NCBI RefSeq assembly: GCF_030285365.1
Contig: NZ_JASVDS010000001.1
Location: 1,116,001 to 1,180,000 of the forward strand
Length of the DNA: 64,000 nucleotides
DNA from: Roseateles subflavus
GTDB taxonomy: Bacteria; Pseudomonadota; Gammaproteobacteria; Burkholderiales; Burkholderiaceae_C
Reading direction: 5' to 3'
In this document: in pieces, positions 1-64,000 of the stretch
How positions within the stretch are numbered: the stretch's first letter is position 1
How the letters are laid out: every line of letters starts with the position of its first letter
Program-made: the position numbers and the translations under genes
Notes under the pieces: generated by a model
Told to the model about the DNA's origin: nothing
Databases searched by the model: none
What the model saw: the letters and a program-made list of their open reading frames with translations, nothing else

Positions 1-267
1 GTCGGGCCGGCCATGGTGCTCGGCATGCCAGTCGCGGAAGGGGCTCAGGCCATGCAGCACGAAGCGGTGGAGCAGGTACTCCAGGAGCGTCCATGCTGCG
101 GCGCCTGCCATCACCCAGCCGAGCAGGGGCGCATCCATCGGGTGCGTCAGCAGGGCCAGCGCCAGGCACGTCAGTGCGATGGCATAGAAGAGGAAGTCCG
201 CGCGGTAGACCGCCAGCCCGGGTTCGATGCTCAGGAATCGCAGGGCGGGAGGACGGTGGGGTCGCAT
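1..267 (-). CDS. Fatty acid hydroxylase / sterol desaturase family protein (N-terminal part, cut by window edge)
   Basis: Reading the minus strand from an ATG at 267 gives 89 codons that run off the left edge without a stop. The visible part has two hydrophobic stretches followed by a histidine pattern, HRFVLH and then HAEHH, with PF between them. This HxxxxH...HxxHH arrangement is the di-iron ligand signature of the fatty acid hydroxylase superfamily (integral-membrane sterol desaturases, carotenoid and fatty-acid hydroxylases). An in-frame stop lies four codons upstream of the ATG, which supports the start. The substrate cannot be deduced because the C-terminal histidine boxes lie outside the window. 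The 268-539 gap that follows shows nothing recognisable. Confidence 0.8.
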   Translation of the reverse strand, partial: MRPHRPPALRFLSIEPGLAVYRADFLFYAIALTCLALALLTHPMDAPLLGWVMAGAAAWTLLEYLLHRFVLHGLSPFRDWHAEHHGRPD

Positions 268-539
268 GGGCAGGCGTCAGTGCAGGCAGCCGCGGGCGCC
301 GCTGTCGAAGGCCCAGCCTGCGTTCTCCGCCGGGTCCCGTCTGTTCGCTACCGCACACAGGGGCTGGCGCTCCTCGAATCGGCGGCGTCTGCGTGCGGCA
401 TCGAACCGACCTGCGCGACGCTGCGGCGCAAGCTGGCCCCGCCGTCAATCGGCAAGGCGCCTGTCGATGTCCGTCTCGCGCCGTCATGTCCGCGCCGCCG
501 GTGCGCGACTTTTCCACTGACTGATGACCTGGAGTTTCC

Positions 540-818
540 ATGAACCACGACAAGACCCAAGATGCCGAACCGAGCGTGCTGGAGCAGGCGGGCGATGCCA
601 TGCGCCATGCCGGCGCCCAAGGCAGCGAGGCGCTCCGGCATGCCGCCGCAACGGCTTCCGATCTCACGCACCAGGGACTCAGGCAAGGCCGCGGGCTGGC
701 CGGTGCCTGGCACGACGGTGCGCGCGACCACATCCGCTCACATCCCATGCGCTCCGTCGCGTTGGCCGCGGGCGGAGGGGCGATCCTGGCGTTGCTCGTG
801 CGGGTTCTCGGCCGCTGA
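540..818 (+). CDS. DUF883 / ElaB-YqjD-like membrane-anchored protein
   Basis: A 92-residue protein with a polar, alanine- and glutamine-rich helical N-terminal two-thirds and one C-terminal hydrophobic segment (about residues 73-90) preceded by the HPMRS motif. That layout (amphipathic helix, then HP-R-x4-A-x2-G-G, then a membrane anchor ending in R) matches the DUF883 family of small inner-membrane proteins such as YqjD and ElaB. E. coli members bind ribosomes in stationary phase; whether this one does is not visible. A GGAG ribosome-binding site sits about 6 bases before the ATG. It probably has its own promoter in the 270-base gap upstream. Confidence 0.75.
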   Translation: MNHDKTQDAEPSVLEQAGDAMRHAGAQGSEALRHAAATASDLTHQGLRQGRGLAGAWHDGARDHIRSHPMRSVALAAGGGAILALLVRVLGR

Positions 819-1013
819 TCGGCGCGGCCTTGAGCTGACGCCCTCTTGCACGCAAGGGACGCAAGGCAGGCATGACGATTGCCCTGTGGACTTGTTCTAC
901 GAGTCCGTTTCCTGGCATGCCTCTGCGGTGCTATGTCCGACAGCGCACAGACGTTGGGTGCTCCGAAGCGCTCGGGTGTCCGTCCCAGGAGTCCCTGCCA
1001 TTCAGGAGCCGCC

Positions 1014-1748
1014 ATGTCGATACTGCAAGAGCCCTGCGATCCGCTGACCAATCACGTGCTGGCAGCCCTTCCGCACGGCGAGCGAGAGCGCTGGGTCGAC
1101 CAGCTGGAGTACATCCCACTGCAGCTGGGACAGGTCCTGTACGAGTCCGGCCGTCTCCAGACGCACATGTACTTTCCGACCACCGCCATCGTGTCCCTGC
1201 TCTACGTGATGGAGGACGGCGCATCGGCCGAGATCGCGGTGGTGGGCTGCGAGGGCGTGGTCGGCGTCGCGCTTTTCATGGGGGGCGAGACGACGCCCAG
1301 CCGCGCCGTGGTCCAGAGTGCGGGTGGCGGCTACCGGCTGAGGGCGGCCGCGCTGAAGACCGAGTTCAACCGGTACGGGGAGGGCATGCATCTGCTGCTT
1401 CGCTACACCCAGGCGCTGCTGACCCAGATGGCCCAGACCGCCGTCTGCAACCGGCATCACCTGCTGGAGCAGCAGCTGTGCCGCTGGCTTCTGCTGAGCC
1501 TGGACCGCATTCCTGGCGACGAGCTCGTGATGACGCAGGAGCTGATCGCCAACATGCTGGGTGTCCGGCGGGAGGGCGTCACGGAGGCGGCGCTGAAGCT
1601 GCAGCGGCAGGGCCTGATCGAGTACGCCCGCGGGCACATCAAGGTGATTGATCGCCCTGGCCTAGAGAGTCGAAGCTGTGAATGCTATGCGGTGGTGAAG
1701 CGCGAGTACGACCGGCTGCTGGCGCCGCATGGGGTCGGCCCCCCCTAG
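1014..1748 (+). CDS. Crp/Fnr family transcriptional regulator
   Basis: 244 residues: an N-terminal cyclic-nucleotide-binding-like beta-roll (about 25-120), a long dimerisation helix (125-160) and a C-terminal winged helix-turn-helix (about 172-210, with TQELIANMLGVRREGVT as recognition region). The protein ends in a CECY motif (222-225) that recurs in a common proteobacterial subgroup of this family. There is no N-terminal four-cysteine cluster of the Fnr iron-sulfur type, so direct oxygen sensing by a cluster is unlikely. The ATG at 1014 was chosen over upstream in-frame starts because AGGAG lies just before it and the protein then begins like family members. A second Crp/Fnr gene follows after 63 bases. 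Confidence 0.85.
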   Translation: MSILQEPCDPLTNHVLAALPHGERERWVDQLEYIPLQLGQVLYESGRLQTHMYFPTTAIVSLLYVMEDGASAEIAVVGCEGVVGVALFMGGETTPSRAVVQSAGGGYRLRAAALKTEFNRYGEGMHLLLRYTQALLTQMAQTAVCNRHHLLEQQLCRWLLLSLDRIPGDELVMTQELIANMLGVRREGVTEAALKLQRQGLIEYARGHIKVIDRPGLESRSCECYAVVKREYDRLLAPHGVGPP

Positions 1749-1811
1749 CACCGCCGGGCGATCGGTGCGCTGGCGCACAGCTGAGCGGCGCGACTCCGAC
1801 CACACTTGGCC

Positions 1812-2552
1812 ATGCATGCAAACCTCCTGCTCGACCATCTGCCCGCCGGGGAACTTCGCCGGCTGCTGCCCATCGGATCCTCGGTGCAACTGCGGATCGG
1901 GCAGGACGTTGCGCTACAGAACCAGCGCTGTCGCTGCATCCACTTCCCTTTGCAAGGTTGGATCTGCCTGGTCACCAGACTCGAGCCACACGCGCCGCTG
2001 CAGCTGGGCATGGTGGGCGCCGAGGGCGCCATCGGGGCTCACCTGCTGCTGGGGCAGGAGCGCTGCCTGGTCGGGGCCGTCGTTCAGGAAGGGGGAGAGG
2101 CCTGGCGCCTGCCGGCCCATGCCCTGCGCAGGGCTCTGGCGGAGACCCCCGGGCTTCAACGGCTGCTGGGCCGCTATCTGATGGTCCAGATGCGGACGAC
2201 GATCACCATGGCGGCCTGCTTGCATTTCCACACGCTTCGGGCGCGACTCGCCAGGTGCCTGCTCATGGTGCTGGACCGGGCAGGTGGCCGCGATTTCGCG
2301 GCCACGCACGAGCTGCTGGCGCGGTTGCTGGGCGTTCGTCGCGTGGGCGTGACCGTCGCAGCCGGCAGTCTGCAGGATGCCGGCCTGATTCAGTACCAGC
2401 GTGGCCGGGTCGATGTGCTGGATCGACGGGGCCTGCAGGCCGCGTCTTGCAGCTGCTACGAGCAGGACCGGCAGGCCTACCAGAGGGGCATGCGCTTTGC
2501 GCCCGCGGCTCGATCGCACCCGATGCCAGGCCCTGCCCGCCTGCTCACATGA
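1812..2552 (+). CDS. Crp/Fnr family transcriptional regulator (second copy, divergent effector domain)
   Basis: 246 residues with the same architecture as the preceding gene. The C-terminal winged helix (about 160-200, THELLARLLGVRRVGVT) is well conserved and aligns with its neighbour's; the protein also carries a CSCY motif near residue 220. The N-terminal beta-roll is less typical, so the effector may differ or be absent. The two genes look like an old tandem duplication. The start is the ATG at 1812; a TTG at 1806 is in frame. No strong ribosome-binding site precedes it, so translation may be partly coupled to the upstream gene. A diguanylate cyclase gene follows after 16 bases. Confidence 0.82.
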   Translation: MHANLLLDHLPAGELRRLLPIGSSVQLRIGQDVALQNQRCRCIHFPLQGWICLVTRLEPHAPLQLGMVGAEGAIGAHLLLGQERCLVGAVVQEGGEAWRLPAHALRRALAETPGLQRLLGRYLMVQMRTTITMAACLHFHTLRARLARCLLMVLDRAGGRDFAATHELLARLLGVRRVGVTVAAGSLQDAGLIQYQRGRVDVLDRRGLQAASCSCYEQDRQAYQRGMRFAPAARSHPMPGPARLLT

Positions 2553-2568
2553 TGGAGGAGCTTGCACG

Positions 2569-3291
2569 ATGATCAATTCGGAGTCCCGCACCGTCATGAA
2601 CGGTGCCGCCGGTCATGGCGCCGCCCCTCCCGAGCGTGACGTCGAGGCATCCCTGCGCCAGCAGCTGAAGGAGGCGCACCAGACCCTGCGGGTGCTCGAG
2701 CGCCATTGCGATCGTCTGGAGGTGGAGCTCCGCGACGGTCTGCGCAGGGAGCGGCGTCACAAGCACCGTGCCGATCACGACGACCTGACGGGACTGTTGA
2801 ACCGGGCGGCGTTCCGGGAGCGAGCGGCCCAGGTCCTCCAGAGCCCTGGCGATCACGCGGTGCTCCTGTTGGACATGGACGACTTCAAGCAAGTCAACGA
2901 CCGCCTCGGGCATGCCGCCGGCGACGACGTGCTGCGCATCGTGGCGGCGCGGCTGGTGCATGTGCTCCGGGCGGGCGACCTCGTCAGCCGCCTGGGCGGG
3001 GATGAGTTCGCCTGCCTCCTGACGGGCATCGTCGATGCGCAGCAACTGCTTGCGCTGGAAGCGAAGCTCGAAGCGGTCATCGCGGCACCCATGCAGCTGG
3101 CATCCCATCGACTCACCACCTCGGCCAGCCTGGGCTTCGCGCGCTGCCCGGCGGAGGGGGCCGACCTGGCCACGCTGCTGGCGTCCGCCGATGCGGCCAT
3201 GTATCTCGCCAAGCGGAGGCATCAGACCTGCGCCTCCCCGGGGGCGGCTGAATGCGGAGGCACCGGCGCCGGCCCCGAGTGCCCGGCGTGA
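2569..3291 (+). CDS. Diguanylate cyclase (GGDEF domain)
   Basis: 240 residues: a charged coiled-coil-like N-terminus (about 25-68) followed by one GGDEF domain (70-225). The active-site motif GGDEF is intact (143-147), as is the metal-binding DMDDF segment near 102. An RAGD inhibitory site lies exactly five residues before GGDEF, so feedback inhibition by cyclic di-GMP is expected. No sensory or membrane domain is visible, so input must come through the coiled coil or a partner. A strong GGAGGAG ribosome-binding site precedes the ATG at 2569; longer in-frame starts overlap the Crp/Fnr gene and were rejected. Tight spacing suggests co-transcription with the two regulators. Confidence 0.88.
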   Translation: MINSESRTVMNGAAGHGAAPPERDVEASLRQQLKEAHQTLRVLERHCDRLEVELRDGLRRERRHKHRADHDDLTGLLNRAAFRERAAQVLQSPGDHAVLLLDMDDFKQVNDRLGHAAGDDVLRIVAARLVHVLRAGDLVSRLGGDEFACLLTGIVDAQQLLALEAKLEAVIAAPMQLASHRLTTSASLGFARCPAEGADLATLLASADAAMYLAKRRHQTCASPGAAECGGTGAGPECPA

Positions 3292-3313
3292 CCCTGTTCC
3301 GCCGGCGCGGCGC

Positions 3314-4666
3314 TCATGGCTGAGGGGGCGTGGCCGCCCGGTCATGCACGGGGCCGTAGAGGTCGCGCCGTGTGAGGGGGAGGGCGGCTTCGGCGCCTCG
3401 TCTCGAGGCCAGGATCTGGCTGACGCCCGTCCCGCCGGCCTCGAACTCCAGGGCCGATGCGGCCATGTAGAGCCGCCAGATGCGGTAGTTGGTCTCGCCG
3501 ACCTCCCGAATGGCCAGCTCGCGTCGCGACTCGAGCCGGGCCACCCAGTGACGCAGCGTCAGCGCGTAGTGGCGGCGCAGGGCCTCGACATCGTGGATCT
3601 CGAATCCACAGCGCTCCATCCCCAGCTGGATGTTGCTGAGGCAGTCGAACTCCCCGTCGGGGAAGACGTAGCGATTGATGAAGTCGGTGGCGACCGTGCG
3701 GTTCCACCCTTCTTCGTCATGGGTGATCCCGTGGTTCAGGAACAGGCCGCCAGGACGCAGGACGCGGTGCACCTTGGCGAAGTAGGCGGGCAGGTTCTTG
3801 AGCCCCACATGTTCGATCATGCCGATGCTGGCCACTTTGTCGTAGGCGACGCGCTCGGGCAGATCACGGTAGTCGAGCAGGTCGATGCGGACCTGCTGCT
3901 GGAGCCCCTCCGCCGCCACCCGCCGACAGGCATCCTCGAACTGGGCGTTGCTGAGCGTGATGCCGTGGACGATCGCGCCATGGTGCCGGGCGGCCCAGCA
4001 GGCCAGCGCACCCCAGCCGCAGCCGATGTCGAGAAGATGCTCCCCCGGCCTCAGCCGCAGCTTGCGGCAGATGTGGTCCAGCTTCTGTCGCTGCGCCTGC
4101 TCCAGGGTGTCATCCGGCGTTTCGAAGTAAGCGCAGGAATAGACCCGCTCCGCATCCAGCCACAGCGCATAGAAGGCGTTGGAGACGTCGTAGTGATAGC
4201 GCACGGCCTGCCGGTCGGAGGCCCTCGTATGCCGCCGCGACGCGCGGGGCACGGCACGTTCCGTCGGGCGGCGCTCGCCACGGGCCGTCGGGTCGCGTCC
4301 GAGCCGAAGGCACTCGACCAGGAGCGCCAGTCGTTCCCGCCATGGGAGCGTCAGCCGCTCGAAGTGAGCCTTGAGAGAAAGTGCCGCATAAAGGTCCCCG
4401 TCGACATCGATCTGACCCCGGAAGTACGCGTCGACGAGCGGCAGCGGACTGCGCGTGGTCACCAGGCGGCGCAACAGTCCGGTGTCGTTCAGCTGCAGCG
4501 TGAAGGCGGGGTCGCCGCGACCCGATCGCAGGGCGTGTCCGCTTTGCAGCCTGACTTCCGCCGGCACAGGCAGATCCCGCAGCAGTCGGGCCAGGATTCG
4601 AAGCGCGGAGGGCCGGCTCTCCAGATTGCCTGATGTGGCCGAGGCTAGGTGTCGTGTGGTGTCCAT
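3314..4666 (-). CDS. cfa: Cyclopropane-fatty-acyl-phospholipid synthase family methyltransferase
   Basis: 450 residues. The C-terminal half has the SAM-binding motif LLDIGCGWGA (211-220), the family signature YHYDVSNAFYALWL (157-170) and YSCAYF (176-181), and MIEHVG further on. These are the hallmarks of enzymes that transfer a methylene from SAM to the double bond of membrane phospholipid acyl chains. Full-length family members are about 380-430 residues; the extra length lies in an arginine-rich linker around 115-155. The ATG at 4666 is preferred over one seven codons upstream. The gene converges on the diguanylate cyclase. A plasma-membrane-stress or stationary-phase role is typical of the family; the product was not distinguished from other lipid methyltransferases of the same fold. 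Confidence 0.85.
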   Translation of the reverse strand: MDTTRHLASATSGNLESRPSALRILARLLRDLPVPAEVRLQSGHALRSGRGDPAFTLQLNDTGLLRRLVTTRSPLPLVDAYFRGQIDVDGDLYAALSLKAHFERLTLPWRERLALLVECLRLGRDPTARGERRPTERAVPRASRRHTRASDRQAVRYHYDVSNAFYALWLDAERVYSCAYFETPDDTLEQAQRQKLDHICRKLRLRPGEHLLDIGCGWGALACWAARHHGAIVHGITLSNAQFEDACRRVAAEGLQQQVRIDLLDYRDLPERVAYDKVASIGMIEHVGLKNLPAYFAKVHRVLRPGGLFLNHGITHDEEGWNRTVATDFINRYVFPDGEFDCLSNIQLGMERCGFEIHDVEALRRHYALTLRHWVARLESRRELAIREVGETNYRIWRLYMAASALEFEAGGTGVSQILASRRGAEAALPLTRRDLYGPVHDRAATPPQP

Positions 4667-5341
4667 GGCGTCCTCTCTGCAGGCCATTGGGCGGCCCGCG
4701 CTCCGGGCGTGGGCCAGGGGGCAAGCGGCGCTCCCGAACGTCCGGTCGATGCCAAGGCATGGCTTCCATGACGGCGCGCTCCGATGCGCGCCTCACGCGC
4801 GGGAGCCCGGGGCTCCGAGGGGCGGTCCGTGCCGGTCGAAGTGGCCCCGACGCTGCGTCTGTGTGCAGCATCGGCATGGGGGCGGGGTGTCGCAAAGCCC
4901 TTGTGGGCCGCTGCCTCATCCGGTCGGGCTTCGGTGGTGCGCACGGCATCTGGAGGGCGGGCTGTCATGGCGCTGATCCTGCCCAGGAGGGGGCTTGCTG
5001 ACGGTGCGCCACCGCACACACCGCAGAAGGCCCGCCAGCCGATGGCGGTACCGCCGGATTCCACCCCCGTGGGAACGACCGCGACGTGGAGGCCTCATTC
5101 ATCGGCGACCCGGCAGACCCGGTCCGGCGGCCTGAGCGCACGTCGCGCGGGGGCGAGCCGATGCGGCAGCGGCAGCCCCGTGCAGCGAGGCCTGATGTCA
5201 AGCCCGAGTTCGGACGCAAACCTGGACGCCGGACGTGCCGGCTCATGCCGGGCAGCGCGGGGTGTTTCCGGGCGACTTCCTTGGCAGCTCAACACATGCA
5301 GGCGCAGCCGCCCGCTGCTCAGGACCTCGTTGGACGCTGCG
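4667..5341. other. 675-base region without a recognised gene
   Basis: Between the cfa-like gene and mnmE. Several open frames cross it on both strands, but all translate to arginine-, glycine- and proline-rich sequence with no domain, no hydrophobic pattern and no convincing ribosome-binding site, as expected from GC-rich non-coding DNA. No terminator hairpin with a T-run, no tRNA and no riboswitch consensus was recognised. It must hold the cfa promoter (minus strand). Confidence 0.5.
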
Positions 5342-6757
5342 CTACTTGCCGATGCAGAACCGGCTGAAGATCTCTCCCAGCAGGTCGTCCGCCGAGAACG
5401 CCCCGGTGATCTCGCCCAGGGCGTCGTGGGCCAGACGCAGCTCCTCCGCCATCAGGTCCAGGGCCGGAGGCTCGACTTCCACCTGCGCCAGCGCCAGGGC
5501 CAGGTGCTCGGCGGTGCGGCGCAGGGCCTGGACGTGGCGCTCGCGGGCGATGAAGAGCCCCTCCGGCACGGCGTGCCAGCCGGCATGCGCCAGCAGCTCG
5601 CGGCGCAGTTCGGCCAGGCCGGCGCCCGTCTTGGCGGAGAGCTGCACCGCGCCCTCCGGCAGGGTCAGGTCTTGCCTGGTGCGCAGCTCCGCCGAGGTGT
5701 CGGCCTTGTTGTAGACCTGCAGCAGGCGCGTCGGGTCGACACGGGCGAGGCGCTCGCGGATCTCGGCGTCACCCGCCTCGTAGGCCGTCTCGCCGATGCG
5801 GGTGAGGTCATGCAGGAAGAGCACGACGTCCGCCTCGGCAATCGCGTCCCAGCTGCGGGCCACGCCGATGCGCTCGACCTCGTCGCTGGTCTCGCGCAGG
5901 CCGGCGGTGTCCGTGATGTGCAGGGGCACGCCCTCGATCTGGATGGTCTGGCTCACCTTGTCCCGCGTGGTGCCGGGGATGGGGGTGACGATGGCCAGCT
6001 CAGCGCCGGCCAGGGCATTGAGCAGCGAGCTCTTGCCCACATTGGGCTGGCCGGCCAGCACGACCTTGATGCCCTCGCGCAGCAGGGCGCCCTGGCGGGT
6101 GCGGTCCAGCACGTGCTCGAGGCGGGCCTGGATGCGGCGCAGCTTGCCCAGGGCATCGGCCTGCTGGAGGAAATCGATCTCCTCCTCGGGGAAGTCCAGC
6201 GTGGCCTCGACCAGCATGCGCAGGTTGATGAGCCCGTCCCGCAGCTCGCCAACCTCGGTCGAGAGCGCCCCGGAGAGCGCGCGGCTCGCGCTGCGGGCGG
6301 CGGCCTCGGTGCTGGCGTCGATCAGGTCGGACACGGCCTCGGCCTGTGCCAGGTCCAGCTTGCCGTTGAGGAAGGCGCGCTGGGTGAACTCGCCCGGCTC
6401 GGCCAGGCGCAGGTGGCGCAGCGCGTCGACGGCGGCCCCCGCTTCCAGGCAGCGCGCCAGCAGCAGCTGCAGCACCACGGGACCGCCGTGCGCCTGCAGC
6501 TCCAGCACGTGCTCGCCGGTATAGGAATGCGGCGCCGGGAAGTGCAGGGCCAGGCCGTGGTCGATGGCGTCGCCGTTCGCCGCGCGCAGCGGCAGGTAAT
6601 GGGCCTCGCGCGGGCGCAGGGCACGGCCGCAGATCTGCTCGATCAGCGGGGTCAGGTCTTGCGCAGACGAGACGCGCACGATGCCGACGGCACCCCGGCC
6701 GGGGGCGGTGGCGATGGCGGCGATGGGGTCTTGGTGGCGGGCCAGCATGGGCTGCAT
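5342..6757 (-). CDS. mnmE: tRNA modification GTPase MnmE
   Basis: About 471 residues. MnmE, with MnmG, makes the 5-carboxymethylaminomethyl group on wobble uridine of several tRNAs. Visible signatures are the N-terminal formyl-tetrahydrofolate-binding domain beginning [19 protein letters not shown], the GTPase G1 loop GQPNVGKSS near residue 232, the G3 motif DTAG, the G4 motif NKAD and the invariant C-terminal CIGK. Length is normal. The start is uncertain between ATG at 6757 and ATG at 6748; an upstream in-frame ATG at 6784 is less likely. It is the last gene of the rpmH-rnpA-yidD-yidC-mnmE order, but the terminator downstream of yidC implies its own promoter between 6758 and 6950. Confidence 0.95.
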
Positions 6758-6951
6758 TGTCCTATGCCGCGCCGCCGGGCCCATGAGAACGGCCCCGGGC
6801 TGCAGGAGCCGGGGGCCGTGGAAGATGGCGCGGGGGAGGCGGCCGTGGCGGCTCTCGTGAGCCCCGCGGCAGGCCTGTGATGCAGCCCGGTGGTGTGGAC
6901 CGCCTGCATCAAGCTGCCCCGCATGAGTGCATTAAAGGCGACGCTCCCGCC

Positions 6952-6988
6952 GAAAAAAAGCCCCCGGACGCGGGGGCGGCCGGGGGCT
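6952..6988 (-). terminator. Intrinsic terminator after yidC
   Basis: Read on the minus strand: AGCCCCCGG (6988-6980), a 12-base GC-rich loop, CCGGGGGCT (6967-6959) and a run of T's complementary to the seven A's at 6953-6959. A perfect 9-bp stem plus U-tract is a textbook Rho-independent terminator, 24 bases past the yidC stop codon. Confidence 0.92.
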
Positions 6989-7012
6989 TCGTGCGCTAGT
7001 TCGCGAAGGCGC

Positions 7013-8719
7013 TTACTTCTGCACGCCCATCTGGCGGTTGATGAGCCACTGCTGCGCGATGGACAGCAGGTTGTTCACCAGCCAGTACAGCACCAGGCCG
7101 GCCGGGAAGAAGAAGAACATGAAGCTCAGCGCGAGCGGCATCATCCACATCATCTTCGCCTGGGTCGGATCGGCCGGCGTCGGGTTCAGGGCGACCTGCA
7201 GCAGGCTGGAGGCCGTCATCAGGATGGGCAGGATCAGGTAGGGATCGGCCGAGGAGAGGTCGGTGATCCAGCCGATCCAGGGCGCATTGCGCATCTCGAC
7301 CGTGCTCTGCAGCACCCAGTACAGGGCGATGAAGAAGGGCATCTGCAGCAGCATCGGCAGGCAGGAACCCAGCGGGTTGACCTTCTCCTCGCGGTAGATG
7401 CGCATCATCTCCTGCTGCTGCTTCTGCGGGTCGTTCTTGTAGCGTTCGCGCAGCTCGTTGATGCGCGGGCCGACGGCCTTCATCTTGGCCATCGAGCGGT
7501 AGGCGCTGGCGTTCAGGCCGAAGAAGGCGATCTTCAGCAGCACGACGAGGATCACGATGGACCAGCCCCAGTTGCCCAGGATGCCGTGGATCTTGTCCAG
7601 CAGCCAGAACAGCGGCTTGGCGATCACGTAGAACACGCCGTAGTCCTTGACGCGCTCCAGGCCCGGGGCGAGTTCGGCCAGCTTGTTCTCTTCCTGCGGG
7701 CCGGCATACAGCACGTGCTCGGCCGAGGCCGAGGCGCCCGGATTGATCGAGGCCAGCGGGAAGACCTGACCCACGCTGTACAGGCCCGATTCGGTCTTCT
7801 TCACGAAGAACTCGCGCGGGCCGGCGGCGTTGTGCAGCCAGGCGGTGGTGAAGTAGTGCTGGACCATGGCGACCCAGCCGTCGTCGGCGTGCTTGTCGTA
7901 GTCGGTCTTGCCCTTGTCCAGGTCCTTGAACTCGAACTTCTGGAACTTGTTCTTGTCCGTGTAGATGGCCGGGCCGATGAAGGAGGCGGGCGCCATGTAG
8001 CCGGAGGAGGACTCGGCGGCCGTCGGGCGCACCAGCTGCACGTACAGCTGCGGGCTGACGGCAGCGGCACCGGCGTTGACCACCTCGTGCTTGACGTCGA
8101 TGGCGTAGTCGCTGCGCTTGAAGGTGTAGGTCTTCACCAGCTTCACGCCGCCCTGCTCGGGCGACTCGAAGCGCACCGTCAGCGAGCCGGCGCCGTCCCT
8201 GAGCTCGCGCTCGGTGCCCACCACGTTCATCAGCGTGAAGTGGTTGGGTGCGCCGGGCGTGCCGACGAGGCCGGACTCGGGGCGGTAGGTGGCGGCATCG
8301 AAGAGCACCACGGGCTGGGGCTTGAAGCCGGACGGCGCCTTCAGGCCCACGAGGCGCATCAGCGGGTCCATGAGACCGTGGGTCTCGGTCGTCAGGTGCT
8401 TCAGCAGCTCCACGCGCACGAGGCTGCCGCCGCGCGTGTCGAAGGTGGCCTTGACGACGTCGGTCGTGACCTCGAACTTCTCGCCGGCCGGCTGGGACGA
8501 GGAGGCGGCGGCGGCCGGTGCGGCCGCGGCGGTGCCGGCGACCGCGGGCAGGCTGCCCGAGGCCGGCACGCTGGCCGCGGGGGCGGCGCTCGCGACGGGC
8601 TTGGCCGGCGCGGGGCTGAACATCGAGGGGTGCCCGTTGTATTTCTGCCAGCCGTCCCACAGGAGGACGAGCGACATGGTGAATACCACCCACAACACGG
8701 TGCGGCGAATATCAGTCAT
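7013..8719 (-). CDS. yidC: Membrane protein insertase YidC
   Basis: 568 residues. YidC inserts and folds inner-membrane proteins, alone or with SecYEG. It has an N-terminal membrane anchor (about 8-23), a low-complexity Ala/Pro/Ser linker (about 35-75), the large periplasmic P1 beta-domain and the conserved C-terminal five-helix core with the charged cytoplasmic loop (ERYKNDPQKQQQEMMRIYRE followed by KVNPLGSCLPMLLQMPFF). Length is normal for proteobacteria. The ATG overlaps the yidD stop codon by 4 bases, giving translational coupling. A strong terminator follows. Confidence 0.97.
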   Translation of the reverse strand: MTDIRRTVLWVVFTMSLVLLWDGWQKYNGHPSMFSPAPAKPVASAAPAASVPASGSLPAVAGTAAAAPAAAASSSQPAGEKFEVTTDVVKATFDTRGGSLVRVELLKHLTTETHGLMDPLMRLVGLKAPSGFKPQPVVLFDAATYRPESGLVGTPGAPNHFTLMNVVGTERELRDGAGSLTVRFESPEQGGVKLVKTYTFKRSDYAIDVKHEVVNAGAAAVSPQLYVQLVRPTAAESSSGYMAPASFIGPAIYTDKNKFQKFEFKDLDKGKTDYDKHADDGWVAMVQHYFTTAWLHNAAGPREFFVKKTESGLYSVGQVFPLASINPGASASAEHVLYAGPQEENKLAELAPGLERVKDYGVFYVIAKPLFWLLDKIHGILGNWGWSIVILVVLLKIAFFGLNASAYRSMAKMKAVGPRINELRERYKNDPQKQQQEMMRIYREEKVNPLGSCLPMLLQMPFFIALYWVLQSTVEMRNAPWIGWITDLSSADPYLILPILMTASSLLQVALNPTPADPTQAKMMWMMPLALSFMFFFFPAGLVLYWLVNNLLSIAQQWLINRQMGVQK

Positions 8720-9027
8720 GGAGAAGCTTCAGGATGGGAAGAAGAGGGTGTCGTGCTGCCCCCGAGCCCGAGGCGCGAGAACAGACGGGGCGGATTGTCA
8801 GGCACGGGATCATGTCCGCCCAGACAGAAGGGGTTGCAGCGCAGGATTCTCGCCGCGGCCAGGTAGCTCCCGGCGATGCCGCCATGGCGGCGCACCGACT
8901 CCATGCCGTAGGCGGAGCAGCTGGGGTAGTAGCGGCAACCGGCCTGGATCCAGGAGCTGATCAGCAGCTGGTAGGCGCGGATCAGGCCCATCAGGAACCA
9001 TTGGAGGGGGCTGCGGCGGGCCGACAT
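8716..9027 (-). CDS. yidD: Membrane protein insertion efficiency factor YidD
   Basis: 103 residues. The core carries the family signature: LIRAYQLLIS, then CRYYPSCSAYG with its cysteines, then AARILRCNPFCLGGHDPVP. YidD is a small membrane-associated protein that assists YidC-dependent insertion. The C-terminal 25 residues are a poorly conserved tail. It sits 18 bases after rnpA and overlaps yidC by 4 bases, as expected for this conserved operon. Confidence 0.95.
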   Translation of the reverse strand: MSARRSPLQWFLMGLIRAYQLLISSWIQAGCRYYPSCSAYGMESVRRHGGIAGSYLAAARILRCNPFCLGGHDPVPDNPPRLFSRLGLGGSTTPSSSHPEASP

Positions 9028-9045
9028 GGCAACGGGGCGCGGGCT

Positions 9046-9600
9046 TCAGCCCGGCACGGCCGGCGTGGCGGCCGGGATGCCGTGGGCGGTCGGGACGACC
9101 GGCGTCTCGGCGGCGCGGGCCAGCTTGGCGCGCAGCTGCAGCAGTTCGGCGCGCACGAGGGCCTTGAGAGGCTCCGAGGCGGCGCTCGGGAACTGCTTGC
9201 GATCCACGGGCATGCGCAGGCGAACCACCCAGAGCCCGGGCGGCAGCAAGCCCGCGGCGTCGGCGAAGACGGCGCGGATCTGGCGTTTGATCAGGGATCG
9301 TGTCACGGCACGGCGGGCGTGCCGTTTGGGCACGACGCAGCCCAGCCACTGGCCGTCCGGCGGGGCCTGGACGGCAGCGGGAACGGGCGTGTCCCCCGCG
9401 GCAGGCACCGAATCGTCCACAGGACTGTGGGTAAGCGGTGCTTGGCCTGTTGATAACTCGGCTTTCCTTGTGGAAAACGCAGGTCCGGGCAGGCTGGGGG
9501 CGGCCATGAGATGGTGCACAGCAAAGTGCTTGCTGCGGGCGCGGCTGGGCTGACCCAGCACGCGCTCAAAGTCGGCCGATCGTTCGATGCGGCCGATCAT
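9046..9600 (-). CDS. rnpA: Ribonuclease P protein component with a low-complexity insertion
   Basis: 184 residues. RnpA is the protein subunit that helps RNase P RNA remove 5' leaders from tRNA precursors. The conserved parts are the N-terminal FERVLGQPSRARSKHFAVHH strand and the basic helix VPKRHARRAVTRSLIKRQIR; the usual RNR core reads RSL here, a form common in beta-proteobacteria. About 50 residues (33-83; Pro/Ala/Ser/Thr rich) are inserted between them, making the protein longer than the usual 115-135 residues. The DNA of that insertion contains a cluster of DnaA-box-like 9-mers. The gene starts 18 bases after rpmH ends. Confidence 0.93.
   Translation of the reverse strand: MIGRIERSADFERVLGQPSRARSKHFAVHHLMAAPSLPGPAFSTRKAELSTGQAPLTHSPVDDSVPAAGDTPVPAAVQAPPDGQWLGCVVPKRHARRAVTRSLIKRQIRAVFADAAGLLPPGLWVVRLRMPVDRKQFPSAASEPLKALVRAELLQLRAKLARAAETPVVPTAHGIPAATPAVPG
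9413..9477. promoter_or_regulatory. Cluster of DnaA-box-like sequences inside rnpA
   Basis: Within 65 bases lie TCGTCCACA (9413-9421, two mismatches to TTATCCACA) and, as reverse complements, TGTGGGTAA (9426-9434), TGTTGATAA (9449-9457) and TGTGGAAAA (9469-9477), each one mismatch from TGTGGATAA. The spacing is 13-23 bases and three share one orientation. The cluster lies entirely in the low-complexity insertion of rnpA. Binding by DnaA is inferred from sequence only. Confidence 0.5.
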
Positions 9601-9618
9601 GGTCTTGATGCGGCTCGC

Positions 9619-9753
9619 TTAGACGGCCAGGCGCTTGCGGCCCTTGGCGCGACGGGCGCGGATCACAGCGCGGCCACCGCGGGTCTTCATGCGGACGAGG
9701 AAGCCGTGGGTACGGGCGCGGCGGGTCTTGGAGCCTTGGTAGGTGCGTTTCAT
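9619..9753 (-). CDS. rpmH: 50S ribosomal protein L34
   Basis: 44 residues, the standard length. The protein starts [19 protein letters not shown] and ends in a basic tail with the GRKRLAV terminus, all characteristic of L34, a small, highly basic protein of the large ribosomal subunit. It is the first gene of the minus-strand operon leading to yidC and is transcribed away from dnaA across the probable origin. Confidence 0.96.
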
Positions 9754-10244
9754 GTTGGAAAACCTCTGTGGACGTCTGTGGACGCGATAGCTGATGGGCC
9801 AATCAAAGATGCGGGTGCATCTCGGAGCTGCAAGCCGGCGCCCTGTGGGTCAAGCCCATGAGGCGTCTGCCTGCCGCACCGCTGATGTGCGCCGCGCCGG
9901 GGCGCCGCTGCTGCGTGCGCCCACATCAAGACCCTGCCAGAAGAATGCCGCCAAGGCGCAAGGCCTGGGGAATTCTCCGGGGCAAAGCCCAGACTGTTGG
10001 CGCGGTGGACTTACCGCCAGGGGTTTGGCCCCTCAAAGCTGAAGAAAGCCACGCGCCCAAGCAAATACATCCGGCGTCCGGAAAAGCCCGCGATTACACC
10101 AAACTTCTGGCCGGCGGTCAACTTCCCTCGGCGCTCGCGGGGTGGGCGGTGCAGGGGTGCGAGCCTAAAAAAATCTGTGGATAACCCCGTCTTTTGCGGC
10201 CGTGGATCCGTACAATCCGGCCGCTCAAGAAGAAGTTTTCCACA
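9754..10244. other. rpmH-dnaA intergenic region, probable part of the replication origin
   Basis: 491 bases between divergent rpmH and dnaA, the usual oriC position in many Proteobacteria. It contains a perfect DnaA box (10176-10184), TTTTCCACA (10235-10243, one mismatch) immediately before the dnaA start, and two weak TGTGGACG repeats near rpmH (9767-9785). A comparatively AT-rich tract at about 10164-10175 adjoins the perfect box. Box density here is modest; the denser cluster lies within rnpA. It must also contain the divergent promoters of rpmH and dnaA. Direct evidence such as GC-skew inversion was not computed. Confidence 0.5.
10176..10184 (-). promoter_or_regulatory. Perfect DnaA box upstream of dnaA
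   Basis: TGTGGATAA, the exact complement of TTATCCACA, 60 bases before the dnaA start codon. A TACAAT hexamer resembling a -10 element follows at 10211-10216, so the box is placed to allow DnaA autoregulation as well as a role in origin function. Confidence 0.75.
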
Positions 10245-11732
10245 ATGAGCGCAGATCTCTGGCAACGCGGCTGTGAACGTCTGGCCGCCGAGCTGCCCGA
10301 ACAGCAATTCAACACCTGGATCCGTCCCTTGCCCCCGGCCGATGTGGCCGACGGCGGCGAGCAGGGCGTGACCGTCTCCCTGCGCGTCCCCAACCGCTTC
10401 AAGCTGGACTGGATCCGCAACCAGTACGCCGGGCGCATCGAATCCATCCTCACCGAGCTGGCCGGCCGCCCTGCGCGGCTCGAGCTGGCCGTGGCGCCGC
10501 GTGAGGCCGTGCCCCGTGCGGCCACGGCGCTGCCGGCCAATCAGCCGGTGGCCGTGGGGCAGGTGCTGCACAACGGCCTTCGCCCCGTGCCGGTGAACCG
10601 CCCGGCGCCCGTCGAGCAGCCGGCCGTCAACGGCCTGGCGCCGGTGCAGCCTGCCATGGCGGCGCCGGCCGTGGTGACGTCGCCGGCCGGCCTGCCCGCG
10701 CCGGCCAGCACGCGGCACCGCATCAATCCGGCCCTCACGTTCGACACCCTGGTGCCCGGCCGGGCCAACCAGATGGCGCGCACCGCGGCCCTGCACGTCG
10801 CCGGGGCGCCGGGTCAGATGTACAACCCGCTGTTCATCTACGGCGGCGTCGGCCTCGGCAAGACCCACCTGATCCACGCCGTCGGCAACGCCCTGCTGAA
10901 GGACAAGCCCGATGCGCGCGTGCTGTACCTCCACGCCGAGCAGTTCATCTCCGACGTGGTGAAGAACTACCAGCGCAAGACCTTCGACGAGCTCAAGGCC
11001 AAGTACCACTCGCTGGACCTGCTGCTCATCGATGACGTGCAGTTCTTCGCCGGCAAGGACCGCACGCAGGAGGAGTTCTTCAACGCCTTCGAGGCCCTGC
11101 TGGCCAAGCGTGCGCACATCATCATGACCTCGGACACCTATCCGAAGGGCCTGGTGGACATCGACGAGCGCCTGACCAGCCGCTTCGATGCCGGCCTGAC
11201 GGTGGCCATCGAGCCGCCCGAGCTGGAGATGCGCGTCGCCATCCTGATCAAGAAGGCCGAGGCGGAGCAGGCGCCCATGCCGGAGGATGTCGCCTTCTTC
11301 ATCGCCAAGAACGTCCGCGCCAATGTGCGCGAGCTCGAAGGCGCCCTGCGCAAGGTGCTGGCCTACAGCCGCTTCAGCCACAAGGAAATCAACATCCAGC
11401 TGGCCCGCGAGGCGCTCAAGGACCTGCTCTCCATCCAGAACCGCCAGATCTCCGTCGAGAACATCCAGAAGACGGTGGCCGACTTCTACAAGATCAAGGT
11501 CGCCGACATGTACAGCAAGAAGCGCCCGGCCAGCATCGCCCGGCCGCGCCAGATTGCCATGTACCTGGCCAAGGAGCTGACGCAGAAGAGCCTGCCCGAG
11601 ATCGGCGAGCTTTTCGGTGGCCGGGACCACACGACCGTGCTGCACGCCGTGCGCAAGATCGGTGGCGAGCGCCAGAAGAACACCGAGCTGAATCAGCAGC
11701 TGCACGTTCTCGAGCAGACCCTGAAGGGGTGA
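10245..11732 (+). CDS. dnaA: Chromosomal replication initiator protein DnaA
   Basis: 495 residues. Domain I begins [20 protein letters not shown]; domain II is a variable Pro/Ala/Val-rich linker (about 85-155). Domain III is the AAA+ ATPase with Walker [10 protein letters not shown] (200-208) and Walker [10 protein letters not shown] (about 263-271). Domain IV carries the DNA-binding signature [15 protein letters not shown] near the C-terminus. DnaA-ATP binds DnaA boxes and melts the origin. The ATG at 10245 is chosen because the protein then starts as in other beta-proteobacteria; an alternative upstream start would add 17 unlike residues. Confidence 0.98.
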
Positions 11733-12007
11733 CGGCCCGCCCCTGGCGCGCCTCGCCGGCGCCCCAGAAGCGGCGCGCGCAAGGGGCCGGCGGGGTCGCG
11801 TTCCGGGTCGCCGCGCGGGGCTGGCATGCAACAGATCAAAGGCATGGTTTTCACCCTTCGGGAATTGCCCCATTCCTGGGTGACAATGCGCGCTGTCTCA
11901 CGCGCGCGCGTCTTGCTATGACTGTGTGACCCAGGGGTGGTCCCGGGGGAAGGCAGGCCTTCAGATGGCGCTCGCGGGTCGCCCCGAACAAGTGGAGAGA
12001 GGTTCAC

Positions 12008-13132
12008 ATGATTGTGTTGAAAGCCAGCCAGGACAAGGTGCTGGGTGCCCTGCAGGCCGTGTCCGGCATCGTCGAGCGCCGCCACACACTGCCCATCCTG
12101 GCCAATGTGCTGATCCGCAAGCAGGGCTCGCAGGTCGAGCTCACCACCAGCGACCTTGAGATCCAGGTCCGCACGACCGTCGAGTTCGACGGCGATGATG
12201 GCAACTTCTCCTCCACCGTGGGCGCGCGCAAGCTGATCGACATCCTGCGCTCCATGCCCTCGGACCAGACGGTCAGCCTGTCCAGCAACGCCAGCAAGAT
12301 GACGCTGCAGGGCGGCAAGAGCCGCTTCACGCTGCAGACCCTGCCGGCCGACGACTTCCCGCTGGTGCAGGAAGCCGCCGACTTCGGTCCCGCCTTCAGC
12401 GTGCCCCAGAAGACGCTCAAGCACCTGATCAACCAGGTGCACTTCGCGATGGCGGTGCATGACATCCGCTACTACCTCAACGGCATCCTCTTCGTCGCCG
12501 AGGGCAAGAGCCTGACGCTGGTGGCCACCGACGGCCACCGCCTGGCCCTCGCGCAGGCCGACCTCGAGTCCGACATTCCCAAGCAGGAAGTCATCCTGCC
12601 CCGCAAGACGGTGCTGGAGCTGATGCGCCTGCTGAAGGATGGCGGCAAGGATGGCAGTGATGACCAGCCCATCGAGATGCGCTTCGCCGGCAACCAGGCC
12701 AAGTTCAGCTTCTCGGGCATGGAGTTCGTGACCAAGCTGGTCGAGGGCAAGTTCCCCGACTACAACCGCGTCATCCCCAAGAACCACAAGTTCCGCGTGA
12801 CCCTGGGCCGCGCACCGCTGCTGTCCTCCCTGCAGCGCGCCGCCATCCTGACCAGCGAGAAGTTCAAGGCCGTGCGCCTGTCCTTCGAGCCGGGCCTGCT
12901 CTCGATCGCCTCGAGCAACGCCGAGCAGGAGGAGGCCAAGGAAGAGATCGAGATCGACTACGGTGGCGACCTCATCGAGACCGGCTTCAACGTGACCTAC
13001 CTGATGGACGCGCTGCAGAACATGGGCCAGGACATGGTCTCCATCGACCTGAACGACAGCGCCTCCAGTGCGCTGATCACGATCCCCGAGCAGAGCGGCT
13101 TCAAGTACGTCGTGATGCCGATGCGAATCTGA
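12008..13132 (+). CDS. dnaN: DNA polymerase III beta subunit (sliding clamp)
   Basis: 374 residues, the usual clamp length, with three repeats of the clamp fold. Recognisable segments include the N-terminal LGALQAVSGIVERRHTLPIL, FNVTYLMDAL and the C-terminal YVVMPMRI. The ring tethers polymerase III to DNA. A GGAGAGAGG ribosome-binding site precedes the ATG. It follows dnaA after 275 bases that contain no other gene; a separate promoter there is likely but no convincing -35/-10 pair was found. Confidence 0.98.
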   Translation: MIVLKASQDKVLGALQAVSGIVERRHTLPILANVLIRKQGSQVELTTSDLEIQVRTTVEFDGDDGNFSSTVGARKLIDILRSMPSDQTVSLSSNASKMTLQGGKSRFTLQTLPADDFPLVQEAADFGPAFSVPQKTLKHLINQVHFAMAVHDIRYYLNGILFVAEGKSLTLVATDGHRLALAQADLESDIPKQEVILPRKTVLELMRLLKDGGKDGSDDQPIEMRFAGNQAKFSFSGMEFVTKLVEGKFPDYNRVIPKNHKFRVTLGRAPLLSSLQRAAILTSEKFKAVRLSFEPGLLSIASSNAEQEEAKEEIEIDYGGDLIETGFNVTYLMDALQNMGQDMVSIDLNDSASSALITIPEQSGFKYVVMPMRI

Positions 13133-13149
13133 TCGAGATCCAGAAATGA

Positions 13150-15804
<2,655 letters not shown>

Positions 15805-15827
15805 GGACATCGCCTCCGCAAGCCAAG

Positions 15828-15853
15828 AGCCCCGCCGCGTGCGGGGCTTTTTA
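15828..15853 (+). terminator. Intrinsic terminator after gyrB
   Basis: AGCCCCGC, loop CGCGT, GCGGGGCT followed by TTTTATT: a perfect 8-bp stem with a short loop and U-tract, 23 bases past the gyrB stop codon. It ends the dnaA-dnaN-gyrB block and separates it from the convergent HEPN-like gene. Confidence 0.92.
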
Positions 15854-15867
15854 TTGCGTTGCAGCGC

Positions 15868-16488
15868 TCACTCATTCCCAACGGGATCAATGCGTTCCAG
15901 ATATTTGTCGGACAGCGCTTTGAATGAGCGGAACAGGTCGGCCGCGTCAGACACCTGCTCCGCCAATTCATCCAGGCTCATGTAGCGGCTTGTGTCGGGC
16001 CTGCCGGAAGACATGTCCCAATCGAGCGGGATGAAGGCCAATAGTGGAACGCGCGGGTGCTCAGGGCCCTGGGGTGACTCGACATACTTTCCTGGCGCAG
16101 CCCACCTGCCATGGGCATAGTCGTTTCTGAGTGCCCGCGCTCTTTCGGCCCGGTCAAACCACGCTTGAAACTCGCACAACGCATTTGGAGACTGCTTGGA
16201 CAGAAGTGGTTCGATGTGCAGTTGCAGGCATTTGAGCCGATCGGCCAGCCTGTACTTCTGGACGTTCAGTGACTTTGTCGTGTCGACCCCGAGTCGGACC
16301 CCGATCCAGCGCAATTGCAGGCCGACGATGAAATCGAAGCGCGCGATTCCGTGGATGAGGCGACCAAGGAGGCGGTGCATTTCGTCTTCGATCTCGTCCG
16401 GCTTGACGCGAAGCTGGGCTGCGGGCTTTGCCTGAGAGACAAGCGTTGGCTGGGATGGCGGTCGGCGATTGGCGCGGTGTCGAGACAT
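15868..16488 (-). CDS. Hypothetical protein with a HEPN-like RNxxxH motif
   Basis: 206 residues from ATG 16488; an in-frame ATG at 16584 would add 32 residues of low plausibility. The family is not recognised. The visible feature is RNDYAH (R121 to H126) at the end of a helical region, matching the Rx4-6H signature of HEPN nucleases, with long predicted helices before it (about 31-66 and 78-120). No signal peptide or membrane segment. Base composition looks lower in GC and codon use less biased than in gyrB and the lipid genes beside it, suggesting later acquisition. No antitoxin partner of the MNT type is adjacent. HEPN membership is an inference from one motif and its helical setting. Confidence 0.6.
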   Translation of the reverse strand: MSRHRANRRPPSQPTLVSQAKPAAQLRVKPDEIEDEMHRLLGRLIHGIARFDFIVGLQLRWIGVRLGVDTTKSLNVQKYRLADRLKCLQLHIEPLLSKQSPNALCEFQAWFDRAERARALRNDYAHGRWAAPGKYVESPQGPEHPRVPLLAFIPLDWDMSSGRPDTSRYMSLDELAEQVSDAADLFRSFKALSDKYLERIDPVGNE

Positions 16489-16645
16489 GGCACGAGTCAG
16501 GAGCAAATATGGCGGGCAGATTGGGTCTGCCGTGCGGCCCTCACCAAGCCTGACGGATGGAGGCCAATTCTGAGTGTGCAGCATATGGTCCGCAAATGAA
16601 CGGATCGGCCGCTTTCGGTGCCTTGAACATCCTGCGTTTGTCAGT

Positions 16646-17263
16646 TCATCCCGGCAACCACCCCCACGCCCCGGCCACCATCACCGGCACGAGCAGGACG
16701 AAGGGATAGAAGCCGATGCCCCGCTTGGGGAAGGGGAAGGACAGGTTCATGGCCACGGCCAGGCCGAGGGCGAGGAGGGCCAGGGCAAGGTCGGTCGCCT
16801 GGCCCTGGGGGTGCAGCACCACGCCGGCCATCAGCACGATGGCGGCGACGGAGCTGGGCAGGCCCTGGAAGCACTCGCCAAAGCGGGTGCGCACGAGGCC
16901 ACGCTCGCTGAAGCGAGCGAGCCGCAACACGGTGGCGAGGATGTAGCTGATGCACAGGGCCGCGACGCCCCACGAGGGCGCGCCGGCCGGCGTCAGCACC
17001 TTGGCCATGGCGAAGGCCGGCAGCATGCCGAAGGCGAGGAGGTCGGCGAGGCTGTCCAGCTGCGCGCCCAGCGGCGAGCTCACGCCCAGGGCGCGGGCCA
17101 GCTTGCCGTCCAGCACATCGCACAGCAGACAGATGGCCAGGCACAGCGTCCCCACGGCCACGGCCTGGCCGGGCGCCGCCCATCCCAGGTGCAGCAGGCC
17201 CACGCTCGCGGAAGCGGCGGAGCCAAGGGTGATGGCATTGGGGAGGGCGGCGTACGAGGTCAT
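16646..17263 (-). CDS. CDP-alcohol phosphatidyltransferase family protein
   Basis: 205 residues, about six hydrophobic segments. The catalytic signature DG-x2-AR-x8-G-x3-D-x3-D is complete in DGKLARALGVSSPLGAQLDS and the following LAD. Members transfer a phosphatidyl group from CDP-diacylglycerol to an alcohol such as serine, glycerol phosphate or inositol. The N-terminal LPNAITLGS resembles PssA-type enzymes, so phosphatidylserine synthase is the first guess. The ATG at 17263 is preferred to a TTG at 17296. It is divergent from a CdsA-like gene that would supply the CDP-diacylglycerol substrate. Confidence 0.85.
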   Translation of the reverse strand: MTSYAALPNAITLGSAASASVGLLHLGWAAPGQAVAVGTLCLAICLLCDVLDGKLARALGVSSPLGAQLDSLADLLAFGMLPAFAMAKVLTPAGAPSWGVAALCISYILATVLRLARFSERGLVRTRFGECFQGLPSSVAAIVLMAGVVLHPQGQATDLALALLALGLAVAMNLSFPFPKRGIGFYPFVLLVPVMVAGAWGWLPG

Positions 17264-17414
17264 GGCGGCGTCGGCAGGGGAGAGGTGTGAGCGCAAGCCC
17301 GCGTGCGCTTACGCCGGCGTCCCGCAAACATGCGGTCCGCCGCGGGCTGCACAGCGGCTGGGGCGCGTCGCGGGCGGGCATGATCGCACCTTTGCAGTTT
17401 TGCCCCCCATTCAC

Positions 17415-18368
17415 TTGAAGACCGATTTCTCTGCGCTCTGGCAGTTCGCCCCCGCTCCCCCGGACCTCTGGATCCTGGTGGGCGGCGGCCTGGCCGCCGT
17501 CTCGACCGCCACGGCGGTGACTTACCTGCATCCGGCCCTGCGCCCGCAGCGCCGCGTGCAACAGGCCGTGCAGTCCTGGGTGCCCGTCATCCTGATGGCG
17601 GCGCTGACGGTGCTGCTGGGCTCGGGGCTGAGCTGGCTGGTCTGCGGCCTCGCGTCCCTGCTGCTGCTGCGCGAGGGCCTGCGGCTGCTGCCGCTGACGC
17701 CCGCCGAGCAGCGCCTGCACGGCGGCCTGGCGGCGCTGCTGAGCCTCACGGCCCATGCGTTGGTCGCCCTCGGGCAGGCACCCTGGGCGCTGGGCCTGTG
17801 CCTGGCCTACACGGGCCTGCTGCTGGGACCCGTGCAGATGCTCGCCGGTGGCCCGGACCGCTTCTTCGCCCGCGTGGGCGGGCTGACGCTGGTGCTGCAG
17901 GGCTGCGTCACGCTGTTCCTCTTCGTCTGCCTGCTGGTGCTGCAGGCGCCGGCCACCCGGCCGCTGGGCGGCGCGGGCCAGGGCGGCTTCTTCTTTGTGC
18001 TGGTCATCTTCTCGGATGCCATGCAGTACGTCGGCGGCAAGTGCTGGGGCCGCCACGCATTGGCGCCGCGCATCAGCCCCGCCAAGACCTGGGAGGGGCT
18101 GGCCTTCGCCGCGTTGATCTGCTCGCTGCTGGGTTTTGGACTGGCGCCATGGCTGCTGGGCCTGCCGGCCTGGGCGGGCGTGCTGCTGGCGCTGGCCATG
18201 GTCGGCCTGGGTCTGGTAGGCGACCTGCTGGTCTCGTGCTGGAAGCGGGACGCGGGCGTGAAGGACACCGGCACGCTGCTGCCGGGGCAGGGCGGGGCGC
18301 TGGATCGCTGCGACAGCCTGATCTTCGTCGCCCCCTGGTTCTGGCTGCTGATGCAGGTGAGCGCATGA
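17415..18368 (+). CDS. Phosphatidate cytidylyltransferase (CdsA family)
   Basis: About 317 residues with roughly eight membrane segments. The C-terminal CDP-diglyceride synthetase signature is present: SCWKRDAGVKDTG followed by LLPGQGGALDRCDS, plus ISPAKTWEG. The enzyme makes CDP-diacylglycerol from phosphatidic acid and CTP. There is no ATG near the N-terminus; the first plausible starts are TTG at 17415 or TTG at 17400, so the exact start is uncertain and translation may be weak. It overlaps the desaturase gene by 4 bases. As a second, non-housekeeping type of cds gene next to a phosphatidyltransferase it recalls the ynbA/ynbB pair of E. coli. Confidence 0.87.
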   Translation: MKTDFSALWQFAPAPPDLWILVGGGLAAVSTATAVTYLHPALRPQRRVQQAVQSWVPVILMAALTVLLGSGLSWLVCGLASLLLLREGLRLLPLTPAEQRLHGGLAALLSLTAHALVALGQAPWALGLCLAYTGLLLGPVQMLAGGPDRFFARVGGLTLVLQGCVTLFLFVCLLVLQAPATRPLGGAGQGGFFFVLVIFSDAMQYVGGKCWGRHALAPRISPAKTWEGLAFAALICSLLGFGLAPWLLGLPAWAGVLLALAMVGLGLVGDLLVSCWKRDAGVKDTGTLLPGQGGALDRCDSLIFVAPWFWLLMQVSA

Positions 18369-19417
18369 CGCCAGTCCCGCCCTCGCCGTCCTCATCGGGC
18401 GCGACGTCTGCCCGCCCCGCGTCGCCTGACCTGGCCGTCCTACGCGCCCAGCTGGAGGCTGCCGGCTGCTTCGAGCGCAAGCCGGGCCGCGCGATCCTGG
18501 AGCTCACCCTCAACCTGCTCGGCAGCGCCCTGGCGTTCTACGCCGCACGCGAGGTCGCCCAGGCCTGGGCGCTCTGGGCCGCGGCGCCGCTTTTCGTGCT
18601 GGGCAGCTTCCTCTTCTACCGCAATGGCTGGCTGATGCACGACGCGGCCCATGGCGGCAGCTGTGCCGGCATCCAGGCCAACCGTCGCTTCGCCGCGCTC
18701 ACAGCCGGCGTGCTGGGGGAGTTCCCCAGCGGCTGGCGCTACGGGCACAACCGCCACCATGCCCGCACCAATGTGCGGGGCGAGGACCTGGACCAGCGCG
18801 AGCGCTGGGACCCGACGCGCCGCTACCACTCGCGCCTCACCGCCTGGCTGGGGCTCTTTCTCTTCACCCGCTACAACGGCGTCTACCTGCCGGCCACGCT
18901 GATCTTCATGGCGCTGCGCGACGGCTACTACTGCTTCCGCCACCACCGCGAGCGCTTTGCCGCGGAACTGGTGGCCGTGCTGATGGGCCTGGGCGGGCAG
19001 CTCGCCTTCTTCGTGCTGCTGGCCGGCCCTTGGGGGGGCCTCCTGCTGTTCCTGCTGCACACGCACGTCGGCATGCTGTACCTGAACTCGGCCTTCGCGG
19101 GCAACCATTACGACCTCGAGACCTTCACGCCCGAGGAAGCAAAGACCCTGGATGTGGTCAGCCTGCAGTCGCGCACCACGCGCAACTACGCCGGAGGCTG
19201 GTGGACGCACTTTGTCTTCGGCGGGCTGGAGAAGCAGCTGGAGCACCACCTCTTCCCGCACCTGCCCCGCCATCACCTGCACCGCGCCGCGCCCTATGTT
19301 CGGGCGTTCGTGACGGCGCACGGCCTGCCCTATCACGAGGCACCGTTCTGGCATTGCTACCTGCGTGTGTTGGACTTCCACGTCGACCCGCGGCCGGCCG
19401 CGGCGCCGTCTGCATGA
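18365..19417 (+). CDS. Membrane fatty acid desaturase family protein
   Basis: 350 residues. Three histidine boxes typical of membrane di-iron desaturases are visible: HDAAHGG (about 94-100), HNRHHARTN (about 126-134) and QLEHHLFPHLPRHH (about 291-304). The glutamine-led third box (QxxHH) is characteristic of the front-end (delta-5/6) desaturase group, but no cytochrome b5 domain is fused. Four or more hydrophobic segments separate the boxes. The ATG overlaps the cds stop codon (ATGA) and the gene's own stop overlaps the next ATG, so the three genes form a translationally coupled operon. Substrate is not deducible. Confidence 0.88.
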   Translation: MTPVPPSPSSSGATSARPASPDLAVLRAQLEAAGCFERKPGRAILELTLNLLGSALAFYAAREVAQAWALWAAAPLFVLGSFLFYRNGWLMHDAAHGGSCAGIQANRRFAALTAGVLGEFPSGWRYGHNRHHARTNVRGEDLDQRERWDPTRRYHSRLTAWLGLFLFTRYNGVYLPATLIFMALRDGYYCFRHHRERFAAELVAVLMGLGGQLAFFVLLAGPWGGLLLFLLHTHVGMLYLNSAFAGNHYDLETFTPEEAKTLDVVSLQSRTTRNYAGGWWTHFVFGGLEKQLEHHLFPHLPRHHLHRAAPYVRAFVTAHGLPYHEAPFWHCYLRVLDFHVDPRPAAAPSA

Positions 19418-20748
19418 GCGCGGCGCAAGGGAGCACCGCCCCGCTGGGCGCGGGCCGGCGCTGGGTGCGCAACCTGGCCTTCCTGTCCTTCTCCTTCGCC
19501 AACACGGCCTGCATCACCGTCTTCCCGCAACACCGCTTCTGGCGTCATCCGCAGGAGGCGATGTGGACCACGGCGGTGCTGTTGGGCGGTGCGATCGCAG
19601 CGCTGCTGGGTCTCGCGTGGGCGGCGCGCCAGCGGGGCGCTCCGATGCGCCCCGGGCCGATGTGGGCCGGCTGCGCCGTCTACGCCGTCCTGCTGATGCT
19701 GGCGGGCTCGGATGCCTTGCAGCGCCCCCTGGCCTATGCGGGCCTGGTCTGGGCCCTGTCCTTCAGCTCGGGCGCGCTGATGCAGCGCTTCGACGAGCGC
19801 TCCGTGCTGCAGGCCGGCCTGGACGGGCGCGTGGCCAATGACCTGAGCATCTCCCTGCTGCGATTCCTGGGCATGCTGCTCGCGCCCGGTGCCTTCAGCG
19901 TCCTGCCGCCGGGCAGTGCCGCGGCACAGGGGCTGCTGCTGCTCATGGTGGTCTTGGTGGGGCTGAGCGGCTGGTGCCTGCTGACACCAGCGAGGGCCGC
20001 GGGCCCGGTGCGCGGGGCGGGCGCCGCTGCGGCGCCCGGACCCGCCTCGGCGGGCGCCACGGACACCGCCACCCAGGCCGCCACTTCAGAAGACCCCCGC
20101 GGCGCCACCGCCCAGCGCGCAGCCCGCATCGAGCCTGCGCGAGCACCGGGCACAAGGGACGTGGCGGAGTGGACGCTGTGGTGGGCCGGCGTGCTGGTCT
20201 ACGCCAACTACTGCGTCCTGGCGAGCGCCGCCCCCTTTCTGCTGCGCGACCTGCTGGCGCAGGGCGGCGCGATGGAGCGTGCCTGGCTGCTGATCGCCGT
20301 GGTCTATGCCGCGGCGATGCTCAGCAATGCCTGCGTGCAGTGGCGACGTTGGGCACCACGCCTGGCGTGGCTGCCGGTGGCCCCCGTGACGCTGATGCTC
20401 GTGGGCGCCAGCCTGCTCATGCCGTCGGCCGCGTCGGCGGGCGGATGGGGGCTGCAGCTGGGGGCCAGCGCGGCGCTCGGGGTCGCCTTCGGCCTGTTCA
20501 TGATGGGCTACCGCGACCACCTCACCCGGCAAGCGTTGCAGCTTCAGCGCCCGGCCCTGCTGGCGCGCTACAACCAGATGCCACGGTGGGCCACCTTGCT
20601 GGCCTTCGGCGTACTGGCGGGCCTGGCGGCGCTGACCTCAGCCGCCGGCGATGCATCAAGGCTCGCGCAGGACGTGGCGCTGTACCTGCTGCTGTCGTCG
20701 ATGGGGGTGACGCTGGCGGGGATTTGCTGGGGGCGGCGACGGGGTTGA
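19414..20748 (+). CDS. Multi-pass membrane protein, MFS-like
   Basis: 444 residues with about ten to eleven hydrophobic segments split into two halves by an Ala/Pro/Gly-rich soluble linker (about 198-245). The six-plus-six layout with a central loop suggests a major-facilitator-type transporter, but no MFS signature motif was identified. The start ATG overlaps the desaturase stop codon by 4 bases. Position in a lipid operon suggests lipid or lysophospholipid transport, similar in concept to LplT; this is inference from context only. Confidence 0.6.
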   Translation: MSAAQGSTAPLGAGRRWVRNLAFLSFSFANTACITVFPQHRFWRHPQEAMWTTAVLLGGAIAALLGLAWAARQRGAPMRPGPMWAGCAVYAVLLMLAGSDALQRPLAYAGLVWALSFSSGALMQRFDERSVLQAGLDGRVANDLSISLLRFLGMLLAPGAFSVLPPGSAAAQGLLLLMVVLVGLSGWCLLTPARAAGPVRGAGAAAAPGPASAGATDTATQAATSEDPRGATAQRAARIEPARAPGTRDVAEWTLWWAGVLVYANYCVLASAAPFLLRDLLAQGGAMERAWLLIAVVYAAAMLSNACVQWRRWAPRLAWLPVAPVTLMLVGASLLMPSAASAGGWGLQLGASAALGVAFGLFMMGYRDHLTRQALQLQRPALLARYNQMPRWATLLAFGVLAGLAALTSAAGDASRLAQDVALYLLLSSMGVTLAGICWGRRRG

Positions 20749-20905
20749 AAGCCCTGCCCTTCAATGCCGTCGCCCGGCCGCATCGCGGCGCCAGTGGGCC
20801 GAGGTGCCGTCGAACGCCCTTCTGATTTCTGTTACATCGAGAAACATTTGGCATTTCCGGGCGGCGTGCGCCCTGAGGCGCATCAGGCCGCGGCCATCAT
20901 GGGCC

Positions 20906-21295
20906 ATGGAACCAAAAATCACTGGCTGGGAATCGCGCGTGGCCGGCGTCTTCCTGATCGTGGCGGTGGCCTCGTTCGGGCTGCTTGCCTGGGGTGATGT
21001 GACGCACGACCGCACCTGGAGCCCATGGGGCGTCACGCTGCTGACGATTGCCGTCCCCGGACTGTTCATCAGCGTGATCACGGCCGCCATCCTGCAGGGG
21101 CGGCGGCGCCGGCGCTTCAACCACGCGTGGTACCGGCAGCAGCACCCGACGCTGGTGGATGAGCGCGGTCGCCTGCGCTGCCGCTCCTGCGGCTCGAACG
21201 AGGTGCAGATCAGGAACCTGATGAACAAGACCTACATGCGCGCCCATATTTGCGGGCAGTGCGGCACGACGCTGTTCTTTTCGCCGGAGGTGTAG
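20906..21295 (+). CDS. Small membrane protein with C-terminal zinc ribbon
   Basis: 129 residues: two hydrophobic segments (about 12-30 and 42-62), a basic stretch RRRRRF, then a C-terminal zinc-ribbon-like module with CRSCGS and, about 28 residues later, CGQCGT. The two CxxC knuckles suggest one bound zinc ion on the cytoplasmic side. No family is recognised. The ATG at 20906 starts the hydrophobic protein cleanly; the in-frame extension upstream is arginine-rich and unlikely. Confidence 0.65.
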   Translation: MEPKITGWESRVAGVFLIVAVASFGLLAWGDVTHDRTWSPWGVTLLTIAVPGLFISVITAAILQGRRRRRFNHAWYRQQHPTLVDERGRLRCRSCGSNEVQIRNLMNKTYMRAHICGQCGTTLFFSPEV

Positions 21296-21332
21296 GCCGC
21301 GGCCTCGGGCGCGCTCATGTGCGATTCGGTGG

Positions 21333-21440
21333 CGCTCAGGTAATGCTCAGGGCACGCTCAGGTAACGGTCAGGGGCACTCAGGGGGCGATTGGCGCCGAT
21401 CAGCTGGCGATCATCTTGCGACCAGCAGGCGACCAGCAGG
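21333..21440. repeat. Short degenerate direct repeats in a small gap
   Basis: GCTCAGGTAA occurs at about 21334 and again at 21356, with variants of CTCAGGG between and after them. A second pair, CGACCAGCAGG twice in tandem, follows at 21418-21440. The tract lies between two convergent genes and has no terminator-like T-run. Confidence 0.45.
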
Positions 21441-21493
21441 CGCTCGGGCAAGCGGGACGCGGGCAGACAGGCGGACCCACGGGGCAGCCCAGC

Positions 21494-22240
21494 TCACGAC
21501 GCCGGCCGCACCTTGGCCCACACCGCCTCGGCCCCGTCCTTGAGCTGCCCGCGGTCCAGGGCCACCACCACGAGCGTCGCGCCCTCGCTCACTACGCCCA
21601 GTGGTTCGCCCATGTAGCGCACACCCTCGCGCTCCACCGGGGCCGTCCGGCGCTTGTTGAGGCTGGTCCGGGCCACCAGCTGGCTGCCGATCTCCGGCAC
21701 GCCGGTGAGGTTGAAGGAATCGGAGCGCAGACTGCTGCCGCGCAGCTCGCCCAGGTAGACCCAGTACGTGCCGCCGGCGCCGGGCCCGGTGGCCGAGGTG
21801 CTGACGGCCCCGTTGCCATGGCCATTGCCGGTGGCCAGCACGGCGGTCGCGGGCGCCGGCGAGCCGCCCAGGGCCGACGGCGCCGCGCTGCGGGCGGGCT
21901 CGATGATGGGGTCGACGGCGCGCTGCAGGGCATTGAGCTTGTCCAGGGCCTGGTAGAGCTGCACGGTGGTGGTGGAGGGAATGTCGGCCTTGGCGTCCGC
22001 CACGGGCTGGGCCGGCCCGAGCGCACTCTGCACGCTGCGCTGCGCCTCCTCGAGCCGGGCCTTGATGCCCAGGGCCTCGACTTCCGTCACGCGCAGGCCG
22101 CTGAGGTTTCTGGCCAGGGCCGGCGCGGCCGGGAGCAGCAGCAGCGCGAGGTACAGGCCCACGGCCAGGATGGCCAGCTCGCGGGCCAGCTTGAGATAGC
22201 GCTCGGCGGCCTCGATCCTCGAGATCATCGGGGTGTCCAT
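21494..22240 (-). CDS. Hypothetical membrane-anchored protein
   Basis: 248 residues: a short cytoplasmic N-terminus, one strong hydrophobic segment (about 21-45), then a soluble, presumably periplasmic region with a Ser/Gly/Ala-rich middle (about 125-155) and a conserved-looking C-terminal part beginning GTYWVYLGEL. That last part resembles a small beta-barrel of SH3 type, but no family was recognised. GGAGGCGAG precedes the ATG at 22240. Confidence 0.6.
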   Translation of the reverse strand: MDTPMISRIEAAERYLKLARELAILAVGLYLALLLLPAAPALARNLSGLRVTEVEALGIKARLEEAQRSVQSALGPAQPVADAKADIPSTTTVQLYQALDKLNALQRAVDPIIEPARSAAPSALGGSPAPATAVLATGNGHGNGAVSTSATGPGAGGTYWVYLGELRGSSLRSDSFNLTGVPEIGSQLVARTSLNKRRTAPVEREGVRYMGEPLGVVSEGATLVVVALDRGQLKDGAEAVWAKVRPAS

Positions 22241-22355
22241 CGTCTCGCCTCCTGGAGTGATGCCTGACATCGCAGGCGGGGAACGAGCTGACGATGCTGA
22301 CCGACTTCCGGCCCGGGCGCATCTCCATTGCTAGGGATGCAGCCGGCGCCGATCC

Positions 22356-23129
22356 TCAGTTGCGACCGGCCATGACGCCGCCGTCGACGTCCCAGATGGC
22401 CCCGGTCACCCAGGCCGCCTGGTCGGACAGCAGGAAGGCGATGACGTCGGCCACCTCTTGCGGCCGGCCCACGCGGCCGATGGGATGGAAGGCGTTGAAG
22501 CCCTGCAGGGTGGCGGCGACCTGGTCCTTGGGCATGAAACGCTCGTAGACGGGCGTCTCCACGACGGCCGGCGAGACGGCGTTGACGCGGATGCGGTGCG
22601 GCGCCAGCTCCATGGCCAGGTGCTGGGTCAGCGCGTGCAGGCCGGCCTTGGCCATGGAATAGGCCGAGGACGGCGTGGCCGCGATGGCCTGGCGTGCCCA
22701 CATGGAGCCGATGTTGACGATGGCGCCCGGCCGCCCCTGACCCACCCACTGCCGCGCCACCGCCTGGGTGATGAAGAAGAGGGCCTTGTTCAGGGCCATG
22801 TAGCGCTCGTAGTCGGCGGCCTCATGGTCCAGGAAGGGTTTGGGGAAGAAGACGCCGGCGGCATTGACCAGCAGGTCGATGTCGGCATGCCGGCTGCGCA
22901 GCACCTCCAGCAGGGCGGCCACGCCCAGGTCGCTGCCCAGGTCCACCGTCAGCGCCTGCACGGGCCCCAGCGTGGCCAGCTGGGCCCGCGCCGCCTCCGC
23001 CTTGCCGGCGTCATGGCCGACGATCACCGCGCTGCCGCCCTGGCCCAGCACCCGGCGTGCGGTCGCCAGACCCATGCCGCTCGTCCCGCCCAGCACCAGC
23101 AGCTTCTTGCCTTGAAATGCATCACTCAT
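22356..23129 (-). CDS. Short-chain dehydrogenase/reductase (SDR) family oxidoreductase
   Basis: 257 residues, the classical SDR length. The cofactor loop GGTSGMG (14-20), the NAAG motif, the catalytic YSMAK (Tyr and Lys near 155-159) with an upstream serine in NIGS, and the C-terminal [11 protein letters not shown] are all in place, so an active NAD(P)-dependent oxidoreductase is expected. It is transcribed divergently from a LysR regulator 205 bases away, the usual arrangement for a regulator and its target. Substrate unknown. Confidence 0.9.
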
Positions 23130-23334
23130 CTGAAACCTCGTTTGTCCGTGGATGGAAGCGGCGCGCCCGAGCCTCGCTTGGGCAAGAAAGAAAAGCTATC
23201 CGGCCCGAGGCCCGCCGACTGACTGCACGACACCGCTGCTGCTCACTGCATGCGTTGTCGTTGTGATGGATTCTTCGGGGAGGCGGCCAGGCTGACAAAC
23301 CAGATAATGTGTTCGCACGGGAAAGAAAATCTTC

Positions 23335-24318
23335 ATGAGCGGCAAGACCTTGGTCCACCTCCATGCGCTGCGCGCCTTCGAGGCCTCGGCCCGCCACCAG
23401 AGCTTTGCGCTGGCGGCGGGGGAGTTGCACGTGACGCCCGCGGCCGTGGGGCAGCTGGTGCGATCGCTGGAGGACTGGCTGGGCACGCCGCTGTTCCTGC
23501 GCGGCAGCAGCGGCCGTGCCCGGCTGACGCCCACCGAGGCGGCCGAGCGCGCCCTGCCGGACATCCGTGCCGGCCTGGACCGCCTGGCCATGGGGCTGGA
23601 GCGGCTGCGGGAAGGGGCGGGCCACGGCGTACTGACCCTCACCGTCAGCCCGGCCTTCGCGGCCAAGTGGCTGCTGCCCCGCCTGGACCGCTTCCAGCAG
23701 CGCCACCCGGACACGGACGTGCGCCTGGAGACCCGGCTGAAGGCGGTGGACTTCCTCGCGCAGCGGGTGGACATCGGCGTGCGCTACGGCCTGGGCCACT
23801 GGCCCGGCCTGAGCGCGGTGCAGCTGATGGGCGAAGACCTGTTCCCCGTCTGCGCGCCCCGGCTGCTGCAGGGGCCGGACCGCCTACGTCAGCCCGAGGA
23901 CCTGCTGAAGGAGACGCTGATCCATGACGAATCCATGGACGACCACGCCGGCTTCCCCGGCTGGGCGGCCTGGCTGGAGGCCGCCGGCGTGCACACCCGC
24001 CTGGCGCGCTGCCCCCTGCGCATCAACAACTCGGCCGCCGTGCTGCAGGCCGCGGCCGAGGGGCAGGGCGTCGCGCTGGCCCGCAGCGTGATGGTCCGCG
24101 ACGACCTGGCCGCGGGGCGGCTGGTCCGGCTCTTCCCGCAGGTCGAGTACCGATCGCCGCTGGCCTACTACGTGGTGTACCGCAGCGAATGCGCCGGCCT
24201 GCCTCGCCTCGCCGCCTTTCGCGACTGGCTGCTGGAGGAGGCGGGGCAGCCGCCCCCTGAGGCCCCGGCGCGAAGGAGCCTCAATCCAGCGGAATCTGCG
24301 CGTCCTCCCGCGTGTTGA
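23335..24318 (+). CDS. LysR family transcriptional regulator (GcvA-like)
   Basis: 327 residues. The N-terminal winged helix-turn-helix begins LHALRAFEASARHQSFALAA and continues VTPAAVGQLVRSLEDWLGTPLF; the alternative AVGQ in place of AVSQ is seen in the GcvA-type subgroup. The C-terminal substrate-binding domain contains FAAKWLLPRL and VDIGVRYG, again GcvA-like. It probably controls the divergent SDR gene. Its 3' end overlaps the convergent VOC gene by 38 bases, so the last dozen residues (Pro/Ala rich) are dispensable in appearance. Confidence 0.9.
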   Translation: MSGKTLVHLHALRAFEASARHQSFALAAGELHVTPAAVGQLVRSLEDWLGTPLFLRGSSGRARLTPTEAAERALPDIRAGLDRLAMGLERLREGAGHGVLTLTVSPAFAAKWLLPRLDRFQQRHPDTDVRLETRLKAVDFLAQRVDIGVRYGLGHWPGLSAVQLMGEDLFPVCAPRLLQGPDRLRQPEDLLKETLIHDESMDDHAGFPGWAAWLEAAGVHTRLARCPLRINNSAAVLQAAAEGQGVALARSVMVRDDLAAGRLVRLFPQVEYRSPLAYYVVYRSECAGLPRLAAFRDWLLEEAGQPPPEAPARRSLNPAESARPPAC

Positions 24319-24691
24319 CCTCGATCACCAGGCCGCCCGGCGCTTCGCAGAAGAAGCGTGTGCCGCGCATCGCGTGGTGCAGGGTCTGGGTGAAGTGAAC
24401 GCCCTGGGCCGTGAATCGCTCGAAGAGATCGAGCACGGCCTGGCGGGTCGGCAGCTCGAAGCCGATGTGGAAGTTGTGCGGCCAGTCGACGGCGCTGAGG
24501 CCGTGGAGGCGGCCGTCCTCGATGACGATGTCGAAGCCCTGGTGCTTGAGGAAGTTGAAGCCGCCCATGCGCCGCACGGTGCAGCCCAGCTGCTGCTCGA
24601 AGAAGGTGGTGGTGGCCTCCAGGTCGGGGGCCGGGAAGCTGAGGTGGTTGAGGGTCTGGGTGGCGGGGGCCAGGGGGCGGGACTGAGGCAT
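24281..24691 (-). CDS. VOC (glyoxalase/bleomycin-resistance) family protein
   Basis: 136 residues, two beta-alpha-beta-beta-beta modules. The first begins LNHLSFPAPDLEATTTFFEQ and the second ends GGLVIEVNTRE. A conserved His of the first strand and Glu of the last strand are present as potential metal ligands, with HIGFEL between them. Members are metal-dependent lyases, isomerases, dioxygenases or binding proteins; the specific activity is not evident. It converges on, and overlaps, the LysR gene by 38 bases. Confidence 0.85.
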   Translation of the reverse strand: MPQSRPLAPATQTLNHLSFPAPDLEATTTFFEQQLGCTVRRMGGFNFLKHQGFDIVIEDGRLHGLSAVDWPHNFHIGFELPTRQAVLDLFERFTAQGVHFTQTLHHAMRGTRFFCEAPGGLVIEVNTREDAQIPLD

Positions 24692-24784
24692 GGAATCTCC
24701 GTGCGTTGAAAGGTCCGCCCATGCTAGGGAGCGGGCCTCGGGGCCGGTACTCGCATCCCGCCGGCGTGCGCCGGGCCGGCGGGA

Positions 24785-25450
24785 TCAGGCCGGTCCGGGG
24801 CCGGCCCGCATGCCCGACTCGCATTCGCGGCCTTGCCCGCCCGGTGCAGCGGCCGCGGCCCGTTCCAGGTAGCCGAAGACCGCCGCCTCCACGCGGCGCT
24901 GCAGATCCGCCAGATCGGTTTCCCGCCGCTCGCCCGCGCCATCCACCAGGCCGCGGATCAGGGCAGCGACATCGGCCGCGGCGAGCGCGGCGTCCATCTG
25001 CCGGGGCAGGCCCGGGCGCTGCAGCAGGGTGTCGATCAACTGGCCGAAGCGCCCCTTGTCCAGATGGGCACGCAGCTCGGGGCGGCCCTCCTGCTCGTCC
25101 AGCAGCCGCGCCAGCTCCGGGCGCTCCAGCTGCTGGCGCACCGAAGCGCCGATCAGGTGGCGCAGGGCGGCCGGGCCGTCGGGCGCCTCCAGCGCGGCCA
25201 GGGCGTCGGCCTCGAAGCGCCCGGCCTCGCGTTCCAGCAGGGCCAGGGTCAGGGCGTCCTTGGAAGGGAAGTACTGGTAGAGCGAGCCGATGCTCACGCC
25301 CGCCCGCTCGGCCACGGCATTGGTGTTGAAGCCGTCCATGCCCTGCGTCTCGATCAGCTGCGCCGCCGCCTCCAGGAGGCTGGCCACGGTGAGCCGGGCA
25401 CGGCGCTGGCGGGGGGACTTGCGGGGCAGCAGGGCATCGGGGCGGGACAT
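24785..25450 (-). CDS. TetR family transcriptional regulator
   Basis: 221 residues. The N-terminal DNA-binding domain is typical: RLTVASLLEAAAQLIETQG followed by the helix-turn-helix TNAVAERAGVSIGSLYQYFP and SKDALTLALL. The C-terminal ligand-binding domain is variable and all-helical, with an arginine-rich tail. No divergent enzyme gene is immediately adjacent except the unassigned gene at 25674, 223 bases away on the plus strand, whose promoter region this repressor could control. Confidence 0.9.
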   Translation of the reverse strand: MSRPDALLPRKSPRQRRARLTVASLLEAAAQLIETQGMDGFNTNAVAERAGVSIGSLYQYFPSKDALTLALLEREAGRFEADALAALEAPDGPAALRHLIGASVRQQLERPELARLLDEQEGRPELRAHLDKGRFGQLIDTLLQRPGLPRQMDAALAAADVAALIRGLVDGAGERRETDLADLQRRVEAAVFGYLERAAAAAPGGQGRECESGMRAGPGPA

Positions 25451-25673
25451 GCCGGCATCCTAGGCGGTTCTTGACGCGGCCACGCTGGTCATGGGGCGAA
25501 CACCTTGTTCGGCACGGAGACGGAATCCGCCCGCGAGCCCTTAAGTTTGAGGACGTCTGCGTCGGAGCCCCCTAGCTCGTGGGCGCGGCGGTCCGCGCCT
25601 GCCGCCTAGATTGGGTGAGCTACCCCGCGCACATCGCGCGGACGCCTCTGCAACCCCACAAGGAAGTCTCATC

Positions 25674-26075
25674 ATGAGCATCGACAAGCAACGCGGTTCG
25701 GAAAAGCTGCTGGCCGCCTGGAAGGCCCGCCTGCTCACCGAGGAATCGGTGCGCGAGATCTCGCAGGCGATGGACAAGTCGCCCGCCCGCATCGAGGAGG
25801 CCACCGTCTACGGCGGGGCCAATGCCACGGGCATGCGCCTGTCGCTGAGCTATGCCGGCGACGACGTGCCCATGTGCGGCAACGACCTGCTCTTCTGGCT
25901 CAAGTGGCACCGCACGCACGGCGGCGAGGTCAAGCCGCCGCGCATCCTGATCGACGGCACGCCGTGGCCGGACCTGATCCGCATGCAGCTGGACTTCGGC
26001 CATGTGGTGCAGCCGGGCAACATCCTGGAAGGCGGCATCACGCAGGGCACGCTGCGCGGGGCCGTGCGTGGCTGA
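25674..26075 (+). CDS. Unassigned protein encoded with a radical SAM enzyme
   Basis: 133 residues, soluble, no signal peptide. The N-terminal part is helical (about 5-45), with RLLTEESVREISQAMDKSPA, then a mixed alpha/beta region containing one cysteine in VPMCGND and a tryptophan-rich LLFWLKWHR stretch. It ends LEGGITQGTLRGAVRG. No family is recognised. An AAGGAAG ribosome-binding site precedes the ATG at 25674. The stop codon overlaps the GTG start of the radical SAM gene by 8 bases, so the two proteins are almost certainly made together. It could be a substrate, a substrate-presenting partner or an unrelated small enzyme; the sequence does not decide. Confidence 0.75.
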   Translation: MSIDKQRGSEKLLAAWKARLLTEESVREISQAMDKSPARIEEATVYGGANATGMRLSLSYAGDDVPMCGNDLLFWLKWHRTHGGEVKPPRILIDGTPWPDLIRMQLDFGHVVQPGNILEGGITQGTLRGAVRG

Positions 26076-27207
26076 GACCTTCGGCGCCTGGGCCGGCCTC
26101 GGCGCCACCCGCAGCCCGGTGCTGCAGCCGGGTTGCGGCGGGCCCACGGGCATCGCACCCATTCTGCAGGTGCACCCCACGCGCCGCTGCAACCTGGCCT
26201 GCGCGCATTGCTACACGACGTCCGGGCCGCATGAAGTCGGGCAGCTGCCTCTGGCGCTGCTGTGCGCGGCCGTGGACGACGCGGCGGCGCTGGGCTACGG
26301 GCAGCTGGCGGTGTCGGGCGGCGAGCCGCTGCTGTATGACGCGCTGCCCGCCCTGCTGCAGCACGCGCGACACCGGGGTCTGCTGACGAGTCTCACGAGC
26401 AACGGGCTGCTTCTGAGCCCGCGCCGCTGGGCGACCGTGGCGCCGCATCTGGACCGGCTGGCGATCTCCGTGGACGGCCGCGAGGCCTCCCACGACGCGT
26501 TGCGCGGCCAGCCCGGCGCGCTCGCCCGCACGCTGCGCCTGCTGGAGCAGCCGCGCCGCACGGGCACGCCCTTCGGCTTCATCTTCACGCTCACGCAGCA
26601 CAACGTGGACGAGCTGGAGGACGTCGTGGCGATGGCCGCCGAGCAGGGCGCACAGAGCGTGCAGGTGCACCCGCTGACACTGCATGGCCGCGCGCGGCAG
26701 GCGCTCCCCGGCGCGCGCCCGGACGGGATGGAGCTGCTCGCGGCGATCGTGGAGGCGCAGCGTCTCGCACAGGCCCTGCAGGCGCGCCGGGGCGTGCGCG
26801 TGCAGGTGGATGCGTTGAGCCAGGCGCAGATCCTGGCCTATCGCGAGCGCCTCGTGCCGGCCTGGCCCGTGGCTGGGCTGGGGGCGCTGGCGCCCGTGCT
26901 GGTGCTGCAGGCGGACGGCCAGGTGCTGCCACTGACGCACGAGCTGCCCCCATCGCTGTGGCTGGGGTCCGTGCATGAGGCACCCCTCCGGGCGCTGGCG
27001 GCCCGCTGGCTGCACAGCAGCGCCAGCCGGCGGCTTGTGCAGGCGCTGGAGCGGACCTGGACCGAACTCTCGGCCGGGGCGCAGCCGGCGGCCTACTGGT
27101 ATGACGAGGTGGCGGCGCGGGCGCAGGCAGAGCCGGTGCCGCTGACGTGGCCGCAGCGACCGGCGATGGGGCGATCCGGTCCCGTCGCGGCCGGCGCACA
27201 GGCCTGA
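26068..27207 (+). CDS. Radical SAM protein with degenerate SPASM-like C-terminus
   Basis: 379 residues from a GTG at 26068. The radical-SAM cluster motif CNLACAHC (C41, C45, C48) is perfect, followed by SGGEPL, the SAM-binding GGEP motif. The organisation resembles the MoaA/PqqE/SkfB group that modifies peptides or small molecules. The C-terminal third keeps the sequence rhythm of a SPASM domain (VLQADGQVLPLTHE, then LGSVHEAPL) but has none of the cysteines that would bind auxiliary iron-sulfur clusters; no cysteine occurs after about residue 70. The enzyme therefore probably carries a single cluster. It overlaps the preceding unassigned gene by 8 bases. Substrate unknown. Confidence 0.85.
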   Translation: MAETFGAWAGLGATRSPVLQPGCGGPTGIAPILQVHPTRRCNLACAHCYTTSGPHEVGQLPLALLCAAVDDAAALGYGQLAVSGGEPLLYDALPALLQHARHRGLLTSLTSNGLLLSPRRWATVAPHLDRLAISVDGREASHDALRGQPGALARTLRLLEQPRRTGTPFGFIFTLTQHNVDELEDVVAMAAEQGAQSVQVHPLTLHGRARQALPGARPDGMELLAAIVEAQRLAQALQARRGVRVQVDALSQAQILAYRERLVPAWPVAGLGALAPVLVLQADGQVLPLTHELPPSLWLGSVHEAPLRALAARWLHSSASRRLVQALERTWTELSAGAQPAAYWYDEVAARAQAEPVPLTWPQRPAMGRSGPVAAGAQA

Positions 27208-27210
27208 AGC

Positions 27211-27270
27211 GGCCCCAGTCGGCCTCAGTCGGCCTCAGTCGGCGTCAAACGGCATCGGCTGGCATCAGGT
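27211..27270. repeat. Degenerate 10-base tandem repeat
   Basis: Six consecutive decamers each beginning GGC: GGCCCCAGTC, GGCCTCAGTC twice, GGCGTCAAAC, GGCATCGGCT and GGCATCAGGT. They fill the gap between the radical SAM stop codon and the convergent XRE gene and run into the latter's stop codon. Function unknown; slippage-prone decay of a simple repeat is the simplest explanation. Confidence 0.7.
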
Positions 27271-27525
27271 GGCCGGCCCGGCGGCTGCGGCCGTCGCCGT
27301 CATCCCATACAGCGCGAGCAGCCCCAGCACATGGCCGATGGCCACGCCCGGCTCGCCGGCCTCGATGCGGCCGATGGTCTGCACATGCACGCCCAGGCGC
27401 GCGGCGGCGGCGGCCTGGCCCTCTCCGGCTTGCAACCGTGCCTGGCGGGCCGCGGCGCCCAGCGCCTGGATGGACTGCAGAGCGAGGGGGGAGATGTCGT
27501 CGGAGATGCGTTTGCCTTGTGCCAT
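27265..27525 (-). CDS. Small XRE-type helix-turn-helix protein
   Basis: 86 residues. Residues 20-70 read as a lambda-repressor-like HTH: LGAAARQARLQAGEGQAAAA, then RLGVHVQTIGRIEAGEPG and a last helix VLGLLALYGM. Such single-domain proteins usually act as repressors or as antitoxins of HipA/HigA type. No toxin gene is adjacent. It converges on the radical SAM gene and is divergent from the small gene at 27591, 65 bases away, which it might control. The ATG at 27525 is chosen because longer in-frame extensions are proline/arginine-rich. Confidence 0.8.
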   Translation of the reverse strand: MAQGKRISDDISPLALQSIQALGAAARQARLQAGEGQAAAAARLGVHVQTIGRIEAGEPGVAIGHVLGLLALYGMTATAAAAGPAT

Positions 27526-27590
27526 GGCGGCCGATTGTGCAGCGACCGCAAGGACGGCACGGGCTTCGCGAAGACGGGACAATCCCGCGC

Positions 27591-27788
27591 ATGAACCCGT
27601 CCACCGCCCCCATCTCCCCGTCCGGCGATGACCCCATGCCCCAGCCGCCCGAGCCGCCGGCGCTCGAGGACTGCTGCGGCAACGGCTGCGACCCCTGCAT
27701 CTTCGACGCGCACGACCTCGCCATGGACGACTACCGCCAGGCGCTGCGGGCGTGGCAGGCCCGGCAGGCGCCGTCAACGCCGTCCTGA
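27591..27788 (+). CDS. Oxidoreductase-like domain protein (small, cysteine-rich)
   Basis: 65 residues. The core reads CCGNGCDPCIFD followed by MDDYRQALRAWQAR, the signature of the short oxidoreductase-like family (Pfam Oxidored-like) widespread in beta-proteobacteria and fused to other domains in eukaryotes. The four closely spaced cysteines probably bind a metal or an iron-sulfur centre. Biochemical function is not established. The N-terminal 25 residues are Pro/Ser-rich and variable. Confidence 0.82.
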   Translation: MNPSTAPISPSGDDPMPQPPEPPALEDCCGNGCDPCIFDAHDLAMDDYRQALRAWQARQAPSTPS

Positions 27789-27845
27789 CAGGCCGGCTGC
27801 GGATTAGGGAGGGCACTCACTCCTCGCCCGCGCCGGGCGGCGGGG

Positions 27846-27859
27846 CTGATATGCATCAA
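27846..27859. promoter_or_regulatory. FNR-like palindrome upstream of oleate hydratase
   Basis: CTGATATGCATCAA: one mismatch to the FNR/ANR consensus TTGAT-N4-ATCAA, with a perfect TGAT-N4-ATCA core, 64 bases before the ohyA start codon. Occupancy by an Fnr-type regulator is inferred from the match alone. Confidence 0.4.
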
Positions 27860-27871
27860 GTCGGGGTTTTG

Positions 27872-27913
27872 TCCCCTGGGAAGAATGGCTTTCACAGCAG
27901 TTTTCCCAGGGAG
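27872..27913 (+). promoter_or_regulatory. Potential mRNA hairpin covering the ohyA ribosome-binding site
   Basis: CCCTGGGAA (27874-27882) is perfectly complementary to TTCCCAGGG (27903-27911); a G-U and an A-U pair extend the stem inward, leaving a loop of about 16 bases. The 3' arm overlaps the AGGGAG ribosome-binding site of ohyA (27908-27913). Folding in the leader RNA would mask the translation start region. Confidence 0.5.
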
Positions 27914-27922
27914 CACATTCCA

Positions 27923-29482
27923 ATGAAAGCCCATTTCCTCGGCAGCGGCATCGGCTCGCTGGCCGGCGCCGCCTTCATGATCCGCGACGCCGGCGTGCCC
28001 GGCACGGACATCACGATCTACGAGACCCTGCCCCTCAGCGGCGGCAGCTTGGACGCCGCCTGGCGCCCCGAGCTCGGCTACAGCCTGCGCGGCGGCCGCA
28101 TGCTCACCACGGACCACTACGAGTGCCTGTGGGACCTGATGAAGACCATCCCGTCGCTCGACCATCCGGAGCTCTCGGTCTTCGAGGAGACCGTTCGTTT
28201 CAATGAGCAGACCCCGGCGCATTCGCAGGCGCGTCTGGTGGATCGGCGGCGTCACAAGCTCGACGTCTCGCACATGGGCTTCAGCAACGCCGACCGCCTG
28301 GAACTGCTGCGTCTGACCGAGGCCAGCGAGGTCTCGCTCGGCACCAGCAAGATCAGCGACTGGCTCTCGCCGGCCTTCTTCGACACCAACTTCTGGTGGA
28401 TGTGGCAGACGACCTTCGCCTTCCAGCCCTGGCACAGCGCGGTGGAGTTCAAGCGCTACCTGCACCGCTTCATGAACGAGTTCCCGCGCATCGAGACGCT
28501 GGGGGGCGTGAAGCGCACGGTCTACAACCAGTACGACTCGCTGGTGCGGCCGCTGGAGGCCTGGCTGCTGCAGCGCGGGGTGAACTTCGTCTACGGCACG
28601 ACCGCGACGGACGTGGCGCTCGAAGTGGTGGGCGGCGAGACCGTCGCCCGGGCGATCACGCTGCGTGACGCCGCGGGCGAGCGCACCGTGCCGCTCGCGC
28701 CGCAGGACCTGGTGTTCGTGCAGAACGCCTCCATGACGGATGCCTCCAGCGTGGGCAGCATGAGCGCGCCCGCACCGCGCCTGACCAAGGCGGACAGCCA
28801 CGGCTGGGCGCTGTGGGAGAAGCTCGCGCTGGGCCGGCCGCAGTTCGGCAACCCGGCGGCCTTCAACAGCCGCATCGCGGAGTCCTACTGGCTGTCCTTC
28901 ACCGTTACCTGCCAGCAGCCGGCCTTCTTCGACCACATGGAGGCCTTCACCGGCAACCGGGCGGGCACGGGCGGTCTGGTGACGTTCAAGGACTCGAACT
29001 GGCAGATGTCCGTCGTGCTCTACCACCAGCCGCACTTCCGCGGCCAGCCCGCGCACATGCAGGTGTTCTGGGGCTACGCACTGCAGCCCGACCGCATCGG
29101 CAACTTCGTCGCCAAGCCCATGAGCGAGTGCACCGGCGCGGAGATCCTGCAGGAGCTGCGCGGCCACCTGAACCTCGACCCCGAGGTCCTGGACCAGGCC
29201 ATCTGCATTCCCTGCCGCATGCCCTACATCACGAGCATGTTCATGCCGCGCGCCCATGCGGACCGTCCGCTGCCGGTGCCGCCGGGCTCGCGCAACCTGG
29301 CCTTCGTGAGCCAGTTCGTGGAGATCGCGGACGACGTCGTCTTCACCGTCGAGTACTCGGTGCGGGCGGCGCAGATGGCCGTCTACGAGCTGCTCGGCGT
29401 GCAGCGCCCGGTGCCGTCGATCACGCGGCATGACCAGTCGCTGAAGGTCATGATGGACTCGCTCGTGAAGGCGTTCCGCTGA
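27923..29482 (+). CDS. ohyA: Oleate hydratase
   Basis: 519 residues. Oleate hydratases add water across the cis-9 double bond of unsaturated fatty acids, using FAD structurally. The N-terminal FAD-binding loop reads GSGIGSLAGA (7-16) and is followed by the family-specific YETLPLSGGSLDAA and RGGRMLTTDHYECLWDL segments; VRPLEAWLLQRGVNF, NASMTDASSVG and the C-terminal VEYSVRAAQMAVYELL also match the family. It is about the length of the shorter proteobacterial enzymes. The leader carries an FNR-like palindrome and a stem-loop overlapping the ribosome-binding site. It converges, 4 bases apart, on an RsbQ-like hydrolase gene. Confidence 0.93.
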   Translation: MKAHFLGSGIGSLAGAAFMIRDAGVPGTDITIYETLPLSGGSLDAAWRPELGYSLRGGRMLTTDHYECLWDLMKTIPSLDHPELSVFEETVRFNEQTPAHSQARLVDRRRHKLDVSHMGFSNADRLELLRLTEASEVSLGTSKISDWLSPAFFDTNFWWMWQTTFAFQPWHSAVEFKRYLHRFMNEFPRIETLGGVKRTVYNQYDSLVRPLEAWLLQRGVNFVYGTTATDVALEVVGGETVARAITLRDAAGERTVPLAPQDLVFVQNASMTDASSVGSMSAPAPRLTKADSHGWALWEKLALGRPQFGNPAAFNSRIAESYWLSFTVTCQQPAFFDHMEAFTGNRAGTGGLVTFKDSNWQMSVVLYHQPHFRGQPAHMQVFWGYALQPDRIGNFVAKPMSECTGAEILQELRGHLNLDPEVLDQAICIPCRMPYITSMFMPRAHADRPLPVPPGSRNLAFVSQFVEIADDVVFTVEYSVRAAQMAVYELLGVQRPVPSITRHDQSLKVMMDSLVKAFR

Positions 29483-29486
29483 CGTC

Positions 29487-30344
29487 TCAGGACGCCTGCG
29501 GCTGCGGCACCCTGGCGGCCGGCCGCGGGCCCGTGGCCGGGCGGTCTTCCGGCGGCGAGAGCAGCGCCTCCAGCGCGCGGATGACGAGCTGCGGATGCGT
29601 GATGTGCGGGCAGTGGCCGGAGTTCTCGAGCAACCGCAAGGTGGAGCCGGCGATGTGCCGGTGCAGGTAGTCACCCACCTCGACGGGCGCGAAGCTGTCC
29701 TGCGTGCTCTGCAGGATCAGCGTGGGGCAGCGCACCTCGGTCAGCCGCGAACGGCAGTCGACGTAGAAGGCCAGCCGCGCGAATCGCGCCGCGATCATCG
29801 GGTCCAGGGCGTGCAGCCCGAGCCCGAAGGCCTCGATGTGCTGGGGCGCATTGTCGGCACCGATGGCCACCGGCGCGAGGGAGGCTACCCAGGCGCCGTA
29901 GTCCGCATCCATCTGGGCCAGCAGCCCGGCCACCTCCCGCCGCGCGAAGCCGCCACGGTAGCCCGGCTCGTCAATGAAATGCGGCGAGACATTCAGCAGC
30001 ACCAGACGCCCGAAGCGCGCAGGCTCGATCAGGCTGGCCAGCAGCCCAATGACGCCGCCGACCGAATGCCCGATGTAGACGATCGGCCGCGGGGGCAGGT
30101 CGTGCAGGAGGTCCAGCAGATCGAGGGCATAGCCCTCCAGCGAGCTGTGCCGCTGGTCGCAGTGCGCCAGGCGGTCCGAGCCGCCGAAACCCACGTGGTC
30201 GAACAGCAGGACCTGGTGCCGAGCCGCGAAAGCCTCCGCCACGGTTCGCCAAGAGGACTGGTCCGAGCCGAAGCCATGGCCGAACACCAGCGTGGGGTCG
30301 CCGTCACCGAAAAGATGCCGATGGTTGCGCGTGCGATGCACCAT
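29487..30344 (-). CDS. Alpha/beta hydrolase, RsbQ-like
   Basis: 285 residues. The oxyanion-hole region HGFGSDQSSW (23-32) and the nucleophile elbow GHSVGG (Ser94) are typical of the RsbQ/KAI2 type of alpha/beta hydrolase; DSFAPVEVGDYLH holds the acidic residue and SGHCPH the catalytic histidine. RsbQ proteins act with PAS-domain phosphatases in stress signalling or hydrolyse small butenolide-like molecules. No RsbP homologue is adjacent, so the partner or substrate is unknown. A Pro/Arg-rich tail of about 25 residues follows the last helix. Confidence 0.87.
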   Translation of the reverse strand: MVHRTRNHRHLFGDGDPTLVFGHGFGSDQSSWRTVAEAFAARHQVLLFDHVGFGGSDRLAHCDQRHSSLEGYALDLLDLLHDLPPRPIVYIGHSVGGVIGLLASLIEPARFGRLVLLNVSPHFIDEPGYRGGFARREVAGLLAQMDADYGAWVASLAPVAIGADNAPQHIEAFGLGLHALDPMIAARFARLAFYVDCRSRLTEVRCPTLILQSTQDSFAPVEVGDYLHRHIAGSTLRLLENSGHCPHITHPQLVIRALEALLSPPEDRPATGPRPAARVPQPQAS

Positions 30345-30464
30345 GCCTGACTCCCTGAACGCAAGACCCGGATCCGGACGTGGCGGAATGCCGTGGCCGC
30401 TGGCGCCAGCTTAGGCGGGAGCCCAAGCCGGGATCAAGCCCCCTCCATCGGGCTCAGAGGGCGC

Positions 30465-31148
30465 TCAGCAGATCGTGCCCTCGCTCACATGCAGATCCTC
30501 GCCGGCCTGCAGCGCGGCCTGGAGCGCCAGGCGCAGGCCCGTCGTCATCGTGTCCAGCGCCATCGAGGCCGCGTGCGGGTGGTGCGCTGCCTGCTCCGGC
30601 AGGTAGGGCACGTGCAGGAAGCCGCCCTGGCGCAGCCACGGACGCTGCTGCGCGAGGTGCATCAGCCCGTAGAAGACGTGGTTGCACACGAAGGTGCCGG
30701 CCGTGTAGGACACCTCCGCGGGCAGTCCCGCGCTGCGCAGGGCCTGCGCCATGCGCTTGACCGGCAGCGTCGTGAAATAGGCCGCCGGGCCACTCGCCTG
30801 CACCGGGCGGTCGATGGGCTGCGCACCGGCGTTGTCGGGGATGCGGGCATCATCGAGATTGATGGCCACGCGCTCCAGGCTCAGGGCGCTGCGACCGCCC
30901 GCCTGGCCGCAGCACAGCACGAGGCGCGGCCGCAGGCGGTCGATGTGGCCGGCCAGCGCGTCCAGCGCCGCATCGAACACGCAGGGCAGCACGGCCGCCT
31001 CCACCCGGACGCCGGGCAGGACGAGCTCCCCCTGCAGGCGCAGCGCCAGCTGGGCGGACGGGTTCACGGCCTCGCCGTCGAAGGGCTCGAAGCCCGTGAC
31101 GAGGACGCAGTCGTGCGCAGTCTTGGGGGGCGTCACAGGGGCATTCAT
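30465..31148 (-). CDS. pcp: Pyrrolidone-carboxylate peptidase (pyroglutamyl peptidase I)
   Basis: 227 residues. The C15 peptidase triad is visible: Glu92 in SLERVAIN, Cys155 in GTFVCNHVFY and His179 in GFLHVPYLP. The N-terminal VLVTGFEPFDG is also diagnostic. The cytoplasmic enzyme removes N-terminal pyroglutamate from peptides. It is the last gene of a six-gene minus-strand operon with 5-oxoprolinase genes and a putative transporter, so the released 5-oxoproline can be converted to glutamate. The ATG at 31148 lies 14 bases from the DUF979 stop codon. Confidence 0.95.
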   Translation of the reverse strand: MNAPVTPPKTAHDCVLVTGFEPFDGEAVNPSAQLALRLQGELVLPGVRVEAAVLPCVFDAALDALAGHIDRLRPRLVLCCGQAGGRSALSLERVAINLDDARIPDNAGAQPIDRPVQASGPAAYFTTLPVKRMAQALRSAGLPAEVSYTAGTFVCNHVFYGLMHLAQQRPWLRQGGFLHVPYLPEQAAHHPHAASMALDTMTTGLRLALQAALQAGEDLHVSEGTIC

Positions 31149-31162
31149 GGCAGCGGTCCGGG

Positions 31163-32185
31163 TCAGACGATCAGGTAGAGCAGCACGGTCTGCAGGGCGA
31201 GCAGCAGCAGCGCCGTCGGGGCCTGCGCCTTGATCACGCCGTGGCGGTCCTGCAGGTTCAGCAGTGCGGCGGGGACGATGTTGAAGTTGGCGGCCATGGG
31301 CGTCAGCAGGGTGCCGCAATAGCCGCACAGCATGCCGATGGAGAGCACCGGCGCGGGGTTGGCGCCATGGCCCTGGATCAGGAAGGGCAGGGCGACGCCC
31401 GCGGCCATGACCGGGAAGGCGGCGAAGGCATTGCCCATGACCATGGTGAAGGCGGCCATGCCGAGCGTGTAGGTCATGACTACCGCGGCCTTGTTGTCGG
31501 GGCGCAGCAGCAGGCGCGTCAGCGACTCCACCGCCTGCCCGGTATGGCTCGCCAGGAAGACGCCGCCGAGCATGGCCAGCATCAGCGGCAGCACCAGCGG
31601 CCAGCCGATGGACTCGATCACGCCCTGCGAGGCGGCCAGCGCGTGGCGAGGCGACTCGCCGGTGATGCGCCAGCCCAGCAGCACTGCGCAGAGGCAGGCC
31701 AGCGTCAGGGCGCCGAGCGTCAGGGCCTGGGGCGCCAGCAGGCTCCAGTGCGACACCCGCAGCCAGGGCCCGACGAGCACGCCGGCCACGGTCAGCGCCG
31801 GGATCGCCAGCACCGGCAGGAAGAGGCGGTGACCGAGCACGCTCGCGCGCTGCTGGCGCAGGGCGAGGGCCCGGGGTGAGGGCGCGGCGCCCGATCCGCG
31901 GCTCAGGCCCAGCCCGGCGATGAGCCCGAGCAGCAGCACCAGCCCGCCGACGAGTCGGTAGGTCAGCGTCTGGCCCAGCTGCGCCGTCATCAGGTCACCG
32001 GCGAGGAAAGGCAGCGCGAACAGTGCCCAGAACAGGCCGCGCCAGAAGCGCCGCGGCGTGCCGGTGTCACGCCAGCAGGCGATGGCGACCCACACCAGCA
32101 CGACGCCCACCAGCGGCAGCGTCAGGCCGGGGCTGATCAGCGCCTGCACGGCGGTGCTGCCGTCGGCAGCGGCGGGCGCGCTCAT
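31163..32185 (-). CDS. DUF979 family membrane protein (putative 5-oxoproline transporter component)
   Basis: 340 residues with about nine hydrophobic segments. Conserved patches include TYTLGMAAFTMVMGNAFAAF and GYCGTLLTPMAANFN. DUF979 proteins regularly occur beside DUF969 and pyrrolidone-carboxylate peptidase, and the pair is thought to form a permease for 5-oxoproline or pyroglutamyl compounds; here they lie between pxpA and pcp. The ATG overlaps the DUF969 stop codon by 4 bases. Transport has not been shown from sequence. Confidence 0.88.
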   Translation of the reverse strand: MSAPAAADGSTAVQALISPGLTLPLVGVVLVWVAIACWRDTGTPRRFWRGLFWALFALPFLAGDLMTAQLGQTLTYRLVGGLVLLLGLIAGLGLSRGSGAAPSPRALALRQQRASVLGHRLFLPVLAIPALTVAGVLVGPWLRVSHWSLLAPQALTLGALTLACLCAVLLGWRITGESPRHALAASQGVIESIGWPLVLPLMLAMLGGVFLASHTGQAVESLTRLLLRPDNKAAVVMTYTLGMAAFTMVMGNAFAAFPVMAAGVALPFLIQGHGANPAPVLSIGMLCGYCGTLLTPMAANFNIVPAALLNLQDRHGVIKAQAPTALLLLALQTVLLYLIV

Positions 32186-32892
32186 GCGGCCTCCCAGGTG
32201 CTGGACTCGAGCGGCATGGCGGCGGCGATCTGCGCATCCAGCCGTGACAGCCGGGCCAGGTGCACGACGGCGGCGCACAGCGCGGTGGGAATCGCCCAGA
32301 GCCCGATGACGAGCGGCTCGGCCACCGGTATGCCGCTCTGCTGCATGAAGCTGTGGATCAGCAGCACGGCGCCGAAGGCGATGAAGATGTCCTCGCCGAA
32401 GAAGAGGGCCACGTTGTCACAGGCCGCGGCCTGCGCGAGGATGCGCTCGCGCAGGGCCGGTGGCAGGGGCCCGTGGCGGTGCACGGCGAGCCCCTCGGCC
32501 ATGGGCGCCAGCAGCGGGCGCACCGTCTGGGCCGGGCCGCCGAGGCTGGTCAGCCCGAGCGCGGCCGTGCCCTGGCGCAGCAGGTAATAGAGCATGAGCA
32601 GGCGGCCGGTGCTGGCGCCTCGCAGGCGCCCCACCCAGGCCTGGGCGTGCTCGCGCAGGCCGTGCTTCTCCACCAGCGCCACGACCGGCAGGAGCAGGAC
32701 CACGGCCGCCAGCGAGCGGCTCGCCAGGAACTTCTCGCCAAAGAGCTCCAGCAGGGCCAGCGGCTGCAGACCGGCACACAGGCCGGTGACGGCACCGGCC
32801 ACCAGCACCACGAGCAGCGCGTTGAAACGCAGCGCAAAGCCGGCCACGACGAGAGGGATGCCGACCAGCGGCAGGAAGGAGGAGGGTTCCAT
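32182..32892 (-). CDS. DUF969 family membrane protein (putative 5-oxoproline transporter component)
   Basis: 236 residues with about six hydrophobic segments; family features are the N-terminal LPLVGIPLVVAGFALRFN and the central GGPAQTVRPLLAPMAEG. It is the constant partner of DUF979, with which it overlaps by 4 bases. Position between pxpA and DUF979 in a pyroglutamate operon supports a joint transport role. The ATG at 32892 is 4 bases from the pxpA stop codon. Confidence 0.88.
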   Translation of the reverse strand: MEPSSFLPLVGIPLVVAGFALRFNALLVVLVAGAVTGLCAGLQPLALLELFGEKFLASRSLAAVVLLLPVVALVEKHGLREHAQAWVGRLRGASTGRLLMLYYLLRQGTAALGLTSLGGPAQTVRPLLAPMAEGLAVHRHGPLPPALRERILAQAAACDNVALFFGEDIFIAFGAVLLIHSFMQQSGIPVAEPLVIGLWAIPTALCAAVVHLARLSRLDAQIAAAMPLESSTWEAA

Positions 32893-32907
32893 GGGGTCAG
32901 GTCTTGC
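32893..32907 (+). repeat. Copy of recurring motif GGGGTCAGGTCTTGC (DUF969-pxpA junction)
   Basis: A perfect 15-base match to the complement of the sequence at 13206-13220. It spans the 4-base gap between the start codon of the DUF969 gene and the C-terminal codons of pxpA. Confidence 0.6.
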
Positions 32908-33679
32908 GTGAGGCGGGGGCGCGCACGGCGATCCCGGCGGCATTCAGGTGTTCATGCAGAGCGCGCACCAGCGGCAGCGCGGCCAGGCCGTCGCCGTGCA
33001 CGCACAGGGTGTCGATGCGCAGGTGCAGCGGTGTGCCGCCGGCCGTCGTCACGGCCTCGCCGCGGGCCAGCGCCAGGCCCTGCGCCACGCCGTCGGCGAT
33101 CTCCTGCAGCACGGCGCCGGCTTCGCTGCGGGGCTGCAGGGCGCCGGCGGCGGTGTAGCGGCGGTCTGCGAAGCCTTCCTCGCGCACGGGCATGCCGGCG
33201 CTGCGCGCGGTGGCCGCGAGCGGGCTGCCGGCCAGCGCGACGAGCGCCAGCCCGGGCGCCTCGCGCGGCAGCAGCGTCAGCAGCAGCTCGATCAGGCGCG
33301 GGTCCTGCGCGGCCTGGTTGTAGAGCGCGCCGTGCGGCTTCACATGCTGCGGCGTGGCGCCTTCAGCCGCGGCCGCCCGCTGGAAATCCTGCAGTTGCCG
33401 GGCCAGCTCGCCGCCCAGCGCCAACAGCCCGGCGGCATCGAGTGCCTGGGCCCGGCGGCCGAAGCCGGCGCGGTCCGGGAAGCTGGGATGCGCGCCGACG
33501 GCAACGCCCTGCGCCCGGGCCTGGGCGATCGAGGCCCGCATGCTGGCCGCATCGCCCGTGTGCCCGCCGCAGGCGATGTTGGCGGAGCTGATCCAGGGCA
33601 GGATGAGCGCCTCGTCCGGGCAGCCTTCGCCGAGGTCCGCGTTGAGGTCCAGCGAGGGCAGTGGGGGGCGTGCGTGCAT
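32897..33679 (-). CDS. pxpA: 5-oxoprolinase subunit PxpA (LamB/YcsF family)
   Basis: 260 residues. The family signatures are clear: LDLNADLGEG at the N-terminus, SANIACGGHTGD, VGAHPSFPDRAGFGRR and HVKPHGALYN. With PxpB and PxpC it forms the bacterial ATP-dependent 5-oxoprolinase that opens 5-oxoproline to glutamate. It is third in the operon, 16 bases after pxpC. The ATG at 33679 gives the standard length; an in-frame upstream extension is not family-like. Confidence 0.95.
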   Translation of the reverse strand: MHARPPLPSLDLNADLGEGCPDEALILPWISSANIACGGHTGDAASMRASIAQARAQGVAVGAHPSFPDRAGFGRRAQALDAAGLLALGGELARQLQDFQRAAAAEGATPQHVKPHGALYNQAAQDPRLIELLLTLLPREAPGLALVALAGSPLAATARSAGMPVREEGFADRRYTAAGALQPRSEAGAVLQEIADGVAQGLALARGEAVTTAGGTPLHLRIDTLCVHGDGLAALPLVRALHEHLNAAGIAVRAPASRKT

Positions 33680-33695
33680 GGCGCGATTGTCGACG

Positions 33696-34664
33696 TCAGC
33701 GGCCGCGCAGGGCGAGGCATTGCAGGTGCAGGGCGTCCCGGGACTGGCGGCGGGCGGCACGCGCCTCGGCCTCGTCGACGGGCAGGAATCGCAGGCGCTG
33801 GCCGGGCCCCGCCTGTGCGAGGCGAGGGAGGTCGGCCTCGATGACGACGGCCAGCCGGGGATAGCCGCCGGTCGCCTGGGCATCGGCCGCCAGCACGATG
33901 GGCTGGCCGTCGGGCGGCACCTGCACCACGCCCGGCAAGACCGCATGCGACAGCAGCTCGCCGAGGTCATCGGGGCGCTCGGCGCTGCGCAGCGCGGGCC
34001 CGTCGAGGCGGCTGCCCATGCGGTTGCTGCGCGGGCTCACGCGCCAGTCGGCCTGCCAGAACGCGGCCATGGCCTCGGCATGGAAGCCTTCGGCCTCGGG
34101 ACCGGGCAGCACGCGCACGTGGAGGACGGCGGGTGACACGAAGGGGGGCAGCCCGCGACGGCGCCCCTCGGGCAGCGCAGTCGCCAGTGCAGCGGCCTCC
34201 AGCCCGTCGCCGCCCTGCAGCGCGCGACCGTGCAGGCCGCCGAAGCCGCCGGCAAGGTCGGTGCTGCAGGCGCCCAGGCGGGCCGCCGTGGCCATGCCCC
34301 CAGGCAAGGCGAGGTAGGCGAATCGCCCCGCGCGCGGCCCGTGCAATCGCAGCCGCTGGCCGGCTCGGGCGAGGTGGACCCAGCCCACCGGGCACGACGA
34401 GCCGTCCAGCAGGACCTCGAAGTCGGCGCCGGACAGGGCGAGCAGCGTGTCCCGCTCGACGCGCAGCTCCAGGGGGCCGCCACTGATCTCCAGCGCAGGG
34501 AGGGTCAGGTCTTGCCCCAGCAGCGCATTGGCCTGCTGCAGGGCGACTGCGTCCATGGCGCCAGCCTGGCCGATGCCGAGATGCCGCCACCCCGGTCGCC
34601 CCAGGTCCTGCACGCTGCTCTGCAGGCCGGGCTTGATGACGCGCAGCGTGGGACGCTCAGTCAT
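33696..34664 (-). CDS. pxpC: 5-oxoprolinase subunit PxpC (biotin-dependent carboxyltransferase-like)
   Basis: 322 residues. Family landmarks are VIKPGLQSSVQDLGRPGWRH, GIGQAGAMD, LALPGG and SNRMGSRLDGPAL. PxpC (KipA/YbgK type) pairs with PxpB in the 5-oxoprolinase complex. Its start overlaps pxpB by 8 bases, which favours equal production. The DNA near residue 52 (AlaLeuLeuGlyGlnAspLeuThr) contains a 14-base copy of the recurring GGGTCAGGTCTTGC motif. Confidence 0.94.
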   Translation of the reverse strand: MTERPTLRVIKPGLQSSVQDLGRPGWRHLGIGQAGAMDAVALQQANALLGQDLTLPALEISGGPLELRVERDTLLALSGADFEVLLDGSSCPVGWVHLARAGQRLRLHGPRAGRFAYLALPGGMATAARLGACSTDLAGGFGGLHGRALQGGDGLEAAALATALPEGRRRGLPPFVSPAVLHVRVLPGPEAEGFHAEAMAAFWQADWRVSPRSNRMGSRLDGPALRSAERPDDLGELLSHAVLPGVVQVPPDGQPIVLAADAQATGGYPRLAVVIEADLPRLAQAGPGQRLRFLPVDEAEARAARRQSRDALHLQCLALRGR

Positions 34665-35334
34665 CGCAGCGCTCCACCACGAATCGGAGGCGATCCCCCG
34701 GCTGCAGCAGCGTCGGTGCTTCGGCGCCGGCATCGAACAGCGGGAGCGAGGTCCGGCCGATCAGCTGCCAGCCGCCCGGGCTGGCGCAGGGATAGATGCC
34801 GGTCTGCGCGCCCCCGATGCCCACGGATCCGGCCGGCACCGCCGTGCGCGGCGTGGCACGCCGGGGGGTGTGCAGCGCGGGCGGCAGGCCGTCCAGGTAG
34901 GCGAAGCCCGGCAAGAAGCCCAGGAAGAAGACCCGGTACGCCGCCTCGCTGTGCCGGCGCACCACCTCGCGGGGCGCCAGTCCGTGGTGCGCCGCCACGG
35001 CCGCCAGGTCCGGACCGGCCTCGCCGCCGTAGTGCACCGGAACCTCGACGAGCCGGCCCTCGTCGGGCGCCGGCGCCGGGCGTGACTGGACGGCCTGCCA
35101 GTGCTGCAGCAGGCGCTCGGCGGCCTCGGTGCCGTCGAGGCGATCGGGATCGAAGACCCAGGTGAGGTTGCCCATGCCCGGCACGCAGTCGATGGCGTCG
35201 CCTGCCGCCCACAGTTGGTCGCGCAGACACCACAGCGACTGCTGCAGCGCGAGGCTCGGCGCCTGGCCGGGAAAGTCCAGCTGCACGGCCCGCTCGCCGA
35301 GCGGCCGGCAGCGGGCGGGGAAGGGCGATGTCAT
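34657..35334 (-). CDS. pxpB: 5-oxoprolinase subunit PxpB
   Basis: 225 residues. KipI/YbgJ-type features are CRPLGERAVQLDFP near the N-terminus, then PVHYGGEAGPDL, FFLGFLPGFAYLDGLP and GSVGIGGAQTGIYP. It is the first gene of the pxpB-pxpC-pxpA-DUF969-DUF979-pcp operon. The ATG at 35334 gives family length; an upstream in-frame ATG would add 42 unlike residues. The 273-base gap to the divergent SGNH hydrolase gene should contain the operon promoter. No regulator gene is adjacent. Confidence 0.94.
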   Translation of the reverse strand: MTSPFPARCRPLGERAVQLDFPGQAPSLALQQSLWCLRDQLWAAGDAIDCVPGMGNLTWVFDPDRLDGTEAAERLLQHWQAVQSRPAPAPDEGRLVEVPVHYGGEAGPDLAAVAAHHGLAPREVVRRHSEAAYRVFFLGFLPGFAYLDGLPPALHTPRRATPRTAVPAGSVGIGGAQTGIYPCASPGGWQLIGRTSLPLFDAGAEAPTLLQPGDRLRFVVERCDD

Positions 35335-35607
35335 GGGCGGCAGGGCGGGGTCATGGGGAGGCACGGGCGGGATCTTGCCCGGGAACGGACGACGCGTGAA
35401 CGGGCACGCGATGCGGTGTCGTGCGGCGGCATTGTCACCTGCGGGACAGGCGTGGTCCACGCTGACACAGGCCGCCCCCGCGCCCTAGGGTTTGCTGGGG
35501 TGGAGCCCCGCCGGCTTTTGCCGGATCGTGCAACGAGCTGCAACAAGACAGCCTGTGGATTCGCGTGCACGACTTGCCCACGACTCTCACCCCCAACGGA
35601 GACAAGC

Positions 35608-36723
35608 ATGAACAAGTTCTCGTCCATCCTCCTGGGCCAGCGCACGCCTCGCCGCGCCCTGGTCCGCTGCGCCACGGCCCTGGCCCTGGCCGCCAGCGTG
35701 CTGCCCGCCACGGCCAGCACGCTCAACCAGAACGTGTCCTGGACCATCGATCGCGCCGGCACCACGACGAAGTACCGCGTCGTGGCCTACGGTGATTCGA
35801 TCTACGCCGGCTACAACGGCTCCACGCTCAACGCGGCCAAGTACTCCGCGCCCACGGTGGATGCCGAGTACCTTTCCGCGCTGTGGAACGCCGACATCGA
35901 GAGCGTGCGCCGCGCCAAGTCCGGCGCCGTGGCCTCGGACGTCTACAACAACAAGATCGTGGGCGAGGCCAGCTACATGCAGGCGAGCAGCACGCGCGTC
36001 GTCACCTTCGAGATGTGCGGCAACGACGGCCTGCAGGCCCGCACGGCCTTCAAGGGCCAGAGCGGCACCTGCGACTACAGCGTGCTGGACAACGCCCTGG
36101 CCAGCTGCAAGACCTATGTGGCCAAGGCGATGGACTACATCAACGCCAATGCCTATGCCGGCACCAAGCTCAAGATCATCTCCAACCTGCACTACCCCGG
36201 CTACGCCGCGGACAACGTGCAGAGCAGCTGCAAGGACGCCGGCACCGGTGCCACCGTCAACCTGCGCGACAAGTTCCTGCCGGCACTGACGAAGATGAAC
36301 TACTGGATGTGCGAGTACGCCCGCCAGAAGGGCTTCCGCTGCGCCGACAACTTCGCGCAGTACATGGCAGCGGACTACGACAGCAACGGCGACGGGCAGG
36401 TCGACTCCGACGCGATCCGCTATGTGGCCGGCGACACCGAGGCGGCCTATGTGACCCGCATCACGTCGACCTACCGCAGCACCCTGCGCGACGCCAACAC
36501 GCACTTCGTCTCGGCCAGCAGCAGCTACGACTACATCCAGTCCGACGACACCCACCCGACCTACAACGGCGGCACGGTGACGGCCGGCCTCTTCGGCGGC
36601 AGCACGGGCTCGGGCGCGCCGCGCTACACCAGCTTCAGCGGCGGCAAGAGCCCGATCTGGAACCAGTACGGGCACGAGCGCATGGGCTGGGCCCTGTCGG
36701 TCTCGAACCCGGCGGCGCCCTGA
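35608..36723 (+). CDS. Secreted SGNH/GDSL hydrolase family protein
   Basis: 371 residues. A long signal peptide (about 1-37, cleaved after ATAS or similar) precedes the SGNH fold. Block I is YGDSIYAGY (nucleophile Ser64), block III has the GND of MCGNDG and the last block has DDTHPT with the catalytic Asp/His pair. Members are esterases or lipases acting on acyl, acetyl or polysaccharide ester bonds outside the cytoplasm. Six or more cysteines suggest disulfides and export to the periplasm or medium. A CGGAGA ribosome-binding site precedes the ATG. It heads a run of same-strand genes with gaps of about 25 bases. Confidence 0.85.
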   Translation: MNKFSSILLGQRTPRRALVRCATALALAASVLPATASTLNQNVSWTIDRAGTTTKYRVVAYGDSIYAGYNGSTLNAAKYSAPTVDAEYLSALWNADIESVRRAKSGAVASDVYNNKIVGEASYMQASSTRVVTFEMCGNDGLQARTAFKGQSGTCDYSVLDNALASCKTYVAKAMDYINANAYAGTKLKIISNLHYPGYAADNVQSSCKDAGTGATVNLRDKFLPALTKMNYWMCEYARQKGFRCADNFAQYMAADYDSNGDGQVDSDAIRYVAGDTEAAYVTRITSTYRSTLRDANTHFVSASSSYDYIQSDDTHPTYNGGTVTAGLFGGSTGSGAPRYTSFSGGKSPIWNQYGHERMGWALSVSNPAAP

Positions 36724-36751
36724 GGCGTCGCGGCCGCGCCGGGTCCTCGTC

Positions 36752-37369
36752 ATGAAACCGCGCCTGGCCACGCTGGGCTACGTCGCGACGGCACTGCTGT
36801 GCCTCGCGGCGGGCCTGGCGCTGCTGTGGCCGCAGGAGGACCCTGCGCCGGAGGCGATGCCCGCGGTGCCGGCGGGCGCTGCCCCCGCGGCGGGCGTGGC
36901 GCTCAGCGCCAGCGCGTCCGCGTCCGGCACCGCGCCGCATCCCTGGCTGATGGTCGGCACGACGGGCGCCGCCGCGAGCGATGACCTGGCCGACCACGTG
37001 CCGCCCGGCACCGCGCCCTCCATGCGCGAGGTGATCGAGCGCCTGCACAAGGCCGGTGTGCGCACGGGCCTGGGCGCCTTCCAGCCCCCGGGCACGCGCC
37101 CACCCATCGTGGGCCTGGCCGTGCCCGAGGACTATGTGCTGCCGCCCGGCTACGTGCGGCATCACCAGGCCACGGACGACGGCCAGCGCATCGAGGCCAT
37201 CCTGATGTTCTCGCCCGACCAGCCGCCGCGGGATGCCGCCGGTCGTCCGCTGGCTGTGCCGGCGGACCGCGTGGTCACGCCGGCCCTCGCGCCGGCGGGC
37301 TTTCCCATCCGCTACGTCGTGATTCCCCGACCGCAGGAGCCGGGCGCCGACGCCGCGGGCACGCCCTGA
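36752..37369 (+). CDS. Hypothetical exported or membrane-anchored protein
   Basis: 205 residues: one N-terminal hydrophobic segment (about 8-25), an Ala/Pro/Ser-rich stretch (30-65) and a soluble domain (about 75-195). The latter has SMREVIERLHKAG, then PPIVGLAVPEDYVLPPGYVRHHQ and a strand-rich end FPIRYVVIPR. No family is recognised. It lies 28 bases after the SGNH gene and 25 bases before the Lnt-like gene, so it is probably co-transcribed with both. Confidence 0.6.
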   Translation: MKPRLATLGYVATALLCLAAGLALLWPQEDPAPEAMPAVPAGAAPAAGVALSASASASGTAPHPWLMVGTTGAAASDDLADHVPPGTAPSMREVIERLHKAGVRTGLGAFQPPGTRPPIVGLAVPEDYVLPPGYVRHHQATDDGQRIEAILMFSPDQPPRDAAGRPLAVPADRVVTPALAPAGFPIRYVVIPRPQEPGADAAGTP

Positions 37370-37394
37370 ACCTGCCTCTTCCCCCCACCTCTCC

Positions 37395-39866
37395 ATGACT
37401 GCTTTCCTGATGAGGCCCGGTGTCCGCGCGAGCGCGCTGCTGGGCGGTGGCGCCCTGCTGCTGGCGCTCTATGCCCGCGGGCAGTGGTGGCTGGGCTTCG
37501 TGGCCCTGCTGCCGTGGCTGATGTGGCTGGACACGCCCGCGCCCTGGGGCCGCCGCCTGCTGCGGGCCTGGCTCCTGAGTCTGGCGTTCGCCCTGGCCGG
37601 CTTCGGCTGGTTCGGCACGGCCATGGCGCACTACGCCCAGTGGCCGCAGCCCGCCGGCTGGCTCGTGCTTATGTTGATCGCGCCGCTGATGCAGCCGCAG
37701 CTGATGGCCTGGGCCCTGGTGCGGCAGGGGCTCGGCGCTCGGCAGCGTCCCCTGCTCGGCGCCGTGGTGGCCTCGGCCACCTGGGTCGGCATGGAATGGG
37801 CCGTGCCCAAGGTGCTGGGCGACACGCTCGGCCACGGGCTCTACCCTGCGGCGCAGCTGCGCCAGGCCGCCGCGCTGGGCGGCGCCGCCGGGCTCACCGG
37901 GCTGCTGCTGCTGGTGAACGAGGCGCTCGCCGCGCTGCTGGCTCAGGGCCTGAGCCACCGCTCGGCACCGGGCCGCCGACCCGCGTCTGCCCTGGCCCGG
38001 CCGGCCGCCGCCGCGCTGCTGCTGCCGCTGGCCGCCGTCCTCTACGGCAGCCAGCGTGAGGCGCCCGCTCTCGCGGCGGAGACGCCCCAGCTGCGCGTGG
38101 GGCTCGTGCAGGCCAACATGGCCGACTACGAACGCCGCCGCGAAGCGCAAGGCACCTACGCCGTGGTGCGCGAGGTGCTCGACACGCATTACGCCATGAG
38201 CTACGACGCCGTCGAGCGCCAGCGTGCCGACGCCGTGCTGTGGTCCGAGACCATCTATCCCACGACCTTCGGCCAGCCCAAGAGCGAGGCCGGGGCACAG
38301 CTGGACCAGGAGATCGTCTCCATCGTCAACGCCGCCGGGGTGCCCTTCGTCTTCGGCACCTACGACCGTGACGGCGCGGGCGAGTACAACGCCGCCGCCT
38401 TCGTCCAGCCGCAGCAGGGCCTGCTTGGCATGTACCGCAAGGCGCGGCTCTTCCCCCTCACCGAGTCCGTGCCCGCCTGGCTGGACGGGCCGCTGCTGCA
38501 GCGCTGGCTGCCCTGGGCGGGGCGCTGGCAGGCGGGCAGCGGCGCGCGGGTCTTTCCGCTGCGCCTGCGGGACGGGCGCGAGGTGCCGGTGCAGCCGCTG
38601 ATCTGCCGCGACGACACCGACAGCGCGCTGGCGCTCGCCGGCGCGCGGCTCGGGGCGCGGGCGATGCTGACGATGTCCAACGACGCCTGGTTCAGCGCCG
38701 ATCCGCTCGGCGCCCGGCTTCACGAGGCCGCCGCGGCCTTTCGCAGCATCGAGACCGGGCTGCCGCAGTTCCGCGTGACGACCAACGGCTACAGCGCCGT
38801 CATCGACGCGCGCGGCACGGTGCACGCGCGCGGGGACTTCGGCCAACGCACGCTGGTGGTCGGTGCGCTGCCGGTGCCGGAGGTTGTGCCGACCCTGATG
38901 GTGCGCTGGGGCGACTGGGTCGGCGCCGCGAGCGTCGCGCTGCTCGGACTGCTGGGCGCGGCGGCGCTGCTGCGGCGCGTGCTGCCGGCGGCCCCCGTGG
39001 TGCCGGCCTTCGCCTGGCCGGTGCGGGTGCGCGTCCTGCCCGCCGGCCTGCGCTGGCCGCTGGCGGCCCTGCGCGGGATCGCCCGCCTGAGCCTGCTGGG
39101 GCTGGGCCTGGCCTGGGGGCTCGACGAGGGCTTCCGCAGCCAGGGCCTTCAGCAGCTGCGTCTTTTCGCGGCGCTCGTGGTGGCGCCGGAGCTGGCGGCC
39201 TGGCTGCTGCTGGCCGCGTGGGCCGCCGAGCTGCGTCTCGCCGGGGAGCGGCTGGTGATCGAGTCCCGCGGGACGCCGACGCAAGGCTGGCCGCTAGGCG
39301 CGCTGCAGGGGATGGACGTGTGGCGCCTGCCCTGGCCGGGGCCGGGCCTGACGCTGTCGTCGGCCGAGGGCAAGGCCTGGCACCTCGTGACGGCCCGCCC
39401 CCAGGCCCTCCAGGAGGCGCTGGAGGCCGCGCGGACGGTCGGCGGGTCGGCGGAGCCCCAGGGCGAGCGCAGCCGGGCGGACTGGTACGCCTGGGCCCGC
39501 CAGTGGCGCCCCCGGTTGCGGCTGGCGCGCCCGCTGTGGAAATTCGTGCTGCTGCCGCTGCTGCTGGCCACACCGGCCTTCGCCCTGCATCAGCACATCG
39601 CCTATGGCGGCTTCCTCGGTGAGCTCTACAGCTATGGCCTCGTGGCCTATCTGCGCGCCTTCGCGCTGTGGTGGGCCGCCTGGGCTCTCGGGGTCGCGGT
39701 GACGGCGGCGGTGCTGCGCCTGCTGATCGAAGGCGGGGCCTGGCTCGGGCTGTGGTGGCAGCCCCAGGCCGCCCTGCGGCTGCGGCTGCGCCTTGAGCAG
39801 GCCGGGCTGGCGCTGCTGTATGCCGGCCTGCCGCTGTGGCTGTTGATGAAGCTGCTGGGCCGCTGA
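37395..39866 (+). CDS. Apolipoprotein N-acyltransferase-like protein with long C-terminal extension
   Basis: 823 residues, against about 500-560 for typical Lnt. Residues 1-220 hold six to seven membrane segments as in Lnt; 230-495 form a nitrilase-type domain with the triad Glu285 (WSETIYP), Lys349 (YRKARLFP) and Cys404 (PLICRDD) at spacings close to those of E. coli Lnt. The cysteine motif reads ICRDD where Lnt has ICYE, so substrate choice may differ. Residues 505-823 are extra: further membrane segments flank a soluble strand-rich part (about 615-680) resembling a bacterial PH-like domain. A housekeeping lnt probably exists elsewhere. Acylation of a protein or small molecule in the inner membrane is inferred. 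Confidence 0.75.
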   Translation: MTAFLMRPGVRASALLGGGALLLALYARGQWWLGFVALLPWLMWLDTPAPWGRRLLRAWLLSLAFALAGFGWFGTAMAHYAQWPQPAGWLVLMLIAPLMQPQLMAWALVRQGLGARQRPLLGAVVASATWVGMEWAVPKVLGDTLGHGLYPAAQLRQAAALGGAAGLTGLLLLVNEALAALLAQGLSHRSAPGRRPASALARPAAAALLLPLAAVLYGSQREAPALAAETPQLRVGLVQANMADYERRREAQGTYAVVREVLDTHYAMSYDAVERQRADAVLWSETIYPTTFGQPKSEAGAQLDQEIVSIVNAAGVPFVFGTYDRDGAGEYNAAAFVQPQQGLLGMYRKARLFPLTESVPAWLDGPLLQRWLPWAGRWQAGSGARVFPLRLRDGREVPVQPLICRDDTDSALALAGARLGARAMLTMSNDAWFSADPLGARLHEAAAAFRSIETGLPQFRVTTNGYSAVIDARGTVHARGDFGQRTLVVGALPVPEVVPTLMVRWGDWVGAASVALLGLLGAAALLRRVLPAAPVVPAFAWPVRVRVLPAGLRWPLAALRGIARLSLLGLGLAWGLDEGFRSQGLQQLRLFAALVVAPELAAWLLLAAWAAELRLAGERLVIESRGTPTQGWPLGALQGMDVWRLPWPGPGLTLSSAEGKAWHLVTARPQALQEALEAARTVGGSAEPQGERSRADWYAWARQWRPRLRLARPLWKFVLLPLLLATPAFALHQHIAYGGFLGELYSYGLVAYLRAFALWWAAWALGVAVTAAVLRLLIEGGAWLGLWWQPQAALRLRLRLEQAGLALLYAGLPLWLLMKLLGR

Positions 39867-40059
39867 GTCCCGCGTGGCCGCCGGCCGGACCGATCGCCGC
39901 GGCGTGCGGCCCATCTGTGCGAATCGCGGACCGATGAACCCGCCAGACGGCGCCCCTCGCACGGCCAGGGCCGGGCGCCCGGCCGCCCTGCGGATTTCTG
40001 CGCAGGGGAATCGGGGCCGTGCGGGCGCCCGCAACGTCGCTTGCTTATCATCCGCCCCC

Positions 40060-43000
40060 ATGCACCGAGCTGTTCTGCGCCTGTCCGCGCTGCTGTTCCT
40101 GTGGATGGGCCTTCAGGGGACCGGTCTGCTGGCCTCGCCCGCCTTCGCGGGGGAGGTGCTTGACGCGCAGTTCCGCAGCATCGAGGTGCCCCAGAACTCC
40201 GTGCCCGCGCTGGCGCAGGACCGCGCCGGCTTCATCTGGGTGGCGACGGTCAAGGGATTGGCCCGCTACGACGGCTACCGGCTGCGCCCCATCGAACAGG
40301 AAGGCCGCACGACCGCCGAGCGCAACCTGGGCTGGGTGCGGGCGCTGGCCGCCGCCCGTGACGGTCGCATGTGGATCGGCACCGAGTTCCAGGGGCTGAT
40401 GGTCTACGACCCGCAGCAGGACCGCCTGCAGCCGCTGGGCAGTGCCGAGGGCAAGGGCCGCGCCCACGCGCCGATCCGGGCGCTGGCCGAGGCCGCCGAC
40501 GGCAGCGTGTGGATGGGCACGGTGGGCCAGGGCCTGCAGCACTATCTCCCGCAGCAGCAGCGCTTCGAGCGCCAGGACCTGCGATTCAAGGGCGAGCCGG
40601 AGCCGCGCGTGACGGCGCTCGCCGTCACGCGGGACGGCACGGTCTGGGCCGGTCACTGGCGGGGTCTCGCACGCCGCGAGGGCGACGCCTGGGTGACGGT
40701 GCCGCTGCCGGGCGGGCGGGACGAGGGCACGGTGCTCGCGCTCGCCGAGGACCGCGACGGCCGCCTGTGGTTCGGCACGCAGGACGGGCGTCTGGGCGTG
40801 GTCGAACAGGGACAGCCGCGCTGGGTGCAGGACCTGAAGGCGCCCATCCAGGCGCTGGCGCAGGCCGAGGACGGCCGCATCTGGGTCGGCGGCAAGGCGG
40901 GCCTGCTCTGGGTGGACCCGAACCGGGGCAGCATCGAGACCTGGCTCCGCCACGACCCGCGGCATTTGCGCGGCCTGGCGGGCAATGACGTCAGCGGCCT
41001 CGTGCGTGACCAGTGGGGCGTGATGTGGGTGAGCGGCTACGGCCTCGGCCTGCAGCGCCATCAGGGGCATCCCGCCCTGGCCGTGCGCGGCCCGGACACG
41101 ACGCCGGACAGCCCGCTGCGGGAGGCGGACGTGCGCGCCCTGCTGCGCCTTCGCAGCGGCGAGATCCTGGCGCCCACGCAGCTCGGTCCGGTCGCGCGGC
41201 TGGATGGCCGCCCCGGGCAGGCGCTGGCGACGCGGGGCGTCTGGCCGCGCGAGCGCAGCAGCGTGGTGGAGTCCCTGAGCCAGGCGGCGGACGGCAGCAT
41301 CTGGCTCGCCTCGGCCGGCCGGCTCGAGCACCGGACCGAGGAGGGCCGCCTGCTGCGGGACTGGCCGCTGGACGGCGGGCGGGCGCAGCAGCTGCTGATC
41401 CGCTCGACCGGCGAGGTGTGGCTGGGCATGCAGGAAGGGCTGTACCGCCTCGCGTCGCCGCAGGCCGCACGGCTCGAGCGCGTCACGCTGGCCGGCGGCG
41501 AGCCGCTGCAGGGCGGCCTCTACGCGCTGCGCGAGGAGCCGGGCAGCCAGGCGCTGTGGGTCGGCGGGCAGCAAGGGCTGTTTCTCGAAGGACCGCAGGG
41601 CCTGCAGCGGCTGGCGCAGGCGCCCGAGGAATCGCTGGGCAGCCCCATCGTGATGGGCCTGCTGTGGTCGCGCGATGGCACGCTGTGGGTGGACACCCCC
41701 GTGAGCGGCCTGCACCGCCGCATCGGCCTGGACGCGCAGGGCCGCTCGCGCTTCGAGCGCATCAGCGAGCGGCACGAGCTCGAGGGCGTGTTCGGCGGCA
41801 ATCTGCACGAGGACGCGCAGGGCCGCATCTGGAGCCAGCTCTACGTCTATGACCCCCGCGCCGACCGCGTCGACGCCTTCGGCCCCGCGGAGGGCGCCTT
41901 CTTCGGCAGCTTCTGGTTCTTCGCCTCCTGTGACCTGCCGGGTGGCGGTCTGCTGTTCGGCGGCAGCCGCGGCCTGCTGCGCGTCCAGCCGGAGGCCTAT
42001 GCACCGCGCCAGGGCTCGCTGCCCGTGGTCATCAGCGGCCTGCGGGTCAACGGCCAGCCCTACCACCCCGAGCGTCTGCAGGACGGCCTGGTGCTGAAAC
42101 CCGGCCTGCGGACGCTGACCGTCGAGTTCGCGGGGCTGGACTACGCCGACCCGCAGCGCCTGCGCTACCAGTACCGCCTGCAGGGTCAGGACGCCGACTG
42201 GACCCGCGTGGACGCCAGCGCCCGCAGCCCCAGCTTCGGGCCGCTCAAGCCGGGCCGCTATGTGCTGCAGGTGCGCGCGACGCCGGTGCAGGGGCCGGGG
42301 CTCATCGGCACGCTGGACCTGCCTCTGGAGCTGCTGCCGGCCTGGTGGCAGACCTGGTGGGCGCGGGCCGGCGCCGGCGTGCTGGTGCTGCTGTCCTTCT
42401 GGGGCTTCGTGCAGTGGCGTACGCGCCGGCTGCGCCATCGCGAGGTCGAACTGCGCGCCCTGGTGGACGCCCGCACCTCGGAGCTGCGCGAGGCCAGCCT
42501 CACCGACACGCTGACGGGCCTGCGCAACCGCCGCTACCTCGCCCTGCGCCTGGAGGACGACCTCCATCTGTGTCTGCGCCGCTTCGAGATCGACGGCGTC
42601 GAGGCGGGCCCGGACAGCGACCTGCTGCTGATGCTGCTGGACCTCGACCACTTCAAGCGCGTGAACGATGTCTACGGCCACGGCGCGGGCGATGCCGTGC
42701 TCGTGCAGCTGGCCGAACGCCTGCGCCGCGTGTTCCGGGGCACGGACTCGCTGGTGCGCTGGGGCGGCGAGGAAGTGCTCGTCCTCGTGCGCGACAGCAG
42801 CCGGGGCAAGGCGGCCGAGCTGGCCGAGCGCGCCTGCGCCGTCATGCGCGAGCGTCCCTTCGACATTGGCGACGGCCGGCAGATTCCGGTGACCGTGTCG
42901 CTGGGCTGGTGTGCCTTCCCGCTGGATCCGCGCCAGCCGCGGGCCTGGGACTGGGCCGCCACGCTGGCCCTCACCGACGTGGCGCTCTACGCCGCCAAGG

Positions 43001-43137
43001 CGCAAGGGCGCGACGGCCACGTCGGCGTCGAGCGGGCCGATGGCCTGACGCCGATGCGCCTGCCCAAGGACTGGTGGCTGGGCCAGCCGCCTGCCGGCCT
43101 GACCGTGCGGCGCAGCCGGGACCGGCTCGGCAGCTGA
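40060..43137 (+). CDS. Beta-propeller sensor diguanylate cyclase (Reg_prop, Y_Y_Y, GGDEF)
   Basis: 1025 residues. A signal peptide or anchor (1-31) is followed by a long periplasmic region of two-component-regulator propeller repeats (about 40-640), recognisable by recurring D-G-x-hydrophobic-W motifs such as DGRMWIG, DGSVWMG and DGRLWFG. A Y_Y_Y domain comes next (about 680-765, FAGLDYADPQRLRYQYRLQG), then one membrane helix (about 772-788), a short linker and a GGDEF domain. The active site reads GGEEV (905-909 or near), with Val in place of Phe, and an RGTD inhibitory site lies five residues upstream. Hybrid sensors of this class detect carbohydrates or other polymers; here the output is cyclic di-GMP. 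The ATG at 40060 gives a proper signal sequence. Confidence 0.9.
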   Translation: MHRAVLRLSALLFLWMGLQGTGLLASPAFAGEVLDAQFRSIEVPQNSVPALAQDRAGFIWVATVKGLARYDGYRLRPIEQEGRTTAERNLGWVRALAAARDGRMWIGTEFQGLMVYDPQQDRLQPLGSAEGKGRAHAPIRALAEAADGSVWMGTVGQGLQHYLPQQQRFERQDLRFKGEPEPRVTALAVTRDGTVWAGHWRGLARREGDAWVTVPLPGGRDEGTVLALAEDRDGRLWFGTQDGRLGVVEQGQPRWVQDLKAPIQALAQAEDGRIWVGGKAGLLWVDPNRGSIETWLRHDPRHLRGLAGNDVSGLVRDQWGVMWVSGYGLGLQRHQGHPALAVRGPDTTPDSPLREADVRALLRLRSGEILAPTQLGPVARLDGRPGQALATRGVWPRERSSVVESLSQAADGSIWLASAGRLEHRTEEGRLLRDWPLDGGRAQQLLIRSTGEVWLGMQEGLYRLASPQAARLERVTLAGGEPLQGGLYALREEPGSQALWVGGQQGLFLEGPQGLQRLAQAPEESLGSPIVMGLLWSRDGTLWVDTPVSGLHRRIGLDAQGRSRFERISERHELEGVFGGNLHEDAQGRIWSQLYVYDPRADRVDAFGPAEGAFFGSFWFFASCDLPGGGLLFGGSRGLLRVQPEAYAPRQGSLPVVISGLRVNGQPYHPERLQDGLVLKPGLRTLTVEFAGLDYADPQRLRYQYRLQGQDADWTRVDASARSPSFGPLKPGRYVLQVRATPVQGPGLIGTLDLPLELLPAWWQTWWARAGAGVLVLLSFWGFVQWRTRRLRHREVELRALVDARTSELREASLTDTLTGLRNRRYLALRLEDDLHLCLRRFEIDGVEAGPDSDLLLMLLDLDHFKRVNDVYGHGAGDAVLVQLAERLRRVFRGTDSLVRWGGEEVLVLVRDSSRGKAAELAERACAVMRERPFDIGDGRQIPVTVSLGWCAFPLDPRQPRAWDWAATLALTDVALYAAKAQGRDGHVGVERADGLTPMRLPKDWWLGQPPAGLTVRRSRDRLGS

Positions 43138-43226
43138 GCCGCGCGCCGGGCCGGCCCCGGACCCGCCGCGCCGCGCCGCACTCTGCTAGTCTGCGCCCCA
43201 GACCGCCATCGCTGGAGCCCCGCTGC

Positions 43227-43928
43227 ATGTCCTCGTCCCCGTCTGCCGAGCATCCACTGGACCGGCCCGTCTGGCACAGCCTGACGGGCCCCCAGCAAGA
43301 CCTGGCCCTCGGCGGTGCCCTGGCACGGCGCTACCCGCCGGCGATCCACCTCTTCGCCGCCGCCGCCGATGACAGCCCGCCCGCCCTGGAGGCGCTGGCC
43401 GCGCTGCTGCCGCCGACGGGCACGCTGTACCTGCTGCAGGTGCCGGCGATCTGCCTGCCGCCGGGTGCCGTGGCGCTCAAGGAGGCCGCGGGCGTCCAGA
43501 TGCTGGCCTCACGCTCGCTGCAGGACGAGCCCGCACCGCCCGGTCTGCAGGCGCTCGGCGAGGCCGACGCCGCCGAGATGCTGGCGCTGGCCGAGCTCAC
43601 CCAGCCCGGCCCCTTCCTCGCTCAGACGCATCGCATGGGACGCTTCCTCGGGGTGCGCATCGACGGCCGCCTGGCCGCGATGGCGGGCGAGCGCATGCAC
43701 CTCGACGGGCACACGGAAATCAGCGGCGTCTGCACCCACCCCGACTTCCGTGGCCGGGGCCTCGCGCGGCAGCTGTCCGCGGCCGTGGCCCGGCAGATCG
43801 AGGCGCGCGGCGAGCGCCCCTTTCTGCATGCCTGGCGGAGCAACACCGCCGCGATCGCCCTCTACGAAAGCCTGGGCTTCCGCTGGCGGGCGGACGTGCA
43901 GGTGGCGGTGATCGGGCGGGCGCCATGA
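43227..43928 (+). CDS. GNAT family N-acetyltransferase
   Basis: 233 residues. The C-terminal half is a GNAT fold with the acetyl-CoA loop PDFRGRGLARQL (motif A, R/Q-x2-G-x-G/A) and the motif B region AIALYESLGFRWR. The N-terminal 100 residues form a second, degenerate GNAT-like half typical of FR47-type proteins. Acceptor unknown. The stop codon overlaps the ATG of the following membrane-protein gene by 4 bases. Confidence 0.85.
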   Translation: MSSSPSAEHPLDRPVWHSLTGPQQDLALGGALARRYPPAIHLFAAAADDSPPALEALAALLPPTGTLYLLQVPAICLPPGAVALKEAAGVQMLASRSLQDEPAPPGLQALGEADAAEMLALAELTQPGPFLAQTHRMGRFLGVRIDGRLAAMAGERMHLDGHTEISGVCTHPDFRGRGLARQLSAAVARQIEARGERPFLHAWRSNTAAIALYESLGFRWRADVQVAVIGRAP

Positions 43929-44746
43929 GCAGCGCCGCGCCGGCGCGTGATGCCGTGGGGCTGCTCACGATCGCGGTCTTCGGGCTGTGCCTGGGCTTCA
44001 TCGGCCTGCGCGGGCTGCACCAGGGGCACTTCGACCACGTCGTCATCTGGCAGGCGCAGCCGCTGGGCTTTGCCTTGCGCTTCGTGGGCTGGATGCTGGG
44101 CGGCGGCTTCTGTCTGTGGGGCGCCTGGTCCCTGTGGCGCCGCACGCTGGCGCCCGACGCCCGGCTCTGGCAGGACACCGCCCCGCTGCCGCGCGAGCAG
44201 CCACCCCGCCTGCAGCTGCACGAGCGGCCGCGCGGGGTGGGGCGGCGCCTGGCGGGCCTGGCGGCGCTGCTGGCCTGCGGCGCCTCCGTGGCGCTGATGC
44301 ACGCCACCCTGGAGCCGGTGCTGGGGCGCGCGCGCTGGATGATCACCGGTCTGCCGATGCTGTTCGTGCTGGTCGGCCTGCTGCGCTGGCTGGTCTGGCG
44401 CCCGCACCGCGGCCCGCTCCTCGTGCTCGGCCCCGAGGGGCTGCAGGACCTGCGCCGCGGCCGCCCGCCGATCGCCTGGGCGGACATCCAGGAGGTGCAG
44501 CTGGCGGGCGCGCGCCTGTTCGTGGCCCTGCACGCCGCGCGACGCACGGCCGTGCTGAAGCGGCGGGGAGCGGGCGCGCGCTGGACGGCGCTGGCCATTC
44601 GCTGGGACGGCGACGGCGCGGACGTGGCCGTGTCCCTGCAGGGGCTGGACGGCCGCCCCACGGCCGTGCTGGCTCTGGCGAGGGCCTGGATGGGCTGGGC
44701 GAGGGCGAACCCGCCTCCGCAGCCGGGCCCTGCGTCCGCGCCCTAG
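43925..44746 (+). CDS. Hypothetical membrane protein
   Basis: 273 residues with four predicted membrane segments (about 13-30, 48-66, 107-124 and 138-155), then a soluble C-terminal domain (165-250) containing GPEGLQDLRRGRPPIAWADI. The LxLxxxGLxxxxxxxxxIxWxDI pattern is that of small bacterial PH-like domains attached to membrane helices. It overlaps the GNAT gene by 4 bases and is presumably co-translated with it. Function unknown. Confidence 0.65.
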   Translation: MSSAAPARDAVGLLTIAVFGLCLGFIGLRGLHQGHFDHVVIWQAQPLGFALRFVGWMLGGGFCLWGAWSLWRRTLAPDARLWQDTAPLPREQPPRLQLHERPRGVGRRLAGLAALLACGASVALMHATLEPVLGRARWMITGLPMLFVLVGLLRWLVWRPHRGPLLVLGPEGLQDLRRGRPPIAWADIQEVQLAGARLFVALHAARRTAVLKRRGAGARWTALAIRWDGDGADVAVSLQGLDGRPTAVLALARAWMGWARANPPPQPGPASAP

Positions 44747-44850
44747 CCGACGGCGGGCCGGCCCGCCCATGCACGGCGGCTGTGCGCCCATGCCGACCCG
44801 GCATGTCCGGGGCCAGGCACGGGTGATTGCTGCGGCGCACAATGCACCGC

Positions 44851-46242
44851 ATGGACACCCATCTCGCAGGCTCCGCTTCGTCCACCCGCCCTCGGGTGCT
44901 CATCGTCGGTTGTGGCTTCGGGGGGCTCGCGGCGACGCGCGCGCTGGCCGGGGCGCCGGTCGACATCACCCTGGTGGACCGCAGCAATCACCACCTGTTC
45001 CAGCCGCTGCTGTACCAGGTCGCCACGGCGGGGCTGTCGGCGCCGTCCATCGCGGCGCCCATCCGCCACATGCTGCGCCGCCAGCGCAACGTCACGGTGC
45101 TGATGGCGGAAGTCAGCGGCATCGACAAGGCCCGGCGCTGCGTGACGCTGGCGGACGGGCAGGTGCTGGGCTACGACTTCCTGATCCTTGCCGCCGGTGC
45201 CACGCACAGCTACTTCGGGCGTGACGAGTGGGCGGCCCATGCGCCGGGGCTCAAGACGCTGGAAGACGCCTTCCGGCTGCGCGCCCGCGTGCTCAAGGCC
45301 TTCGAGCAGGCCGAGCTGGCGCCCGACCCGGCGCGCCAGGCGGCCCTGCTGAGCTTCGTCGTCATCGGCGGCGGCCCGACGGGCGTGGAGATGGCCGGCA
45401 CGCTGGCGGAGATCGCCCATCACACGCTGCGAGACGAGTTCCGTCGCATCGACCCGGCGGGCGCGCGCGTGCTGCTGCTGGAGGGCTCGGAGCGGGTGCT
45501 GCAGGCGCTGCCCCCCGCGCTGTCGGCCCGGGCCGAGCAGCAGCTGCAGGGCCTGGGGGTCGAGGTCCGGACGGGGTGCCGCGTGGTGGGCATCGACGCC
45601 GAAGGCGTGGACGTGCAGCCGGACGGCGGCGGCGCGCCCCAGCGCATCCCGGCGCACACGGTGGTCTGGGCCGCCGGCGTGGCGGCCTCGCCGCTCGGGC
45701 GCCTGCTGGAGGTGCCGCTGGACCGGGCCGGCCGGGTGCAGGTCGATGGCCTGCTGGGCATTCCCGGGCACCCGGAGGTCTTCGTCATCGGCGATCTGGC
45801 CGCCGCGCAGAGCCAGGAGGCCGACGGCCGCACCCGGCCCGTGCCCGGCGTGAGCCCCGCCGCCAAACAGATGGGCGCCCATGCCGCCGGCAGCATCCTC
45901 GCCCGCCTGCGCGGCCGCGAGGCCTCGTTGCGCCCGTTCCGCTACCGCGACTACGGCGCGCTGGCCACCATCGGCCGCAAGGCGGCGGTGGCGGACCTGG
46001 GCTGGCTGCAGTTCTCCGGCTACGCGGCCTGGCTGTTCTGGCTCTTCGTCCACATCTACTTCCTGATCGGTTTCCGCAACCGCCTGGTCGTGCTGATGGA
46101 CTGGGCCTGGGCCTACTGGAGCTTCCAGCGCTACGCCCGCGTGGTGGTGGAGCCGGCCCCGGCCGCCGGGGGCGAAGAGGGCACAGAGGGCAAAGAGGGC
46201 GTCAGCCCTGCGCCGCATCGAGCGGCAGGGCGGTGCGGGTGA
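44851..46242 (+). CDS. ndh: Type II NADH dehydrogenase (NAD(P)/FAD-dependent oxidoreductase)
   Basis: 463 residues. Two dinucleotide-binding motifs are present: VLIVGCGFGGLAATRAL for FAD near the N-terminus and FVVIGGGPTGVEMAG for NADH in the middle, with the family segment HHLFQPLLYQVATAGLS and the second FAD motif VFVIGDLA. The C-terminal hydrophobic part (about 395-420) attaches the enzyme to the membrane, where it passes electrons from NADH to quinone without proton pumping. Starts at 44842 and 44851 are both possible. The last 41 bases overlap the convergent Lrp-family gene, and this tail (EEGTEGKEG...) is low-complexity. Confidence 0.9.
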   Translation: MDTHLAGSASSTRPRVLIVGCGFGGLAATRALAGAPVDITLVDRSNHHLFQPLLYQVATAGLSAPSIAAPIRHMLRRQRNVTVLMAEVSGIDKARRCVTLADGQVLGYDFLILAAGATHSYFGRDEWAAHAPGLKTLEDAFRLRARVLKAFEQAELAPDPARQAALLSFVVIGGGPTGVEMAGTLAEIAHHTLRDEFRRIDPAGARVLLLEGSERVLQALPPALSARAEQQLQGLGVEVRTGCRVVGIDAEGVDVQPDGGGAPQRIPAHTVVWAAGVAASPLGRLLEVPLDRAGRVQVDGLLGIPGHPEVFVIGDLAAAQSQEADGRTRPVPGVSPAAKQMGAHAAGSILARLRGREASLRPFRYRDYGALATIGRKAAVADLGWLQFSGYAAWLFWLFVHIYFLIGFRNRLVVLMDWAWAYWSFQRYARVVVEPAPAAGGEEGTEGKEGVSPAPHRAAGRCG

Positions 46243-46678
46243 TCACGTGCTGGAGCACGAAGCTTGAATGCACGCCCGTGACGCCGGCAATGCGGGTCAG
46301 CTTGCCCAGCAGCAGGCTCTGGAAGTGATCCATGTCGCGGACCCAGACCTTGAGCTGGTAGTCCGCGGCCTGCCCGGTGATGAGCAGGCATTCCAGCACC
46401 TCGGGCAGCACGCGGATGGCGGCCTCGAAGTTCTCGAAGCGCTCCGGCGTGTGCTGGTCCATGGAGATGTGCACCAGCGCCATCAGGCTCAGGCCGAGCT
46501 TGCGGGCGTCCAGCAGGGCCCGGTAGCCCGCGATCAGGCCGCTGTCCTCCAGCGCCCGCACGCGGCGCAGGCAGGGGGAGGGCGAGAGGCCGACGCGGTC
46601 CGCCAGGTCCTGGTTGGCGATGCGCCCTTCCTGCTGCAGGATCTCCAGAATCTGGCGGTCGATGCGGTCAAGTTCCAT
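46202..46678 (-). CDS. Lrp/AsnC family transcriptional regulator
   Basis: 158 residues. The N-terminal helix-turn-helix is typical: LDRIDRQILEILQQEGRIAN followed by LADRVGLSPSPCLRRVRALE. The C-terminal RAM ligand-binding domain begins near 65 and includes ITGQAADYQLKVWVRDMDHF. Members respond to amino acids or related small molecules. The ATG at 46678 gives family length; upstream in-frame codons lie in an AT-rich promoter region. Its 3' end overlaps the convergent ndh gene by 41 bases. Confidence 0.92.
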   Translation of the reverse strand: MELDRIDRQILEILQQEGRIANQDLADRVGLSPSPCLRRVRALEDSGLIAGYRALLDARKLGLSLMALVHISMDQHTPERFENFEAAIRVLPEVLECLLITGQAADYQLKVWVRDMDHFQSLLLGKLTRIAGVTGVHSSFVLQHVITRTALPLDAAQG

Positions 46679-46691
46679 TTGAATTGCGCCA

Positions 46692-46720
46692 ATATTCGAA
46701 TGTTTGGAATCTACTGCCAA
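46692..46720 (-). promoter_or_regulatory. Probable promoter and autoregulatory site of the Lrp/AsnC gene
   Basis: On the minus strand TTGGCA (46720-46715), a 17-base spacer and GAATAT (46697-46692) form a plausible sigma-70 promoter 14 bases before the start codon. The -10 lies in the palindrome-like AATATTCGAATGTT (46691-46704), and the surrounding 90 bases are notably AT-rich for this genome, as is usual for Lrp-type operators. Confidence 0.5.
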
Positions 46721-46898
46721 ATTGAGTCTTGATTGAGCCATCTTCGCAATTTTCTGCCCGACGGTGCTGCCTACACTGGATGCACTGCAAACAGCAGCCT
46801 CCTCACCGCCCGGCCAAGACCCCGCGGAGCAGGCCCGGCCCACGAAGGCCCTCCCCCCTGCAGTCCAGGCCCCAGCCGCCACAAGCGTGCTGGGGCCT

Positions 46899-46957
46899 GG
46901 GCCATTTGGGGGGACATTTGGGCGGACATTGGGGCGGCCATTTGGCGGCCATTTCGA
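46899..46957. repeat. Five-copy degenerate tandem repeat with core GG(A/C)CATTTGG
   Basis: Units GGCCATTTGGGG, GGACATTTGGGC, GGACATTGGGGC, GGCCATTTGGC and GGCCATTTCG follow one another with a period of 11-13 bases. They lie in the non-coding gap upstream of a GNAT gene. Confidence 0.7.
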
Positions 46958-47144
46958 GGCCCGTTCGTCTCGGGACCCGCCGCCGGCCCCGCGCGATGGC
47001 GAGGCGCTCCGCCGCTGAGGGCGGCTGTGGGCGGACCGGTCGCCTGATCCGGAGGCGCGGACGCGCGCGCCCGGCCTGACGCCCTGGATGCGCGGCCGCC
47101 GCATGCCTTCCGGGCAGGCGCGCTGCCGGCGTCACAATGCGGGC

Positions 47145-47633
47145 ATGGATCTCGTACTGGAACGACTGACGCAGGAGCAGCTGCGCGTACTGGAGGCCGG
47201 TGACTGGCCCGAGGGCTGGCTGGACCGCGTGGAGCCTGGCGCCTTGCCGCCCGAGCGCGTGCATGTCCGCGCACTGGCCCTGCTGGCCCAGGGGTGCGAT
47301 GCCTGCTGGGCCACCAGCCGCATGATGTGCCGGCCGAGCGACGGCCGCTACCTGGGCAACATCAGCTTCAAGGGGGCGCCGTGCGAGGGCCGGGTGGAGA
47401 TCGGTTACCAGGTCGCGCCGGGCCAGCAGGGCCAGGGTCTGGCGACTGCCGCCGTGCGCCTGATGCTCGAGGAGGCCTGGGCCGCCGGCGTGCAGATCGT
47501 GCGCGCCGAGGTGCTCCCCGAGAACCTGCCGTCCCAGCGCGTGTTGACCAAGGCCGGCTTCCGGCTCGTCGGGCACCATGCCGACGCTCGCCAGGAGTGG
47601 GTCGGCGTGTGGGAGGCGGCGCGGCCCGACTGA
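47145..47633 (+). CDS. GNAT family N-acetyltransferase (RimJ/RimL-like)
   Basis: 162 residues. The acetyl-CoA-binding segment reads GYQVAPGQQGQGLATAAV, with the Q-x2-G-x-G/A loop, followed by EVLPENLPSQRVLTKAGFRLVG, which matches the ENxxSxRVxxKxGF motif of ribosomal-protein-type (RimJ/RimL) acetyltransferases. Acceptor unknown. The ATG at 47145 is chosen because the protein then starts directly with a family-like strand. Confidence 0.87.
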   Translation: MDLVLERLTQEQLRVLEAGDWPEGWLDRVEPGALPPERVHVRALALLAQGCDACWATSRMMCRPSDGRYLGNISFKGAPCEGRVEIGYQVAPGQQGQGLATAAVRLMLEEAWAAGVQIVRAEVLPENLPSQRVLTKAGFRLVGHHADARQEWVGVWEAARPD

Positions 47634-47649
47634 GCCCGGCGCGAGGCGC

Positions 47650-48495
47650 TCAGGGCAGGATCTTGATGTCCACGTCGGCCGGCAGCTCGAACAGGCCTCG
47701 CGGGCTGGCCCGGCCGACCGTCATCTCCAGCGTGCGGACGTCCTCGACCAAAGGCTGCGGGCCCATGCCGATGACGCGGTGCGACGCCAGCGCCCAGGGA
47801 AAGTTGAGGTATTCCTGCAGCGGGTAGCCGGTCCAGAGGCAGCTGTCGCCCTTGGCGACCGGGCTGCTGACACGCACGCGCAGGCAGGGCTGGCCATGGA
47901 CGTTGTCGGGGCCGCTGCCCTCCGGCGTCGGCCCCAGGGGCCGCGGCGAGAGGGTGGCGTGGCGGCGGTGGCCGCTGCCCTTGCCGTCGGCACGCAGTTC
48001 GTAGCGAATGCCGTCCTTCCAGAGCAGGGTGCTGGTGTTGTCCACCTTGCGGGTGACGCTGCAGTCCGGCGGCACCGCGGGGATGACCGTCGGCCGGGCG
48101 GTGCGCTCGTCCATCCAGCGGCGCATGTCGGGCAGCACCAGGCCGTAGCCCTGGCGGCGGGTCAGGGCGCGGCCGTTGTCGAAGTAGCGCTCGACCGTCT
48201 CGGTATCGAGCCCGGCCATGAGGTCCTCCGGCGGATGCGTTTCCGGCAGACCGGCCTCCCGGCGCACCACGTTGCACAGGGCGACGAGCCCCTCCAGCGT
48301 CTGGCGGCCCAGGCCGTAGGTCTGGCCCTCGAAGGTGTGGCGGATCTCCTGGCGCAGGTAGGCCGTGCCGACCCACGGCTCGGGACCCGCCAGGGCGGTG
48401 GTGGCCATCGTCAGGCCCGCGGCCAGGAGGGCCAGGCGTGCCTGCAGGGCAGGGCGATGCCCTGGGCGGACGGGCAGGGGCGGTACGGACATCAT
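47650..48495 (-). CDS. Hypothetical exported protein
   Basis: 281 residues with an N-terminal signal sequence (about 18-36, cleaved near TALAG). The mature part has no recognised domain; five or so cysteines (for example CNVV, DCSV, PCLRV, SCLW) suggest disulfide bonds in the periplasm. It follows the ABC-type binding-protein gene after 34 bases on the same strand and is probably in its operon. Confidence 0.65.
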   Translation of the reverse strand: MMSVPPLPVRPGHRPALQARLALLAAGLTMATTALAGPEPWVGTAYLRQEIRHTFEGQTYGLGRQTLEGLVALCNVVRREAGLPETHPPEDLMAGLDTETVERYFDNGRALTRRQGYGLVLPDMRRWMDERTARPTVIPAVPPDCSVTRKVDNTSTLLWKDGIRYELRADGKGSGHRRHATLSPRPLGPTPEGSGPDNVHGQPCLRVRVSSPVAKGDSCLWTGYPLQEYLNFPWALASHRVIGMGPQPLVEDVRTLEMTVGRASPRGLFELPADVDIKILP

Positions 48496-48529
48496 CGGCA
48501 GTTCCAGGAGCGGGGCCGGCGTGCCGGCC

Positions 48530-49663
48530 TCAGCGGATCAGGACCAGGGAGCTGCCACGATGCGAGTTCTCGTTGTAACGCACACGGAAGCCGCCCAGGT
48601 CCAGCTCGCCCACGCGTTCCAGCGCCTGCTGCACGCCATCGCGGCCGTGGGACCGCTGCGCGCGGAGCAGGCCTTCGCAGAGCACGCGGGCCGCAATATA
48701 CCCCTCGAAGCTGATCGAATCGAACTGCCGGTCGCCCTGAGCCAGCATGGCCTTCTGGTAGGCGGCGGTGACGGGGAGGATGGGGTCGCGCGGGTCCGGC
48801 ACCACCTGAGCGATGCGAACCTGGCGCATGTCCCCCTGCAAGGCCTGCTGCAGGGGCTCCAGGCCCGCGAAGGACAGCAGATAGAAGCGGCCGGTGTAGC
48901 CCCGCTTGCGCGCCTGGCGGATGAAGGCCGCGCAGGTCTCGTAGGTGCTGATCATGAAGATGGCGTCGGCCGGCGCACGGGTGATCAGGGCGTCCAGCGC
49001 CTCGCCCACGTCGGTGGAGTTGCGGCGCACGGTGGCGGAGGCCTGCAGCGTCAGCTGGCGGCCCTGCGCGGCATCGCGCATCGCCTCCAGCCCGGCGCGG
49101 CCGAAGAGGTCGGCCTGCAGCAGGACATTGAAGCGCTTCACGCCGTCGCGCTTCATGGCATCGGCCAGCGCCAGCGATTCGTCCAGGTAGCTCGCGCGGA
49201 TGCTGAAGATGCGCCCGAGCGAGGGTTCGTAGAGCATGCCGGCCCCGGTGTAGGCCCCCATGAAGCTGATGCCGTGACGCTTGAGGTAGGGCAGGGCGGC
49301 GCGGCTGGTGGGCGTGCCCACGTAGCCGAAGAGCAGCAGCACGCGCTCGTCCTCGACCAGCTGCCGCGTGTTGACCTCGGCGCGCTCGGGCTCGTAGCCA
49401 TCGTCGCGCAGGTCGAGCACCACCTTGCGCCCCTGGATGCCGCCCTGCTGGTTGACGAGGGCGAGCTGCGCCCGGATGCCCGCGTGGTAGCGCAGCCCCA
49501 GCTGGGCCGCGGGGCCGGTCAGGGCGGCGGAGCTGCCGATGCGCCATTCGTTCTCGGGCCCCGGCGGCGTCGCGGCGACCGCGCGGGCGCGCAGGAAGCC
49601 CACGCCGAGCAGGGTGAGCAGGCCGACCAGGTGGCGTCGTGAGGGGACGAAGGCATCGGGCAT
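48530..49663 (-). CDS. Branched-chain-amino-acid-type ABC transporter substrate-binding protein
   Basis: 377 residues. A signal peptide (about 10-31) precedes a type I periplasmic-binding fold: WRIGSSAALTGPAAQLG, YHAGIRAQLALVNQQGGIQG, LFGYVGTPTSRAALPYL and FEGYIAARVLCEGL are hallmarks of the LivJ-like (Peripla_BP_6) family. No permease or ATPase genes are adjacent, so it is an orphan receptor or uses components encoded elsewhere. An ATG at 49663 is chosen over longer in-frame starts in the non-coding leader. Confidence 0.87.
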   Translation of the reverse strand: MPDAFVPSRRHLVGLLTLLGVGFLRARAVAATPPGPENEWRIGSSAALTGPAAQLGLRYHAGIRAQLALVNQQGGIQGRKVVLDLRDDGYEPERAEVNTRQLVEDERVLLLFGYVGTPTSRAALPYLKRHGISFMGAYTGAGMLYEPSLGRIFSIRASYLDESLALADAMKRDGVKRFNVLLQADLFGRAGLEAMRDAAQGRQLTLQASATVRRNSTDVGEALDALITRAPADAIFMISTYETCAAFIRQARKRGYTGRFYLLSFAGLEPLQQALQGDMRQVRIAQVVPDPRDPILPVTAAYQKAMLAQGDRQFDSISFEGYIAARVLCEGLLRAQRSHGRDGVQQALERVGELDLGGFRVRYNENSHRGSSLVLIR

Positions 49664-49956
49664 GACCCGCCCATTGTGCGCCGGCTGCGCGCGCTTCGGC
49701 CTGATATGCCTCACGTCACGAGGCCGCCGGCGGGCGCAAAGCGGTGCTTTGCCACGATGGGCGAATACCGCACGCGAGAGGCCGTCCCGCGTCCGCCCCG
49801 AGGTGGCGCGGCCGTGCGCAGGCCCGAATCCGCAGGGGTGTCTTCCTGGGCAAGGCAGGCGGGATCTGGATAATGCGGGACCAGGGCCGGCCCCCGCGAG
49901 GGCAGGTCGCAGGGATTGACACGGCATTGCCACGGCAGGGGCAGGGAGAGAGATCG

Positions 49957-50556
49957 ATGAACAGAACGAGGACAGCCACCACCTGGGCCAGCCTGGCCGG
50001 GGTCTGCCTGCTGGCGGGCTGTGCGATCGCCGTGCCGGGCCGCGAACCGCCCAAGGTGTCCGTCTACCAGAACGAGAAGTTCCAGGCCGAGGAGACCTAC
50101 TCGCGCCTGTTCGATGCCTCGCTGGAGGACACCTGCGAAGCCGCGCGCCGCGCGCTGCTGAGCCAGGGCTACCTGATCAACCCGGGCAAGGTGGGGGCCG
50201 TGAGCGGCACCAAGCGCTTCCAGCCGGAGGGCGAGGTGCACGTGGAGATCAACTTCAACATCGTCTGCGTGCCTGACGGCCGGAATGCCCAGCTGGCCAC
50301 GGCCTTCGTCTCCGCCCAGCAGGACCGCTACGCCATCAAGAAGAGCGCCAATTCCACCAGCATCGGCGTGAGCGCGATCGGCTCGATCTCGGTGCCGATG
50401 TCGGCCTCGCAGGACTCCATGGTCAAGGTGGCCTCCGAGACCATCCCGGCCGGGGAGTTCTACGACCGCTTCTTCGCCCTCATGCACCGCATGCTCAGCG
50501 AGCAGACCGGCGAAGGCACGGGTGCGAGCACCGCGGCCGTGATGAAGCAGCGCTGA
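49957..50556 (+). CDS. DUF2242 family lipoprotein
   Basis: 199 residues. The signal peptide ends in a lipobox LLAGC (Cys22), so the mature protein is lipid-anchored. The mature domain, with YQNEKFQAEETYSRLFDAS, CEAARRALLSQGY and QDRYAIKKSANSTSIGVSA, matches the DUF2242 family of beta- and gamma-proteobacteria. Function unknown. The gene lies 16 bases before yciH on the same strand. A GGGAGAGAG ribosome-binding site precedes the ATG. Confidence 0.85.
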   Translation: MNRTRTATTWASLAGVCLLAGCAIAVPGREPPKVSVYQNEKFQAEETYSRLFDASLEDTCEAARRALLSQGYLINPGKVGAVSGTKRFQPEGEVHVEINFNIVCVPDGRNAQLATAFVSAQQDRYAIKKSANSTSIGVSAIGSISVPMSASQDSMVKVASETIPAGEFYDRFFALMHRMLSEQTGEGTGASTAAVMKQR

Positions 50557-50572
50557 GGCCGGCCGCCGCCCG

Positions 50573-50923
50573 ATGAGCCACAGCCGCCTCGTCTATTCCA
50601 CCGACGTCGGTCGGACCTGCCCGCAGTGCCGCGCCGCGCTGGCGGCGTGCCGCTGCGGCCAGCCGGCAGCGCGGCCCGCGGGGGACGGCATCGCCCGCGT
50701 GTGGCGCGAGAGCAAGGGCCGCGGCGGCAAGACCGTCACACTCGTCAAGGGGCTGCCCCTGGACGACGCGGCCCTGCAGGCCCTGGGCAAGCAGCTGCGC
50801 AGCGCCTGCGGCAGCGGCGGCACCGCCAAGGGCGGCGTCATCGAGATCCAGGGCGACCATGCCGAGCGCGTGACGGCCTGGCTCATCGCCCAGGGGCATC
50901 CGGCCAAGCGCGCCGGAGGCTGA
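50573..50923 (+). CDS. yciH: Translation initiation factor Sui1-like protein YciH
   Basis: 116 residues. It begins SRLVYSTDVGRTCPQC as in YciH and carries the SUI1 core with the basic loop RGGKTVTLVKGL and the strand GGVIEIQGDH. An N-terminal cluster of four cysteines (C16, C19, C26, C28) may bind zinc, a feature of the beta-proteobacterial form. YciH affects start-codon selection and translation under stress. It ends 25 bases before the convergent methyltransferase stop codon. Confidence 0.93.
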   Translation: MSHSRLVYSTDVGRTCPQCRAALAACRCGQPAARPAGDGIARVWRESKGRGGKTVTLVKGLPLDDAALQALGKQLRSACGSGGTAKGGVIEIQGDHAERVTAWLIAQGHPAKRAGG

Positions 50924-50948
50924 TCCCCCCGGCCGCGCCCGCCGTCGC

Positions 50949-51785
50949 TCAGGGCTTCACGAAGCGCAGCGTCATGCGGTCGCTCTCGCCGATGGCGGCG
51001 TAGCGCTCGCGGTCCTTGTCCTTGTTGGTGAAGGTGGGCGGCAGCGCCCAGACGCCGTTCTCATGGTCCGCCGTGTCCTTGGGATTGGCATTGACCTCGC
51101 TGCGGGCCGCCAGCTTGAAGCCCACGGCCTCGGCCAGCCGGATCACGTAGGCCTCGTGCACGTAGCCGCTGCTGGCCTTCTCGTCCTGTGCCTGCGCGAC
51201 CGGGCGGCGGTGCTCCACCACGCCGAAGGTGCCCCCCTTCTTCAGGGCCTCGAAGGCGCTGCGGAAGACGGCCTGCACGGCGGCGTCACCGCCGGCGTCG
51301 ATCCAGTTGTGCACGTTGCGGAAGGTCAGCACGAGGTCGGCCGAGCCGGGCTCGGCGTACTGCAGGCGGGCGGGCACCTCGAAGACGTTCATGCGGACCT
51401 TGCCGTAGACCGCGGGAGCCGCCGCGAGCTTGTCCTTGAGGCGCTGACCGCTGCGCTGGCGGTAGGCGTTGGTGGACTGCGGATCGTCCGCACCGAGGAC
51501 CAGCTGGCCGCGCTCGTGCAGGTAGGGCGCCAGGATCTCGGTGTACCAGCCACCGCCGGGGCTCAGCTCCACGACGGTCATGCCGGGCTGGATGCCGAAG
51601 AAGCGCAGGGTCTCGTACGGGTGACGTGCCGCGTCGCGGGCCACGAAGGCGGGCGTGCGGTGGCTGCCGGCGATGGCTGCCTGCAGGGCCGTGTCGGCCG
51701 GGGGTTCAGCGGCCTGGGCACCCCAGGCGACGGTCATCAGGGGCAGGCTGGCGAGGGCGGCAAAGCCGCGGCGGGTCAGGCGCAT
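50949..51785 (-). CDS. Exported (Tat-type) SAM-dependent methyltransferase
   Basis: 278 residues. The N-terminus LTRRGFAALASLP is a twin-arginine signal followed by a hydrophobic segment and an AQA cleavage site. The mature part has the SAM motif TVVELSPGGGWYTEIL and LVLTFRNVHNW, typical of a well-populated family of exported class I methyltransferases in proteobacteria. SAM in the periplasm is unusual, so the role of this group is unclear. The ATG at 51785 was chosen for the signal sequence. It is divergent from the M14 peptidase gene, 149 bases away. Confidence 0.85.
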   Translation of the reverse strand: MRLTRRGFAALASLPLMTVAWGAQAAEPPADTALQAAIAGSHRTPAFVARDAARHPYETLRFFGIQPGMTVVELSPGGGWYTEILAPYLHERGQLVLGADDPQSTNAYRQRSGQRLKDKLAAAPAVYGKVRMNVFEVPARLQYAEPGSADLVLTFRNVHNWIDAGGDAAVQAVFRSAFEALKKGGTFGVVEHRRPVAQAQDEKASSGYVHEAYVIRLAEAVGFKLAARSEVNANPKDTADHENGVWALPPTFTNKDKDRERYAAIGESDRMTLRFVKP

Positions 51786-51934
51786 GGGATCCTCCGATCG
51801 GGCGGAAATGGGGTCGGCGCAGTATGCGGGCCGGCGGGGGAGGGTGACGGAAGACACCCCGGGGCATCCGCAGCAGCGTCGGTGGCAGGGGCTGGCTACA
51901 GTGCCAGGTCTTGCCTCCGCCGTCCTTTTCCGCC

Positions 51935-53734
51935 ATGTCACTGCCGCGCACGCTCCGCTCCTCTTTCCTGCTGTCCTGCCTGCTGGCGCTGGGCGGCCAG
52001 CCGGCGCTGTCGCTGGCTGCCGGTTCGGACGCCACGCTGCGCACCGAGGCCGAGCGCAGCGGCTTCCAGCGCACCGGGCGCATGGAGGAGGTCGGCCGCC
52101 TGTGCCGTGCCTTCCAGCAGCGCCATCCCCGTGCCGTGCGCTGCACGCGTTTCGGCACCACGCCGGAAGGGCGCCCGCTGTGGGCGATCGTGGCGAGCCA
52201 GAGCGGCGCCCTCACGCCGGCCGAGGCCCGCCGGCGCGGTCTGCCCGTGACGCTGATCCAGGGCGGCATTCACGCCGGCGAGATCGACGGCAAGGACGCC
52301 GGCTTCCTCGCGCTGCGCCAGGTGCTCGACGGCGAGGCCGCGCCCGGCGCGCTGAAGCGGCAGGTGCTCGTGTTCGTGCCGGTCTTCAATGAGGACGGCC
52401 ACGAGCGCTTCGGCGCCTGGAACCGCCCCAACCAGCGCGGCCCGGAGGCCATGGGCTGGCGGACCACGGCGCAGAACTACAACCTCAACCGCGACTACGC
52501 CAAGGCCGATGCGCCGGAGATGCAGGCCATGCTGCGCCTCGTCCAGGCCTGGGACCCGCTCGCGACGATCGACCTGCACGTCACCGACGGCGCGCAGTTC
52601 GAGCACGACGTCTCCATCCAGGTCGAGCCGGTGCATGCCGGCGACGAGGCCCAGCGCCGCAGCGGCCAGGCGCTGCGTGACGGCGTGATCCAGGCGCTGG
52701 CCGCGCAGGGCTCGTTGCCGCAGCCCTTCTACATGTCCTTCGAGAAGATGGACGATCCGTCCTCCGGCTTTGCCGACGGCGTGCCGCCGCCGCGCTTCTC
52801 CACGGGCTACTTCTGGCTGCGCAACCGCTTCGGCATGCTGGTCGAGACGCACTCGTGGAAGGACTACCCGACCCGTGTGCGGATCACCCGCAACACCATC
52901 GTGGCGGTGCTGGCGCAGATCGCCCGGCACGGGGCGCGGTGGCGCGCCGAGGCGCTGGCGGCCGACCTCCGCGCGGCGGGGCTGGCCGGCGCCGAGCAGC
53001 CGCTGGCCTTCGAGGCGAGCGAGCGCAGCCGCCTGATCGACTTCCGGGGCTATGCCTACACGCGCACGCCGTCCGAGATCTCGGGCGCGCTGATGACGCG
53101 CTACGACGAGACCCGCCCCGAGATCTGGCGGGTGCCCTTGCGGGACGACATCCAGCCCGTCCTGAGTGTCCGCGCGCCGGGGGCGGGCTATCTCGTGCCG
53201 GCCGCCCAGGCCGGGCACGTGGGCGAAGTGCTGCGTCGGCATGGCCTGCGTTTCGAGCGGCTGGCCCGAGCGCACGCCGCGCTGCCGGTGCAGACCTTCC
53301 GGGCCGAGCAGGCGCGCTTCGGGGCGCAGTCGGTCGAGGGGCATCAGCGTCTCGACGTGAAGGGCACCTGGCGCGAGGAGCCGCGCGACGTGCCGGCGGG
53401 CAGCCTCTACGTGCCGATCGCGCAGCCGGGCGCCCGGCTCGTGATGGCCCTGCTCGAGCCGCAGGCGCCGGACTCGCTGCTCGCGTGGGGCGCCTTCAAC
53501 AACGCCTTCGAGATGAAGGAGTACATGGAGGACTACGTGGCGGAAGACGTGGCCCGCGCGCAGCTGGCCGCGGATCCGGCGCTGGCGACCGAGTTCCAGC
53601 GCCGCCTGGCCGAGGACGCCGCCTTCGCCGCCGACCCGCGCGCCCGGCTCGCCTTCTTCGCCCGCCGGCACACCTCCTGGGACGAGCGCTACCGGCTGTA
53701 CCCCGTGCTGCGCCTGGAGCAGGCCTTGCCATGA
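51935..53734 (+). CDS. Secreted M14 family zinc carboxypeptidase
   Basis: 599 residues. A signal peptide (about 8-29) precedes the peptidase M14 domain: zinc ligands His113 and Glu116 in GIHAGEIDGKD, substrate-binding NLNRDYAK, the third zinc ligand in IDLHVTDG and the catalytic glutamate in VETHSWKDY. The C-terminal 250 residues (after about 350) are an additional domain of unknown fold present in longer family members. It should remove C-terminal residues from peptides or cell-wall fragments outside the cytoplasm. ATG at 51935 chosen for the signal sequence. Confidence 0.9.
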   Translation: MSLPRTLRSSFLLSCLLALGGQPALSLAAGSDATLRTEAERSGFQRTGRMEEVGRLCRAFQQRHPRAVRCTRFGTTPEGRPLWAIVASQSGALTPAEARRRGLPVTLIQGGIHAGEIDGKDAGFLALRQVLDGEAAPGALKRQVLVFVPVFNEDGHERFGAWNRPNQRGPEAMGWRTTAQNYNLNRDYAKADAPEMQAMLRLVQAWDPLATIDLHVTDGAQFEHDVSIQVEPVHAGDEAQRRSGQALRDGVIQALAAQGSLPQPFYMSFEKMDDPSSGFADGVPPPRFSTGYFWLRNRFGMLVETHSWKDYPTRVRITRNTIVAVLAQIARHGARWRAEALAADLRAAGLAGAEQPLAFEASERSRLIDFRGYAYTRTPSEISGALMTRYDETRPEIWRVPLRDDIQPVLSVRAPGAGYLVPAAQAGHVGEVLRRHGLRFERLARAHAALPVQTFRAEQARFGAQSVEGHQRLDVKGTWREEPRDVPAGSLYVPIAQPGARLVMALLEPQAPDSLLAWGAFNNAFEMKEYMEDYVAEDVARAQLAADPALATEFQRRLAEDAAFAADPRARLAFFARRHTSWDERYRLYPVLRLEQALP

Positions 53735-53762
53735 CGCGCCCGGGGCGGGCCGCGACGCCGGC

Positions 53763-53776
53763 TTGATGCGCATCAA
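53763..53776. promoter_or_regulatory. Perfect FNR-type palindrome
   Basis: TTGATGCGCATCAA matches the FNR/ANR consensus TTGAT-N4-ATCAA exactly. It lies 130 bases before the cyclic-di-GMP aptamer and 28 bases past the M14 peptidase stop codon, so the likely target is the subtilase gene transcript. Confidence 0.55.
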
Positions 53777-53905
53777 GCGTGGACGGCCGCGGCGGCCGCC
53801 GCGGGGAGCGCCGGCCGCGTACAAAGTCGCACGAATGGCCGCCGGCTGCCGCTCACGGCTGGTCAAGTGCCGCGGGAGCCCCTACTGTTCGCCCTACGGG
53901 ATTTC

Positions 53906-54000
53906 CCGTGATCGGCAAACCGCGCGAAAGCGCGGGACGCAAAGCTTCCGGCCTACCGCCAGCGCCCCCGTGACGCCGGCCAGGGCAGCGGGGCCGCCAG
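53906..54000 (+). ncRNA. Class I cyclic-di-GMP riboswitch (GEMM-I)
   Basis: The leader of the subtilase gene contains the aptamer consensus almost without change: GGCAAACC (53914-53921), a hairpin closed by GCGC with a GAAA tetraloop, GGGACGCAAAGC (53934-53945), UUCC, GGCCUA (53950-53955), a variable P2 arm and the 3' conserved GGCAGCGGGGCC (53984-53995). The GNRA loop and its receptor, and the residues that contact the ligand, are all in place. It is 58 bases before the start codon. Expression probably responds to cyclic di-GMP made by the GGDEF enzymes of this genome. Confidence 0.93.
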
Positions 54001-54025
54001 CCGCCGTGCTCCCCGCACGCGACTG

Positions 54026-54049
54026 GCCTCGATGGACGCAGTACGAGGC
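54026..54049 (+). promoter_or_regulatory. Possible riboswitch expression platform masking the subtilase ribosome-binding site
   Basis: GCCTCG (54026-54031) is complementary to CGAGGC (54044-54049), and the latter contains the only purine-rich ribosome-binding sequence (GAGG) before the ATG at 54058. A 6-bp hairpin with a 12-base loop would hide it. Control at translation is therefore possible; the competing structure was not worked out. Confidence 0.45.
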
Positions 54050-54057
54050 AAAACCGC

Positions 54058-55893
54058 ATGAAGACTCCCCTCCTTTCCGCCCTGGCATGGGCGCTGCTGG
54101 CCGCAATCCCGGCGGCTCAGGCCGCCTACCAGCCCGCCGCCATCGGCCCCGAAGGCCTGATCGTGCAGGCCAGCCAGACGGACCGCCTGATCGTGAAGTA
54201 CAAGTCGGGCAAGGGGGCCTTCCCCACCGAGAACGCCCGTCTGGCCGCGCAGATCGCCGGCAACCGGCATGGCGTGCAGCTGAGCCCGCTGCGCCAGATG
54301 GCCAGTGGCGCCCAGGTGTTCAAGATCAGCCGCCGCATGGCCAAGGGGGACATCGACGCCCTGGCCGCCAGCTTCCGCGCGGGTGACGCCAACATCGAGT
54401 ACGTGGAGCCGGACCGCCTGCTGCAGCCGCAGCTGACGCCCACCGACCCGATGTACAGCCAGCAGTGGAGCCTCTTCGATGCCGTGGGCGGCATCCGCGC
54501 CCCCGACGCCTGGAACAGGTCCACCGGCGATGGCGTGACCGTGGCCGTGATCGACACCGGCGTGCGCCCGCATGCGGACTTCTCGGCCAAGCTGCTGCCG
54601 GGCTACGACTTCATCCTGAACACGACCACGGCCGGCGACGGCGGCGGCCGTGACGCCGACGCCAGCGACCCCGGCGACTTCGTGGCCGCGGGCGCCTGCG
54701 GCACGGGCTCCAAGGCCGCGAACAGTTCCTGGCACGGCACGCACGTGAGCGGCATCATCGGCGCCGCGGCCAGCAACGGCATCGGCGTGAGCGGTGTCGC
54801 CTTCAAGGCCCGCCTGCTGCCGGTGCGCGCGCTGGGCAAGTGCGGGGGCTACACCTCGGACATCGCCGACGCCATGGTCTGGGCGGCGGGCGGCACGGTG
54901 ACGGGCGTGCCCGCGAATGCCAACCCGGCCAAGGTCATCAACCTCTCGCTCGGCGGTGCCGGCGCCTGCGACATCACCACGCAGAACGCCATCAACGCGG
55001 CCCGGGCCAAGGGCGCGGTCGTCGTCGTGGCGGCCGGCAATGATGCCAAGGACGCCACCGCCTTCTCTCCGGCGAGCTGCGCGGGCGTGATCACGGTCGC
55101 GGCGACGGGCAAGACCGGCGCGCGTGCCTCCTACTCCAACTTCGGCGCCAAGGTGGCCCTGGCCGCGCCGGGCGGCGACACCACCGGCGCCATCCTGTCC
55201 ACCTACAACACCGGCGCCACCACGCCCGGCACCGACAGCTACGCCGGCATGATGGGCACCTCGATGGCCACGCCCGTGGTCAGCGGCGTCGTGGCCCTGA
55301 TGCTGCAGGCCAACAAGAACCTCACGCCGGATCAGGTGAGCACCCTGCTCAAGAGCAGCGCCCGCGCATTCCCGGCCCCCTGCTCGGGCTGCGGCGCCGG
55401 CCTCGTGGATGCGAATGCCGCCGTGAACGCCGCCCTGGCCGCGGCCGGCACCCCCACGCCGACACCCACGCCGACGCCGACGCCCACGCCGACCCCGACG
55501 CCCACGCCCACGCCCACGCCCACGCCCACGCCCGGCCCGACGGCCATCAAGGAGGCGGAGCCCAACGACAGCGTGGCCAAGGCCCAGGTCATCAGCGTCA
55601 CCAGCGCCGCCATCAGTGGCTCGATGGCCAGCAACACGGACAACGACTACTACCGCTACAGCATCCCCGCCGGCAAGACGCTGAAGGCCACGCTCACCGC
55701 CGGTGCGAGCTCCGGCTTCGGCCTCGGGGCCTACACGAGCAGCGGTCTGCAGCTCGTGCTGTCCAACGGCGTGCTGGGCGCGACGCAGGTGCTGCAGATC
55801 ACGAACACCGGCTCCACGGCCGTGACCGTGGTGCTGCGCGTGCTGCGGACCACCGGCACCACGGGCGGCTACTCGCTCGGCCTGGGCGTCTGA
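54058..55893 (+). CDS. Secreted subtilisin-like serine protease (S8) with PPC domain
   Basis: 611 residues. Signal peptide (1-22), an inhibitor-like propeptide (about 40-120, ending before the LTPTDPMYSQQW segment), the S8 catalytic domain (about 135-460) with triad Asp166 (AVIDTG), His226 (HGTHVSG) and Ser402 (GTSMATP), a Pro-Thr repeat linker (466-492) and a C-terminal pre-peptidase (PPC) domain beginning EPNDSVAKAQ. Cysteines typical of secreted proteobacterial subtilases occur (CGTGS, CGGY, CSGCG). The 323-base leader carries an FNR-like site and a cyclic-di-GMP riboswitch. The 3' end overlaps the convergent sigma-factor gene by 25 bases. Confidence 0.95.
   Translation: MKTPLLSALAWALLAAIPAAQAAYQPAAIGPEGLIVQASQTDRLIVKYKSGKGAFPTENARLAAQIAGNRHGVQLSPLRQMASGAQVFKISRRMAKGDIDALAASFRAGDANIEYVEPDRLLQPQLTPTDPMYSQQWSLFDAVGGIRAPDAWNRSTGDGVTVAVIDTGVRPHADFSAKLLPGYDFILNTTTAGDGGGRDADASDPGDFVAAGACGTGSKAANSSWHGTHVSGIIGAAASNGIGVSGVAFKARLLPVRALGKCGGYTSDIADAMVWAAGGTVTGVPANANPAKVINLSLGGAGACDITTQNAINAARAKGAVVVVAAGNDAKDATAFSPASCAGVITVAATGKTGARASYSNFGAKVALAAPGGDTTGAILSTYNTGATTPGTDSYAGMMGTSMATPVVSGVVALMLQANKNLTPDQVSTLLKSSARAFPAPCSGCGAGLVDANAAVNAALAAAGTPTPTPTPTPTPTPTPTPTPTPTPTPTPGPTAIKEAEPNDSVAKAQVISVTSAAISGSMASNTDNDYYRYSIPAGKTLKATLTAGASSGFGLGAYTSSGLQLVLSNGVLGATQVLQITNTGSTAVTVVLRVLRTTGTTGGYSLGLGV
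55450..55533. repeat. Pro-Thr coding tandem repeat
   Basis: Repeats of CCCACGCCGACG and CCCACGCCCACG encode about 14 Thr-Pro dipeptides linking protease and PPC domains. The near-identical units make copy-number change by slippage likely, which would vary linker length without breaking the frame. Confidence 0.85.
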
Positions 55894-57242
55894 GCCCCAC
55901 GACCCTTTTCTTCGTCCTTGCTCCTCCCTTTGAGCGCGCGCTGCAGCAGCAGAGCGCGCTCTTTTTCATTGAGGCTCAGGGCGGCCGCCTGCTCGAAGGC
56001 CGCCGCCGCCTCCGCCCAGCGCTGCTGGCGCTCCAGCAGGTCGCCCCGCACGCTGTGCCACCAGGGGTAGCGCTGCATCGGGCCGTCCGCGCCGAGCGCG
56101 TCGACGAGCAGCAGCGCCTCGGCGGCACTGCCTTGCGGCGCGCGGCTCAGGGCCACGGCCCGGTTGAGCGCGACGACGGGGGAGGGCCAGCCCTCCAGCA
56201 GCCGGGTGTAGAGGCCCAGGATCAGCGACCAGTCCGTGTCCTCGGGCCGCGTGGCGCGCGCATGGCAGGCGGCGATGCCCGCCTGTAGCAGGTAGTAGCC
56301 CGGCGCCGCGCCCAGCGCGCGGCAGGCGGCCTCGCCGGCCGCGAGCGCGGCCAGGCCGCGGCGGATGAGCAGGCTGTCCCAGCGCCGGCGGTCCTGGTCC
56401 ATCAGCAGGACCGGGGCCCCGTGGGCGTCGAGACGCGCGGCCTGCCGCGACGCTTGGATCTCGACCAGGGCGAGCAGCCCCAGCACCTCGGGCTCCTGCG
56501 GCAGCTGCGAGGCCAGCAGGCGCGCCAGGCGCTGGGCCTCGGCCATGAGGTCCGGCCGCAGCCAGTCGCTGCCGGAGCTGGCGGCATAGCCCTCGTTGAA
56601 GATGAGGTAGACCACCTCCAGCACCGCGCCCAGGCGCTGCAGGCGCTCGGCCGGGCCGGGCAGCTCGAAGGGCACCTGGGCCTCGCTGAGCGTGCGCTTG
56701 GCACGGCTGATGCGCTGCGCCACGGTGGGCTCGGGGCACAGATAGGCGCGGGCGATCTCCGCGGTGCTCAAGCCGCCCAGGAGCCGCAGCGTCAGCGCCG
56801 CGCGGGCCTCGGGCGAGAGCAGCGGGTGGCAGGCCGTGAAGATGAGGCGCAGCAGGTCATCCCCGATGTCGTCGGCGCGGCGCTCGTCCAGGCGGTCGCT
56901 GAGGTCCGGCACGACGTGCTCCTGCCGTGCCTCCAGGTCCTGCGCCAGCGCCTCGTGGTGGCGCTCCTGCATGCGCTGCTGGCGCAGGCGGTCCAGCGCG
57001 CGGTGGCGGGCGGTGGTCATCAGCCAGGCGCCCGGCTTGTCGGGAAAGCCCTCGCGCGGCCAGTGCTCCAGCGCGGCCAGCAGCGCCTCCTGTGCGATCT
57101 CCTCGGCCTCGTCCAGGTCCCGCAGCAGGCGCCGCACGGCCCCGATGACGACGGCCGACTCCAGCCGCCACAGCGCGGCCACGCGGGCGCGCAGGGCGGC
57201 GCCGTCATCGCCGCCAGGGCCGTCGCGCGGGGCCTCACTCAT
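55869..57242 (-). CDS. RNA polymerase sigma factor, ECF42-like with C-terminal extension
   Basis: 457 residues, far longer than the usual 180-200 of ECF sigma factors. Region 2 includes DLDEAEEIAQEALLAALEHWP and region 4 the helix-turn-helix LSTAEIARAYLCPEPTVAQRISRAKRTL. The extra 250 residues form a helical, tetratricopeptide-like extension with the motif YLIFNEGYAASSG, characteristic of ECF42. Sigma factors of this group lack anti-sigma factors and are encoded with YciI/DGPF proteins, two of which lie in the same run of genes. The start overlaps the VOC gene stop by 4 bases, so the sigma gene is last in the operon and probably activates it. Confidence 0.92.
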   Translation of the reverse strand: MSEAPRDGPGGDDGAALRARVAALWRLESAVVIGAVRRLLRDLDEAEEIAQEALLAALEHWPREGFPDKPGAWLMTTARHRALDRLRQQRMQERHHEALAQDLEARQEHVVPDLSDRLDERRADDIGDDLLRLIFTACHPLLSPEARAALTLRLLGGLSTAEIARAYLCPEPTVAQRISRAKRTLSEAQVPFELPGPAERLQRLGAVLEVVYLIFNEGYAASSGSDWLRPDLMAEAQRLARLLASQLPQEPEVLGLLALVEIQASRQAARLDAHGAPVLLMDQDRRRWDSLLIRRGLAALAAGEAACRALGAAPGYYLLQAGIAACHARATRPEDTDWSLILGLYTRLLEGWPSPVVALNRAVALSRAPQGSAAEALLLVDALGADGPMQRYPWWHSVRGDLLERQQRWAEAAAAFEQAAALSLNEKERALLLQRALKGRSKDEEKGRGAQTPRPSE

Positions 57243-57664
57243 GCGCCGGCGGCGTCACCCGCGTTGATCTGGCTCGGGTCCGCCATGTGGACCAGCTCCC
57301 ACAGATGGCCGTCGAGGTCCTCGAAGCTGTGGGCGTACATGAAGCCGTGGTCCTGCGGCGGGCGCGGCGCGCGGCCGCCGGCGGCGAGGGCGCGGGCCAC
57401 GAGCTGGTCGACCTCCTCGCGGCTGTCGCAGGAGAGGCAGACCAGCACCTCGGTGCTCTCGTGCGCGTCGGCGATGCGCTTGTCGATGAAGCCCTGGAAG
57501 AAGGGGTGCACCAGCAGCATGGCGTGGAGGTTCTCGCCCAGCACGAGGCAGGCGCCCTGCTCATTGCTGAACTGCGGATTGAAGGCGTAGCCCAGGGCCT
57601 CGAAGAAGGCGCGCGAGCGCGTCATGTCGGCGATGGGCAGGTTGACGAAGATCTGGCGGTGCAT
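57239..57664 (-). CDS. VOC family protein
   Basis: 141 residues with the paired beta-alpha-beta-beta-beta fold: FVNLPIADMTRSRAFFEALG in the first module and the terminal DLDGHLWELVHM in the second. The same type of glyoxalase-like protein is a recurrent neighbour of ECF42 sigma factors. Its stop overlaps the sigma-factor start by 4 bases. Activity unknown. Confidence 0.88.
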   Translation of the reverse strand: MHRQIFVNLPIADMTRSRAFFEALGYAFNPQFSNEQGACLVLGENLHAMLLVHPFFQGFIDKRIADAHESTEVLVCLSCDSREEVDQLVARALAAGGRAPRPPQDHGFMYAHSFEDLDGHLWELVHMADPSQINAGDAAGA

Positions 57665-57679
57665 GGAGAGCTCCTTCGT

Positions 57680-58087
57680 TCAGGCAGCGTCCGGCGGCGT
57701 CACGAGCGGCTGGACGAGGTGGATGAGATTGCCGCAGCCGTCCTCGAACAGGACGCTGATGATGGGGCCCATGGCCTGCGGCTCGCCCCGGAAGCGCACG
57801 CCGCGGGCCTTCAGGCGCGCATGTTCGGCGGCGATGTCCGGGGTGGTGAAGGCGGCAGCCGGCATGCCGGCCTCGTACAGCGCGCGCTGGTAGGTCCGCG
57901 CGGGCTCGAAGCCCAGGGGCTGCAGCACCAGCTCCACGCCCGGCAGGCCCTCGGGCGAGCGCACGGTGAGGAAGCGATAGGGGCCCATGGGGATGTCGGC
58001 GCAGGTCTCGAACCCCAGCTGCTGGGTGTAGAAGCGCAGGGCCGTGTCCTGGTCATCGACCAGCAGGGGACTGAACTTGATCTGCAT
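57680..58087 (-). CDS. VOC family protein
   Basis: 135 residues. Modules begin FSPLLVDDQDTALRFYTQQL and end DGCGNLIHLVQPL, typical of glyoxalase-like proteins. It is not closely similar to the VOC protein that follows it, so a recent duplication is unlikely. It is the third gene before the sigma factor in the same-strand run and lies 1 base after the SRPBCC gene. Confidence 0.88.
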   Translation of the reverse strand: MQIKFSPLLVDDQDTALRFYTQQLGFETCADIPMGPYRFLTVRSPEGLPGVELVLQPLGFEPARTYQRALYEAGMPAAAFTTPDIAAEHARLKARGVRFRGEPQAMGPIISVLFEDGCGNLIHLVQPLVTPPDAA

Positions 58088-58088
58088 G

Positions 58089-58619
58089 TCAGGGGGTCTC
58101 CGCCAGTTGCTGCAGGTGCTTCAGGCCCTGCTCGAAATCGTTGCCGACCATGCGGTCCATGTTGAAGACCAGGCCCATCAGCTTGCTCAGGTAGGGGCTC
58201 GGGCCTTCCATGGCCCAGCTCAGCTCCGTGCTGCCGTCGGGCTGCGGGCGGATCTGGAAGATGGCCTGGTTGTGCGCCTCGAAGGGCTGGATGAAGTCCA
58301 GGCGCAGGCGCACCTCCTCGGCGGGCTTGAGCGCGGTGATCTCCATGCTGCCCTGGCCGAGCTCCTTGCCTTCCCAGGCGTAGCGGGCGCCCACGCCGGC
58401 CGCGGGGCCGCTGTACTCGCCCTTCGCGGTGGGCTCCTTGCGCAGCCAGGGGTTCCAGCGGTTGAACTGGTGCAGGTCCTGGATGAGCCCGTAGACCGTG
58501 GCGGGCGGGGCCTGGATGCGCTGGTGACGCTCCACGCGGAAGCTGTCCGGGCGGAACGCCGCGACGACGAGCACGCCGACGATCAGCAGCAGGACGAGGA
58601 GTCCGAGGGTCTTGATCAT
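58089..58619 (-). CDS. Membrane-anchored SRPBCC family protein
   Basis: 176 residues: an N-terminal membrane helix (about 3-22), then a START/SRPBCC fold with HQRIQAPPATVYGLIQDLHQ and FNRWNPW, and the terminal helix GNDFEQGLKHLQQLAE. The domain forms a pocket for hydrophobic ligands. The ATG at 58619 overlaps the preceding YciI gene stop by 4 bases. Role within the ECF42 cluster is unknown. Confidence 0.87.
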   Translation of the reverse strand: MIKTLGLLVLLLIVGVLVVAAFRPDSFRVERHQRIQAPPATVYGLIQDLHQFNRWNPWLRKEPTAKGEYSGPAAGVGARYAWEGKELGQGSMEITALKPAEEVRLRLDFIQPFEAHNQAIFQIRPQPDGSTELSWAMEGPSPYLSKLMGLVFNMDRMVGNDFEQGLKHLQQLAETP

Positions 58620-59041
58620 GCGCCTTCTCCTTGGCGGCCCGCCTCCAGGGCCTTGAAACGGTCGATGCCTTCGACGGCGTCGAAGTCCTCCAGGTCGTAC
58701 AGCGGCCGCACCTCGATGCAGCCGGCCTGCCCCGGGCCGAAGGGCGCCGGGAAGCGCCGCGCCCATTCCAGGGCTTCCTCGCGGTTGCGGACCTGGATCA
58801 GCGTGTAGCCGGCGATCAGCTCCTTCGTCTCGGTGAAGGGGCCGTCCAGCAGCCGGGCGCCCTGCGGGCCGTGCTCGATGCGCCAGCCCTCGCGGCTGGG
58901 CTTCAGGCCCGCGGCGTCCAGCAGCACGCCCGCGCGGGCCAGCGCCTCGTGGAAGTCCGCCATCTGCTGCATCAGCGCCGGCTCGGGCAGGCCGCCCGCC
59001 TCGCTGGTGGCGTTGGCGCGCACCAGGATCATGAATCGCAT
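58616..59041 (-). CDS. YciI/DGPF family protein
   Basis: 141 residues. It begins MRFMILVRAN and has the diagnostic LLDGPFTETKELIAGYTLIQV, the DGPF motif of YCII-related proteins. These are the typical partners of ECF42 sigma factors, possibly small metal-independent enzymes or sensors of a common signal. AAGGAGG precedes the ATG at 59041. It overlaps the SRPBCC gene by 4 bases. Confidence 0.9.
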   Translation of the reverse strand: MRFMILVRANATSEAGGLPEPALMQQMADFHEALARAGVLLDAAGLKPSREGWRIEHGPQGARLLDGPFTETKELIAGYTLIQVRNREEALEWARRFPAPFGPGQAGCIEVRPLYDLEDFDAVEGIDRFKALEAGRQGEGA

Positions 59042-59136
59042 GTCATCCTCCTTGAACGGGCCGCGCCTTGCGGCCCCATGCCGGTACGACGATCGGCGCG
59101 CCGGGATTTCGACACGCGGCGGTGAGATCCGGGTTT

Positions 59137-59493
59137 CTACTGAGCGTCGTCGAAGCAGGGCCCCACGCCCCGGACTTCCACCGTCGCCCATTCGGCGGCG
59201 GGGCAGCGCGCGGCGATCTCGAGCGCGGCCTCGCGCGTGGGGACGTCCAGCAGGAAGAAGCCGCCCACCAGCTCCTTGCTCTCGGCGAAGGGGCCATCGG
59301 TGATGCTGAGCTGGCCGTCGCGCTTCTGCACGCGGCTGCCGCGCACCGCCAGGGAGTTGCTGGCCAACAGCCGCCCTTGCGCCTGGAGCTCGGCGCCGAA
59401 CTGCAGCATGCGCTCGTAGACCTGCTCGCCGGCCTCCCGGCCGCGCTCGGCCCGTTGGCCGTGGGGTTCGAGGATCAGCAGCATGTAGCTCAT
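59137..59493 (-). CDS. YciI/DGPF family protein
   Basis: 118 residues, a second DGPF protein: MSYMLLILEP at the N-terminus and ITDGPFAESKELVGGFFLLDV in the middle. It is the first gene of the minus-strand ECF42 cluster (this gene, YciI, SRPBCC, VOC, VOC, sigma factor), 95 bases from the next. The promoter is expected between 59494 and 59630, which also serves the divergent nuclease gene. Confidence 0.9.
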   Translation of the reverse strand: MSYMLLILEPHGQRAERGREAGEQVYERMLQFGAELQAQGRLLASNSLAVRGSRVQKRDGQLSITDGPFAESKELVGGFFLLDVPTREAALEIAARCPAAEWATVEVRGVGPCFDDAQ

Positions 59494-59630
59494 GGGGGCG
59501 GCTCTGGGCGGGTGGAGGAGTGGCGGATTGTGCGCCGGGCGCCACGCCGTGCCGTCCGGGCAATCACCAGCCCTGGCGCAGTCATGGACTTGATCGAGAA
59601 TCAGCGATCAGTTGTCACCGACGTCACGCC

Positions 59631-60707
59631 ATGCAGTTCATCTCCCCCACCCGCAAGCCCGCCCTGGGCTCGATCGCCGCCGCGCTGGCCACCCTGGCGC
59701 TCGCCGCCCTGCCGCACCAGGCTGCCCACGCCTTCGGCGCCACCGGCCATTCGGCGGTCGGTGACATCGCCGCGACGCTCATCAAGGGCACGCGCGCCGA
59801 GCGCGAGGTGGCGCGCATCCTCGGCACGACGAGCCTGCACGACATCGCCGTCTGGGCCGACTGCGTGAAGGGCATCGACCCGTCCAAGGGCTTCGCCTAC
59901 ACGGTGACCGGCCGCTACCCCGAGTGCGCGCCCTTCGAGAACAAGCCGGAGGAAGAGGCCCTGATGCGCGACTACGTGAAGCGCAACAACGAGGGCTGCT
60001 CGCCGAAGCCGGGCGAGGAGAGCTGCCACAAGCAGTACCACTACACCAATCCTGCCCTGGAGCGCGGCCGCTACAAGGCGGGCGCGGTGGGCACGAGCGA
60101 CCACGACATCGTCGCCGCGATCGACGCCGCCCGGCTGCGCCTCGCCGGCGGCACCGTGCCGGCGCCCTTCGCGCTGCAGACCGAGCGCGAGGCGCTGGCG
60201 CTGCTCGTCCATGACCTGGGCGACCTGCACCAGCCGCTGCACGTGGGCTCCGTCTACCTCGACGAGAAGGGCCAGCGGCGCGATCCCGACGTGCAGGGCG
60301 ACGATCCGCAGGCCCGCACCGTCGGCGGGAACGCCCTCGTGATCAACGGCCCGAACGGCCCCGGCGGCAACCTGCACGCCTACTGGGACAACCTGCCGGG
60401 CAAGCTCGGCGCCGAGCAGCTGGCCGCCCTGCCGGCCGCCGCGCGCCAAGTGCCCGGCACCGCCGGCCCGGTGGCGCAGTGGCCCGCCCTGTGGGCCAGC
60501 GAGACCATGGCCGAGGCCGAGAGCGCCTACGCCAACGTCCAGTTCGGCGAGCGCCAGTCCAGCCTGCGCGGCTCGCGCTGGGCGGTGACGCTGCCGGCCG
60601 ACTACGACGCCCGCAACCAGGCGCTGATCCGCCAGCAGCTGGCCCGCGCCGGCGCCCGGCTGGCACAGCTGCTGCAGACGATCTGGCCGGATGCCGCCAA
60701 GCCCTGA
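59631..60707 (+). CDS. Secreted S1/P1-type nuclease
   Basis: 358 residues. A signal peptide ends AHA, so the mature protein would begin FGATGHSAVGDIA. In the S1/P1 family the mature N-terminal residue (usually Trp) is itself a zinc ligand through its amino group, and the nearby His40 is another. Further ligand segments HDIAVWAD, DLGDLHQPLHVG and GGNALV/NLHAYWDN are present, so a three-zinc active site is likely. Enzymes of this family degrade single-stranded DNA and RNA outside the cell and supply phosphate and nucleosides. Phe instead of Trp at the mature N-terminus is notable. Confidence 0.88.
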   Translation: MQFISPTRKPALGSIAAALATLALAALPHQAAHAFGATGHSAVGDIAATLIKGTRAEREVARILGTTSLHDIAVWADCVKGIDPSKGFAYTVTGRYPECAPFENKPEEEALMRDYVKRNNEGCSPKPGEESCHKQYHYTNPALERGRYKAGAVGTSDHDIVAAIDAARLRLAGGTVPAPFALQTEREALALLVHDLGDLHQPLHVGSVYLDEKGQRRDPDVQGDDPQARTVGGNALVINGPNGPGGNLHAYWDNLPGKLGAEQLAALPAAARQVPGTAGPVAQWPALWASETMAEAESAYANVQFGERQSSLRGSRWAVTLPADYDARNQALIRQQLARAGARLAQLLQTIWPDAAKP

Positions 60708-60773
60708 TCAGCGCTGCGCGGCGGGGACACCCGCTGCCGTGACGCGTGTCCGATCTGACGGAAGAATCCGCCC

Positions 60774-63332
60774 ATGATTGCCGCGCCCCTGCGAGATGAC
60801 GAGGAACGGGCCCTGGCCGCTCTGCGCGCCTTGCAGGTGCTGGACAGCGCGCCCGAGCCCGAGTTCGATGCCCTCGTCCGCACCGCCTCGCTGGTCTGCG
60901 GGGTGCCGGTGTCCACGCTCACGCTGATTGACGCGCACCGCCAGTGGTTCAAGGCCCAGGCGGGAATGCCGGGTCTGTCGGAGGCGCCGCGCGACATCGC
61001 CTTCTGTGCCCATGCGGTGCTGGGGGATGCGATCTTCGAGGTGCCGGACGCCCGTCTGGACGAACGCTTCGCCGACAACCCGCTGGTGCTGGGCGAGCCC
61101 TACCTCCGCTTCTATGCCGGGGCGCCGCTGCGACTGAGCGGCGGGGAGCACGTCGGCACGCTGTGCGTGATGGACCGCGAGCCGCGCCGGCTCGACGGCA
61201 CGCAGCGCGAGGTCCTGCAGCAGCTCGCCGTGGTCGCCAGCCAGCTGCTGGAAGGGCGGCGCGCGCGACGCATCGAGCGCCACGCCATGGCCGAGGCCAC
61301 CCGGGCGGCGTCCCTGCTGCAGCACAGCGCGGACGCCATCCTCAGCATCGACCGCCAGGGGCGCATCTGCCGGGCGAACGCGGCGGCCGAGCGCCTCTTC
61401 GGCGCGGCGCCGCTGCAGCTCCTGGGACGGCCGCATGCCGACCTGGTGCCCGCGCCGCTGCAGGCCCGCGAGCTCAACAACCGGCAGGCGCTCGGCGCCG
61501 GCGAAGCCTTCAGCCATGAGAGTGAACGCCTGCGCCTCGACGGGCAGCGGCTGCTGGTGTCCGTCACGCTGGTGGCGGAGTCCGGCCCGCAACCGGAGGA
61601 CGGCGGCGCCACGGAATTCATCCGCGACATCACCGCCCGCGAAGAGGCCGCCCAGGCCCTGGCCGTCAGCGCCGAGCGCTTCCGCAGCCTCAGCGACTGC
61701 GTGCCGGTGGGCGTGTTCCACGTCGACCGCAGCGGGCTGTCGGGCTACACGAACGAGCGGTGGCGGCAGATCTACCAGCTCTCGCTCGGGCAGGTGAGCC
61801 ACGAGGCCTGGCTGGCGTGCGTCCACCCGGAGGACCGCGACCGCGTCCGTGAGGCCTCGCATCTCAGCCAGGGCGGCAACATGCCCTTTGACGAAACCTA
61901 CCGCGTGGTGTGGCCCAGCGGCGAGATCCGCCATGTGCGCAGCCGCGCGCAGGAGCTGCTGAGCCTGCGCGGCGAGCCCCTGGGCTTCGTGGGCATGGTG
62001 GAGGACATCACCGAGCGGCGCGCCTTCGAGAGCCAGCTCGTGCAGGCGCGGGACCAGGCGCGCGCGGCGGCGCAGGAGGCGCTCGAGAACGCCCGCCTGC
62101 TGCGCAACATCGCCGATGCCGTGCCGGGGCTCGTCGCGTACTGGCGGCGGGACCTCAGCTGCCGCTTCGCGAGCCGCTCCTTCCTGGACTGGTACGGCCG
62201 CAGCCGCGAGGAGATGCTGCAGCTGACCATGCCCGAGGTGCTCGGCGCGGACGCCTTCGCGCGCACGCAGCCCTATCTGGGCGGTGTGCTGGCCGGGGAG
62301 GTGCAGGCCTTCGAGCGCAGCATCCGCCGGCCCGACGGCCGCCTGGGCCACATGCTGGTCCACTACGTGCCCGACACCGACGCGCGGGGCGAGGTGCGCG
62401 GCATCTTCGCCGTCGCCAACGACGTGACGAGTCTGAAACTCGCCCAGCGCGAGCTGATGCTGGCGGCCACCGTCCTGGATGCCACGGTGGACGCCATCAT
62501 GGTGACGGACGCCCAGGGCGTCATCCTGTCCGTCAACCCGGCCTTCACCGCGATCACGGGCTTCGAGGCGCAGGAGGTGCTCGGGCGCACCCTGGACCTG
62601 CTGGGCCGCGATGACCCGGCACTGGAGGCACAGGCCCGGCTGGCGCTGCGCACGCAGCGGCACTGGCAGGGCGAGCTGTGGCGGCGTCGCAAGAGCGGCG
62701 AGGCCTTCCTGCAGTGGCTGGATGTGAGCCTGATCCCCGACGACGACGGCGCGGGCGAGCGCCTGCTGCATGTGTTCAGCGATGGCACCGAGCGCCGCCA
62801 GCGCGACGAGCGCCTGCGCCACCTGGCCTTCCACGACGCGCTCACGGGGCTGGCCAACCGCAGCCTGCTGATGGAGCGGCTGAGCCGCCTCCTGGGCCAG
62901 ACGCACCGCGAGCGCCGCGAGCTGGCGCTCATGTACATGGACCTGGACGGCTTCAAGGCCGTCAACGACAGCGTGGGCCACGCCCAGGGCGATGCGCTGC
63001 TGCGCCTCGTGGCGGCCCGCATGACGCCGCTGGTGCGAGACACCGACACCCTGGCCCGCCTGGGCGGCGACGAGTTCGTCCTGCTGCTGGACCAGGCCGC
63101 CGGCATGCAGGAGCTCGAGCAGGTGGCGGGGCGGCTCATCGAGGCGGTCAGCCAGCCGGTGGTGCTCGCGGGGCAGAGCGTGGTGGTGGGCGTTTCCGTG
63201 GGCATCGCCCGTTTCCCGCTGGACGGGCGCAGCGTGGAGACGCTGATGCGCGCGGCTGATCTCGCCATGTATGCCGCCAAGGCGGGCGGACGCAATCGCT
63301 GGCAGTTTGCCGACCCGCCGGACACGGCCTGA
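60774..63332 (+). CDS. GAF/PAS multi-domain diguanylate cyclase
   Basis: 852 residues, no membrane segment. An N-terminal GAF domain (about 20-165), four PAS-like domains (about 180-295, 300-425, 440-560 and 565-680; the second and third each end in a PAC-type segment such as VEDITERRA) and a C-terminal GGDEF domain (about 690-845). The active site is GGDEF, in RLGGDEFVLLL, and an RDTD inhibitory site lies five residues upstream. No EAL domain follows. It makes cyclic di-GMP in response to cytoplasmic signals sensed by the GAF and PAS modules. ATG at 60774. Confidence 0.92.
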   Translation: MIAAPLRDDEERALAALRALQVLDSAPEPEFDALVRTASLVCGVPVSTLTLIDAHRQWFKAQAGMPGLSEAPRDIAFCAHAVLGDAIFEVPDARLDERFADNPLVLGEPYLRFYAGAPLRLSGGEHVGTLCVMDREPRRLDGTQREVLQQLAVVASQLLEGRRARRIERHAMAEATRAASLLQHSADAILSIDRQGRICRANAAAERLFGAAPLQLLGRPHADLVPAPLQARELNNRQALGAGEAFSHESERLRLDGQRLLVSVTLVAESGPQPEDGGATEFIRDITAREEAAQALAVSAERFRSLSDCVPVGVFHVDRSGLSGYTNERWRQIYQLSLGQVSHEAWLACVHPEDRDRVREASHLSQGGNMPFDETYRVVWPSGEIRHVRSRAQELLSLRGEPLGFVGMVEDITERRAFESQLVQARDQARAAAQEALENARLLRNIADAVPGLVAYWRRDLSCRFASRSFLDWYGRSREEMLQLTMPEVLGADAFARTQPYLGGVLAGEVQAFERSIRRPDGRLGHMLVHYVPDTDARGEVRGIFAVANDVTSLKLAQRELMLAATVLDATVDAIMVTDAQGVILSVNPAFTAITGFEAQEVLGRTLDLLGRDDPALEAQARLALRTQRHWQGELWRRRKSGEAFLQWLDVSLIPDDDGAGERLLHVFSDGTERRQRDERLRHLAFHDALTGLANRSLLMERLSRLLGQTHRERRELALMYMDLDGFKAVNDSVGHAQGDALLRLVAARMTPLVRDTDTLARLGGDEFVLLLDQAAGMQELEQVAGRLIEAVSQPVVLAGQSVVVGVSVGIARFPLDGRSVETLMRAADLAMYAAKAGGRNRWQFADPPDTA

Positions 63333-63431
63333 GGCCGGGCTCCGGCGGGGCGCTATGCTGCGGGACGGGCGGGCCCCCGCGCGCCCGGGCCTGACGCCTT
63401 CACGCCTCCTTCACGCTGCCCCCTCGCCGCC

Positions 63432-63884
63432 ATGACACACCACCTCCGCCTGCCCGTCGCCTTCGCCCTCGTGCTGCTGGCCGTGCCGCCCCTGGCGGCC
63501 CGGGCGGACAGCAGCTCGGTGGCGTCGATCTCGGCGAGCGTGTCCAAGGCCGTGGGCAGCGTCTCCGACTCGATCCAGGGATCGAGCCACAGTGCGAGCG
63601 GCCCACGCGTCGCGGCGGGCCCCTACCGCGTGGTGGAGATCGCCGCGGCCGAAGACCGTCCGGGTGTGGAGCGCGTGCAGCTGCAGGGGGACGCGGCGCA
63701 GTTCACGCTGCTGCTGCCCGCCGAGGTGCGACAGCGCGCGGCGCTGCAGGCCGGCGACCGCGTCGCCGTGAGCACGCCGGCCTACGGCGTGGCGTTCGTT
63801 CGCGAGGGCGCCGCCGAGCCCTTCTTCCTGGCACTGGACGACGCCTGGCGCCATGAGTTCCAGCGCCAGGCCGTGACGCGGTGA
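63432..63884 (+). CDS. Hypothetical exported protein
   Basis: 150 residues. Signal peptide (about 1-25, cleaved after ARA), a Ser/Ala/Val-rich stretch (27-55) and a small domain (about 60-135) with VERVQLQGDAAQFTLLLPAE and an SH3-like strand pattern. No family recognised. The stop overlaps the GTG start of the next gene (GTGA), so the two are translationally coupled. Confidence 0.65.
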   Translation: MTHHLRLPVAFALVLLAVPPLAARADSSSVASISASVSKAVGSVSDSIQGSSHSASGPRVAAGPYRVVEIAAAEDRPGVERVQLQGDAAQFTLLLPAEVRQRAALQAGDRVAVSTPAYGVAFVREGAAEPFFLALDDAWRHEFQRQAVTR

Positions 63885-64000
63885 ACAGGTCCCGGCGGGG
63901 CCGCAGGCTGGCGGCACCCGGACCGGGCCGGTGGCTGTCCCGCGTGGCGACCCGCTGGCTGCTGGCCGCGGGGCTGAGCCTTTTTCCCCTGGCACCCGCA
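63881..64000 (+). CDS. Exported or membrane protein, N-terminal fragment cut by the window edge
   Basis: 40 codons from a GTG at 63881 to the window end without a stop. An arginine-rich start is followed by a hydrophobic stretch, WLLAAGLSLFPLAPA, consistent with a signal peptide. The 4-base overlap with the preceding exported-protein gene argues for a real gene in the same operon. Nothing more can be said without the rest of the sequence. Confidence 0.5.
   Translation, partial: MNRSRRGRRLAAPGPGRWLSRVATRWLLAAGLSLFPLAPA

What the first reader, a model, noticed from the sequence alone, without database searches (positions are those of the whole stretch)
53906..54058. Cyclic-di-GMP riboswitch controlling a secreted subtilase
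The GEMM-I consensus is nearly complete in the subtilase leader, including the GAAA tetraloop hairpin, GGGACGCAAAGC and the GGCCUA and AGCGGGG elements. A hairpin (54026-54049) could hide the ribosome-binding site. Control of a secreted protease by a c-di-GMP riboswitch would link motile/sessile switching to extracellular proteolysis.
Basis: partly seen in the sequence, partly recalled or inferred. Interest (0 to 1): 0.75.

Follow-up and report, generated by a model that had tools for sequence, protein, structure and literature searches.

The report
RNA switch controlling a secreted protease
A leader RNA of the kind that senses the bacterial signal cyclic-di-GMP sits in front of a probably secreted protein-digesting enzyme in a Roseateles-like bacterium, and relatives suggest that it hides the enzyme's ribosome site when the signal is high.

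Summary
Positions 53904-54001 (+) match Rfam c-di-GMP-I at 57.4 bits (cut-off 35), the only such match in this genome, 56 bases before a subtilase (54058-55893). Pocket bases G20, A47 and C92 are present.

Relatives suggest the mechanism. In 14 of 14 aligned ortholog leaders the aptamer's last strand, holding C92, pairs with bases just before the anti-Shine-Dalgarno (hairpin A), with covariation that 0 of 500 shuffles reach. Two bases that close hairpin A also complete the Shine-Dalgarno hairpin. Ligand binding should bury the ribosome site: a translational OFF switch. Binding and direction are inferred; the window's own copy is among the weaker ones.

Two wider results. Subtilases follow 36 of 149 c-di-GMP-I RNAs in sampled genomes of this family, in several subtilase lineages, but 0 of 55 outside the order. 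And G20 is C in 12 of 18 distinct ortholog leaders, not in the window, although changing it in Vc2 reportedly costs 30,000-fold in binding. The window RNA is a canonical member of a known class with a target I did not find in print.

The parts
53904..54001 (+). c-di-GMP-I (GEMM-I) aptamer, RF01051
   Evidence: cmscan 57.4 bits, cut-off 35
53914..53914 (+). ligand-contact G20 equivalent (C in 12 of 18 distinct ortholog leaders)
53920..53935 (+). P2 hairpin with GAAA tetraloop 53926-53929
53941..53941 (+). ligand-contact A47 equivalent
53997..53997 (+). ligand-contact C92 equivalent, also in the 5' arm of hairpin A
53996..54027 (+). hairpin A: GCCAG 53996-54000 with CTGGC 54023-54027, inner stem 54006-54009/54015-54018
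   Evidence: covariation across 14 orthologs, 0 of 500 shuffles reach the score; MFE structure
54026..54049 (+). hairpin B, Shine-Dalgarno sequestering: GCCTCG 54026-54031 with CGAGGC 54044-54049; shares 54026-54027 with hairpin A
   Evidence: 97.6% of cells paired in 14 orthologs
54045..54048 (+). Shine-Dalgarno GAGG, 9 nt before ATG 54058
53896..53909 (+). small hairpin ACGGGA/TCCCGT that overlaps the place of the usual P1 5' strand; similar letters, by eye, in the two other genomes of the genus
54058..55893 (+). subtilase, 611 aa: signal-peptide-like N terminus (by eye), DTG 166, HGTH 226, GTSM 400, Thr-Pro linker, C-terminal part
   Evidence: PF00082 E 8.4e-59

Best explanation
The leader is a class-I c-di-GMP riboswitch that works as a translational OFF switch. 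With no ligand, the last strand of the aptamer (GCC, with C92) pairs with GGC just before the anti-Shine-Dalgarno, forming hairpin A; the Shine-Dalgarno hairpin is then only 4 bp and opens more easily, so the subtilase is made. When c-di-GMP occupies the pocket, C92 is taken, hairpin A loses its closing GCC:GGC pairs, and the freed GC extends the Shine-Dalgarno hairpin to 6 bp, closing the ribosome site. Low c-di-GMP (motile or dispersing cells) would thus release the protease. Shown: aptamer match, pocket bases, target gene, conservation of both hairpins, covariation of hairpin A, their shared bases. Inferred: ligand binding, exchange on binding, direction, biological role.
For: Aptamer. Pocket bases. 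Hairpin A plus the short form of hairpin B, on an alignment not fitted to them: 94.0% of cells paired against 24-50% when slid by 1-3 columns, covariation score 0.402 against 0.152 in shuffles (0 of 500); 6 of 9 hairpin A pairs have changes on both sides, the other 3 (GCC:GGC) are invariant in 14 of 14. Hairpin B, full: 97.6% paired. In 14 of 14 orthologs, denying GCC to hairpin A raises the modelled cost of opening the SD, by 1.1 to 8.2 kcal/mol; 62 of 840 shuffles reach 1.0, shuffle mean -0.34. Five leaders not used to build the model (one identical to a training row) keep 9-10 of 10 hairpin A pairs and show the same sign. The design marks this ortholog group among those examined: shuffle p <= 0.05 in 9 of 14, against 0 of 27 other subtilase leaders and 2 of 71 non-subtilase leaders. 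46 GGDEF matches in the genome.
Against: The window's copy is among the weaker: its hairpin A has a 5-bp closing stem (shuffle p 0.145; 5 of 14 group members miss p 0.05) and a modelled gain of 1.5 kcal/mol, which 3 of 60 shuffles reach. The models leave the SD mostly paired in both states (mean unpaired 0.09 free, 0.007 taken; window 0.07 and 0.00; in L137 0.01 both ways), so the size of the effect is uncertain. A canonical P1 helix is weak: 2 of 5 pairs, and a hairpin overlaps its 5' strand. Most orthologs carry C at position 20, which should harm c-di-GMP binding. Hairpin B has little covariation (29 of 500 shuffles as high), as expected where the SD is fixed.
Confidence: 0.65

Rival explanations
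1. c-di-GMP-I riboswitch, but an ON switch: ligand binding would favour an open ribosome site, so that sessile cells make the protease.
For: Class I riboswitches of both signs are reported; a review calls Vc2 a gene-on switch (PMC12564702, passages).
Against: I saw no alternative pairing that would open the SD when GCC is taken (no systematic search was made); the modelled cost moves the other way in 14 of 14 orthologs.
Confidence: 0.15
2. The aptamer of this ortholog group reads another ligand, or both c-di-GMP and another cyclic dinucleotide; the window copy with G20 is one state of a pocket that changes.
For: Position 20 is C in 13 of 19 loci (12 of 18 distinct leaders) of the group, against 2 of 86 in the order-wide set, one of those two being a group member. 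Parsimony needs 3 changes among the 14 on the protein tree. A47 and C92 are kept in all 14 aligned rows.
Against: The window itself has the canonical G20, A47, C92; the same gene and platform under both states suggest one signal.
Confidence: 0.12
3. The aptamer is a relic and hairpin B is only a constitutive brake on translation.
For: Weak P1 and modest modelled effect in the window copy.
Against: 57.4-bit match with intact pocket; the leader is kept in a group of 14 orthologs on one side of a branch (99% SH-aLRT), and hairpin A covaries from the C92 strand on.
Confidence: 0.06
4. Control is by transcription termination rather than translation.
For: The functional C. difficile class I switches act by termination (PMC6366702, passages).
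Against: No intrinsic-terminator-like site in 53700-54100; hairpin B is followed by AAAACCGC, not a U run. Rho-dependent loss after translational block is not excluded.
Confidence: 0.05

Closest known systems
c-di-GMP-I (GEMM-I) riboswitch, RF01051; Vc2 and Vc1 of Vibrio cholerae
   Same: Covariance-model match, P2 with GNRA loop, P3, G20/A47/C92
   Different: Weak P1; a two-hairpin platform ending on the Shine-Dalgarno; target is a subtilase rather than gbpA or a tfoX-like gene (targets from PMC12564702, passages)
C. difficile class I OFF riboswitches and the protease ZmpI/PPEP-1, which releases surface proteins encoded behind class II riboswitches (PMC6366702, passages; that PPEP-1 itself is under a class I switch is recalled)
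   Same: A secreted protease tied to c-di-GMP, predicted here to be made when c-di-GMP is low
   Different: Zinc metalloprotease and transcription termination there; serine protease and ribosome-site masking here; substrate unknown
cAMP-GMP (GEMM-Ib) and c-di-GMP-I-GGC / -UAU variant classes (the two latter names seen in PMC12452182, passages; what defines them is recalled)
   Same: Same scaffold; pocket bases vary
   Different: The window has canonical G20; the state of most orthologs is C20 with A47 and C92, which the two pocket-related paper searches (listings and some passages) did not show
Subtilases AprV2 and BprV (named extracellular in the PDB; of Dichelobacter nodosus, recalled) and Pseudoalteromonas arctica 5yl7
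   Same: Catalytic domain matches over 333-335 residues, E 4.4e-123 (5yl7) to 6.1e-89 (3ti7, BprV)
   Different: Whether those genes carry a riboswitch was not tested

Membership tests
c-di-GMP-I riboswitch (RF01051) | Covariance-model score above gathering threshold | tested here: met
   57.4 against 35 bits
c-di-GMP-I riboswitch (RF01051) | P2 with GNRA tetraloop, and P3 pairs | tested here: met
   CM alignment over the full model, 4 non-standard pair positions marked; pairs kept in 13-14 of 14 orthologs
c-di-GMP-I riboswitch (RF01051) | Ligand contacts G20, A47, C92 | tested here: met
   53914 G, 53941 A, 53997 C
c-di-GMP-I riboswitch (RF01051) | P1 helix closing the pocket | tested here: inconclusive
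   2 of 5 pairs, 3 with one bulge; the 86 RNAs range from 0 to 5
c-di-GMP-I riboswitch (RF01051) | Binds c-di-GMP | not testable with these tools
   needs in-line probing or ITC
cAMP-GMP (GEMM-Ib) riboswitch | A at position 20 (recalled as the mark of the class; PMC7288161, passages, says that a G20A mutant binds cGAMP) | tested here: not met
   G at 53914
Peptidase S8 (subtilase) | Full catalytic domain with Asp, His, Ser motifs | tested here: met
   PF00082 1-288 of 288; DTG 166, HGTH 226, GTSM 400
Peptidase S8 (subtilase) | Secreted | tested here: inconclusive
   signal-peptide-like N terminus read by eye; some of the nearest solved relatives are named extracellular; no signal-peptide program was run

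The most novel reading that the evidence does not exclude
Within one protease-controlling riboswitch lineage the ligand-reading base switches between G20 and C20 while scaffold, A47, C92 and the ribosome-masking platform are held. This would be a natural pocket variant (C20-A47-C92), either one with changed cyclic-dinucleotide selectivity or one that binds c-di-GMP in a new way, with the window carrying the G20 state. The same order has linked c-di-GMP-I RNAs to unrelated subtilases several times.
Probability: 0.3. Interest if true: 0.75.

Novelty: new member of a known kind. Interest (0 to 1): 0.5.

Why it matters
It gives a specific, testable link between c-di-GMP and extracellular proteolysis in Burkholderiales, with a translational switch whose moving part can be named to the base (GGC shared by two hairpins). 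Subtilases are the most frequent Pfam family behind c-di-GMP-I RNAs in the order-wide sample (14 of 86 ORFs scanned), in several subtilase lineages, which points to repeated recruitment or repeated loss. The G20/C20 variation offers natural pairs of leaders for asking how the pocket reads its ligand.

Tried and rejected
Plain energy folding of the leader gives no signal (z -0.40). A sigma-70 promoter or intrinsic terminator near the leader was looked for and not found. A model built from the ortholog leaders gave only one weak match, on the other strand (L099, 14.4 bits, E 0.1), in 31 loci: 26 of the 35 related loci without RF01051 and the other five subtilase loci of this genome. So the riboswitch is not general to the protein family.

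The hairpin A design was sought in the other fetched leaders and is rare (0 of 27 other subtilase leaders, 2 of 71 non-subtilase leaders at shuffle p <= 0.05, base-composition shuffles). Subtilase association outside the order: 0 of 55 RNAs in 29 genomes. Weinberg 2007 is not held, so I could not check its list of GEMM-associated genes. Paper searches on the target: subtilisin 0, peptidase S8 0, subtilase 1, GEMM with protease 19, Burkholderiales 1, extracellular protease 6. Of these papers I saw passages of three, all (PMC6366702, PMC12564702, PMC4744006); the rest as listings only. The library lacks most subscription journals.

Counting limits. Of the 86 RNAs, one is below Rfam's cut-off (L085); of the 55 outside the order, one is (G218). 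The genome search cut its lists of weak subtilase matches, so linked counts are lower bounds. RNA and subtilase coordinates were compared by eye; of the 25 linked loci so found, 24 match the window subtilase by blastp (L134 only at E 8e-4), and L147 rests on a Pfam match of E 1.2e-6. In one search only the longest ORF per RNA was scanned, cut at 520 residues, and for L056 this was a wrong frame; blastp gives 15 of 86. The tree is a quick search with long branches; L147 and L202 gave no usable domain and are not in it, and its unlinked rows were chosen by me, not at random. mis-set the start of hairpin A in L157; one search repeats it correctly.

Full report
OBSERVATION. The leader at 53904-54001 (+) is a c-di-GMP-I riboswitch aptamer by the standard test: cmscan of the whole window against Rfam gives this one match at or above any gathering score, 57.4 bits against 35, over the full model. 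It is the only such match in the genome. Pocket bases G20, A47 and C92 are at 53914, 53941 and 53997 (numbering mapped by me). The next gene, 54058-55893, is a 611-aa subtilase (PF00082, E 8.4e-59) with Asp, His and Ser motifs in place; among its nearest solved relatives are proteases named extracellular. The genome lies with Roseateles/Pelomonas/Mitsuaria: the two other genomes of its genus have contigs of the same length and place as Pelomonas sp. BJYL3 and Mitsuaria sp. WAJ17. The genome has 46 GGDEF matches and 6 subtilase matches.

EXPRESSION PLATFORM. The window's leader alone is weak evidence, so I collected relatives. Of 38 loci related to the protein in public genomes, 3 have RF01051. 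Searches of genomes of the same order and family added more. Fourteen leaders (the window's and those of 13 orthologs with 50-87% identity to its protein; the lowest is L126) were aligned from aptamer to ATG (A2). Two features recur. First, the aptamer's last strand, starting GCC with C92 in it, pairs with a segment ending GGC (hairpin A). Its sequence drifts while pairing holds: GCCAG/CTGGC in the window, GCCAACCCG/CGGGTTGGC in L125, GCCGACCC/GGGTCGGC in L088. On the MAFFT alignment, hairpin A plus the short form of hairpin B has 94.0% of cells paired and a covariation score of 0.402 against a shuffled mean of 0.152 (0 of 500), and falls to 24-50% paired when slid by 1-3 columns; hairpin A alone is 92.9% paired. 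Second, the next bases, GGCCTCG, are complementary to CGAGGC, which holds the Shine-Dalgarno (hairpin B; 97.6% paired). Hairpin B shows little covariation (29 of 500 shuffles as high) because the SD is fixed; only L126 changed both sides of a pair. The GC of GGC is needed by both hairpins.

MECHANISM. C92 contacts the ligand in Vc2 (PMC4744006, passages; that it pairs with a guanine of c-di-GMP is established knowledge), so binding and full hairpin A should exclude one another. Denying GCC to hairpin A raises the modelled cost of opening the SD in 14 of 14 leaders, by 1.1 to 8.2 kcal/mol, 1.5 in the window. In shuffled controls the mean is -0.34; 3 of 60 shuffles reach the window's value, 0 of 60 in each of the other 13. 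A model built from A2 and run over 399 family genomes gives 18 strong matches (96.9-135.1 bits) and then a gap to 77.1. Thirteen of the 18 are in A2; five were new, one with the same leader as L088. All five keep 9-10 of 10 hairpin A pairs and the same sign of the energy change (2.0 to 5.1). This predicts OFF: c-di-GMP closes the ribosome site. The models keep the SD largely paired in both states, and in L137 the unpaired fraction does not rise, so the amplitude is open.

ORIGIN. On a protein tree of 29 rows the 14 riboswitch-bearing orthologs are one side of a branch with 99% SH-aLRT support; 15 of the 35 relatives without it, from Massilia, Azohydromonas, Actinomycetota and others, lie outside (quick tree). 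The leader model found no convincing leader in 26 of those 35 or at the genome's other five subtilase loci.

WIDER PATTERN. In 149 genomes of the order (own included), 52 have 86 RF01051 matches, 85 of them over the cut-off. Of the 86 longest downstream ORFs, 14 are subtilases, the most frequent Pfam family; blastp gives 15. In 299 genomes of the family, 87 have 149 matches (summed from its table); 36 of these precede a subtilase (11, 25). In 29 genomes outside the order, 0 of 55 do; Fisher p 5e-6, without correction for kinship. The 52 genomes hold 181 subtilase matches (summed), about 3.5 each; with some 4,000 genes per genome (my assumption) chance would put well under one behind 86 RNAs. 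A tree of 101 subtilases holds 40 linked rows (39 of the 40 linked loci of the genome searches, plus L088) and 61 unlinked ones that I picked: the linked rows do not form one group, with 12 changes by parsimony and 6 forced by supported branches. Changes may be gains or losses.

POCKET VARIANT. Position 20 is G in the window, but C in 8 of the 14 aligned leaders and in all 5 added ones: 13 of 19 loci, 12 of 18 distinct leaders. In the 86-RNA set 2 have C, one of them an ortholog leader, and 3 have A. Fisher p 2e-10 for 12 of 18 against 1 of 82, again inflated by kinship; parsimony needs 3 changes among the 14, and in the group table, which counts rows without riboswitch as 'other', supported branches force 2. 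PMC4744006 (passage) cites a 30,000-fold loss of c-di-GMP binding on mutating G20 in Vc2, and adds that the equivalent change in Vc1 did not fully abolish binding. PMC9049102 (passages) says G20 and C92 are less conserved than A47. Whether C20 leaders bind c-di-GMP is the most interesting open point.

VERDICT. The window element is a canonical member of a known riboswitch class, with a target (subtilase) that the searches did not show in print; its platform was searched for once (21 papers, 15 seen as listings), which does not settle whether such a design is known. Interest is moderate.

Noticed in passing
25 of 86 order-wide RF01051 loci (e.g. L020, L057, L062, L063): A sequence variant with GCACACC in place of GCAAACC, always together with TCGCAAAG in place of ACGCAAAG (25 of 25). 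DUF1631 is the second most frequent downstream family (10 of 86); a link with this variant was not checked.
   Followed up: partly
L142, L143, L220 (G691:C1:432190-438700): Nearly identical tandem subtilase genes; two have their own RF01051 match, and none was listed for the first.
   Followed up: no
G175:C36:975-1279 and L079 (G104:C1): Pairs of c-di-GMP-I RNAs on the same strand, about 0.2 kb and 1.2 kb apart.
   Followed up: no
window 2770-3225, 42499-43014, 62826-63299: Three GGDEF domains within this 64-kb window, of 46 matches in the genome (coordinates converted).
   Followed up: no
window 51911-53734: An M14 zinc carboxypeptidase (PF00246, E 1e-20) directly upstream on the same strand, so two peptidase genes are neighbours.
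   Followed up: no
window 55869-57242 (-): Sigma-70 region 2/4 protein with DUF6596, convergent with and overlapping the end of the subtilase ORF.
   Followed up: no
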